NCBI GenBank assembly: GCA_013359225.1
Contig: JABWCG010000001.1
Location: 561,627-601,517, forward strand
Origin: Candidatus Buchananbacteria bacterium
GTDB taxonomy: Bacteria; Patescibacteriota; Patescibacteriia; Buchananbacterales; UBA6539
Length of the DNA: 39,891 nucleotides
Reading direction: 5' to 3'
Each line of letters begins with the position of its first letter. Position 1 is the stretch's first letter. The position numbers and the translations under genes were made by a program. Positions 1 to 39,891 of the stretch are shown in pieces. A model generated the notes under the pieces. The model was not told where the DNA came from and ran no database searches. It worked only from the letters and a program-made list of their open reading frames with translations.

Positions 1-908
1 AAGAAAAACGCCAATACCGGACCAACCAAAACGTATTTAGTAAATTCCGACCACCACTGCTGGGCGTAACGCATCCCCTGAGGAAAGGCCGACAAAATAT
101 AGGGTAACGGAGAAAGCACTAACAAAAACCACAGCATCACCATACGAGCAACAAACATCACTACCATCACCAAAATCACGATAATAGCAATCATCAACAT
201 AATTACCGCCAAAAAAGCCGTTGCCACTACTGGAATAACATCAATTTCCGCTGTCCAACCTTCACTTTGTGTATTAGCGGCGGCGTTAATCATTTCGTTA
301 ACCTGCAAAATCTGCATCAAATTACCACCACCACCGACTTTCACGAATGCGGCTACAAACGTCATCATAATCACCTGGGCAAAATCCAAAATTAAGCCGG
401 CAATAGTCAAGCTGAAATTGACCAACACCGCCATAATCAACACCTTAGGCAAAAATTTCTTGAAGTTATATGACTCAATTCGTAAAATCGTGCCAATCGC
501 AATCGCTAAAACCACCAGCACAAAAAACAAATTGGATACGTCTCGCACCAAAGTCCAGCCAACGTTAACCGCCTTAGCATTAACAAAATCATTATACTGA
601 ACAATACCAATTAAAATTTTTGATAACACAATCAACGCCCAGCCTTCAACCGTAATAACCGCTCCAACCATCAAACGAATAATTGAAACAAAGAGATTTT
701 CAAATATGTTACCAGCTCCTTCTAGCACACCAGTTACCGCATTACTCACTCCAGCTGAAACTGCACCAACCGGGTCTGACCAAAAACTAGGGCTTTCCTC
801 ATCCTGTGCTAAGACTGGAAGCGCCAAGCTAAAACTCAAACTGAACAGTAGCAGGACACTTAACAGTCTTGGCAGATATTTTTTTAGTTTTCCAATGACT
901 TTAATCAT
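1..908 (-). CDS. VirB6/TrbL-like T4SS membrane protein (C-terminus beyond left edge)
   Basis: Reading leftwards from an ATG at 906-908, 302 codons stay open to the window edge, so the C-terminus is missing. The N-terminus has a hydrophobic signal-like segment (residues 13-34, ending in ALPVLAQ). Hydrophobic stretches follow near 73-104, 126-143, 155-189 and a long one at 224-274 that runs into LLVLSPLPYILSAFP and an aromatic stretch with QQWWSEF. This order, multiple helices then an SPLP-type loop and a WW-containing segment, resembles VirB6/TrbL-type inner-membrane channel proteins of type IV secretion systems, which Patescibacteria commonly carry. It starts 15 bases after the stop of the giant gene, so the two are probably cotranscribed. 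Family call is by pattern; exact subfamily is uncertain. Confidence 0.7.
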   Translation of the reverse strand, partial: MIKVIGKLKKYLPRLLSVLLLFSLSFSLALPVLAQDEESPSFWSDPVGAVSAGVSNAVTGVLEGAGNIFENLFVSIIRLMVGAVITVEGWALIVLSKILIGIVQYNDFVNAKAVNVGWTLVRDVSNLFFVLVVLAIAIGTILRIESYNFKKFLPKVLIMAVLVNFSLTIAGLILDFAQVIMMTFVAAFVKVGGGGNLMQILQVNEMINAAANTQSEGWTAEIDVIPVVATAFLAVIMLMIAIIVILVMVVMFVARMVMLWFLLVLSPLPYILSAFPQGMRYAQQWWSEFTKYVLVGPVLAFF

Positions 909-923
909 TGATTATTTTGGTTT

Positions 924-3900
924 TTATTGCTGAACCGTTATTTCACCAGGCATCGGAATATACTTGTTCAATTGTAAGCCGCCCAACTTCGGATCATCAC
1001 AAGTTGATTCAGGAGCTAGGGTATTTTGAGCGCACGTCTGATCTAAACAGCAGGTTTCTGCGTTCCAGTTGTCGCGAACTTTAATTCTAATCTTACTCTT
1101 ACAGTACCCAGCGCTTGTGCCGTCGGGGTTGGTCGGACAACAAATGTATTTTGAACCAGCGTTAAAGTCTGTGCAACTTTCAGTGGTGTCGCACTGGCCG
1201 GCATCATTACCGATCGAAGCGCAATATCGCTGCATTTCCCAATGGTCATAGGTGTGATAGCTGGTAAACGGATTTTTTTCATTGGGCCGGTCGCGCAACC
1301 TTGAACCGGATACCGCTGTAACATTACCGTCGCCCCAGAAGACGCTATAAGAAACAATTGGCAACTGGTTTGGATCGTCAACCACTGTGAAATCAAGCTG
1401 AATCGATTCAGCGCCTTTCACCACCAAACTCTGCGTCCCGTTGACTTTAATAGTGTCAGGCCTGATTGTCGGGCGTTGGCGGCAAACCTCGCCCTCACCG
1501 CGTGTTGCGCCGTCACAATACCCATATTCCGCAAGGTCAGCTTCCCAATCATCAAAGACATCCCAACCGCTTGTTTGGTTATCGCCCTCAACGTAGTAGT
1601 CATCAGCCTTGGTGTCTGCCGCACCTTCCTGCCAATCCCAGACGCCATAGCTCTTCAAGAAAATATTTTTTAGGCTGTCAGCTCCCTGATGCAATTCGCC
1701 CATTCTGGCCTGATGCGGTTGAGCAATAGAAAGCAAAGGCGGTTCATAGAACAGCGGCTGGCGATAAACGGCCGTTTCCCGGGTATCCCAGTTGCCCGGA
1801 TTTTGCGAATTGGTCGGCGGGACCGCTGAACCAAACGGTTCAAAATCAGAACTTTGATACTGATTACACACTGGATTTAACAAACAGTCGCCATCGGACT
1901 CACACGTAATATTAGTCGGCAATGCCGGATCAACATAATTACATTTATTGTCGTCACAGGTTGCTTCACATTTTTCAAGCTCCGCTTCAAATTTGTCAAA
2001 ATCATACGGCTCATTATATAGATAATACCCCTTGCGGCTGGCCGTATCCGCCAAGACATATTTAGAGCCAGGGAATACCCGCGACAACCAGGCCTTACTA
2101 ATACCGCTGGCATCAACAACCCGAACCAAGCGCTTGCAATAAGTCACGCTTTCATCCGCACTGTAGAATTTGCCAACCATGCCGGTCTGAGTGATCATAC
2201 CGGGATGTTCAAACCGGATAACGCCTCCTAAGATGTCACCGTTAATCTCCGGGATCGGATCGGTTAAATCAGCAATCTGCGAAAATTCATCCCGATCAGT
2301 CACCACCTGGAATACCGAATACGGCCCAAACTTCACCCCAAACCAGCCGGCAAATTCTTCTTGAGACGGGTAATCTATGCCGGAACCGGCATCGGCCGCG
2401 GAAGTAAAGACATCCCAAATATCGTTCCAGTCACCAACATCAAAAGCAAACAGTCCGTCGCTAATCACTTGAAACACCGCCAAAATAATCTGCGGCGCCG
2501 CACCGGCTAACGACGTACTTAATGAAATACCGGAAATTAAACTGTTGATAATAGTAGTATTGTCTGCTAACGGCTCAGTGAATGTGATATAGGTATGAAG
2601 ATATACCCCGATGAAATCAACCGGTAACGCCGACTGAATCAAATCATAGGCCGTTGAAAAATAAGTCACCAAATCCATGGCCGCAGCGCCGCCCATAGCC
2701 ACCGCAATAATACCAACAATTACCGTCAACATCAGCGATACGTCACCGCGAACATAAACTACAACCGGCACCACGCCGTTTTTCTCGCTGTCTTGGGTTC
2801 TAATCTGCATGTCCCAATCACTATAGCCAATCCAGACATTCGGTTCTGCCCAGGCCGGAAGTGATGACATAATCTGATCTCTCAAGGTGTTTCGTAAAGT
2901 CGCCACAAAACCGCTGTCTGACATTTGAGAATCCAAATTAATCAAACCGATACCTTCTAAGAATGATAAGAAAGCATTATTTCTCAAAAATTCCGTCATC
3001 GGGTTAGCCTGACCGCTAATAATCGGATATTGAATATGGAACGACAACTCCTGGCTGTCCATAATAAACGGCCGCTGGTAATACGATGGCGTATAATCGT
3101 AATGAATTTTAACCGTATCAACATACGGGAAGCGATACTGAATCTGGTACTCTTCTGGGATATTAAAGGTTAAAAACTCAGTCGGAGTACCTTTTTCGTC
3201 GTGGAATGATGCGCTGGCTTGCGAAGTGTCAAACGTCGCATAGCTATACCCCTCTTCAATTGCCGGCAAAGTGCCGGTTTCCATACAGTAATAAAGCGGC
3301 GCTGGGATGTCAGGAGCAAAAAATTCATCGTTGCCTTCGCCAGCAATGCTGTCAACCGGCCACCACTGAACACACTGACTCGGGTTAGCCGGGTCAGTAG
3401 TCAAACAATACCCATCACGACCGCTATATAACGTCTTGTCTCGATAGTATCGGCAGGCAAGCGAACTGGCCTCCGGATACACGCGACAGGTGCGGTTAAT
3501 GAAATCGTTACTGACGTCCGTCGGTTCCTGTTGAACTCTTAACACCGGCTGTAAGCTGATCTCATCATATAGCGCGTAACCACTAATATCACACCCAGTT
3601 TCATTTTTGTTATCTCGACAAAAACTAATATCATCATCACCATGGACAGGTGGTGCATCGTTTTGAAGATAAATTTTTAGATTGTTATCATTAGCCTTAA
3701 ACCGATACGTTAAATGCGTCCAATCAGACCCCGCATCAACCGCCAAACAACAAAGCTCACTAGCTTCATCAACCGGATCCTGCTTACACAGTTCATCCTG
3801 ATTAGCCGGGTTCCAGCCTTTAATGCTGTCTTTGGTCAGACAAATTTGTCCGGAAACCACGCGGTCGGCGGCACTGTCTCTGGTACGGCTATCAATGCTT

Positions 3901-6900
3901 TCACTGGAAAGATTAAAGGTATTAATCCAGCCCGACAAAATGTATTCCGCATCTTTTTCAACGTCAATTTCACCGCTTTGCACTTGGTATGAGGTGCTAA
4001 GTTTCAAATATCCACCTTCAATGGCTGAGCGAAGATCATCTTCAACAATATATTTATATGGCTGCCAGCCCTGACTGTCGTCGTAATCGCCAATACTGTT
4101 ATTGATATACGGCGACCAACCGATTGGTTCGCGGCGTTTATCAAAAACCGTCTCAAAGTTACCATTAGTCACTAGTGCTGAGCTTCCTTCTTGGGTCATT
4201 TCGGCATACGGGAAGTAGCCGTGTACAATGTCATTAGCAATCGCGGCATTCGCAAATTGGAATCCGGCCTGACTATAGCCGCTTAAGTTAGAAATTTGTT
4301 CGGTGTCCTGATAGTAATCCGACCGATTATCAATCGTGGGGTTGGCTGGATCAGCAGTAGTAACTAAAATATTGCTGTCGCAGTTGCCGTTTTCGTCCAG
4401 CGAATTACACAGCCCCAGACTGAGACATTCAGTTCGTTCACCACCGTTTTCATCAAAGGTTTTGGCGGCTGATTTGCAATATAACCAGCTTTCACAGGTA
4501 CGGTCTGGCTTGACTTTCAATACTACGTTTGAATCGCACGGCCCGGCACAATCAATAATCGGTAAACCGTTATTCACCGGAATACCACTAGTGTCACCGT
4601 CATAGGTCAGGTACCCAACGTCGTCTTCACCAACATTATAGTTAACCTGGCTGCGATCATTAAACAAGACACATTCATTGTCCAAATCAACCACCCCGTT
4701 ACAGCTCAACTTATCAACCGAATCAGCCAAGACATAATCAACGCCAGCTTTTCTTAAGAAGATTTCCTTAATCTTAGTTTGAGGACTAGACATTTCAAGA
4801 CGGACCTTGCAGTTGCGGGGTTCTGTCAGGGTAAAACGAACTGAATAATTAATTTCACGCTCAGGGAAGTTAGGAATATTGCCAACAGTACGAGTTTCTT
4901 CCTGATAGGCATCGGGCGGAATTCGGAAAGAATCCGCACTCAACGTTTCCACTGAGTGGTCATAAGAAGTAAAACCAGGGCAGTCCACAATTTCAATGCT
5001 GGTGCCGCTTTCTTCGTCCAGACGCTGTTTAGTGGTAATACCAAACACATAAATAGTATCGGCCTCTATGGAAACTGCTTTTTGTTCCAACGTATTAGGT
5101 TGCGCATCCCAACCGTCCGGAACATTATCTTCATTGAAATCTTTATCAAGCATGCCGTTAAACAGCAAGTTCTTGGAAATGGCTGAAGCCGAATCAATAA
5201 ACTGCGTACAGCTGCTAAATTCACCCGGACAAATTCCGGCGTACCAGTGGTCAGACGAGTCGGGTCCCGGATGGACGCCGCCTACCGGTGATTCAGTCAA
5301 CGGACAATCAGGGGTCTGCGAAGATGAGCCAATCTTAAACCAACCGTAACTTGATTGATTTTCAATCTTACGGTACTCACAAGTCCGCGCTCCCGGATTC
5401 TTGAAATAGGTAAAGCCTTTTGAGCTCTGCCATTCCTGACAGCCAACCTCTTCATTGCCACACAAAATTGAATCGTACTTATCCGGATCATTTATAAGAT
5501 ATGCTGTTTGGTAGCCTGAAACAATTTGGCTGGTGTTATCAACAACCGTAATCTGAGGCAAGCCGACTGCCTGACAACCTTTTTGATCCGAACCACATTG
5601 CTGTTCGGGCCGGGTGGTCATATATACCAAATTGTCCGCTGGCACCTTAACGTCGGCGATACCGTCAGAAGCGTTAAAATTCTGTTCAAACGGACTGCTG
5701 GAGTTTTGCGTATCAATCAATGCTTCGCAACCAATCGCTTCTTCACGACACAAACTGGTAAATGATTTCAAATTATGAACTCGATTGTATGAGTCAAAAT
5801 ACTGAGCACAGCCAAGCATAAACTGCGGCGCCTGAATTGGCGGATCAACAAACGGATTGGTGTCGCAGCTACTTGGCGTTTCCCAAGAATTCTTAATGAC
5901 GTACTCGTAATTTTGAACCTCCTTAATTTCAATGTTATCAACAAAGAACCGGTCTTGCGCCACTGATTCTTCGGCCGTATCTTTGTCTGACGAAACTAAC
6001 CGAAGTCGTAAACCGTCCTGAAAAGTATCATAGACAAACGGTCCAAATTTATAATAATTCCAATCTGGCCCAAAAGAAGTCGTACCGACAACGTACCCCG
6101 GACTAAACTGTAACTGAATGTCACTTGCCACGCTGCCGGTGCCGCTCTTGGCCCAGAAACTGATAACGTATGTACGGCCCGGAGTCATATAATTATTCAT
6201 CATGCCGCACTGATCGTCACCTATAGCTATAGTACAATAATCATCCGTGTTGAAATAATCCCGCGCCACACACTCTCCTAACTCCGGATCAAAGCAGTCA
6301 AACAAAGTTTCTTCGTCGCACAACGGCAACGCGTCCGAGCAAGTAACCGGATTATTATCATCACCACCCAAAACTCCCCAAGTGGTAACAACTCGCTGGT
6401 TATATTTATTATTACCGCCCGTATTCTGAACTGTTTCCGGCGCAATTGAGTGGCCCGTAACCGTCAACGCCTCAGAACTGATTGTCCCATAATGCCAACC
6501 ATTCAAATCACCGTCTTCAAAGTTATCAAAGTAAGTTGTAAAAATATTGGCACCAGCATTACCGCGGTACTCACGACAACCAGCAGCATCAGCCGAACAG
6601 CTAATGCCTTCATTAGGAATCGCCTGGTAGACACAGGCGCTGTTTTGAGCGTCCCAACGGCCGTTGCTGAAATTGCAGTTTTCTTCCGCATCTAAATCAG
6701 TTTCACCTAACCGAGTCTTTCTGAACGGATGGCAGTCCAGCGAACATGAAATTGTGTTGTCATAAATACGATATAATGTCTCACCCGTAACAGAAATTAG
6801 CTCTTTACAAAACGGGTTAACTTCCAAATCATCAGCCTCATTACAACACTCCGGCAAGCCGTTGCCGTCAAGCGTTTTATTTGAACACCATTCGTCCGGC

Positions 6901-9900
6901 CAGCGGTCAATTTCCGCTGTGTCAATCGCGTATTTCGGTTGATTATCTTCCGCTGACAAGCTATAAATCTTTAACTGGAAGCCGGTTTCTTCTGAACCTT
7001 GCCAGGCAAAAAAGCTCTGGCAGGAGGCTTCATTTGGTTTTTCGCAAAGGCGCAGATACTTATAATGCTCCAGACCTTCACCACCAAGTGCTACTTCGTC
7101 CAAATTAGTAAATTCATCACATCCGGCTTGACTGGCATTACAAGAAACCGCCGTATCAGGAATAAAGAATTCTAATGACTCCTGGTTTTCAAACAAGGTT
7201 GATGATTGTTTATATGATTCGTAACCGACACATTCAAGCGGACAGTAATCCTGCAATCCGACTACCCCTGGAACGGTGGTGCCGCCGCGTAGCGGTCGAT
7301 AGGCTTCACAGCCAACCTCCTGCGGCTGACAATAGTACGCATAATTGTAGCATTCCGGGGCGTCAATTTGGTGACAACAAAACTGTCCGGTCGGATCGCA
7401 CGCATCTTCGCGCCACAGCATTGTCTCGCCAACACAAAGCGGTTTGGTCACTTCATCTAATACATACGGGCTCGGCAAGCTTGGACTGTATCCCTGACAA
7501 TCAAGCGATGCAGGCGGTTTTTTCAGGTAGATGTCGTTAACCTTGCCGTAATCTTTATAGGCGGTGGTCGTCGGGTTTAAAGCATCAACTTCCTCAACCT
7601 GCAGGCCGTCAAGATATAAGGTCTCCGGATAAAGCGAATTATTATTAAAAGATATTTTGAAATCAAATCCCCTGTCCCTGGTAACGATCGGGTCCATGAC
7701 AATTCGCTGCCACTGGTCATTTAACGTCATGCCTGAACGGCCGTTAAATTTCAGGTGAGAATAATCGTATAAACACTCATCGTTGGGGTTTCCCGTTCCG
7801 GTCGCGGCACTCTGACAAGTCTCATTGCCATTGGGCCAGAAGCAGGCAATGGTGCGATCTAATTTACAAAAACTATCATTAGGTTCAGCATCAGACAAAA
7901 TTTCAGAATACCACCTGGTGCCGTTTTCAGGTTCGGCGATATAATCAGTTTTTGCCCAAAAAGAAACTCGGTAGGTAGTGTTTGGTCTCATGCCGACAAT
8001 CGGCAACGTTTCAAAATCTCGAGCATTAGTCTGGCCGGGATCGTTAGTTAATTTTACACTGTAATTATCAATCGGACTGTCAGCGCTTCGCTCACACTTA
8101 ACCTCGCCGTCACAAGTTTCTGTCGCCGGATGATTTTCGCCACTTGACCATCCCGGTGGAATCTCGCCAACGTCAGTCCAATCTTCAAAACTTGAATTAA
8201 CTACCAAGTTAGTTCCGATGTTTGGCAGCGTTCTGATAAATTTAGAACAACCGCCATCTTCCTGGTTACATGTTTGCGCATCCCGATCAAGATGAAGCTT
8301 GCTTTGATCTTTCTGGACTGAAGCTGCCAACGTTAATCTGACCGGATTAGCAATACAGCTTTCCGAAACTTTGAATTCATCAAACCAGGCCGTGCCACTC
8401 TTGGGGCTGCCATTTACATTAATATTTATTCTGGTGTTACCAAAAGTCTTAAATTCAAACGAGAAGTACTGCCAAGAATTCTTAATTAGGTTTGAGATGT
8501 CAAAAGTGGTAGTTTCCAAAACCGCTCCCGCCTCGTTTAATGCTTCCACCTCCAGCGTAATGGTTCCGGCGTTCAAACGATTGAACACTCGTCCAGACAA
8601 CGTATAAAATTTAAATCCGCTGGCATCATCAACCGGCAAAGAGAAGGAGTCCGATTTTAATTTATGACTGCCGCTTGCCGCCGCCACATAATAGCGGATA
8701 CTGTGGCTACCGGTTCCGGGCGGATACACTTGCTCGGTTGAACCAGTAACGCGCTGCCAGTACTGTTTTTGGTTGGGGTCGGTCACCGACCAGCCTTGAG
8801 CAACATATTTGTTTGCATCTTCGCTCGCCGTATACGGCTGTTCAAAACTGGCATTGGGCAATTGATTTGTCAGACCGTCGCAACTGCTTGAAGTACAAGA
8901 CACCCCGCCATACGGAATCGGCTCGGTACACGATGTCGCAACAACGCACGCCGTACCATTCCACCATTCCGAATTCGGACCACAACTCTGATTTAACGTT
9001 ACCTGCGCCGAAGAACTAGCGTCGGCACAGCTGTAACTGCCTTCAGGAATCACGCAACTGGCAACCAAATTGCAGCCACCGGGGCGGTTACAGGTGGCCA
9101 TAACGCCCTCGCCCGGATCAAGACAGGTCCAGACATCGCTTTTAGCGTTATACTCTTGGCAGTACCACTGGCAGCCGGCATTATCAATATTACAGCCGTT
9201 ATAATCAAGACTATTTTCCAAATAGCTCACGACCTGCCCCGAAGACGATTGAAATGTCTGACAAGTGTTAAAGTAATCTGGACAACTTGAACCCTGCAAA
9301 TTCCAGATTCTTTTTTCTTCAGAACAATACCCATAATACTTGCAGGTACCGTCGTCATTTTCCTCCAAACAAGTTTGATAGTCAGCACAGTATTCGGCAC
9401 GGGCCAGAACTCGGCTGGGTGAAACGTCTAAGTCATCATTATAATCATTGTCCTGGTTGGAATCGTACCCAGGAACGGTGCTCTCGTAGACAATCTTTGG
9501 ACCGTATCCTTCAGCCTTACAAATATGGCTTGGGCTCTTTAAGACCCACTGCGGATCAATTAAGCCGTAATAAACACTGTCAGGGTTTTCAAATTCCGCG
9601 ATCAACTGATTTAAGCTAAAGGTTTTGCCCGGATCAAACTGTTTAACCGCCTTGGCCGCCAATTCCCAGCCAACCGGCACAATCCGGTGAGCCCGCAAAA
9701 TCACAATACTGCGGTATGGGATACCATTGTAGATTGATGAGGGATCATAGTCGGTAAAACCAAACGGTGCGTCGCCGTTAATCAGCCCCTTTTTAATCGC
9801 TTCCTTTAAGGTTAATTCCTGCTCAACCGCCGAGCGAAAACTTTGAGTAATAACACATTCATCCGGTCCGGGATTATCCGGATCAGAACAAAATGCCATT

Positions 9901-11144
9901 CTGGTCAAAACGTCATACTGTTCAGTAACCGTCTGGCCGGCTTCAAATAAACTTAAAAATCTGAGTTCAGCCGCATCACGACCGCCGAACCGCTGCGAAC
10001 CCGACTGTCCGGTGTATAAGTCGTCGTAACTGGAGCCGCCGAAATTGGGCAACCCCGGAAAAGCAAACGGGAAATTAAAGAAGTCCGAACCGTCGTCACC
10101 TGAATCGTCCGCCAAACCTTCTTCAAAAATTCGCTGGAACAGTTTACCAACTAATGTGTTAAGAAAAGTCGCAATCGGATTTAAAACCAAATCGCCAAAT
10201 ACTGCTTTAGAAGCTTCAAGCTCTGACGGGTTATCAACCAGCTGCTTCATCGCCCACTCTTCAACTAATGTTCCAGGAGTTTTGATGATATTAGAAATCT
10301 TTGAAATAATCCCCTTAAATTCGCTTCCCGTTGCCCGACCAAAGACCGCTTCAACTAATTCGCTGGTGGTTTTTTGATAATACTTATTAAAAACTTCTAA
10401 ACCGATGGTGACATCATTATTGCCGGATTGAAATGCAACTTCAAACCGATCCAAAAAATCTTCGTCGCTGACAAATGACTCCCAGTTTTGAACCATCTGA
10501 CTGACGCTACAATCCGGTTTTCGCGGCCGGCTCAAATTACTAATACCGCCGGCCAAACCTAATTTAATACTAAAGTTTGGTTCACAAAGATTAATATTTT
10601 CAACCCAGTTTCCGGCCAAATCATTTAAGAATTCTCCGGCCGCGCCGTCAACTGCGTCCTGCAAGTAAGCCCCCCAGCCTTCCGTGTAAAACAATGGCTG
10701 CTGGCCTTCACCACCGGACGCTAGCCAGGTAGCAGTATCATAGGCAATTTGATTTAATAAATTGTTTAAAGCTTCAATCGCCGCCGCAAAAATCGTATGT
10801 TTCAACACATTGTCGCCTTTTTGTTTAAGCCATTCTTGAATCCACAAACCTTCTCGTTCGGCAAGATTTTCAGCTGCTTCACCACGGTCAGCGGCGCTGT
10901 CTTTTTCGGTTAATCCCTGCTGAGTTGGATCGCTCACCTGAACACCAGCAGCAGAACCGGACGGATTTGATGCCAACACCGGCAATGGATAAAGTACCGC
11001 CGGTACTACCAGCGTTGAAATCATTTGAATAATTACTGCCACGGTGACGGTTTTTTTCAAAACAAAAAACCACTTTGAGGAAGCAACTTTTTCTTCCTGC
11101 AAGTCGGAAACCTCCTGACGTAATGTTTTATCTTGTCTCAACAT
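924..11144 (-). CDS. Giant cysteine-rich modular surface protein (3,406 aa)
   Basis: A single uninterrupted 10.2-kb frame. Residues about 33-57 form one hydrophobic N-terminal anchor or signal. Residues about 540-752 are very Cys-rich (about 20 Cys). At least five regions open with a phrase like N-x-S/N-F-E...GW and end in a phrase like W/L-D-E/G-hydrophobic, typical of jellyroll carbohydrate-binding modules: near residues 757-925, 980-1183, 1535-1738, 1991-2131 and 2324-2528. A C-x5-G-C-x2-aromatic/aliphatic motif recurs eight times between them. Two hydrophobic stretches lie near 2798-2820 and 2870-2900, and a PKD-like segment (VFWGDGN, then HTYDH) near 3261-3300. It shares one base (TAATG) with the upstream gene and is followed by a VirB6-like gene, suggesting an exported part of a T4SS-like surface apparatus. 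The function is unknown; adhesion or host contact is inference. Confidence 0.8.
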   Translation of the reverse strand: MLRQDKTLRQEVSDLQEEKVASSKWFFVLKKTVTVAVIIQMISTLVVPAVLYPLPVLASNPSGSAAGVQVSDPTQQGLTEKDSAADRGEAAENLAEREGLWIQEWLKQKGDNVLKHTIFAAAIEALNNLLNQIAYDTATWLASGGEGQQPLFYTEGWGAYLQDAVDGAAGEFLNDLAGNWVENINLCEPNFSIKLGLAGGISNLSRPRKPDCSVSQMVQNWESFVSDEDFLDRFEVAFQSGNNDVTIGLEVFNKYYQKTTSELVEAVFGRATGSEFKGIISKISNIIKTPGTLVEEWAMKQLVDNPSELEASKAVFGDLVLNPIATFLNTLVGKLFQRIFEEGLADDSGDDGSDFFNFPFAFPGLPNFGGSSYDDLYTGQSGSQRFGGRDAAELRFLSLFEAGQTVTEQYDVLTRMAFCSDPDNPGPDECVITQSFRSAVEQELTLKEAIKKGLINGDAPFGFTDYDPSSIYNGIPYRSIVILRAHRIVPVGWELAAKAVKQFDPGKTFSLNQLIAEFENPDSVYYGLIDPQWVLKSPSHICKAEGYGPKIVYESTVPGYDSNQDNDYNDDLDVSPSRVLARAEYCADYQTCLEENDDGTCKYYGYCSEEKRIWNLQGSSCPDYFNTCQTFQSSSGQVVSYLENSLDYNGCNIDNAGCQWYCQEYNAKSDVWTCLDPGEGVMATCNRPGGCNLVASCVIPEGSYSCADASSSAQVTLNQSCGPNSEWWNGTACVVATSCTEPIPYGGVSCTSSSCDGLTNQLPNASFEQPYTASEDANKYVAQGWSVTDPNQKQYWQRVTGSTEQVYPPGTGSHSIRYYVAAASGSHKLKSDSFSLPVDDASGFKFYTLSGRVFNRLNAGTITLEVEALNEAGAVLETTTFDISNLIKNSWQYFSFEFKTFGNTRININVNGSPKSGTAWFDEFKVSESCIANPVRLTLAASVQKDQSKLHLDRDAQTCNQEDGGCSKFIRTLPNIGTNLVVNSSFEDWTDVGEIPPGWSSGENHPATETCDGEVKCERSADSPIDNYSVKLTNDPGQTNARDFETLPIVGMRPNTTYRVSFWAKTDYIAEPENGTRWYSEILSDAEPNDSFCKLDRTIACFWPNGNETCQSAATGTGNPNDECLYDYSHLKFNGRSGMTLNDQWQRIVMDPIVTRDRGFDFKISFNNNSLYPETLYLDGLQVEEVDALNPTTTAYKDYGKVNDIYLKKPPASLDCQGYSPSLPSPYVLDEVTKPLCVGETMLWREDACDPTGQFCCHQIDAPECYNYAYYCQPQEVGCEAYRPLRGGTTVPGVVGLQDYCPLECVGYESYKQSSTLFENQESLEFFIPDTAVSCNASQAGCDEFTNLDEVALGGEGLEHYKYLRLCEKPNEASCQSFFAWQGSEETGFQLKIYSLSAEDNQPKYAIDTAEIDRWPDEWCSNKTLDGNGLPECCNEADDLEVNPFCKELISVTGETLYRIYDNTISCSLDCHPFRKTRLGETDLDAEENCNFSNGRWDAQNSACVYQAIPNEGISCSADAAGCREYRGNAGANIFTTYFDNFEDGDLNGWHYGTISSEALTVTGHSIAPETVQNTGGNNKYNQRVVTTWGVLGGDDNNPVTCSDALPLCDEETLFDCFDPELGECVARDYFNTDDYCTIAIGDDQCGMMNNYMTPGRTYVISFWAKSGTGSVASDIQLQFSPGYVVGTTSFGPDWNYYKFGPFVYDTFQDGLRLRLVSSDKDTAEESVAQDRFFVDNIEIKEVQNYEYVIKNSWETPSSCDTNPFVDPPIQAPQFMLGCAQYFDSYNRVHNLKSFTSLCREEAIGCEALIDTQNSSSPFEQNFNASDGIADVKVPADNLVYMTTRPEQQCGSDQKGCQAVGLPQITVVDNTSQIVSGYQTAYLINDPDKYDSILCGNEEVGCQEWQSSKGFTYFKNPGARTCEYRKIENQSSYGWFKIGSSSQTPDCPLTESPVGGVHPGPDSSDHWYAGICPGEFSSCTQFIDSASAISKNLLFNGMLDKDFNEDNVPDGWDAQPNTLEQKAVSIEADTIYVFGITTKQRLDEESGTSIEIVDCPGFTSYDHSVETLSADSFRIPPDAYQEETRTVGNIPNFPEREINYSVRFTLTEPRNCKVRLEMSSPQTKIKEIFLRKAGVDYVLADSVDKLSCNGVVDLDNECVLFNDRSQVNYNVGEDDVGYLTYDGDTSGIPVNNGLPIIDCAGPCDSNVVLKVKPDRTCESWLYCKSAAKTFDENGGERTECLSLGLCNSLDENGNCDSNILVTTADPANPTIDNRSDYYQDTEQISNLSGYSQAGFQFANAAIANDIVHGYFPYAEMTQEGSSALVTNGNFETVFDKRREPIGWSPYINNSIGDYDDSQGWQPYKYIVEDDLRSAIEGGYLKLSTSYQVQSGEIDVEKDAEYILSGWINTFNLSSESIDSRTRDSAADRVVSGQICLTKDSIKGWNPANQDELCKQDPVDEASELCCLAVDAGSDWTHLTYRFKANDNNLKIYLQNDAPPVHGDDDISFCRDNKNETGCDISGYALYDEISLQPVLRVQQEPTDVSNDFINRTCRVYPEASSLACRYYRDKTLYSGRDGYCLTTDPANPSQCVQWWPVDSIAGEGNDEFFAPDIPAPLYYCMETGTLPAIEEGYSYATFDTSQASASFHDEKGTPTEFLTFNIPEEYQIQYRFPYVDTVKIHYDYTPSYYQRPFIMDSQELSFHIQYPIISGQANPMTEFLRNNAFLSFLEGIGLINLDSQMSDSGFVATLRNTLRDQIMSSLPAWAEPNVWIGYSDWDMQIRTQDSEKNGVVPVVVYVRGDVSLMLTVIVGIIAVAMGGAAAMDLVTYFSTAYDLIQSALPVDFIGVYLHTYITFTEPLADNTTIINSLISGISLSTSLAGAAPQIILAVFQVISDGLFAFDVGDWNDIWDVFTSAADAGSGIDYPSQEEFAGWFGVKFGPYSVFQVVTDRDEFSQIADLTDPIPEINGDILGGVIRFEHPGMITQTGMVGKFYSADESVTYCKRLVRVVDASGISKAWLSRVFPGSKYVLADTASRKGYYLYNEPYDFDKFEAELEKCEATCDDNKCNYVDPALPTNITCESDGDCLLNPVCNQYQSSDFEPFGSAVPPTNSQNPGNWDTRETAVYRQPLFYEPPLLSIAQPHQARMGELHQGADSLKNIFLKSYGVWDWQEGAADTKADDYYVEGDNQTSGWDVFDDWEADLAEYGYCDGATRGEGEVCRQRPTIRPDTIKVNGTQSLVVKGAESIQLDFTVVDDPNQLPIVSYSVFWGDGNVTAVSGSRLRDRPNEKNPFTSYHTYDHWEMQRYCASIGNDAGQCDTTESCTDFNAGSKYICCPTNPDGTSAGYCKSKIRIKVRDNWNAETCCLDQTCAQNTLAPESTCDDPKLGGLQLNKYIPMPGEITVQQ

Positions 11145-11995
11145 TATTGACTAGTTTGACCGTTAGTTTTATTGGCGTTAGTAACTGTTTCTGAAACCAG
11201 CTGCATCAATTCCTGATCGTCTAATTCGTTCAAAATTTCTTGGGAAACGCCCGCACTCTTAAGCAGTTCTCTCACCTGAGCCGGCGTTAAATTATTAATA
11301 TCCTGTCCGGCTAAACCGGTGCTAACCGTCGGACTTGGCTGCTCTTGTTTAATCTGATTGAGCAGCTCTTGGTATAGCGCCAAAATTTCTTGGTCGCTAA
11401 GCTGTGCAAGTTCCTGAGGATCTAGCCCTTCCTGAACCAAAGCGCGTCGCAATTGAGCCGCTCGTTCCTCGTCGGTAGCCTGCAAATCAATACCAACCAA
11501 CGAACCTGACTGCGGGTCTAAAACCGACCACTCGACAAAACAGTCTTTACCTTCAGGACATGTTGGGTTGGTTTTCTTGGCAATTTCAGTCTTATCATCA
11601 ATGCCGTCGGAATCAGTATCTGGTAAATATGGGCTAGTTGCGTAGATTTTAAGCTCATCATAATCCGAAAGACCGTCTAGATCAGTATCTTTCTGGCGCA
11701 ATCCAAGCAAATCCTGCTCCGTGTTAATGTTGGCGTTCAGGGTAAGAGGATCAGTCGGTTTAACCACAAAGTAACTGTTGATATTCCACTTGAATTGAAA
11801 AAATCCCAGCACTACCGCGGCTAGGCCCAACACCAATATCGTTGCCGATAATAAATGATCAACTTTTTTCTTATCATGAAAAAAATTAACTATTTTCTGC
11901 TTGATTGGCTTTTTTTGTTGCAGTCCCTGGGGATCATTGTGATAAATTTCCTCAAGGATATTATTATTTTCTGCTTTTTTTTCTCTAAAAGCCAT
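11144..11995 (-). CDS. Membrane-anchored TSP3-repeat (calcium-binding-like) protein
   Basis: 283 residues. A basic N-terminal tail of about 46 residues precedes one transmembrane helix (47-68), so the rest is probably extracellular. Residues 102-145 hold two Asp-rich loops, DTDLDGLSDYDE (103-114) and DTDSDGIDDKTE (126-137), the pattern of thrombospondin type 3 repeats that bind calcium. A charged, Gln/Leu-rich helical C-terminus (about 180-275) contains two similar stretches, each with an LxxLxDQE-like core, and could be a coiled coil or interaction segment. It is the first gene of the minus-strand operon; its stop TAA overlaps the start ATG of the giant gene (TAATG), implying translational coupling. 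A strong promoter lies about 75 bases upstream. The exact role is not recognised; a scaffold or anchor for the giant protein is inference. Confidence 0.75.
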   Translation of the reverse strand: MAFREKKAENNNILEEIYHNDPQGLQQKKPIKQKIVNFFHDKKKVDHLLSATILVLGLAAVVLGFFQFKWNINSYFVVKPTDPLTLNANINTEQDLLGLRQKDTDLDGLSDYDELKIYATSPYLPDTDSDGIDDKTEIAKKTNPTCPEGKDCFVEWSVLDPQSGSLVGIDLQATDEERAAQLRRALVQEGLDPQELAQLSDQEILALYQELLNQIKQEQPSPTVSTGLAGQDINNLTPAQVRELLKSAGVSQEILNELDDQELMQLVSETVTNANKTNGQTSQ

Positions 11996-12070
11996 GCTTA
12001 CATTAGCAAATAAATTAAAACAAGCTCTAACAGAAAAACAGTTACCGATTTTGATTAACTAGTTAGATAT

Positions 12071-12100
12071 ATTATAGCAAAAAATCGCGGTCCATGCCAA
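12071..12100 (-). promoter_or_regulatory. Sigma70-type promoter of the giant-protein operon
   Basis: On the minus strand, TTGGCA (12095-12100) and TATAAT (12071-12076) are separated by 18 bases. The -10 box matches consensus fully and the -35 box at 4 of 6. It lies just past the rsmA stop and gives a leader of about 70 bases before the ATG at 11995. No Shine-Dalgarno sequence is evident in that leader. Confidence 0.75.
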
Positions 12101-12112
12101 GATAAAATGAGC

Positions 12113-12976
12113 TTATTTTTTTAAATAAGAGCTTAATGCCGCGCTCAAGCGTAGCCAGTCATTAACTGAAAGATTCTGCGCCCGGATTTGTTCATCAAAA
12201 TTGGCTTGGTTGAGTATTTTTTTAACTTCACCAGGCGGTATCTTTAGTCCTGAAGCTAAGTTGTTATGAAGCTGTTTACGCCGGGCAGCAAAGCCGATTT
12301 TCACAACCTGCCAAAAAAATTTCTCTGTTACCAGTCCGGAAAAAAAGTTATCCACCGCTACCTTATCTTTAATAGCAGAAATTTGAATAATTGCCGAGTC
12401 AACTTTCGGACTTGGCCAAAAATCATGCCGGCTAACCACTTCAATAATTTTTGGCTGGCCGTATAACTGAACCGAAACTGCCAGTAAACTCATGGCACCA
12501 GGTAACGCACAAATCCTTTCAGCAACTTCCTTTTGCAATAATAGAGTAAAACTCTTTGGTGTCGCCGGACCGGTTAAAAATTTTTTAAGAAAAAAAGAAG
12601 TAATGGTATACGGTAAATTAGCAACTATCTTATATTCACCAGAAATAGCATCAGCGACATCAAATTTTAAGATGTCTGCCTCAACCAGCTTTAAATTAGG
12701 CTGGTTAATAAACTTCGTTTTCAAAAAAGTAAACAATCTCTTATCTAGTTCAACGCTGACCACCTGCCGGGCTTGTTTGACTAAACTCTCGGTTAAAATT
12801 CCTAATCCCGGACCAACTTCCAGCACAACGTCCTGGTTAGTTACCTGTGAAGACTCAATCATCAAATCAATTACCTCTTGGTTTAGCAAAAAATTTTGGC
12901 CCTTGTCTTTTGTCGGTTTAATGCCGTAACTTTGACAGATATCTTTAACCTGATTGATAAACTCTTTTGTTATCAT
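12113..12976 (-). CDS. rsmA: 16S rRNA (adenine1518/1519-N6)-dimethyltransferase RsmA (KsgA)
   Basis: 287 residues, normal family length. It dimethylates two adjacent adenines in the helix 45 loop of 16S rRNA using S-adenosylmethionine, a late step of small-subunit maturation. GQNFLLN (26-32) matches the family N-terminal motif, EVGPGLG (53-59) is the SAM-binding motif I, and NLPY (120-123) is the catalytic motif IV of N6-adenine methyltransferases. The C-terminal helical domain with FAARRKQLHNNL is the RNA-binding part. The gene stands alone: a plus-strand gene diverges upstream and the giant-protein operon promoter lies immediately downstream. Confidence 0.95.
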   Translation of the reverse strand: MITKEFINQVKDICQSYGIKPTKDKGQNFLLNQEVIDLMIESSQVTNQDVVLEVGPGLGILTESLVKQARQVVSVELDKRLFTFLKTKFINQPNLKLVEADILKFDVADAISGEYKIVANLPYTITSFFLKKFLTGPATPKSFTLLLQKEVAERICALPGAMSLLAVSVQLYGQPKIIEVVSRHDFWPSPKVDSAIIQISAIKDKVAVDNFFSGLVTEKFFWQVVKIGFAARRKQLHNNLASGLKIPPGEVKKILNQANFDEQIRAQNLSVNDWLRLSAALSSYLKK

Positions 12977-12979
12977 AGT

Positions 12980-13008
12980 TTTACTAATAGTGTTGTAGCT
13001 GTTATAAT
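12980..13008 (+). promoter_or_regulatory. Promoter of the small secreted Cys-rich gene
   Basis: TTTACT (12980-12985) and TATAAT (13003-13008) are 17 bases apart in the gap between divergent rsmA and the 127-aa gene. The predicted transcription start near 13015 leaves about 40 bases before the ATG at 13058. Confidence 0.65.
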
Positions 13009-13057
13009 AAAAACGCTATTATTTAATCACTTCCATATGATTGTCCCCGAAGGATTG

Positions 13058-13441
13058 ATGCATAAAAAAGTAAATATTTTAGTTGCCTTGCTAATTATTC
13101 TTATTGTTGCCATCTCAGCCGCATTTGCCATCTCAGCCCAAGCTATTCCAGGCATTGGACTGCGAGTTATTGCTCCGCCAATCAAATGCACTCCCGACCC
13201 TTACGGCGCTACGTGTCTTGCCAGCTGTCCTATCTGCGGTGACATCGCTGGATGTTCAAGCCTTTTTGAAACCAAGGCCATGTACCTGGGCGGATCAAAT
13301 GTTTTATATAAAGGCCAGGCGCTCTGTACCAACCAACCAATGCCCAACCGGGGCGGCACTTTCAGACCGGGTGTTACCTGCCTTGGATCACTGATTGGCA
13401 TGGGGCCCCATCTCTTCGTTCAATTCGGCTGCGGACGCTAA
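13058..13441 (+). CDS. Small secreted cysteine-rich protein (127 aa)
   Basis: The ATG at 13058 is chosen because MHKK followed by a long hydrophobic run (about residues 5-27) is a classic signal peptide, with AAGGA just upstream, although only three bases from the ATG. An upstream in-frame ATG at 13037 would add seven residues. The mature part of about 100 residues has eight Cys, five clustered in its first half (in contexts KC, TC, SC, IC, GC) and three in the second, so up to four disulfides are possible. No family is recognised. It has its own promoter, diverges from rsmA, and its stop codon interlocks with that of convergent tsaC. Secretion is well supported; function is unknown. Confidence 0.7.
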   Translation: MHKKVNILVALLIILIVAISAAFAISAQAIPGIGLRVIAPPIKCTPDPYGATCLASCPICGDIAGCSSLFETKAMYLGGSNVLYKGQALCTNQPMPNRGGTFRPGVTCLGSLIGMGPHLFVQFGCGR

Positions 13442-13998
13442 ATTTTTGGCTTAATTAAACCAATTCTTATCACTTCTAACTGCGAACCTTCAACCTTAAC
13501 CAATGTTGAGGGTTTTATCTTAGGCAAATTGCCTGCATCAATAACCAGTTGTGGCTGATATTTCTGATTTTGAAATTCCGCAATCACGGCTTTAGCGCTA
13601 TAAAGATTCTTACCGCCCGACAAGTTGGCCGAAGTTGCAATCAATGGTCTGCCGGCGCGCAAGGCGAGGCGACGAGCAATACTATTAGCCGGCACCCTAA
13701 CGGCAAAACGGCCGTTAACCACAATAGACAGCGGACCCGGCCAATATTTTTTCGCCAATTTCAGATTAGTACCACTTAACTTAAAAAAAGTCTTTGCCTG
13801 ATTTACGCTGGAAGCAATCAACGTAAATTTTTCATCTTTTCGATTTTTAATCCTAAGAATGTTTTTAGTAACTCGCTTTGAATCAAATAATCCGCCTAGA
13901 GCATAGGCGGTATCGGTCGGGTAAACGATCACGCCGCCTTGTTTTAAGATTTTAACGGCCTGACTGATACCGGATTGATCGGATTTAACAACTTTCAT
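13438..13998 (-). CDS. tsaC: Threonylcarbamoyl-AMP synthase (Sua5/YrdC/TsaC family)
   Basis: 186 residues, the short YrdC-only form without the extra C-terminal Sua5 domain. It makes threonylcarbamoyl-adenylate from threonine, bicarbonate and ATP, the first step of the t6A37 modification of ANN-reading tRNAs. GGVIVYPTDTAYALGG (residues about 20-35) is the family signature, IKNRKDEKFTLI (about 50-61) corresponds to the conserved K-x-R region, and PLIATSANLSGG (about 138-149) to the S-A-N-x-S-G motif. It lies 83 bases after the FemAB-type gene; that gap is AT-rich, with repeated AATTGAAAATT-like words. Its TAG overlaps the TAA of the opposite-strand 127-aa gene. Confidence 0.92.
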   Translation of the reverse strand: MKVVKSDQSGISQAVKILKQGGVIVYPTDTAYALGGLFDSKRVTKNILRIKNRKDEKFTLIASSVNQAKTFFKLSGTNLKLAKKYWPGPLSIVVNGRFAVRVPANSIARRLALRAGRPLIATSANLSGGKNLYSAKAVIAEFQNQKYQPQLVIDAGNLPKIKPSTLVKVEGSQLEVIRIGLIKPKI

Positions 13999-14081
13999 AA
14001 AAGAATTTTCAATTTCTAATTTTCAATTACCAGATCAGATGTTTGAAAATTATTTTATTGAATATTAATTGAAGATTTAAC

Positions 14082-15098
14082 TTACCCCCTAATCTGCTTA
14101 ACAAACTTGTATATTGAAAATACCACCGGATTGGTAATTAAATCATGGCTGCCAACGTACTCAGTAATTTTAGTATCCGGCCCAAAACCAGTCTTAAAAC
14201 GAGTAATACCTTCCCATTTTTTATTGTAGTATGACGGGCCGTTGGTTCCGCCAAAGTCATAATATGTATACCCCGCCTGTTTAGCTGCCAAAATTGCCTC
14301 CCACTGCAACAGATATGCCGCCATTACGTCACGATACATATCAGCCGTAGCACCGTGAAGGTAAATTGCGACTTTGCCAAAAAATGAAATCATATTGGCC
14401 GCAACGATCTTGCCGTCATATTCCGCCAAAAATAATTTAACTGTTTCGTCCTGACTCATCACTTCAAACATTTTTTTGTAATGTTCTTTGTGATGTGGTG
14501 AAAAACCGTCACGCTTGGCGGTTTGTTTCATGAGCTGCCAGAAAGATTCAATATCAGATATTTCACTGCTCACCCGAATTTTAACTCCTTTGCGCATTGC
14601 TAAACCAATATTGTAACGGGTTTTTGGCTTCATAGCCGCCAAAAGCTCCTCTTGAGTTTTGCTTAAATCAAGCATCAGCGTACATTTCGGCTGAATTTCA
14701 TATTCACCTTTGCGAAAACCATTATCAATCAGGCGTTTTTCGTTGCCCAAAAGCCATGGCGGATCCACTCTGATTAAAAAACTTTTTTCTTCCCGCGCCA
14801 GGCGTTTCATTTCCGCAAACAACGAATTAAGGTCGTCAATTTCCATCGTATTAATGACTGGACCTCTGGGACAATATAAATAGTTATACTCAAATGGCAA
14901 TTCATGTTTGACGATCAACGCGGCGGCCTGCAATGCCCCCTCGCCATTAACCGCGGCCAACCTGATAATCTTTCGGTCTAACGTTTTTTGGAGTTCTCCC
15001 CATTGCCAAGAATGAAGCAACCCGCCGTCTGGGGCGTTACTTTTGACAAAATTATCCCAATGTTCTTTTAAGTCTTCTCCGACTTGAATGATCTGCAT
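14082..15098 (-). CDS. FemAB/FemX-type aminoacyltransferase (peptidoglycan bridge formation)
   Basis: About 338 residues from the ATG at 15096-15098; an in-frame TTG at 15113 would add five residues and overlap leuS. FemX-type enzymes move amino acids from aminoacyl-tRNA onto the peptidoglycan stem peptide, using tandem GNAT-like folds. Visible family features are LLHSWQWGELQK near the N-terminus, YLYCPRGPV, LDLSKTQEELLAAMKPKTRYNIG in the middle (split here as LDLSKTQEEL then MKPKTRYNIG), and YDFGGTNGPSYYNKKWEG near the C-terminus, the last typical of FemAB proteins. It begins four bases after the leuS stop, so it is cotranscribed with leuS. Which amino acid is added cannot be read from sequence. 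Confidence 0.85.
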   Translation of the reverse strand: MQIIQVGEDLKEHWDNFVKSNAPDGGLLHSWQWGELQKTLDRKIIRLAAVNGEGALQAAALIVKHELPFEYNYLYCPRGPVINTMEIDDLNSLFAEMKRLAREEKSFLIRVDPPWLLGNEKRLIDNGFRKGEYEIQPKCTLMLDLSKTQEELLAAMKPKTRYNIGLAMRKGVKIRVSSEISDIESFWQLMKQTAKRDGFSPHHKEHYKKMFEVMSQDETVKLFLAEYDGKIVAANMISFFGKVAIYLHGATADMYRDVMAAYLLQWEAILAAKQAGYTYYDFGGTNGPSYYNKKWEGITRFKTGFGPDTKITEYVGSHDLITNPVVFSIYKFVKQIRG

Positions 15099-15102
15099 TT
15101 GT

Positions 15103-17547
15103 TTAAACCACAAAATTAATTAATCGTCCAGGCACAAAAATAACATTTTTTATTTCTCGGTCCTTTAAGTGCACCAACACTTTCTCACTTTGCTTGGCTA
15201 AAATTTCAGCCTTTTGTTCATTGATATCAGCCGGCACCCGAATTTTATCGCGTAATTTACCATTAACCTGAACAATCAAATCAATTTCTGAATCCATAAT
15301 CAAAGCCGGATCAAATACTGGCCACGGCGCTTGACTAATAGATCCTTTATGTCCGGTTAACTCCCAGATTTCTTCACTAAGATGTGGTGCAAAAGGCGAG
15401 AGCAATTTTACCAACGCTTCAGCGGTAAACTGATCCATTGCTTTTTCCTCGCTGATTTTATTGACTAAAATCATCATCGCCGAAACTGCCGTATTATAAT
15501 CTTGGCTTTCAATATCGTCACTAACCTTCTTGACAGTTTTATGAACTAAAGTTGTTAACTCTGGACTGACTGAATCAACAATAACCACTCCGCCGGTATA
15601 CAAGGCCCAAACCTTTTCGATAAATCGCCGAACTCCGATAACACCCTTGGTATCCCAGGGAATTGCCTGATCAAACGGCCCCATAAACATTTCATAAACC
15701 CGGAAAGTGTCCGCGCCAACCGATTTTACCACTTCGTCAGGGTTAACCACGTTACCGCGAGACTTAGACATTTTTTCACCGCCCTCGCCTAAAATCATTC
15801 CGTGGGATGTGCGTTTCAAATACGGTTCATTGCCACATTTTTTTGGCACCACGCCGATGTCATACAAAAATTTGTAGATAAAACGAGAATACAATAAATG
15901 CAGGGTGGTATGTTCCATGCCGCCATTATACCAATCAACCGGCGCAAAATATTCCAGTTTGTCTTTATCGGCCAACTGATCATTATTTTTCGGATCGATA
16001 TAGCGTAAGAAATACCAATTAGAACCGGCCCAGTTTGGCATTGTGTCGGTTTCGCGCATTGCGACTTGGCCACATACCGGGCATGTTGTCTTCACCCAAT
16101 CAGTTATTGCCGCTAGCGGTGATTCTCCGGTATCGGTTGGCTCATAATTTTTAACTTTTGGTAATTCCAACGGTAGCGCACTTTCCGGCAACGCCACCCA
16201 ACCGTCCACTGACGCACCAGTCTTTTTACAATTTTCACAATACACCATAGGGATTGGCTCGCCCCAATATCGTTGGCGAGAAAACACCCAATCGCGCAAT
16301 TTATAGTTAACCGTTTGTCTACCCATGCCGTGGTCCTCAAGCCATTTGGTGATTTGCACCATCGCTTGTCGCACCGACATATCATTAAACTGGCCGGAGT
16401 TAATCAATTTACCGGTTTCGATATCAACAAAAGCCTGCTTGGCGATAGTACCCCCCGCGATAACTTCAATAATGGGCAGATGGTATTTCTGAGCAAACTC
16501 CCAATCCCGCTGATCGTGCGCCGGAACAGCCATAATCGCGCCGGTACCATAGCTTGACAGCACATAATCGGCAACCCAGATAGGAATTTGCTTTCCCGTC
16601 ACCGGATTAATAGCCATGACACCCTGCAACACCACTCCGGTCTTTTCTTTCTGTAATTCAGTTCGTTCCAGGTCTGATTTCTTCTTCGCTTGTTCGATGT
16701 ACGCCTCAACCTCTTTTAAATTGGTAATCTGTGACTGGCAATCTGTAATTAAATTGTGCTCCGGAGCAATAACTATAAATGTAGCGCCAAACAGCGTATC
16801 GGGCCTAGTTGTATAGACAGTTAGCGCGTGATCCTGGCCGGTGATTTTAAAATCAATTTCTGCTCCTTCGCTGCGACCAATCCAGTTAATTTGCTGCTGT
16901 TTAATTCGATCTAAATAATCAACTGTTTCCAAATCGTCAATTAGCCGGTCCGCATACCGAGTAATTCTAAACATCCACTGTTCTAGTTCTTTTTTGATCA
17001 CTTCACCGCCGCACCGTTCGCATTTACCGTTCACCACTTCTTCGTTTGCTAAACCAATCTTGCAGGACACACACCAGTTAATAGGCATTTTGGCTTTATA
17101 CGCCAAGTCGTGTTCATACATCTTCAAAAAAATCCACTGCGTCCATTTATAATATGACGGATCGGTGGTTGTTACTGTCCGATCCCAATCAAAACTAAAA
17201 CCAAACGACTTAAGCTGTCGCGTAAAATTTTCAATATTCTTTTTAGTAATAATTTCCGGACTGGTCCCGGTTTTAATGGCGTAATTTTCTGACGGTAAGC
17301 CAAAGGCGTCAAAGCCGATCGGGTACAACACATTATACCCTTGCATTCGGCGCTTCCGCGCTAAAATGTCGAGTGCGGTATAACTGCGAGGATGCCCCAC
17401 ATGTAAACCCTCACCCGACGGATAAGGAAACTCAATCAAACAGTAATACTTTGGTTTTGAGCTTTCATCATCAGCGGCAAACTGTTTTTTATCCTCCCAG
17501 AATTTTTGCCATTTCTTCTCAATCTTTGAGTGATCGTACTTTTTCAT
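15103..17547 (-). CDS. leuS: Leucyl-tRNA synthetase
   Basis: 814 residues, usual bacterial length. A class I enzyme that charges tRNA-Leu. The HIGH box is HVGH (49-52) and the KMSKS box is at 592-596. Between them lie Cys pairs typical of zinc binding (CVSC...CERC near 160-180) and the CP1 editing domain, with TTRPDTLFGATF near 250 holding the conserved threonine-rich editing site. A second Cys set (CENC...CPVC) follows the editing domain, and GSNWYFLRY and MEHTTLHLLYSRF are typical LeuS phrases. First gene of a leuS-femX(-tsaC) unit, separated from uvrA by a strong terminator. A TTGATA-17-TAATTT pair just upstream would give an almost leaderless mRNA, but that promoter is weak. Confidence 0.97.
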   Translation of the reverse strand: MKKYDHSKIEKKWQKFWEDKKQFAADDESSKPKYYCLIEFPYPSGEGLHVGHPRSYTALDILARKRRMQGYNVLYPIGFDAFGLPSENYAIKTGTSPEIITKKNIENFTRQLKSFGFSFDWDRTVTTTDPSYYKWTQWIFLKMYEHDLAYKAKMPINWCVSCKIGLANEEVVNGKCERCGGEVIKKELEQWMFRITRYADRLIDDLETVDYLDRIKQQQINWIGRSEGAEIDFKITGQDHALTVYTTRPDTLFGATFIVIAPEHNLITDCQSQITNLKEVEAYIEQAKKKSDLERTELQKEKTGVVLQGVMAINPVTGKQIPIWVADYVLSSYGTGAIMAVPAHDQRDWEFAQKYHLPIIEVIAGGTIAKQAFVDIETGKLINSGQFNDMSVRQAMVQITKWLEDHGMGRQTVNYKLRDWVFSRQRYWGEPIPMVYCENCKKTGASVDGWVALPESALPLELPKVKNYEPTDTGESPLAAITDWVKTTCPVCGQVAMRETDTMPNWAGSNWYFLRYIDPKNNDQLADKDKLEYFAPVDWYNGGMEHTTLHLLYSRFIYKFLYDIGVVPKKCGNEPYLKRTSHGMILGEGGEKMSKSRGNVVNPDEVVKSVGADTFRVYEMFMGPFDQAIPWDTKGVIGVRRFIEKVWALYTGGVVIVDSVSPELTTLVHKTVKKVSDDIESQDYNTAVSAMMILVNKISEEKAMDQFTAEALVKLLSPFAPHLSEEIWELTGHKGSISQAPWPVFDPALIMDSEIDLIVQVNGKLRDKIRVPADINEQKAEILAKQSEKVLVHLKDREIKNVIFVPGRLINFVV

Positions 17548-17586
17548 ACCAAATATAAATTACCATAAAAAGGGCACAATATCAAC

Positions 17587-17618
17587 AAAGGCGCACGCCA
17601 CTACCGGCGTGCGCCTTT
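17587..17618 (-). terminator. Rho-independent terminator after uvrA
   Basis: A perfect 13-bp stem (17587-17599 with 17606-17618, outer AAAGGCGC) and a six-base loop. On the minus strand the stem is followed by a U-rich run broken by G and A. It sits between the uvrA stop and the leuS start, so it ends uvrA transcription. Confidence 0.88.
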
Positions 17619-17643
17619 AAAATTTTTACCAACGATAACAGCC

Positions 17644-20463
17644 TTACTTCAAAACATCCTTGAGGTATTTTCCGGTATATGACCGTGTTACTTTAACGAT
17701 ATCGCGCGGCGTGCCAAAAGCGACAATCTCACCGCCAGCATCCCCGCCTTCCGGCCCCAAATCAATCACCCAGTCGGCACACTTAATCACGTCCAGGTTA
17801 TGTTCAATAATTAAAACAGTATTTCCTTTATCCACTAATTTATTCAAAACCCCCAGTAGCTGTTTAATATCCTCAAAATGCAGTCCGGTCGTTGGTTCAT
17901 CTAAAATGTAAAGTGTTTTACCAGTTGACCGCCTGGACAATTCCGTTGCCAGTTTGACGCGTTGGGCTTCACCACCAGACAGCGTAGTCGCTGGCTGGCC
18001 AAGCCGGACATAACCAAGCCCGACATCGTGCAATGTTTTTAATTTATTTGAAATAATCGGCTGATTGCGGAAAAATTTCATCGCTTCTTCAACTGACATG
18101 TCCAAAATGTCGGCAATATTTTTCCCTTGATAGTGAATCTCCAAAACTTCCGCCTTATAGCGCGAGCCATGGCACTCTTCGCACTGAACGTAAACGTCGG
18201 GCAAAAACTGCATCTCAATTTTTACCAAACCTTCTCCAGCGCACGTCTCACAGCGTCCGGCTTTGGCATTAAAGCTGAATTTGCCCGCTTTGTAACCGCG
18301 GATTTTAGCTTCTTGGGTTTCAGTGAACAAGTCTCTGATATAGGTAAATACTCCCGTATAGGTTGCCGGATTACTGCGGGGCGTGCGGCCGATCGGTGAC
18401 TGATCAATCGCAATAATTTTATCAATATGTTCAATACCCTTAATGTCTTTATGGCGGCCCGGCAAATCTTTAGCCCGATAAAATTTCTTCGCCAAAGCCT
18501 TAACTAAAATATCAAGCATCAAGGTTGATTTGCCTGAGCCGGAAACCCCCGTTAAGCAAATAAATTTGCCAAGTGGAATCTTAGCATCAATATTTTTCAA
18601 ATTAAATTCACTGGCGCCGATAATTTCAATAAATTTGCCATTGCCTTTACGGTACGTTTTTGGTTCATCAATTTTATCAGTCCCCGACAAATATCGTCCG
18701 GTCAAAGAATTTTTATTCTTTTTAATTTCTGCCGGTGTTCCCTGAGCAACCACCTTGCCACCAGCCTCACCGGCACCCGGACCGATGTCAATAATTTCGT
18801 CAGCCGCCTCCATGGTCATCTCATCGTGCTCAACAACAATCACCGTATTACCCAGATCACGCAAATGTTTTAAGGTGTCAATCAAACGCTGATTGTCTTT
18901 TTGGTGCAAACCAATTGACGGTTCATCTAAAATATACACCACACCAGTCAACGAAAGCCCAAGCTGAGTAGCTAAACGAATCCGTTGAGCTTCGCCGCCC
19001 GACAGCGTTGCCGATGGCCGATCAAGCGTGATATACCCCAGCCCGACATCATTAAGATACTGCAAATGATTGACGATTTCTTTTATCGCTTGATCGGCGA
19101 TTTTATGCTCCTTAGCCGTTAGGCTCAGTTCACCGGTCTTGTTTTTTTGTAGTTGTTTAAAAAATTCCAAACCTTTCTCAATCGTTAATGAAGTTATTTC
19201 TGAAATATTCTTTTCACCAATCGTCACCGCCAGATAAACCGGCTTTAATCTTCGACCCTGGCAGTACGGACAGGTAAACACTCTCATGTATTGTTCAATT
19301 TCCTGGCGCAAATAGTCGGAAGTTGTTTGCTGATATTTTTCTTGTAAAATTTCAAGCACGCCGGCAAATGTCAGCTTCTCGTTTCCGATTTCGTACTCTT
19401 TGCCGCCGGTACCGTTGAAAATAATATCCAGAGATTTCTCAGATAACTCCGAAACCGGCACATCCAGCTTAAACTTATGTTCTTTGGCAACCGTTTGCAA
19501 TAATTGCCAATAATTATTTTGGTTTGAAAAATTTCTAGCCCACGGTTTAATCGCACCTTCGGCCAGTGTCAGACGCTTATTTGGAATAACCAGTTCCGGA
19601 TCCACCTCTAGCCGAGTGCCGATACCCAGACATTTAGCACAGGCGCCGGCCGGCGAATTAAACGAAAAATTACGCGGTTCAAGAGTAGTAATATTGATGT
19701 TACACTTGGAACAAATATAATGCTGAGAGAAAAAATATTCTGTACTATCAACAATAATTGAGATTTGACCATTGCTTAAATCAAGCGCCAATTCAACCAT
19801 CCGGCTCAATTCTTCTCTAAAAATTTCTTCTTCTTTCTTGGTATATGTCAGGTCACCAACAATAATTTCTACCGTTTGACCGTCTGCAAAATTCAGCGAG
19901 GTGGCGTCAAGATTTTTGATTTCATTTGCTACCCGAATTGATTTGAATCCTGATTTTTTGATTTCATCAATAGTCTTACTTTTTTTATCAATATTAACCG
20001 GCGCAAAAATCTTTACCTTACTGTTTTCTTTTATCAAGCCAAAAACGCGGCTGATAATCTGGCTTGAAGTTTGTTTCTCCAGCTCTTTGCCGCACACCGG
20101 ACAGTGGACATGGCCGATGCGTGAATAAATCAATCGCAAATAATCATAAATTTCTGTGACGGTTCCCACCGTTGAACGAGGATTAGTTGAAGCTGAGCGC
20201 TGGTCTATTGAAATAGCCGGAGACAGACCCTCAATCGAGTCGACTTCCGGCTTATCCATTAAACCTAAAAATTGTCGGGCGTAGGTGGAAAGTGATTCCA
20301 CATAGCGGCGCTGACCTTCAGCGTAGATAGTATCAAAAGCTAAAGAAGATTTTCCCGAACCAGAAATACCAGTAAACACAACCAGTTTCTCCCGCGGGAT
20401 TTCAATATTAATATTTTTTAAATTATGAACCCTCGCTCCTTTGACGATAATTTTTTTTAACAT
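17644..20463 (-). CDS. uvrA: UvrABC excinuclease subunit A
   Basis: 939 residues, full length. UvrA dimers scan DNA for bulky lesions and load UvrB in nucleotide excision repair. Both ABC modules are present: Walker [10 protein letters not shown] at 32-40 and GVSGSGKST near 640, and two LSGGEAQR signatures each followed by an ILDEP Walker B. Zinc-binding Cys sets are visible, including CPVCGKEL in the insertion region, CSKCN...CAKC and, in the second half, CETC...[22 protein letters not shown] is the diagnostic UvrA phrase. It appears monocistronic, ended by the hairpin at 17587-17618. Confidence 0.97.
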
Positions 20464-20518
20464 AGTTTTGTCTTTCTTTTATGTCTCCATCAAAACCCAT
20501 CGTTGCCAAAAACTGCGG

Positions 20519-20584
20519 GACACAAAAAAACAGGGATAAACTTTAAACTAAGGATACAGTTTACACCTGTTTTTGATTTGTGTC
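20519..20584 (-). terminator. Long terminator hairpin after the M15-pilin gene
   Basis: On the minus strand the arm beginning GACACAAAT...ACAGG (20566-20584) pairs with CCTGTTTTTTTGTGTC (20519-20534), leaving a three-base bulge; the enclosed sequence has a smaller TAAACT/AGTTTA stem. A seven-T run lies in the descending arm. It begins eight bases past the stop of the gene at 20592, so it probably ends the dsbA-lysozyme-peptidase operon. Confidence 0.75.
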
Positions 20585-20591
20585 AAACCGA

Positions 20592-21533
20592 TTAGTAGAA
20601 TTCGACGTGCCAATGTCTGGTGCCGCCAACCGGGCTTTCATCGACAAAAGTTGCCGTCCGGCCGTTGGGCAAAGTGACATTGCGATACATTGTTGCGCTC
20701 GGATCCTTACCCCACTGAACCGTTATTGACTCATGGCTCTGAATATATCCATCAAGCTCGGCGTTTTCTCCGATTCGAATATCCGCCTGATACCCGGGCC
20801 GGGATGTATGATGACCCGCCTCAGTTGCCCCGGTAATAGTAAATCCGCCGTATTCATCAGCTAATGAATTTAAACTGTCAACCGTAGTGCCTTCTAGGCC
20901 GCCCACGTTAGTACAATTAGTTTGCCCGGCGTACTGGCACGGCGCTTTATTAATGCCAATATCATGTTCATCCAAGCTCGCTCGAGTAGTAGTCTCCCCC
21001 TGAGAAGTCCCCGTGGGCAAAGCCCCCGTATATTCGCCGCCAGTATCGACTGCGCCGCCGCCATAATCACGGACCAAGGCGGGGTCAAATTCATCGCCAA
21101 CCGACACAGACAAATCATCTAACTCAACTAATTTCGGGTTAACGGTTTGCAGAATGATGAAAGAAAAAAGCGCAAGCAATAATCCAGTTAATGCAGAAGT
21201 AATAAAATCTTTCGCTGTACTGATCTGGTTTGGATTACCGGCCGACACTAACCATAAAAAACCGCCAACCATAATCATAATGACTGCTAACACTCCGGCA
21301 ACCGCGACGCCGTAGTTGTAAATCGCGGTAATATATTTGCCAATCCAAGGAATCGCACATTGTGTTCCACCCTCACAACTAACCGGATCAAACTCTAATG
21401 TCGTATTGCCAATCTTAACCGACAGCGTCGGTTTAATCCCCCCGTCCTGCGCCATGGCTACAGAAGCATTTATAAACAGAATAACAAATAAAGCCGCTAG
21501 AAATATAATGCTACTTTTTTGAAAATGTTTCAT
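20592..21533 (-). CDS. VirB2-like pilin segment fused to an M15-like (Hedgehog/DD-peptidase fold) hydrolase
   Basis: 313 residues. A signal-like segment (10-28, then AMAQ) is followed by two hydrophobic helices (about 72-96 and 110-130) joined by a short polar turn (SAGNPNQISTAKDF), the layout of VirB2/TrbC-type T4SS pilins common in Patescibacteria. After a Gly/Thr-rich linker the C-terminal domain (about 215-313) has GHHTSRPGYQADI with H241/H242 and D251, and ends in HWHVEFY (H307, H309). An upstream H...D pair plus a terminal HxH is the zinc-site pattern of M15 peptidases, which cut peptide bonds of peptidoglycan or L,D/D,D links. It lies 12 bases after the lysozyme fusion and is the last gene before a terminator. 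The peptidase call rests on metal-site residues only. Confidence 0.7.
   Translation of the reverse strand: MKHFQKSSIIFLAALFVILFINASVAMAQDGGIKPTLSVKIGNTTLEFDPVSCEGGTQCAIPWIGKYITAIYNYGVAVAGVLAVIMIMVGGFLWLVSAGNPNQISTAKDFITSALTGLLLALFSFIILQTVNPKLVELDDLSVSVGDEFDPALVRDYGGGAVDTGGEYTGALPTGTSQGETTTRASLDEHDIGINKAPCQYAGQTNCTNVGGLEGTTVDSLNSLADEYGGFTITGATEAGHHTSRPGYQADIRIGENAELDGYIQSHESITVQWGKDPSATMYRNVTLPNGRTATFVDESPVGGTRHWHVEFY
21136..21327 (-). repeat. 192-bp near-identical repeat, copy in the M15-pilin gene
   Basis: This stretch matches 22159-22350 at 189 of 192 positions in direct orientation. It encodes the two pilin-type helices. The three differences are silent. Identity stops sharply on both sides. 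Confidence 0.97.
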
Positions 21534-21545
21534 GTCCGACGTGTC

Positions 21546-22544
21546 CTAATGTAATAAAGCATCCATAGCGCCACTGATCATAATTTCAGAATTTCGCCGC
21601 GCTCGGTTTGGCACCTGACCGGCATAAATACTGTCAACAATTTCCGCGCCGGCCGTCACCCAGTATGTTGCGTCGCCAGTTTCAATGCCATTAACAACGG
21701 CAGCCTGCAAATTAACAAAACTATCCAGCCCGCCGCCGCCCAAATTAAAGGCCATATCAACCAGAACTGTTCGCCGATCGGCATCAAGCTGATTCCAGTT
21801 TGCCTCGCCGCCGACAAAACCAACTGCATCATCAATTGCGTCCTGATAATCGTCCTCAAAAAGTTCGTTTGCTCGTTCACTAGATATGCAATCACCTTCA
21901 TTAATATTGTCCGCTCCGGTCACTAAGTGGCCATACCCAATTGTCAAATTACCAAGACTATCGCGATAAGCACACGGATTATAGCCCTCATTTCGCTGTG
22001 TATACTCAACCGGATTACCACCGGTCCAATAATCTCCATCAGACCCGGTGCCATCGCGTTCTGGTGTAATAGCAATGCCGCTGGAGCTGTCAGTCCCACC
22101 AACCGTGTTAATTGGTTGAATCTGTGACACCGTTATACCTTCTAATTTGACCAGACGAGGGTTAACGGTTTGCAGAATGATAAAAGAAAAAAGCGCAAGC
22201 AATAATCCAGTTAATGCAGAAGTAATAAAATCTTTCGCTGTACTGATCTGGTTTGGGTTACCGGCCGACACTAACCATAAAAAACCGCCAACCATGATCA
22301 TAATGACTGCTAACACTCCGGCAACCGCGACGCCGTAGTTGTAAATCGCGCCAATATACTGGCCGATCCAATCCACTTCTAAATTCCCTCCCGATTCTGT
22401 CCAGCCCTCACCCTCATTAAAACCTTTAAAGCTGCCAATCTCAACACTGATCTGCGGCTCGGGAATACCCGTTGCCAAAACTGCCGGCGCTAATAAAAAA
22501 GATCCTGCTAAAAAGAAGAAAAAAATAAACAAAATATTTTTCAT
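21546..22544 (-). CDS. VirB2-like pilin segment fused to a GH24 (T4-type) lysozyme
   Basis: 332 residues. A signal-like hydrophobic N-terminus (2-24) is followed by a short exported segment and the same two-helix pilin module as its neighbour (about 70-94 and 105-126). The C-terminal domain (about 180-330) is a phage T4-type lysozyme: NEGYNPCAYRDSLGNLTIGYGH places E186, D195 and T201 at exactly the spacing of the T4 lysozyme triad E11, D20 and T26. These enzymes cut the MurNAc-GlcNAc glycan bond. It starts seven bases after the dsbA-like stop. The role is inferred to be local wall opening around a T4SS-like pilus or channel (a VirB1 job joined to a VirB2 body), or attack on a neighbour's wall. 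The triad makes the lysozyme call strong. Confidence 0.85.
   Translation of the reverse strand: MKNILFIFFFFLAGSFLLAPAVLATGIPEPQISVEIGSFKGFNEGEGWTESGGNLEVDWIGQYIGAIYNYGVAVAGVLAVIMIMVGGFLWLVSAGNPNQISTAKDFITSALTGLLLALFSFIILQTVNPRLVKLEGITVSQIQPINTVGGTDSSSGIAITPERDGTGSDGDYWTGGNPVEYTQRNEGYNPCAYRDSLGNLTIGYGHLVTGADNINEGDCISSERANELFEDDYQDAIDDAVGFVGGEANWNQLDADRRTVLVDMAFNLGGGGLDSFVNLQAAVVNGIETGDATYWVTAGAEIVDSIYAGQVPNRARRNSEIMISGAMDALLH
22159..22350 (-). repeat. 192-bp near-identical repeat, copy in the lysozyme-pilin gene
   Basis: Second copy of the repeat at 21136-21327, with 3 mismatches in 192, all silent, and flanks that are diverged. The sequence outside the two helices encodes unrelated catalytic domains. 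Confidence 0.97.
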
Positions 22545-22551
22545 ACCGCTC

Positions 22552-23313
22552 TTATCTACTTAACTCTGCTAAAATAATGCTCTCAAATGTCGCTAATGAG
22601 ACCGCACCTCGCAAGGGCTTACCGTTGATAAAAAATGTTGGAGTTGCCTCAACGCCAAATGCTAAACCTTCCTGCAGATCAGCTTCAATTTCCGGCAGAT
22701 ATTTTCCGGCGCCCATGCAACTGCTAAACTGCAAACTATTAAGACCGATTTGAACCGACCAAGCGGCTAAATTATCCTCGTTGATTTTATCTTGATTTTC
22801 AAAAATCTTATCGTGCATTTCCCAAAATTTTCCCTGTTCATTCGCACACTCACCGGCTAACGAAGCTAACACTGCCTGCGGATGGATGTCGGTCAGAGGA
22901 AAATCACGAAAAACAAACAGCACTCTGTCGCTGTAATCCTTAATTAGCTCTTTAACTACCGGATAAACCTGGGCGCAGTACGGACACTGAAAATCAGAAA
23001 ACTCCACAACAACTACCTTCGCGTCTTTTGGTCCGACGCTTGGATCATCATCAGTTGCCAAGTTGGTTAAAACAATCTGATCATCGGGCTCAGCCGCCGA
23101 ACCGCCAAAAAGTTCACTGGCAGTTATTTCCCCAGACCGCAACAGGTAGATGACTTTAGCAACATAAATCCCAAAAGCAACCGAAAAAACCGAAAACAAA
23201 ACTAAAAATCCAATCAGCAATTGACCCCACCAATGCTTATACCATTTTTTGTCCGGTTGGTGATCGCCTTTCTGGGAATTTGGAACATTAAAAATTGGCT
23301 CTTCAGTATACAT
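22552..23313 (-). CDS. DsbA-like thioredoxin-fold oxidoreductase, membrane anchored
   Basis: 253 residues. A cytoplasmic tail of about 27 residues and one transmembrane helix (about 31-55) anchor an extracellular thioredoxin-fold domain. The active site is C110-P-Y-C113 in VEFSDFQCPYCAQVYP, and the cis-Pro loop is VEATPTFFING near residue 220; between them lies the helical insertion (FRDFPLTDIHPQA...) of DsbA/DsbG-type proteins. It should form or isomerise disulfides in exported proteins. It is the first gene of the operon with the pilin-hydrolase fusions, and the window holds several Cys-rich exported proteins that could be substrates. Its -10 box is only 12 bases upstream of the ATG, so the mRNA should have almost no leader. 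Confidence 0.9.
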   Translation of the reverse strand: MYTEEPIFNVPNSQKGDHQPDKKWYKHWWGQLLIGFLVLFSVFSVAFGIYVAKVIYLLRSGEITASELFGGSAAEPDDQIVLTNLATDDDPSVGPKDAKVVVVEFSDFQCPYCAQVYPVVKELIKDYSDRVLFVFRDFPLTDIHPQAVLASLAGECANEQGKFWEMHDKIFENQDKINEDNLAAWSVQIGLNSLQFSSCMGAGKYLPEIEADLQEGLAFGVEATPTFFINGKPLRGAVSLATFESIILAELSR

Positions 23314-23325
23314 AAATTCAATAAT

Positions 23326-23334
23326 ATTATACCA
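23326..23334 (-). promoter_or_regulatory. Extended -10 promoter of the dsbA-pilin-hydrolase operon
   Basis: The minus strand reads TGGTATAAT, a consensus -10 (23326-23331) with an upstream TG (extended -10). No good -35 box is seen (weak TTTATA about 18 bases further up). The predicted start lies about five bases before the ATG at 23313. Confidence 0.65.
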
Positions 23335-23360
23335 TAAAAATAGAAATGATATAAACCGCT

Positions 23361-23513
23361 ATGACTCAATATGAAAAAATCACCGATGCTGCCGAAAAAA
23401 AATATCTAAAAAAAGACCTTAAGCGCCGAAAACAGATGAAAGTAAGCGGCAAAAGAGTACTACAACTCAAACGGATCATCAGCCAAAAATCAACGTCATC
23501 CCGGGCGAATTGA
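23361..23513 (+). CDS. Small basic protein (50 aa), unknown
   Basis: An open frame of 50 codons from ATG 23361 to TGA 23511-23513, in the gap between divergent dsbA-like and secG. The product is Lys/Arg-rich (for example KKDLKRRKQMK in residues 17-27) with no Cys or membrane segment, like a small nucleic-acid-binding or ribosome-associated protein. A TATAAA word seven bases before the ATG could serve as a leaderless -10. The TGA overlaps the -35 box of secG. No family is recognised and chance coding is possible. Confidence 0.45.
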   Translation: MTQYEKITDAAEKKYLKKDLKRRKQMKVSGKRVLQLKRIISQKSTSSRAN

Positions 23514-23538
23514 CAATATTTGGTTTTTCTGATAGATT
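23510..23538 (+). promoter_or_regulatory. secG promoter
   Basis: Consensus TTGACA (23510-23515), a 17-base spacer, then TAGATT (23533-23538) preceded by TGA (extended -10). The predicted start near 23545 leaves about seven bases before the ATG at 23552. Confidence 0.75.
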
Positions 23539-23551
23539 ATAGACATTGATT

Positions 23552-23761
23552 ATGCTTATCGACATTATTCAAATTATTTCAGCAGTCCTCTTGATTGCTG
23601 TTGTCCTGATTCAAAATAAAGGCACCGGTCTGGGTGCTGCTTTTGGTGGCGAAGGCACGGTTCATCGATCTAAGCGCGGTGCTGAAAAATGGCTATTTAC
23701 TTCAACTATCATCCTCGCAATTGTTTTCTTGGCAACTGCTCTTGCCAACACTCTTTTTTAA
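23552..23761 (+). CDS. secG: Preprotein translocase subunit SecG
   Basis: 69 residues from ATG 23552; a TTG at 23546 is in frame but is too near the promoter start. SecG is the small accessory subunit of the SecYEG channel. Two hydrophobic helices (about 2-21 and 48-68) flank the conserved loop NKGTGLGAAFGGEG followed by HRSKRGAEKWL, all typical of SecG. Needed here for the many exported proteins of the window. Confidence 0.93.
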   Translation: MLIDIIQIISAVLLIAVVLIQNKGTGLGAAFGGEGTVHRSKRGAEKWLFTSTIILAIVFLATALANTLF

Positions 23762-23798
23762 AACCCACACAACTACATAACAGACTAAATCATTTTTT

Positions 23799-25781
23799 GT
23801 GTTTAAAAGCATTTTCTCGCTAAACAAAAACAAAAACGCTCAAAGTACAGGTGAAATATCGGAGGACTCGCCGAATACCGACCTTAAGAAATCTGACCGC
23901 AAAAGCTTGGACAAAAAGTTAATTTATTCTCTTGGTAACAAAAGAATTCCCAACTTCCGCCAGCTTAAACACCTGCCAAAAATACTGAAACCAAAAGAGC
24001 GAGCCACTTTTACCGGTCTGGTCGCTTTGGTTATTGTTTCTGTTATTTTTATTGTTACCACATTTTATCTCAGAAATTTCTTGCCGACGCCAACAGTCGG
24101 AGGCGAATATGTAGAAGGCTTAATCGGCGCGCCTCAGTATATCAACCCAATCTTATCACAGACAAACGATGTTGATTCCGACATCGCTCGGTTAATTTTT
24201 TCCGGACTGCTCAAATATGATTCCGAATTACAGTTGGTCCCCGATCTTGCCGCAAGCTGGGAAGCAAGTGAAGATCAAAAAACATACACTTTCACCTTAA
24301 AACAAGGAATAAAATGGCACGATGGTCAGACGCTTGATGCTGACGATGTCATCTTTACTTTCCAAAGCATCCAGGACCCCGATTTTAAAAGCCCGTTATT
24401 AATCAGTTTTCGCGGCGTCACGATTCAAAAAATTGACGACCTGACAGTTAAATTTACCCTGCCGGAAGTGTTTCCCGCCTTTCTTGAAGTGTTAACATTC
24501 GGAATCTTACCGGAACACATCTGGGGGACAATCCCTGCCATCAATGCCAACTTGACGGAATACAATCTTAAGCCGGTCGGCAGCGGACCCTGGAAATTTA
24601 AATCATTAGCCAAAGATCGTTTGGGCAATATTAAGTCGTATGTCTTAGTACCAAATCCCGATTATTACGGACCACAACCGTATATCGAAAAATTGACTTT
24701 TAATTTTTATCCTGATTTTCAAACTGCCGTAGTAGCACTAAAAAATAATTCTGCTGAAGGAATCAGTTTTCTGCCAAAAGAATTTAAATCCCAATTAGCG
24801 GGAGAAAAAAGCCTTAACTTTAATTCTTTTTATCTCCCTCAGTATACTGCTGTCTTCTTTAACCAAAAAGAAAATGAAGCGTTAAAAGAAAAAAGCGTCC
24901 GGCAGGCCCTTGCCTACGGCATTGATAAATCAAAAATCTTAAGCGAAGCTCTTGGACTAGAGGGCGAAATTATTGACGGGCCGATTTTACCGATACCAAT
25001 TGAACAAAATAGTGACAAAAAAATTAATTTTGATGTTGCTAAGGCAAACCAATTATTAGAAGATGCTGGCTGGAAACAAATCACACCGCAGCAGTATCAG
25101 GAATATCTTGCAAAGAAAACTGCCGCCACAAACCAAGACACGGCAACAACCACTGCTCCGGAAATTTTAACGCCAACCACCACGACTGAAGATGCACAAG
25201 CTAAAACTGAGACCGAAACCGAAGAACAGGGATTTTACCGACAAAAAGGAGAAAACATACTAACAATTACCCTAACCACCGTTAACCAGCCAGAGAATTC
25301 AAAGGCGGCTGAATTAATCAAAGAATTTTGGGAAGCAATCGGCGTAAAGGTAAACCTAGTCATTGTTGAGGGTTCAAAAATCAGACGCGAGGTTATTAAA
25401 ACCAGAAATTATGAAGCATTGCTGTTTGGCATTATCGTCGGTTCAAATCCCGATCCCTATCCGTTTTGGCACTCTTCTCAAATTCAGGATCCGGGGCTGA
25501 ATTTGGCACTATTTGCCAACCGCGAAGTTGATAAACTGCTTGAGGAAGCCAAAATAACTGAAAACGCTGAGGAACAGGTTCAAAAATATCAACGCTTTCA
25601 AGAAATTCTAGCTACTGAATTGCCGGCAATTTTCTTGCACACTCCGACATATAGCTACGTCGTTGACAAAAAAATTAAAGGTATTAATATTGGCCGAGTC
25701 ATCATCCCTGCCGATCGGTTTAACAATATCCAAGACTGGTACATCAAAACTGAACGCCGCTATCAGGGAGACATTCATTAA
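23799..25781 (+). CDS. Membrane-anchored family 5 (peptide/nickel-type) substrate-binding protein
   Basis: 660 residues starting with GTG. A charged cytoplasmic tail of about 70 residues precedes a single transmembrane helix (71-91), rather than a lipoprotein signal. The extracellular SBP_bac_5 domain (about 100-645) shows the family phrases GAPQYINPILSQTNDVDSDIARLI (positions 110-133, key residues N116, P117), LAASWEASEDQKTYTFTLK and KWHDGQTLDADDVIFTF. A Thr/Glu-rich low-complexity insert lies near 438-478. Such proteins deliver oligopeptides to ABC importers (Dpp/Opp type), but no permease or ATPase gene is adjacent. It follows secG by 37 bases and probably shares its transcript. Confidence 0.88.
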   Translation: MFKSIFSLNKNKNAQSTGEISEDSPNTDLKKSDRKSLDKKLIYSLGNKRIPNFRQLKHLPKILKPKERATFTGLVALVIVSVIFIVTTFYLRNFLPTPTVGGEYVEGLIGAPQYINPILSQTNDVDSDIARLIFSGLLKYDSELQLVPDLAASWEASEDQKTYTFTLKQGIKWHDGQTLDADDVIFTFQSIQDPDFKSPLLISFRGVTIQKIDDLTVKFTLPEVFPAFLEVLTFGILPEHIWGTIPAINANLTEYNLKPVGSGPWKFKSLAKDRLGNIKSYVLVPNPDYYGPQPYIEKLTFNFYPDFQTAVVALKNNSAEGISFLPKEFKSQLAGEKSLNFNSFYLPQYTAVFFNQKENEALKEKSVRQALAYGIDKSKILSEALGLEGEIIDGPILPIPIEQNSDKKINFDVAKANQLLEDAGWKQITPQQYQEYLAKKTAATNQDTATTTAPEILTPTTTTEDAQAKTETETEEQGFYRQKGENILTITLTTVNQPENSKAAELIKEFWEAIGVKVNLVIVEGSKIRREVIKTRNYEALLFGIIVGSNPDPYPFWHSSQIQDPGLNLALFANREVDKLLEEAKITENAEEQVQKYQRFQEILATELPAIFLHTPTYSYVVDKKIKGINIGRVIIPADRFNNIQDWYIKTERRYQGDIH

Positions 25782-25840
25782 TTATCCATTTTATTATTCA
25801 CCATTCTGTGTGCGTCATATCTCTAGACACACACCATTAA

Positions 25841-25927
25841 GCCGATGTGGTGAAATTGGTAGACACGCACGGTTCAGAGCCGTGTGAGCGCAAGCTCGTG
25901 AGAGTTCAAATCTCTCCATCGGCACCA
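25841..25927 (+). tRNA. tRNA-Leu(CAG)
   Basis: 87 bases with encoded CCA end. The acceptor stem pairs GCCGATG with CATCGGC; the anticodon stem CACGG/CCGTG encloses the loop TTCAGAG, anticodon CAG at 25875-25877, reading CUG leucine codons. The long variable arm (GAGCGCAAGCTC region) and T arm GAGAG-TTCAAAT-CTCTC fit a class II tRNA-Leu. Confidence 0.97.
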
Positions 25928-25945
25928 TAACAACTATATTACATT

Positions 25946-27772
25946 ATGAAAGAACGAAAAAAACAGCATCCTGTTAGATCTCGCACCGGCAAGCCGTCGG
26001 TTGGCCGGAGAGACAACAATAGAAATCAACACCGCAAAAAGATTGCTAAGACCAAGCATCACAGCGGTGTTACTCAACCAAGTCCTAAAAGAAAAGAAGT
26101 CTTTTCACCGGACAAACTAAAAATCTACGCTTTAGGCGGCCTTGAAGAGGTCGGACGCAACATGACGGTTTTTGAATATGAAAACGATATCGTCATTGTC
26201 GACATGGGACACCAATTCCCCGAAGAAGAAATGCACGGCATTGATTATATCCTGCCGAATATTAGTTCACTTAAAGGTAAAGAAAAAAATATCCGCGCTG
26301 TACTAATTACGCACGGTCATCTTGACCATGTCGGCGCCGCGCCACACCTGCTGCCCGAGCTAGGTAATCCGCTGGTTATTGCCGCACCAATGACTGCCGC
26401 CATCTTGCGCAAACAGATTGAAGACCACAGCAACAAATTCACTCCCAAAATCATGGAATTACGTGACCTCAAGTCACCGATCAAATTAGGAAAAATCACC
26501 ATTAATTTTTTCCAGGTCACTCACAGTATTAAAGATGCGCTAGGAATCATCCTTCAAACGCCCGTTGTCACTGTCATTCACCCCGGCGATTGGCGCTATG
26601 ATCTTGATCCGGTTGAAGGCCCAAAAACCGACATGACTCATCTTGCTAAATGGAAGACTAAGACTAGACCGGTTGCCTTAATGATGGAAAGTCTGGGTTC
26701 AACCCAACAGGGTTTTCAGGGTTCGGAAATGGAAGTATATAAAAATATGGAGCAAATCATTAGTACTGCTCCCAGCCGTGTTATTTTTGGAACATTCTCT
26801 TCAATGATTGAACGTATCGGTCAGATCATTCAAATTTCTGAAAAGTATGGCAAAAAAGTCGCGGTTGACGGCTACAGCATGAAATCAAACGTAGAAATCG
26901 GCCGTAAATTTGGCTTCATTAAAACCAACAAAGAAACGCTTATTGACATTGCCAACATTGACGACTACCCAAAAAATAAAGTGGTGGTTATCTGTACCGG
27001 TTCTCAGGGTGAAGACCGGGCTGTGCTGCGCCGGATTGCCAATGGCGACCACCGGTTTATTAAAATTGAACCAAACGACACCATTGTTTTTTCGTCTTCG
27101 GTAATCCCCGGCAACGAACGAACAATCCAAACTTTAAAAGACCGGCTATACCGGCTTGGCGCAAATGTTATTCATAAAGAAATTATGGATGTCCACGCCG
27201 GCGGTCATGGCAAAATTGAAGATATCAAGCTACTGCTCAAAGAAGTTCAGCCAGATTATTTAATCCCGGTTTATGCTAATCACTACCTGCTTCAAGAAGC
27301 GTCAAAGGTGGCACAAAGTGTTGGTTTTCCAAAAGAAAAAATCTTTGTGGCTGACAATGGCCAAATTATTGAGTTTGACAAAAAGGGTGGCCGCCTCACC
27401 AACCAGCGAGTGGTGACTGATTATGTTTTTGTCGACGGTCTGGGTGTCGGCGATGTTTCAAGCGTTGTTTTAAAAGACCGCCAGGTGATGGCTTCCGACG
27501 GTATGATCGTCGTCATTGTCACTATTGATAAAAAACGCGGCGTGCTGGTACAAAATCCCGACCTTATTTCACGGGGATTTATCTATATGAAAGAAAATAA
27601 AAAACTGATTGAAGATACTCGAATGCTGGCAAGAAAAATTTTTAAGGGTACGCTTAAAGGCGGCGTTGATGAGGGTTACTATAAAGATAAAATCCGAACT
27701 GAAGTCAGCAATTTTTTGTACCAAAAAACTCAACGGCGACCAATGGTATTGCCGGTAATAATTCAAATTTAA
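25946..27772 (+). CDS. rnj: Ribonuclease J
   Basis: 608 residues. A metallo-beta-lactamase/beta-CASP nuclease with 5'-exonuclease and endonuclease activity in mRNA decay and rRNA maturation. A very basic, Gln/His-rich tail of about 55 residues precedes the core KLKIYALGGLEEVGRN. The zinc motif is H123-G-H125-L-D127-H128; GDWRYDLDP, GTFSSMIERI, and the beta-CASP HAGGHG followed by PVYANHYLL are diagnostic. The C-terminal domain (about 455-608) completes the usual length. It starts 18 bases after tRNA-Leu and is followed four bases later by the half-MFS gene, so both may be cotranscribed. Confidence 0.95.
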   Translation: MKERKKQHPVRSRTGKPSVGRRDNNRNQHRKKIAKTKHHSGVTQPSPKRKEVFSPDKLKIYALGGLEEVGRNMTVFEYENDIVIVDMGHQFPEEEMHGIDYILPNISSLKGKEKNIRAVLITHGHLDHVGAAPHLLPELGNPLVIAAPMTAAILRKQIEDHSNKFTPKIMELRDLKSPIKLGKITINFFQVTHSIKDALGIILQTPVVTVIHPGDWRYDLDPVEGPKTDMTHLAKWKTKTRPVALMMESLGSTQQGFQGSEMEVYKNMEQIISTAPSRVIFGTFSSMIERIGQIIQISEKYGKKVAVDGYSMKSNVEIGRKFGFIKTNKETLIDIANIDDYPKNKVVVICTGSQGEDRAVLRRIANGDHRFIKIEPNDTIVFSSSVIPGNERTIQTLKDRLYRLGANVIHKEIMDVHAGGHGKIEDIKLLLKEVQPDYLIPVYANHYLLQEASKVAQSVGFPKEKIFVADNGQIIEFDKKGGRLTNQRVVTDYVFVDGLGVGDVSSVVLKDRQVMASDGMIVVIVTIDKKRGVLVQNPDLISRGFIYMKENKKLIEDTRMLARKIFKGTLKGGVDEGYYKDKIRTEVSNFLYQKTQRRPMVLPVIIQI

Positions 27773-27776
27773 CTCT

Positions 27777-28352
27777 ATGTGGTTTCAAAAAAAACCCTTA
27801 TTCAACCTGCCGCTAAAAATTCTTTTGGTTACTAACTCCATCATCTTGCTGGCCGGCGCTATGTTTGGCCCGATCTACGCTTTGTTTGTCGAAGACATTG
27901 GTGGCGATTTGATGGATGCCAGTTTCGCCGGCGGTATTTTTGCTTTGGCTGCCGGCATTACCACGCTTGTCTCCGGCAAATACAGTGATCGGGTTAAAGA
28001 AAACGAACTAATCGTTGTTGCCGGTTACATGATTATGGGACTGGGGTTTTTACTGCTGTCAATCTGTACCTCAGTCTGGTTTCTTCTTCTTATTCAAATA
28101 CTAATTGGTCTTGGTGAAGCCGTTTATTCACCGGCATTTGACGCTGTCTATTCAAAACATCTTGATAAAAATCACGCTGGCAAACAGTGGGGCGCCTGGG
28201 AATCAATCAACTACTTTTCACTTGCAGTCGGTGCCGTTGTCGGCGGCGTTATCGTCACATTGACTAACTTCAACGTTTTGTTTATTCTTATGGCAATGAT
28301 GTCGTTTGCGAGCGGCATCTATATCTATTTACTACCACGCAAAGTTCTTTAG
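27777..28352 (+). CDS. Half-size MFS-type transporter (6 TM)
   Basis: 191 residues, about half the usual 400 of the major facilitator superfamily, with a normal stop and no downstream remnant of the second half. Six hydrophobic helices are visible (about 13-35, 46-65, 74-96, 98-122, 140-162, 164-186). The helix 2-3 loop SGKYSDRVKEN resembles the MFS signature G-x3-D-R-x-G/K-R, and LIGLGEAVYSPAFDAVYS resembles helix 4 of the family. It could work as a homodimer. It starts four bases after the rnj stop. Substrate unknown. Confidence 0.7.
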   Translation: MWFQKKPLFNLPLKILLVTNSIILLAGAMFGPIYALFVEDIGGDLMDASFAGGIFALAAGITTLVSGKYSDRVKENELIVVAGYMIMGLGFLLLSICTSVWFLLLIQILIGLGEAVYSPAFDAVYSKHLDKNHAGKQWGAWESINYFSLAVGAVVGGVIVTLTNFNVLFILMAMMSFASGIYIYLLPRKVL

Positions 28353-28379
28353 ATCACCACAACCAATAAGGAAGGTACC

Positions 28380-28772
28380 ATGGAGGAGCATCAAGAGCTC
28401 AAACAGAATTTGATTCGGCTTCGCCGGGTCACCAGCCGACTAAACACCTTGTTGCTTTGCTGCCTGGATTTGATGAAGGAGCAATCGTTTTGCGGCCGCA
28501 CGCAGATCATTATGGATCAAATCCTAGACACCAGAAAACGGGCAATCATTGAACTTTGTCCGATCAAATCAAAGCTCGGACTGGCAATTCACTGTCCTGA
28601 TCACGAAGCCGGCGAACTATTCAGACTAAAAGAGCTGGCCAAAATCGCGAAGATGAGCGTTTCGCCGACTGAAATTGACGATTATTTTGGCAAACTCTTT
28701 GCCGAATCGCGCACCCTTCAAGCGGTGCAAGCCGCGCAAGAGCTGGAAGGTGAGCCGTATCTAATGAAGTAA
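28380..28772 (+). CDS. Unknown soluble 130-aa protein
   Basis: 130 residues with an excellent Shine-Dalgarno sequence (AAGGAAGG) a few bases before the ATG. It looks wholly alpha-helical, beginning with a charged heptad-like stretch (residues 1-24). Five Cys occur (C27, C28, C38, C60, C72), the last in IHCPDHEAGE. No signal peptide or membrane helix. No family is recognised. A terminator overlaps its last codons, so it ends the secG-side transcription unit or forms its own. The strong SD sets it apart from leaderless neighbours such as secG and trpS. Confidence 0.7.
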   Translation: MEEHQELKQNLIRLRRVTSRLNTLLLCCLDLMKEQSFCGRTQIIMDQILDTRKRAIIELCPIKSKLGLAIHCPDHEAGELFRLKELAKIAKMSVSPTEIDDYFGKLFAESRTLQAVQAAQELEGEPYLMK

Positions 28773-28787
28773 TTGATACGGTTTTTT
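28755..28787 (+). terminator. Rho-independent terminator overlapping the 130-aa gene stop
   Basis: CCGTATC (28755-28761) pairs with GATACGG (28775-28781) around a 13-base loop that contains the stop codon; six T follow. Confidence 0.88.
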
Positions 28788-28800
28788 ATTTACATAAAAC

Positions 28801-28828
28801 TTGACAAATATTTTAACCGTGTTAAGAT
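28801..28828 (+). promoter_or_regulatory. Promoter of the T-box transcript
   Basis: Consensus TTGACA (28801-28806), a 16-base spacer, then TAAGAT (28823-28828) preceded by TGT (extended -10). The predicted start is near 28835, just ahead of the T-box stem I. Confidence 0.8.
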
Positions 28829-28834
28829 AGACAC

Positions 28835-29112
28835 ATCCTTAACAAAGTTATTAAAACCATTGAAGTATGTCCCCACGTTCGTGGGGGTTGGGCATACTGA
28901 GGTGGCCGCTGCGCTAGTGGCGGCCCGGGAGTAGTTACCCGTAACCAAAAACTAACTGATGTCGGTCGCCTCAGGCGACGACAGAGTCAGTAAAGCGATC
29001 AAATAATCCGTACTGACACGGATTTTTTTGATAATAAGGGTGGCACCGCGAAAACCTTTTCGTCCCTTAGTTATAGTGTTTACTATAACCAAGCGACGAG
29101 AGGGTTTTTTTG
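28835..29112 (+). ncRNA. T-box riboswitch leader, probably tRNA-Trp responsive
   Basis: The T-box core AAGGGTGGCACCGCG (29036-29050) and the matching CGTCCCTTA (29062-29070) form the antiterminator. The competing terminator pairs AACCTTTTCGTC (29053-29064) with GACGAGAGGGTT (29095-29106) and ends in a T run. The bulge TGGC would pair with a tRNA 3' end GCCA, that is discriminator G, as in bacterial tRNA-Trp. The candidate stem I is very short: AGTATG (28864-28869) with CATACT (28893-28898), enclosing a CCCCAC/GTGGGG hairpin and, on the 3' side, TGG (28889-28891) followed by a purine, the expected place of a specifier codon. Further helices follow (GGCCGC/GCGGCC, ACTGA...TCAGT with an inner GTCGCC/GGCGAC). 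Uncharged tRNA would favour readthrough. The T-box call is strong; the Trp specificity rests on the triplet, the bulge and nearby trpS. Confidence 0.92.
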
Positions 29113-29156
29113 TTTAACGTTCTTTAAACGCCAAAATGGCAAAGGAGCTTTCAACC

Positions 29157-29345
29157 ATGCCTTGGGGACATAGCGAAGACAAACGTCCACAACTTTGTTT
29201 TGAATGCAAAACTCCCATGCAGGGAACAAAAGAACAGTTCGTAAACGGCCATGGATTTGGCAGCACTAGCGGCAACCAATTGCTGCCAATCTGTATCAAC
29301 CCTGGCTGTAACCAAGGGAAAAAAAATCTGGCGGAAAGTCGCTAG
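29157..29345 (+). CDS. Small zinc-ribbon-like protein under T-box control (62 aa)
   Basis: The ATG at 29157 is chosen because AAAGGAG (29141-29147) lies nine bases before it; an earlier ATG at 29136 lacks an SD. Four Cys are arranged C14-x2-C17 and C46-x4-C51, spaced like a single zinc-binding ribbon, with Gly/Asn-rich sequence between and a basic end. No family is recognised. It is the first gene behind the T-box terminator and is followed by tandem hairpins and its own terminator, so it is the main gene the T-box controls. By analogy only, the B. subtilis anti-TRAP protein is also a small zinc protein behind a tRNA-Trp T-box, but the Cys pattern here is different. Confidence 0.7.
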   Translation: MPWGHSEDKRPQLCFECKTPMQGTKEQFVNGHGFGSTSGNQLLPICINPGCNQGKKNLAESR

Positions 29346-29367
29346 ATGAATCCAAGGGTTTTGGAGG

Positions 29368-29424
29368 CACCAGTCAGTCGTGACTGACACAGGTGAGACA
29401 CCCGTCGCTCACGAGCGACAGGTG
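29368..29424 (+). ncRNA. Two tandem structured hairpins with shared CACC/GGTG base
   Basis: Hairpin 1 (29368-29395): CACC/GGTG outer pairs, inner GTCAGTC/GACTGAC. Hairpin 2 (29399-29424): CACC/GGTG outer pairs, inner GTCGCT/AGCGAC. The inner stems differ in sequence yet both pair perfectly. They lie in the 3' untranslated part of the 62-aa gene, just before its terminator. Function unknown. Confidence 0.6.
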
Positions 29425-29438
29425 AGGCCGCTGTCAAA

Positions 29439-29481
29439 GGGGGTAAATACTGCAAACTGCGGTTTTTGCCCCCCCATTTTT
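29439..29481 (+). terminator. Terminator between the 62-aa gene and trpS
   Basis: GGGGG (29439-29443) followed by TAAA pairs with TTTTTG and a C run (29463-29475), then T residues at 29477-29481. It should largely separate the T-box transcript from trpS. Confidence 0.75.
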
Positions 29482-29482
29482 C

Positions 29483-29511
29483 TTTACATAACCACCTATC
29501 CATATTAAAAT
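29483..29511 (+). promoter_or_regulatory. trpS promoter
   Basis: TTTACA (29483-29488), 17-base spacer, TAAAAT (29506-29511). The predicted start near 29518 coincides with the ATG at 29519, so the mRNA should be leaderless. Confidence 0.72.
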
Positions 29512-29518
29512 GACTAGT

Positions 29519-30487
29519 ATGAAAGAAATCATTTTGTCGGGTATCAGACCGACCGGAAAACTACATATCGGCAACTACTTTGGGGCCTTAAAAAACTTCG
29601 TTGAGCTGCAAAATAAATACGAATGTTATTTTTTTATTGCTGACTTGCACTCGCTCAATGAGCAGTTTGATCCACAAATCAAACATCGTCAAACTGTTGA
29701 TCTAGCAAAAGATTTTTTGGCGGCCGGACTTGATCCAAAAAAATGCACTATATTCACCCAATCACACATGTCCGAGCATAGTGAATTAGCCGTAATCCTT
29801 TCCAACGTTATTCCGGTTTCGTTTTTATTTCGCATGACCCAGTACAAAGACAAATCAACCGACCGAGCACAAGAAAATGTCAACGCCGGGCTACTGTTTT
29901 ATCCTATCTTAATGGCAGCTGACATCCTGATGTACAAACCGACAAAAATTCCGGTTGGCGCAGATCAAACTCAGCACGTTGAACTGGCGCGCGATGCTGC
30001 TAAATTTTTTAATGCCAAATTTGGCCAGACATTTCCGGAACCTCAACCGCTTTATACTGAGGTGCCAAAAATCATGAGCCTACTTGAGCCCGACAAAAAA
30101 ATGGCCAAGAGTTTGGGCGACAACCACTGTATCTATCTTGAAGATGAACCAGAAATTATTAAAAAGAAAATTAGCAAGGCAGTAACTGACACCGGCGACG
30201 GCAAAGGCCTTGGCGCGCAAAATCTGCTTGGTTTGGTAAAAATATTTAGTAACAAAAAAATATTTGAGCGCCTAACAGCCGATAAAAATGCTGGCAATCT
30301 TAAATACTCCGAACTCAAAGAACAACTAGCACAAGATATTGCTGATTACTTTTATGACTTTCGTGAAAAAAAGAAAAAAATTACTGATGCTCAGGCTGCA
30401 AAAGTCTTAACCCTGGGGTCCAAACGAGCTAAAAAAGTAGCGGCCAAAACCATGGAGGAAGTTCGCCAAAAGATTGGAATTGGCTAA
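29519..30487 (+). CDS. trpS: Tryptophanyl-tRNA synthetase
   Basis: 322 residues from ATG 29519; an ATG at 29510 is in frame but overlaps the -10 box. A class I enzyme that charges tRNA-Trp. The N-terminus IILSGIRPTGKLHIGNYFGA carries the HIGH-type box HIGN; YPILMAADILMY and VGADQTQHVELARD are the family's tryptophan-pocket phrases; KKMAKSLGD near residue 194 is the KMSKS box. It has its own promoter just behind a terminator, and is also downstream of the T-box. The methyltransferase gene begins directly after its stop (TAAATG). Confidence 0.96.
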   Translation: MKEIILSGIRPTGKLHIGNYFGALKNFVELQNKYECYFFIADLHSLNEQFDPQIKHRQTVDLAKDFLAAGLDPKKCTIFTQSHMSEHSELAVILSNVIPVSFLFRMTQYKDKSTDRAQENVNAGLLFYPILMAADILMYKPTKIPVGADQTQHVELARDAAKFFNAKFGQTFPEPQPLYTEVPKIMSLLEPDKKMAKSLGDNHCIYLEDEPEIIKKKISKAVTDTGDGKGLGAQNLLGLVKIFSNKKIFERLTADKNAGNLKYSELKEQLAQDIADYFYDFREKKKKITDAQAAKVLTLGSKRAKKVAAKTMEEVRQKIGIG

Positions 30488-31042
30488 ATGTTTGAGGTCA
30501 CGCTATTTTTAATTTCTTTTGTCGTCTTGACCGCCGGCACAGTCGCAATACTTCTGATCGGCGCCAGCGCTATTGTTATTTTTCTGGTTGGGGTGCCGTT
30601 TGTGCCAACACCTAAAAAAAATGTTACACTAATTATTAATCAGCTTAACCTGAAACCCGGCGAAGTATTCTATGATCTTGGTTGCGGCGATGGCCGATTT
30701 TTAATTGAGGCGGAAAAACGCGGCGCTAAAGCTTTGGGGTTTGAAATTTCTCCTTGGGCATACCTGCGAGCCCAAATCAATATTTTTCTACATCACAGTC
30801 AGGCCAAAGTACTATACAAAAATTTTTACCACGCTAACCTGAAAGATGCCGACGGCGTTTTTTGTTTTTTAATGGATGCAGTCATGCCAAAAGTTGAAAA
30901 AAAATTATTAGCTGAACTAAAGCCAGGTGGTCGCATCGTTTGTTACGGTTTTAAGCTTCCAACACTAACCCCTAATACCATTATTAATCTACAACCAAAT
31001 AATCGTAATTCAAGTAGTATTTATTTATATGTCAAAAAATAA
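30488..31042 (+). CDS. Membrane-tethered class I SAM-dependent methyltransferase
   Basis: 184 residues. Two hydrophobic segments fill residues 4-42, followed by PFVPTP and a compact Rossmann methyltransferase domain. Motif I is YDLGCGDGRFLIEAEKRG (about 59-76) and GFEISPWA gives the acidic residue at the end of strand 2. LAELKPGGRIVCYG is the typical strand 5 region. The substrate is unknown; the small size and membrane tether resemble a group of proteins seen in Patescibacteria. It starts with no gap after trpS and its end overlaps the first possible start of the dehydrogenase gene, so the three form one operon. Confidence 0.75.
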   Translation: MFEVTLFLISFVVLTAGTVAILLIGASAIVIFLVGVPFVPTPKKNVTLIINQLNLKPGEVFYDLGCGDGRFLIEAEKRGAKALGFEISPWAYLRAQINIFLHHSQAKVLYKNFYHANLKDADGVFCFLMDAVMPKVEKKLLAELKPGGRIVCYGFKLPTLTPNTIINLQPNNRNSSSIYLYVKK

Positions 31043-32300
31043 TATGTCTAACCCCTTCGAAAATGCGATGAAGCAATTGGATCTTGCATCCAATATCATG
31101 AATAACAACGAAAAGCTTAAAAACCTACGAACTCCCAAAAACATCCTGGAAGCAGATTTAACGGTTACCATGGACGACGGATCAACGAAAACATTTAAAG
31201 CGTACCGGGTGCAACATAATAATTCCTGTGGACCATTTAAGGGTGGCATTCGCTTTCACCAAAATGTCACGCTTGATGAAGTTAAAGCCCTCGCTTTTTG
31301 GATGACTATTAAAACCTCCACAGTCGGCATTCCCATGGGCGGCGGCAAGGGCGGAGTTGTCGTGGATCCCAAAACAGTAAGCCAAGCTGAATTAGAAAAG
31401 CTGTCGCGCGCCTACATCCAGGCATTTTATCAGCACCTTGGTTCACAGCTTGATGTCCCGGCACCGGATGTAAACACCAATTCCCAAATTATGGACTGGA
31501 TGCTTGATGAATATGAAAAATTAATTGGCCATGCCGATCCAGGAATGATTACCGGTAAATCAATTGCCAAGGGTGGTTCCCTTGGTCGCGACACCGCCAC
31601 AGCCGATGGTGGATTTTTTATCCTTGAAGATTTTATCAAAACCAAAAACATCAGTCCGAAAGAAACCACCGTCATCATTCAAGGCTTTGGCAATGCCGGT
31701 GCCAACATGGCTGTTTTACTCCACCAAGCCGGCTTTAAAATTATCGGCGTCGCTGATTCTAAAACAGCAATTATTGATCCAGACCATCAGGGTTTTGACG
31801 CCGTGGTTATTCAAAAAATCAAAAAAGACCATGGCCGGCTTGATGTTTGTGTCAATGACGAGGCGGGACAGTGCGATATCAACCACCATCATCTTGAGCC
31901 ACATATGATCCTAGAACAACCATGCGATATCTTAATCCTAGCAGCTCTGGAAAACCAAATTACCAAAGACAATGTTAAAAATATTAAGGCAAAAATTATT
32001 TTAGAACTCGCCAACGGTCCGATTACGCCGGAAGCTGATCGTGAACTTGCAGACCGCGGCATTGTTGTTATTCCCGACGTCTTAGCCAACGCCGGCGGCG
32101 TGACAGTTTCTTATTTTGAATGGCTCCAAAATACTAAAAATGAGAAGTGGTCAGCCGCACAGGTTCGAGAAAAACTCAAACCAATTATGATTGACGCGTT
32201 CAACCGAGTCACTCAAACTGCAAAACAGTACAACATCCCACTACGAACAGCCGCGTTTATTTCAGCACTCCAACAAGTCTGTCTTGTTCCTAAAGAGTAA
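31029..32300 (+). CDS. Glu/Leu/Phe/Val dehydrogenase (glutamate dehydrogenase type)
   Basis: 423 residues from ATG 31029; a second ATG at 31044, one base after the upstream stop, is equally plausible. The enzyme links an amino acid and its 2-oxo acid with NAD(P)H. GPFKGGIRFH (K71) and GIPMGGGKGGVVVDP (catalytic K107) are the family's substrate-site motifs, PAPDVNT holds the catalytic Asp (D147), and GFGNAG (218-223) is the dinucleotide-binding loop. LANAGGVTVSYFEWLQN near the C-terminus is also diagnostic. Whether the substrate is glutamate or another amino acid, and the cofactor, cannot be settled by eye. Ends at a clear terminator. Confidence 0.92.
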   Translation: MSKNNMSNPFENAMKQLDLASNIMNNNEKLKNLRTPKNILEADLTVTMDDGSTKTFKAYRVQHNNSCGPFKGGIRFHQNVTLDEVKALAFWMTIKTSTVGIPMGGGKGGVVVDPKTVSQAELEKLSRAYIQAFYQHLGSQLDVPAPDVNTNSQIMDWMLDEYEKLIGHADPGMITGKSIAKGGSLGRDTATADGGFFILEDFIKTKNISPKETTVIIQGFGNAGANMAVLLHQAGFKIIGVADSKTAIIDPDHQGFDAVVIQKIKKDHGRLDVCVNDEAGQCDINHHHLEPHMILEQPCDILILAALENQITKDNVKNIKAKIILELANGPITPEADRELADRGIVVIPDVLANAGGVTVSYFEWLQNTKNEKWSAAQVREKLKPIMIDAFNRVTQTAKQYNIPLRTAAFISALQQVCLVPKE

Positions 32301-32309
32301 CATAAGTAC

Positions 32310-32345
32310 AAAAAAGAGCCACGTTTGCTTACCAGGCTCTTTTTT
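32310..32345 (+). terminator. Terminator after the dehydrogenase gene
   Basis: AAAAAAGAGCC (32310-32320) pairs perfectly with GGCTCTTTTTT (32335-32345) around a 14-base loop; the U tract is inside and after the stem. Confidence 0.92.
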
Positions 32346-32399
32346 GTTAAGCTCTACAGTAACGTTCTTTCAACAGTACAACACGAAAGGATCTTTGTC

Positions 32400-33488
32400 G
32401 TGAACGATATAAGTGCCAAAATTGCGATTGATTTGGACGGTGGCGACCACGGTCCAAAAGTTATTGCCAAAGGCATCACGCTGGCAATCAAAGAAGGTTT
32501 CGTAAGCCAGCAAGAGCTTGTCGTTTTGGGGTCAAGCGCCTCAATTAACTGGTTCAAAAACCACATGCCTGACGGCATCAGCCTTCAAGAGTGTGGTGAA
32601 GCGATTAAGATGGGCGAAGACATCAAAACAATCAGGAAAAAACGCCGCAGCTCCATTGCTCAAGGAGTATACGGAGTAAAAACCGACAAATTCCAGGCCT
32701 TGGTGTCTGCCGGCGAAACAAAAGCAATGGTCGCCTGGGGCAAGATGCTGCTGGCGCCGCGCATCAACGACTTTGATTTGCGTCCGGCAATCGGTGTCAA
32801 AATGCCTCACCCCGATGGGTTGTGGCTACTGGTTGACGCCGGTGCAAACATTGAAGCCAAAAGCATCATCACGCTTTGGCACAATGCCCACATGGGAGCG
32901 ATTTATGCCCGCGAAGTTATGGGCATTGCTAATCCACGAGTCGGCTTAGTCAACATCGGCGAAGAAGAAAGCAAGGGTGATCAAACACTCAGAGACGCAC
33001 ACGCCATTTTGGGACGAAGCAACCTTAACTTTGTCGGCAATGTCGAGCCGCGCGAACTCTTCCTGGGTAAAGTCGACGTTGCGGTCTGCGACGGCAAAGT
33101 CGGCAACCTGATTTTGAAAAGCGGCGAAGGGGTTGTTGAAATGCTCAAGGCTATCGCCAAACGGGAATTTAAACGACTACTCAGCCGGCCGGAATTTCCT
33201 CAAACCAGCCGACAATTAGCCTGGTGTTTTGCCTGGCCGTTCATCTGGCTGCTTGTCATTTTGGCGACACCATTGTCGCTGATCATCTTTCAGGACGCTA
33301 AAAAGAAGATCAGCCATGACGAAATTGGCGGGGCAATCTTACTGGGCGTACCCGGCATGATTATCTGCCACGGACGTTCAAACGCCCGGGCGATAGCTAA
33401 CGCCCTACGAGTCGCCAAGGCGGAAATTGGCCACAACGTTCATCAAATCATCTTCGATCAGCTTCGGCAAATCGAAAAATCCCCCTGA
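32400..33488 (+). CDS. plsX: PlsX-like phosphate acyltransferase with an added hydrophobic segment
   Basis: 362 residues from GTG 32400, chosen because AAAGGA lies eight bases before it. PlsX makes acyl-phosphate from acyl-ACP for PlsY in phospholipid synthesis. IAIDLDGGDHGPKVIAKG matches the PlsX N-terminus (GGDH), and VGLVNIGEEESKGD, NFVGNVEPRELF and VDVAVCDGKVGNLILKSGEG are strong family phrases. Near residues 270-298 a WCFAWPFIWLLVILATPLSL segment replaces the less hydrophobic helix of typical PlsX, and the protein is about 30 residues longer than the B. subtilis form. The C-terminal GGAILLGVPG and HGRSNARAI are retained. Its own SD and terminator suggest independent expression. No plsY, plsC or acpP is nearby. 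Confidence 0.88.
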   Translation: MNDISAKIAIDLDGGDHGPKVIAKGITLAIKEGFVSQQELVVLGSSASINWFKNHMPDGISLQECGEAIKMGEDIKTIRKKRRSSIAQGVYGVKTDKFQALVSAGETKAMVAWGKMLLAPRINDFDLRPAIGVKMPHPDGLWLLVDAGANIEAKSIITLWHNAHMGAIYAREVMGIANPRVGLVNIGEEESKGDQTLRDAHAILGRSNLNFVGNVEPRELFLGKVDVAVCDGKVGNLILKSGEGVVEMLKAIAKREFKRLLSRPEFPQTSRQLAWCFAWPFIWLLVILATPLSLIIFQDAKKKISHDEIGGAILLGVPGMIICHGRSNARAIANALRVAKAEIGHNVHQIIFDQLRQIEKSP

Positions 33489-33511
33489 GATCAACAATCA
33501 AGGGGACTTTT
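33480..33511. terminator. Shared terminator between plsX and the convergent surface-protein gene
   Basis: TCCCC (33480-33484) pairs with GGGGA (33502-33506), the plsX stop lying in the loop with a further CTGA/TCA pairing. A T run follows on the plus strand, and a matching A run before it gives U residues for the minus-strand transcript. Confidence 0.75.
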
Positions 33512-33522
33512 TATTAAAAAAT

Positions 33523-35061
33523 TTATTCCAAAATTCCAACCTCAATGCGGCGCAAATTTTCATTTGTGACACCCAGGCTTAAAAATTTCATCATCTGATA
33601 GGCCTGAACACCATCTTTCATATAATATCGCTTCCCGTCAGCCGGATTGACGTACCACGCCTCACCACGAGATTCAACTTGCAATAAAATTCGTCCTCGT
33701 AATCGGTTAACTAAACTAATATCCGCTTGGTTTTTCTCCGTTGATTTGCTTAAGGGATTAAAATTATTTTTTATTTCAACCGCATCGGTAAATCCATCGT
33801 CATCCGAATCAGCATCCGTACGACTGGTGCCTAAAACCTCTTCCAGAGTGTCATCAAGCCCATCCGCATCTTGATCGCTGATAATCGCGCGAGATTCAAG
33901 GCCAAGCGGGATTTTTGCTAGATCGGCAGTAGTGATTCCAAGGCCAAACGAACGTAAAGCGGCATATGCATCGTTGCCGTTTTTCAAATAAAATTTTTTC
34001 TTTTCACCAGGCGCCACGTACCACGCCTCACCACGAGATTCAACTTGCAATAAAATTCGTCCCGCTAAATCGGCAGCTAAATTGGTATCAATAGCACCAA
34101 CTAGTCGCCGCTCCTGTTCAACAAAATCAAGAGTGCTTGATGCTTGCGGCTGAGGATTGGCGGCCGCATAGCGGCAGGAACCGTCATTTTTTGTAGCTAC
34201 TTGATTATAATTAACGGCCTGCCTGTCCATACATCCCAGGATTTCATACTGACACGAACCGTCATCCTTGGTGGCTTTGGCATTATAATTTTTTGCTTTA
34301 GTGTCCATACAGCCCAAGATTGGTTCAGGCGCCACAACGACGATACAGGTACCGTTGCTACAACCATTCGGACAATCATAATCAACGTACGCGGCTAGTT
34401 GATCGCTATCACAATAATATTCCCGCAACAATGAATTGACACATTCATCAGACCGATTAACGGCGTTACCATTAATATCATACCCAGTAATTGAGCCTCT
34501 AGTCCGATAATCTTTTTTACTGTCTGTTTCAGTACATGCCACACCGCACCGCCCGGTATGGTCCGGCGATACTTTTACCTTTTGGCGCTCACAATTATTG
34601 CCGTATGTCTTTTGATCGCAGCCGCAGACCGGGTCATAAATTTTTGAGCAGCTGGAGGTAACCGCCACACAACTGCCGATTTCACCAGAGCACCCCTGAA
34701 ATTCACAAAATTCCGCCGTCAGACAGTCAGAATTTGATTTGCAATTTCGGCCTCTGATACAACGGCCATCCTGACAATTATTTGGACAAATATATTGTTC
34801 ACTTTTTATTTCTCCATTTTCACAGTAGTAATCCGTTAGCATATTGTCACTACATTCATCAACAATAAATCCGCTACATTCACCCGAGGCATTACACGTA
34901 ACAACACTACCTTTCGTGTAGTAATTTCGAGTGGTTTCGTAGTCGGTGCAGGGTTGGCTGGCTGCCAGAGCCGGCGAAGAATAATGATGGGTTTGGTAAA
35001 TAAAAAATGCTATCACGCCAGCGATAACAATAATACAAAATGAGATAAAAAATTTCTTCAT
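33523..35061 (-). CDS. Mosaic exported surface protein (Cys repeats, Kazal-like, TSP3, twin C-terminal repeats)
   Basis: 512 residues with an N-terminal hydrophobic segment (4-22). Domains in order: a Cys-rich unit (38-101) ending in YICPNNCQDGRC; a Kazal-type inhibitor-like domain (138-172) with DPVCGCDQKTYGNNC; a second copy of the Cys-rich unit (176-239) ending in DYDCPNGCSNGTC; two GCMD...NYN...DDGSC units (249-272, 275-298); a repeat (333-387) beginning GRILLQVESRGEAWYV; TSP3-like Asp loops (395-436); and a second copy of that repeat (456-510). It lies 41 bases behind murI and ends at a shared terminator. Likely an adhesin or protective coat protein; protease inhibition by the Kazal-like part is possible but unproven. 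Confidence 0.82.
   Translation of the reverse strand: MKKFFISFCIIVIAGVIAFFIYQTHHYSSPALAASQPCTDYETTRNYYTKGSVVTCNASGECSGFIVDECSDNMLTDYYCENGEIKSEQYICPNNCQDGRCIRGRNCKSNSDCLTAEFCEFQGCSGEIGSCVAVTSSCSKIYDPVCGCDQKTYGNNCERQKVKVSPDHTGRCGVACTETDSKKDYRTRGSITGYDINGNAVNRSDECVNSLLREYYCDSDQLAAYVDYDCPNGCSNGTCIVVVAPEPILGCMDTKAKNYNAKATKDDGSCQYEILGCMDRQAVNYNQVATKNDGSCRYAAANPQPQASSTLDFVEQERRLVGAIDTNLAADLAGRILLQVESRGEAWYVAPGEKKKFYLKNGNDAYAALRSFGLGITTADLAKIPLGLESRAIISDQDADGLDDTLEEVLGTSRTDADSDDDGFTDAVEIKNNFNPLSKSTEKNQADISLVNRLRGRILLQVESRGEAWYVNPADGKRYYMKDGVQAYQMMKFLSLGVTNENLRRIEVGILE
33650..33696 (-). repeat. 47-bp exact direct repeat, C-terminal copy
   Basis: Identical to 34016-34062. It encodes the conserved start (GRILLQVESRGEAWYV) of the second twin repeat in the surface protein. 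Confidence 0.97.
34016..34062 (-). repeat. 47-bp exact direct repeat, inner copy
   Basis: Identical to 33650-33696, in the same orientation, 366 bases away; flanks encode related but diverged protein. Confidence 0.97.
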
Positions 35062-35102
35062 ACGTATAACAAAACTTGATCTCCTTAAGTTTTAGTATAC
35101 TA

Positions 35103-35906
35103 TTATAAATTAACTTTTTCCAGACGGATATCTTCACCCAACCAGACACTGGCGGTTTTAGCAAAAATATCAGTTATGTCGGTAACTAAAAATCGGTGAT
35201 CAGTTCCTTTAACGAGCCGCTGCTCGGTTTCCGGGTGACGATTCAGATAATCTTTCAATTTTTCCGCAACGATCGTTGCGACATCTAAAACTTTAATATT
35301 CTTACCGCAAATGCTTTGAAATTTTTTATGAAGCATCGGATAATGAGTGCAGCCCAAAATCAAAGTATCGATTTTTTTAGTCTTTAATTCTCGTAAATAA
35401 AGCCGGGCGATTTTTATTGTTTCAGGCCGCTTCAACCAACCTTCTTCAATCAGTGGCACCAACAGTGGTGCCGCCGCTTGCCAAATCTTTAATTTCGGAT
35501 CAAGCGCCCGCAGTTCCCGTTCGTAAGCGCCGGAATTAACCGTGGCCCGCGTTCCCAACACTCCAAGACGGCCATACCGACTTTGGCTAACCGCCACTTC
35601 AACCACTGGCCTAATGACTCCCAACACCCGACGGTCGGGATAATGGATTGGCAACCACTCTTGTTGTAATTTTCGCAACGCTTCAGCTGACGCCGTATTG
35701 CAGGCGACAATTACCAGCCCACAACCCTGTTTAAACAAATAATCAACGGCTTGAACGGTAAACTCGTAAATTTTTTCCTGCGATCGGTTGCCATATGGTG
35801 TGCGTGCCGTGTCCCCCAGATACATCAATTGATATGCTGGCAAAACACGACGAATGGCTTTAACAACTGTTAACCCTCCGATTCCCGAGTCAAAAATCCC
35901 AATCAT
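35103..35906 (-). CDS. murI: Glutamate racemase
   Basis: 267 residues, usual length. It interconverts L- and D-glutamate to supply D-Glu for peptidoglycan. IGIFDSGIGGLTV (2-14) supplies the conserved Asp-Ser, GDTARTPYGNRS (31-42) the substrate loop, VACNTAS the first catalytic Cys (C69) and LGCTHYPML the second (C185). It begins three bases after the SPFH gene stop, so it is in the envelope operon. Together with the FemAB-type gene it indicates that the cell builds its own peptidoglycan. Confidence 0.96.
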   Translation of the reverse strand: MIGIFDSGIGGLTVVKAIRRVLPAYQLMYLGDTARTPYGNRSQEKIYEFTVQAVDYLFKQGCGLVIVACNTASAEALRKLQQEWLPIHYPDRRVLGVIRPVVEVAVSQSRYGRLGVLGTRATVNSGAYERELRALDPKLKIWQAAAPLLVPLIEEGWLKRPETIKIARLYLRELKTKKIDTLILGCTHYPMLHKKFQSICGKNIKVLDVATIVAEKLKDYLNRHPETEQRLVKGTDHRFLVTDITDIFAKTASVWLGEDIRLEKVNL

Positions 35907-35909
35907 AGA

Positions 35910-36653
35910 TTATTTTTTTACCAATCCCTCAATTGCCCGCAAAATTTCAAGCGGGACGGCAAACACCACCGTATTAGACTGGTCTGAAGAAATATCATTA
36001 ATGGACTGCAGGGTTCGCAGATGCAGCGCGCCATCAGCTGCCGAAAGAGTTTTTGCCGCCTTGGCCATGTTTTCAGCCGCAATTACTTCACCTTCAGCTT
36101 TGATGATAACAGCGCGGCGTTCACGCTCGGCTTCGGCCTGCTTAGCAATGGTACGTTTCATTTCTTCAGGCAATGCAATATCTTTAAGTTCAACATTCAC
36201 CACTTTAATACCCCATGGGTCAGACGCCTCGTCAACAATTCTTTGAATTCGGCTGGAAATTTGATCGCGGTTGGCCAACAATTCATCAAGACTGACTTCA
36301 CCGCTGGCATTGCGCATTGTTGTTTGCGCCAACTGTGAAATAGCGTATCTAAAATCTTCAACTTCAATAATCGCCTTGGCGGCATCTGAAACCTTATAGT
36401 AAATAACGGCGTTAATCTTAACGGAAATATTGTCTTTAGTTATTGCTTCCTGATCCGGCACGTCAACAGCCTTAACTCTAATATCAACCTTTTTCAATGA
36501 TTGAATAACCGGAATAATCAAGCGCCAGCCAGGTTCTTTGGTACCGACATACTTGCCGAGCATAAACTTGACTCCCCGTTCGTACTGATTAATCTGACGA
36601 ATTGAAATTAAAAGCAGAAAAACGATGATAACAATAAGCGGAAAGTATGGCAT
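35910..36653 (-). CDS. SPFH/Band 7 (stomatin/slipin-like) membrane protein
   Basis: 247 residues. One N-terminal hydrophobic segment (4-20) then the SPFH domain: QYERGVKFMLGKYVGTKEPGW (positions 27-47), VDVPDQEAITKDNISVKINAV and QLAQTTMRNASGEVSLDELL are typical slipin phrases. A charged, Ala/Glu-rich helix (about 165-205, KRTIAKQAEAERERRAVIIKAEGE) should form the oligomerising coiled coil. Such proteins assemble into ring-like membrane scaffolds and often regulate membrane proteases; the usual partner NfeD-type protease gene is not next to it. It lies 14 bases after phosphomannomutase. Confidence 0.92.
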   Translation of the reverse strand: MPYFPLIVIIVFLLLISIRQINQYERGVKFMLGKYVGTKEPGWRLIIPVIQSLKKVDIRVKAVDVPDQEAITKDNISVKINAVIYYKVSDAAKAIIEVEDFRYAISQLAQTTMRNASGEVSLDELLANRDQISSRIQRIVDEASDPWGIKVVNVELKDIALPEEMKRTIAKQAEAERERRAVIIKAEGEVIAAENMAKAAKTLSAADGALHLRTLQSINDISSDQSNTVVFAVPLEILRAIEGLVKK

Positions 36654-36667
36654 ATGTTTTAGATTAA

Positions 36668-38017
36668 TTATTTAGCTTTATTAATGAATGCTAAGAGGTC
36701 GGCCAGATTGCTGTCCAAAATTTCTTGCGTATCTGCCTCTACGGTCACACGTAACAGCGGTTCGGTATTTGATGCCCGAACATTAAACCACCAATCCTGA
36801 TAATACACCGTCAGCCCATCAAGCGTATTTTGCTTACCCGTCTGATATTTCTTTTTGAGCTCACCAATAATCTGTTCAATCTGAGAACGATCAGAAAATT
36901 CAATATTTACTTCCGGCGATTTTTGATATGTATAAAACGGTTTAACAATTTCTGAAAGTGCCCGGCCGTCTTCGGACAATAGCTGCAACAAAATCAAAAA
37001 CGCAATAAACCCCGAATCAGCATAAGCGTTATCGCGAAATGAATAGTGAGCAGACAACTCACCCCCCATGATGCCATTTTGTTCACGCATGGCTTTGCTA
37101 ATATTAACAAAACCGACTTCAGATAATATTGGCACACCGCCCCACTCCGTAATTTTTTCCGGCACAATCTTTGAACAAATAATGTTATAAACTATTCCCA
37201 TGCCCGGCTGACGGCTCAAAAATTCTTTAGCTAAAATCAATAATGTGTAATCAGCCCTGATAAACGTGCCTTGTTCATCAACAAAAAATAACCGATCAGT
37301 GTCGCCGTCAAAAATTACTCCGAAATCAGCCTGGTGTTCCTTAACCGCCTGAATAATCTGAACCTGACTTTCGGGTAATAATGGGTTTGACGGATGAGCT
37401 GGAAAATTTCCATCCAAGACAAAATTTAACTTTATCACTTCAATTGGTAAATGCGGCTCAAGCAACGGAATAATATTTGTAGCCATACCGTTACCCGCAT
37501 CAATCACCACTCGAAATGGTTTAATTTTTTTCCGATCCACAAATGACAAAACATGATCGGTGTATTTAGGCAATATATCAATTGTCGTCACACGACCCTT
37601 TGTATCAGCCAATTCTTCTGACAGATGCAAAACCTCATCTCGCAGATCTTGTCCACGAACCCAGCTCATATTCTGCAACACCATCTTAAAACCATTATAT
37701 TCCTTAGGATTATGAGAAGCAGTAATCATAATACCGGCTTGATACTTTAAAATCCCAACTGCAAAATAGACTACATCGATTGATACCAAACCAATATCAA
37801 GAACATTGGCACCCTCGTCGGTAATGCCGCGAATCAGCTCACGCTTTAACGCCGGGCCGGACACCCGCATGTCCGAACCGACCACCACCTCACTGGCGCC
37901 AGACTTTTTAACAAACGCCCGGCCTATCGCATAAGCAGCCGCTTCATTAAGTTCGGCCGGATAGATCCCTCGAATGTCGTAGGCTTTAAAAATCTTTTCG
38001 TTAATCATTTCTGCCAT
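36668..38017 (-). CDS. Phosphomannomutase/phosphoglucomutase
   Basis: 449 residues. It shifts phosphate between the 6 and 1 positions of mannose or glucose, feeding nucleotide-sugar and surface-glycan synthesis. The catalytic serine is S101 in GIMITASHNPKEYNGFK, the metal loop is DGDTD (237-241), the sugar loop GGELSAHYSFRD follows near residue 315, and the phosphate-binding end RASNTEPLLRVTVEA near 412. This matches the ManB/AlgC branch of the alpha-D-phosphohexomutases. The start could also be the second ATG, at residue 4. It lies seven bases after the beta-helix gene and just before the SPFH gene. Confidence 0.93.
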   Translation of the reverse strand: MAEMINEKIFKAYDIRGIYPAELNEAAAYAIGRAFVKKSGASEVVVGSDMRVSGPALKRELIRGITDEGANVLDIGLVSIDVVYFAVGILKYQAGIMITASHNPKEYNGFKMVLQNMSWVRGQDLRDEVLHLSEELADTKGRVTTIDILPKYTDHVLSFVDRKKIKPFRVVIDAGNGMATNIIPLLEPHLPIEVIKLNFVLDGNFPAHPSNPLLPESQVQIIQAVKEHQADFGVIFDGDTDRLFFVDEQGTFIRADYTLLILAKEFLSRQPGMGIVYNIICSKIVPEKITEWGGVPILSEVGFVNISKAMREQNGIMGGELSAHYSFRDNAYADSGFIAFLILLQLLSEDGRALSEIVKPFYTYQKSPEVNIEFSDRSQIEQIIGELKKKYQTGKQNTLDGLTVYYQDWWFNVRASNTEPLLRVTVEADTQEILDSNLADLLAFINKAK

Positions 38018-38024
38018 AGGGTTG

Positions 38025-39200
38025 TTAACGGAATTCTCGCCAAATATTTTTCTTCACCTGTATCAGTGCTCCCAGTGCCCACCAGATTAATACTATACTT
38101 GCCAGCCACCCCAACAACGGAATATTGCCAAGCGCAGTAAAAACAATCAAACCAAGCACTAACGGCAAAATCAACGAACCCTTGTGTTTTTTCTCCTTGC
38201 TAAAGTTCGTAATAATCCATAAGCCTAATGCCAAAGCAGCGAACACTTTGGTGGCATAAATTAAGATCAAATATAGCGGCAATGCCAGCAATGCCAGAGG
38301 GATGCCGATGATAGTCAAAAATAAGATGATAATACCAACCGGAATAGCAAAAAAGTACAGGGCACCCCAGCCAATAGACGGCCAAATATTTTTCGTCATT
38401 TCATCATAAACATCCAAGACAATCTTAGGGACTAAACTGACTAAAATAATTCCCAAAACCACTAAACTGAAAAAACCGACGATTTTGAAAAACATTTGTA
38501 ACGGCCAAAACGCCTGGCGCCAATTGGCAGTATGAGGGCCGGTTAAATCTTGCCTGACCGTCTGGCCGGCGACAGTCGCACCAGCCTGCAGTTCAAGCTG
38601 ATTTTCCGTTGCTGCTTTATAGGTAAGGTTTCCGCTAATTTTTGCTTCTGGCAATAAAACGACGCGGCCAGACCTATCAACCGAAGCCGTAACATCTTTA
38701 CCAATTTCACCACCAAGCAGTACGGTAGCGCCAGTCAGCCAGACATTACCTTTGACCGCGCCACGAGCTTCAACTGTTTCACCGGCGCTAAATAGATCCC
38801 ACTCAGCGCGCGCTTCTTTGGTTATTGCAATAGTTCGTCCGATCGCCCAAATGTTTCGGTCAACAACACTACTGATTTCAATCACCTCGCCAATAACCCG
38901 GACGCTGCCGGCAACCGGCCCAGAAATTTTTACACTGTTACCAGCGACAATCACGTCACCAGCAACGGCGCCAGAAATTTTTACACTGTTACCAGCGACA
39001 ATCACGTCACCAGCAACCGGACCGTTGATTTCAACGACGTTGCCAAAACGAATCAAATTGCCCTGGATAATTTCATTTTCGGCGACATACACCGATTCCC
39101 CAGTTGTATTTGAAGCGGCAAAAACAACAACCGGAGTTACTATCAAAAAAAGCCCAATCAGGCTGATAAGTGCAAATTTTTTTAGGGTTTGCATAGTCAT
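38025..39200 (-). CDS. Bactofilin-like beta-helix protein with C-terminal membrane domain
   Basis: 391 residues. A signal-like hydrophobic segment (about 8-29) is followed by a region (about 40-215) of short hydrophobic repeats such as GDVIVAGNSVKISGPVA, with strong V/I alternation every few residues, typical of the right-handed beta-helix of polymer-forming (bactofilin-like) proteins. Then come about four to five transmembrane helices (about 228-390) with IGIPLALLALPLYL. A signal peptide places the beta-helix outside, unlike cytoplasmic bactofilins. First gene of the operon with phosphomannomutase, SPFH and murI, with a strong promoter upstream. An envelope scaffold role is inference. Confidence 0.82.
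   Translation of the reverse strand: MTMQTLKKFALISLIGLFLIVTPVVVFAASNTTGESVYVAENEIIQGNLIRFGNVVEINGPVAGDVIVAGNSVKISGAVAGDVIVAGNSVKISGPVAGSVRVIGEVIEISSVVDRNIWAIGRTIAITKEARAEWDLFSAGETVEARGAVKGNVWLTGATVLLGGEIGKDVTASVDRSGRVVLLPEAKISGNLTYKAATENQLELQAGATVAGQTVRQDLTGPHTANWRQAFWPLQMFFKIVGFFSLVVLGIILVSLVPKIVLDVYDEMTKNIWPSIGWGALYFFAIPVGIIILFLTIIGIPLALLALPLYLILIYATKVFAALALGLWIITNFSKEKKHKGSLILPLVLGLIVFTALGNIPLLGWLASIVLIWWALGALIQVKKNIWREFR
38920..39017 (-). repeat. Two exact 47-bp copies with 51-bp period in the beta-helix gene
   Basis: 38920-38966 and 38971-39017 are identical. The 51-bp period equals one 17-residue coil unit (GDVIVAGNSVKIS-G-x-V-A), so this is a recent in-frame unit duplication. Confidence 0.95.
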
Positions 39201-39223
39201 TTTTTAATAATTATTGCACCTCA

Positions 39224-39252
39224 ATTTTATCATTCTTAGGCGCAAATGACAA
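39224..39252 (-). promoter_or_regulatory. Promoter of the envelope operon
   Basis: On the minus strand TTGTCA (39247-39252), 17-base spacer, TAAAAT (39224-39229) preceded by TGA (extended -10). The predicted start near 39217 leaves about 17 bases before the ATG at 39200. Confidence 0.78.
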
Positions 39253-39261
39253 CCTTGTTTT

Positions 39262-39301
39262 GAAAATAAAAAGGGCCAAGCTGCAAGGGTTGCAGTTGGC
39301 C
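39262..39301 (-). terminator. Terminator after the 91-aa gene
   Basis: GGCCAA-CTGCAA pairs with TTGCAG-TTGGCC (39274-39301) with a one-base bulge; on the minus strand a T-rich run (complement of 39262-39273) follows. Confidence 0.88.
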
Positions 39302-39317
39302 ACTTAAGAAGCGAAGA

Positions 39318-39593
39318 TCAGGCAGTAGCTGTCTGCTTGGACTTCATTTCGTCCCGGCGTTCTTTGCTCTTCTGACAGCTCAGATGAGCTAAGTCGCCGT
39401 TTGGTCCAAGTTGGACAACGTCAGCGGGGTGACTGGCGAAAGCCACGAAACAATGAGTGCAGCTTTTGCCGGCCACAACGACTGCTGCCGACTGACCGGT
39501 AACCTGTTTGGTTTGAAGGTCGTAGACCTTCACTGCGATTGGCTGGTCACACGCACCATTGCTGTGACCGTTGTTTTTGGACATTCCTGCCAT
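39318..39593 (-). CDS. Small zinc-finger-like protein (91 aa), unknown
   Basis: 91 residues with a strong Shine-Dalgarno (AAAGGAAGGA) eight bases before the ATG. C45-x2-C48 and H70-x2-C73 form a plausible CCHC zinc site; another Cys is at 15 and His at 55. The C-terminus is charged (KSKERRDEMKSK). No signal peptide or membrane helix. No family is recognised. It has its own promoter (39720-39748), a long leader of about 120 bases with a perfect hairpin, and its own terminator, so it is a monocistronic unit. A nucleic-acid-binding role is a guess. Confidence 0.72.
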   Translation of the reverse strand: MAGMSKNNGHSNGACDQPIAVKVYDLQTKQVTGQSAAVVVAGKSCTHCFVAFASHPADVVQLGPNGDLAHLSCQKSKERRDEMKSKQTATA

Positions 39594-39660
39594 GGTTTTG
39601 TCCTTCCTTTCCAGAGTAAACTAGGGTTGGTGCAAACACCTTACGTCACTTCTTCTCCCT

Positions 39661-39678
39661 CCTTTCGCAGACGAAAGG
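39661..39678 (-). other. Leader hairpin upstream of the 91-aa gene
   Basis: A perfect 7-bp stem, CCTTTCG/CGAAAGG with a four-base loop, in the 5' leader. On the transcript it ends in CGAAAGGAGGGAG, so an SD-like AGGAGG is partly sequestered, though about 65 bases from the real start. Confidence 0.6.
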
Positions 39679-39719
39679 TCGAAAAGCCTACAGGTTTAGA
39701 ACAAAATTGTGATGGTGAC

Positions 39720-39748
39720 AAACTACCATTATTTAGCCAATCTGTCAA
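39720..39748 (-). promoter_or_regulatory. Promoter of the 91-aa gene
   Basis: On the minus strand consensus TTGACA (39743-39748), 17-base spacer, TAGTTT (39720-39725) preceded by TGG (extended -10). Confidence 0.75.
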
Positions 39749-39867
39749 CCCTCAAAAACTCCAAAAACTTGCGCTAAAACAGATTTTTTATTTTAATAAT
39801 GAGTTTTTATCAATTACCCAAGTTATCCACCACCCCGCTTTGACAGGCTATTTTTAGAATGGTAAAC

Positions 39868-39890
39868 TATCAATATATTGATATCAATAT
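39868..39890. repeat. Overlapping AT-rich palindromes at right edge
   Basis: TATCAATATATTGATA (39868-39883) and ATATTGATATCAATAT (39875-39890) are both perfect 16-base palindromes sharing nine bases. They may be an operator for a gene beyond the edge, or simply AT-rich intergenic sequence. The rest of 39594-39891 holds only the promoter and leader of the 91-aa gene. Confidence 0.5.
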
Positions 39891-39891
39891 A

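Follow-up and report, generated by a model that had tools for sequence, protein, structure and literature searches.

Genes at the Locus

The window, i.e., the whole stretch of 39,891 nucleotides analyzed here (G000:C1:561627-601517), belongs to a 1.01-Mb genome, 97% complete, of the Ca. Buchananbacteria family (Patescibacteria). It contains two intact open reading frames on the minus strand, P0002 (332 aa; 21546..22544) and P0001 (313 aa; 20592..21533), which lie 12 bp apart and are real genes, as an earlier note on this DNA had proposed when it described two adjacent pilin-hydrolase fusions. P0002 consists of a signal peptide, a T4SS_pilin module and a GH24 lysozyme domain, and P0001 of a signal peptide, a T4SS_pilin module and a domain with LAS-like motifs, the function of which is unproven. 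Both belong to a tightly packed three-gene operon in the order DsbA-like gene, P0002, P0001, with uvrA following downstream. The first gene (22552..23313, minus strand) encodes a membrane-anchored DsbA-like thioredoxin (Thioredoxin_4) and is separated from P0002 by 7 bp, while a promoter-like site with an extended -10 element, proposed from a consensus match only, is located upstream of the operon (23326..23355, minus strand).

The T4SS cluster of the same genome, comprising prgI, virB4 in two parts and a VirB6-like gene, straddles the start of the window, some 20-30 kb away from the P0001/P0002 pair: virB4 and prgI lie outside the window (C1:551389-554432), and the VirB6/TrbL-like gene (1..908, minus strand) runs past the window start. 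Between the VirB6-like gene and a gene for a 283 aa membrane protein, the cluster also holds a gene (924-11144, minus strand) for a giant secreted protein of 3406 aa with a match to CBM_4_9 (carbohydrate-binding). Additionally, a gene of the FemAB family (peptidoglycan bridge; 14082-15113, minus strand) adjoins leuS in the stretch that separates the T4SS cluster from the fusion operon.

The Pilin Module of P0001 and P0002

Both proteins contain a two-helix module (residues 59-135 of P0002, 22140..22370; residues 63-139 of P0001, 21117..21347; both minus strand) that is 94-95% identical over 77 aa and is encoded by a DNA repeat of 246 nt with about 91-92% nucleotide identity. The earlier note had extended this likeness to the signal peptide; the two-helix part indeed agrees, whereas the signal/N-terminal parts are 36% identical and thus exhibit a general likeness only. 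Its proposal that the two-helix part is pilin-like is corroborated by the T4SS_pilin family (PF18895), which matches P0002 with E 7e-6 and 26.4 bits (29.5 bits in the own-genome search, above the Pfam cut-off of 26.6 bits) and P0001 with E 6e-4 and 20.2 bits (20-25 bits overall), below that cut-off. The NCBIfam ICE pilin model NF045849 matches as well. Hydropathy segments and a helical hairpin in the AF2 model (58-92/97-127) predict two transmembrane helices, joined by a short loop, after the Sec signal, and the second helix is followed by an NP motif in the fusion modules. The loop residues are positive in relatives (GSPDRVGRAKEF), which is consistent with a cytoplasmic loop; given the signal peptide, the two helices and these positive loops, the C-terminus is expected on the outer side of the membrane.

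The window modules share only 21-36% identity with the stand-alone pilins and with the giant-protein modules of the same genome, whose stand-alone pilin array sits on a different contig. The fusion modules form a subfamily of their own, apart from the array pilins that stand alone, which counts against assuming that the same pilus takes both. A chance resemblance to pilins was rejected, since T4SS_pilin matches 87 of the 94 fusion proteins surveyed (E threshold 0.01; best E 1e-13), and a profile of the fusion modules in turn picks up the stand-alone array pilins of Saccharibacteria, mostly with values of 1e-17 to 1e-22.

The C-Terminal Domains

The C-terminal domain of P0002 (residues 184-301; 21642..21995, minus strand) matches PF00959 (GH24, Phage_lysozyme) with 48.9 bits (cut-off 22.3; E 1e-12), and its best relative in the PDB is T4 lysozyme (1e-10). 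The residues E186, D195 and T201, which the earlier note had named as a catalytic triad, were found at exactly these positions, in register with E11, D20 and T26 of T4 lysozyme and with complete Glu-(8)-Asp-(5)-Thr spacing. Moreover, AF2 predicts the domain with a pLDDT of ~97, and the best PDB folds returned by Foldseek are T4 lysozymes (TMt ~0.7; 0.72). Family, predicted fold and triad together make a solid case for a T4-type GH24 lysozyme. The domain is phage-like, with 36-44% identity to lysozymes of phages and viral contigs. Carriage of the fusion on plasmids was rejected, as the plasmid matches were unrelated lysozymes only. A GH24 passenger occurs in 1 of the 286 genomes of the class, and hence GH24 is not a widespread passenger.

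The C-terminal domain of P0001 extends from about residue 195 (20592..20951, minus strand) and contains H241/H242, D251, E299 and HWH at 307-309 (H307/H309). All of the residues on which the earlier note had based an M15-like peptidase are therefore present; the label itself is not established, since it relied on motif-like residues with irregular spacing. We found no M15/VanY match for this domain in Pfam, NCBIfam, PDB sequences or phages, the hhalign comparison with genuine M15-type fusions yielded a non-significant 0.7%, and the assignment of P0001 as an M15 peptidase was dropped for lack of any profile match. Homologues of the domain are encoded at L133:5998-6948 (Buchananbacteria) and L236:958-1848 (another class of the phylum); the L236 protein likewise has a T4SS_pilin module ahead of the domain, and a Pro-rich linker in between. 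The three homologous domains have the motif T-G-x-x-E-x-G...G...DI...DE...H in common; L236 carries AHSAGKKIDI and DESDHW, with HxxGxxxD spacing, as is characteristic of LAS peptidases, and P0001 retains D251 and the His with shifted spacing. Structure prediction, which gave a confident fold for the GH24 domain, was uninformative for P0001, as the AF2 model from a five-sequence alignment reached a pLDDT of ~43 (42.6) and was too poor to use. On these motifs, we treat the domain as putatively LAS-like.

Pilin-Module Fusions Across the Phylum

The search for further pilin-enzyme fusions, as the earlier note had advised, revealed a distribution far wider than the pair. All but one of the 55 relatives sampled (54) carry the pilin module, in most cases at the start of frames of 200-900 aa with mixed passengers, and across the phylum a module match was detected in 299 of 380 genomes, with many of the matches in long frames (the genomes are mostly draft assemblies, and some locus assignments come from short contigs). 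Among the 94 fusions, the passengers, counted by Pfam only and with certain proteins matching more than one model, include SLT (7), 3D (5), Peptidase_M15 (5), VanY (3), Amidase_2 (2), GDSL (2), Phage_lysozyme (1) and C39 (1). Many of the remaining passengers are Cys-rich and some others are giant; recognizable wall enzymes make up only part of the set. P0001 and P0002 are thus one case of a large family that is apparently undescribed.

Very long frames also begin in this way. On contig C2 of the window's genome, a protein of 958 aa (L012:7522-10398) and, adjacent to it, a protein within an open frame of 5761 aa (L012:10425-19901) both open with a signal peptide followed by a T4SS_pilin module, and frames of 3000-5300 aa with the module are found in many relatives. 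In one genome (G045; L091, L092), the fusion pair occurs twice, as an inverted duplication, and once more on a different contig.

The fusions occur in two conserved contexts, namely SBP/secG - DsbA-like - fusion(s) - uvrA and prgI - virB4 - ... - fusion - beta-propeller-like gene - DsbA-like - fusion - recG; the beta-propeller-like protein (e.g., L131:2473-3828) is conserved next to the fusions of the T4SS locus throughout the class. DsbA-like genes accompany 42 of the 70 fusion loci fetched, and VirB4/PrgI 20 of them. Hence, gene neighborhood in many genomes supports the association of the pair with a T4SS. It is at the virB4/recG locus that enzymatic passengers are most frequent: 51 proteins there gave 16 matches (SLT 7, M15 5, VanY 3, amidase 1; some proteins match two models), as against one lysozyme and one 3D domain among 24 proteins of the uvrA locus. 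The latter locus is syntenic across relatives and holds LAS-like, 3D or Cys-rich passengers; a restriction of Cys-rich passengers to it was ruled out, as it and the T4SS locus did not differ overall in this respect (p 0.29). An SLT domain (VirB1 type) was not found in the genome of the window, where the hydrolase is the GH24 domain on the pilin module.

Concerted Evolution of the Module

Along the window pair, nucleotide identity is ~0.3-0.4 outside the module, rises to 0.83-1.00 across it and then drops back. The two homogenized tracts (21103..21348 in P0001 and 22126..22371 in P0002, both minus strand) have sharp edges; the module dS is 0.22, and the flanks are unalignable. The same pattern extends to the relatives: the closest module was found within the same genome for 67 of the 76 fusions that have a paralogue in the genome, and of the 40 tip pairs of the module tree, 34 unite modules from a single genome. 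Where a genome has fusions at both loci (ten genomes), the modules group by genome in the ML tree, and a locus-wise grouping was rejected (delta lnL 184.5, p-AU 9e-5). In contrast, the DsbA-like neighbors from these two loci, compared in five genomes, cluster by locus, and a genome-wise grouping was rejected (delta lnL 65.3, p-AU 4e-8). Since modules group by genome while the adjacent DsbA-like genes group by locus, it is the module, and not its surroundings, that is homogenized within genomes, while the C-termini change; the DsbA control also disfavors genome composition as the cause of the within-genome likeness.

Homogenized modules with exchanged passengers fit the subunits of one common assembly, which, given the virB4/prgI linkage, would most simply be the T4SS or its pilus. 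Homogenization could also result from recombination alone, without co-assembly. Concerted evolution confined to the module, together with swapped passengers, is a clean genetic sign that the proteins may share one assembly.

Discussion

The reading of the earlier note, that pilin and enzyme are joined in one chain associated with a T4SS, is supported for the fusion and the association, and is not established for the M15-like peptidase label. We propose that the fusions are passenger pilins, i.e., pilin subunits that are associated with the T4SS and present exchangeable enzymes or adhesins on the outer side of the membrane, and we assign this reading a probability of about one half. The signal peptide would export each protein, and the VirB2-like two-helix module would insert in the membrane with a short cytoplasmic loop, leaving the variable C-terminal passenger outside. 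Gene conversion would keep the modules of one cell nearly interchangeable, possibly because they are docked onto, or built into, the same T4SS or pilus assembly. The passengers (peptidoglycan hydrolases, here a predicted GH24 muramidase, as well as Cys-rich domains and very large proteins) would be exchanged and would work at the T4SS contact site, where the hydrolytic ones may open peptidoglycan for the machine to pass, and the DsbA-like neighbor may form the passengers' disulfides. Because hydrolytic passengers change quickly between lineages, we lean toward the wall of a partner, rather than the cell's own, as their target. In such tiny, parasite-like bacteria, a fixed module with freely exchanged enzyme ends suggests a machine for host contact whose tools are interchangeable. 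More tentatively, the assembly may be an "armed" conjugation-type pilus, in which T4SS filaments or bases are made of uniform, gene-converted modules, and exchangeable outer heads (muramidase, transglycosylase, carboxypeptidase, amidase or adhesin) penetrate the host envelope or attach to it where the two meet.

A serious rival is that the module is a mere membrane and T4SS-targeting anchor, and that the enzymes act like VirB1 on the cell's own peptidoglycan during T4SS assembly, without incorporation into a pilus. A published survey recovered few VirB1 homologues from pilin-bearing Patescibacteria, in which VirB1 is mostly missing, and allowed for other glycosidases taking over this task (PMC12102498). 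The lack of an SLT domain in the genome of the window and the prevalence of hydrolases at the virB4-linked locus also favor this reading. However, the many Cys-rich or giant passengers are not hydrolases, and a turnover of enzyme types as fast as that seen for GH24 would be unusual for a housekeeping step; we regard self-wall remodeling as less probable than the passenger-pilin reading.

Two further explanations appear weaker. The proteins might be effectors or toxins delivered into the host through the T4SS, with the pilin module as an entry ticket, comparable to polymorphic toxins. The fixed N-terminal module with swapped C-termini would suit such a role, as would the unusual T4SS of the phylum, which lacks a relaxase (PMC12102498), but a Sec signal peptide and two transmembrane helices suit membrane insertion and not channel transport, and no immunity-like partner gene was seen, which makes delivery improbable. 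Least probable of all are ordinary membrane-anchored autolysins unrelated to the T4SS, whose match to pilins would reflect no more than a general similarity of two-helix segments. This would agree with the scores of the window proteins at or below the Pfam cut-off, but it is already disfavored by the T4SS_pilin matches of nearly all relatives, the detection of Saccharibacteria array pilins by the fusion-module profile and the VirB4/PrgI linkage. The fusions bear on how Patescibacteria, to which much of bacterial diversity belongs, attack their hosts or feed on them. The patescibacterial T4SS is essential in the only case that is genetically tractable, includes pilins that are absent from Gram-positive systems and usually has no recognized VirB1; pilin-enzyme fusions beside virB4 throughout the phylum are thus, with their genes now named, candidates for the hydrolase that is missing there or for a device that pierces the host.

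In the literature searched, which left most subscription papers and preprints outside its scope, we found no description of pilin-hydrolase fusions or of module-only concerted evolution, and their novelty is provisional. Patescibacterial pilin arrays and their essentiality are already known (PMC12102498; PMC10633639), and T4SS pilins were reported to be highly expressed in Paceibacteria (PMC10936435). The VirB2-like arrays (PF18895; e.g., the essential array of S. epibionticum ML1) have the same two-helix module, Sec signal and VirB4/PrgI linkage as the fusions, but their members are stand-alone proteins of 100-150 aa and divergent paralogues, with an average identity of 25% (PMC12102498), whereas the fusions carry a passenger and an NP motif after helix 2 and are homogenized within genomes. 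With the VirB1/PrgK-type hydrolases, some of which join glycan- and peptide-cutting domains, the fusions would have in common the cutting of the wall for a T4SS; VirB1 types, however, are separate enzymes without a pilin module, and the GH24 domain of P0002 is a phage-type lysozyme and not SLT or CHAP. Phage T4-type lysozymes have the same catalytic domain, triad and predicted fold as P0002, which differs from them in being tethered to a pilin module and encoded chromosomally in a syntenic operon. Finally, the P0001 C-domain has G...DI and ...H(x)H-type residues like those of LAS metallopeptidases (M15, VanY, MepA), but it lacks a statistical match to them, and the spacing from E299 to the terminal His differs from ExxH, whereas other fusions of the class bear genuine VanY/M15 domains.
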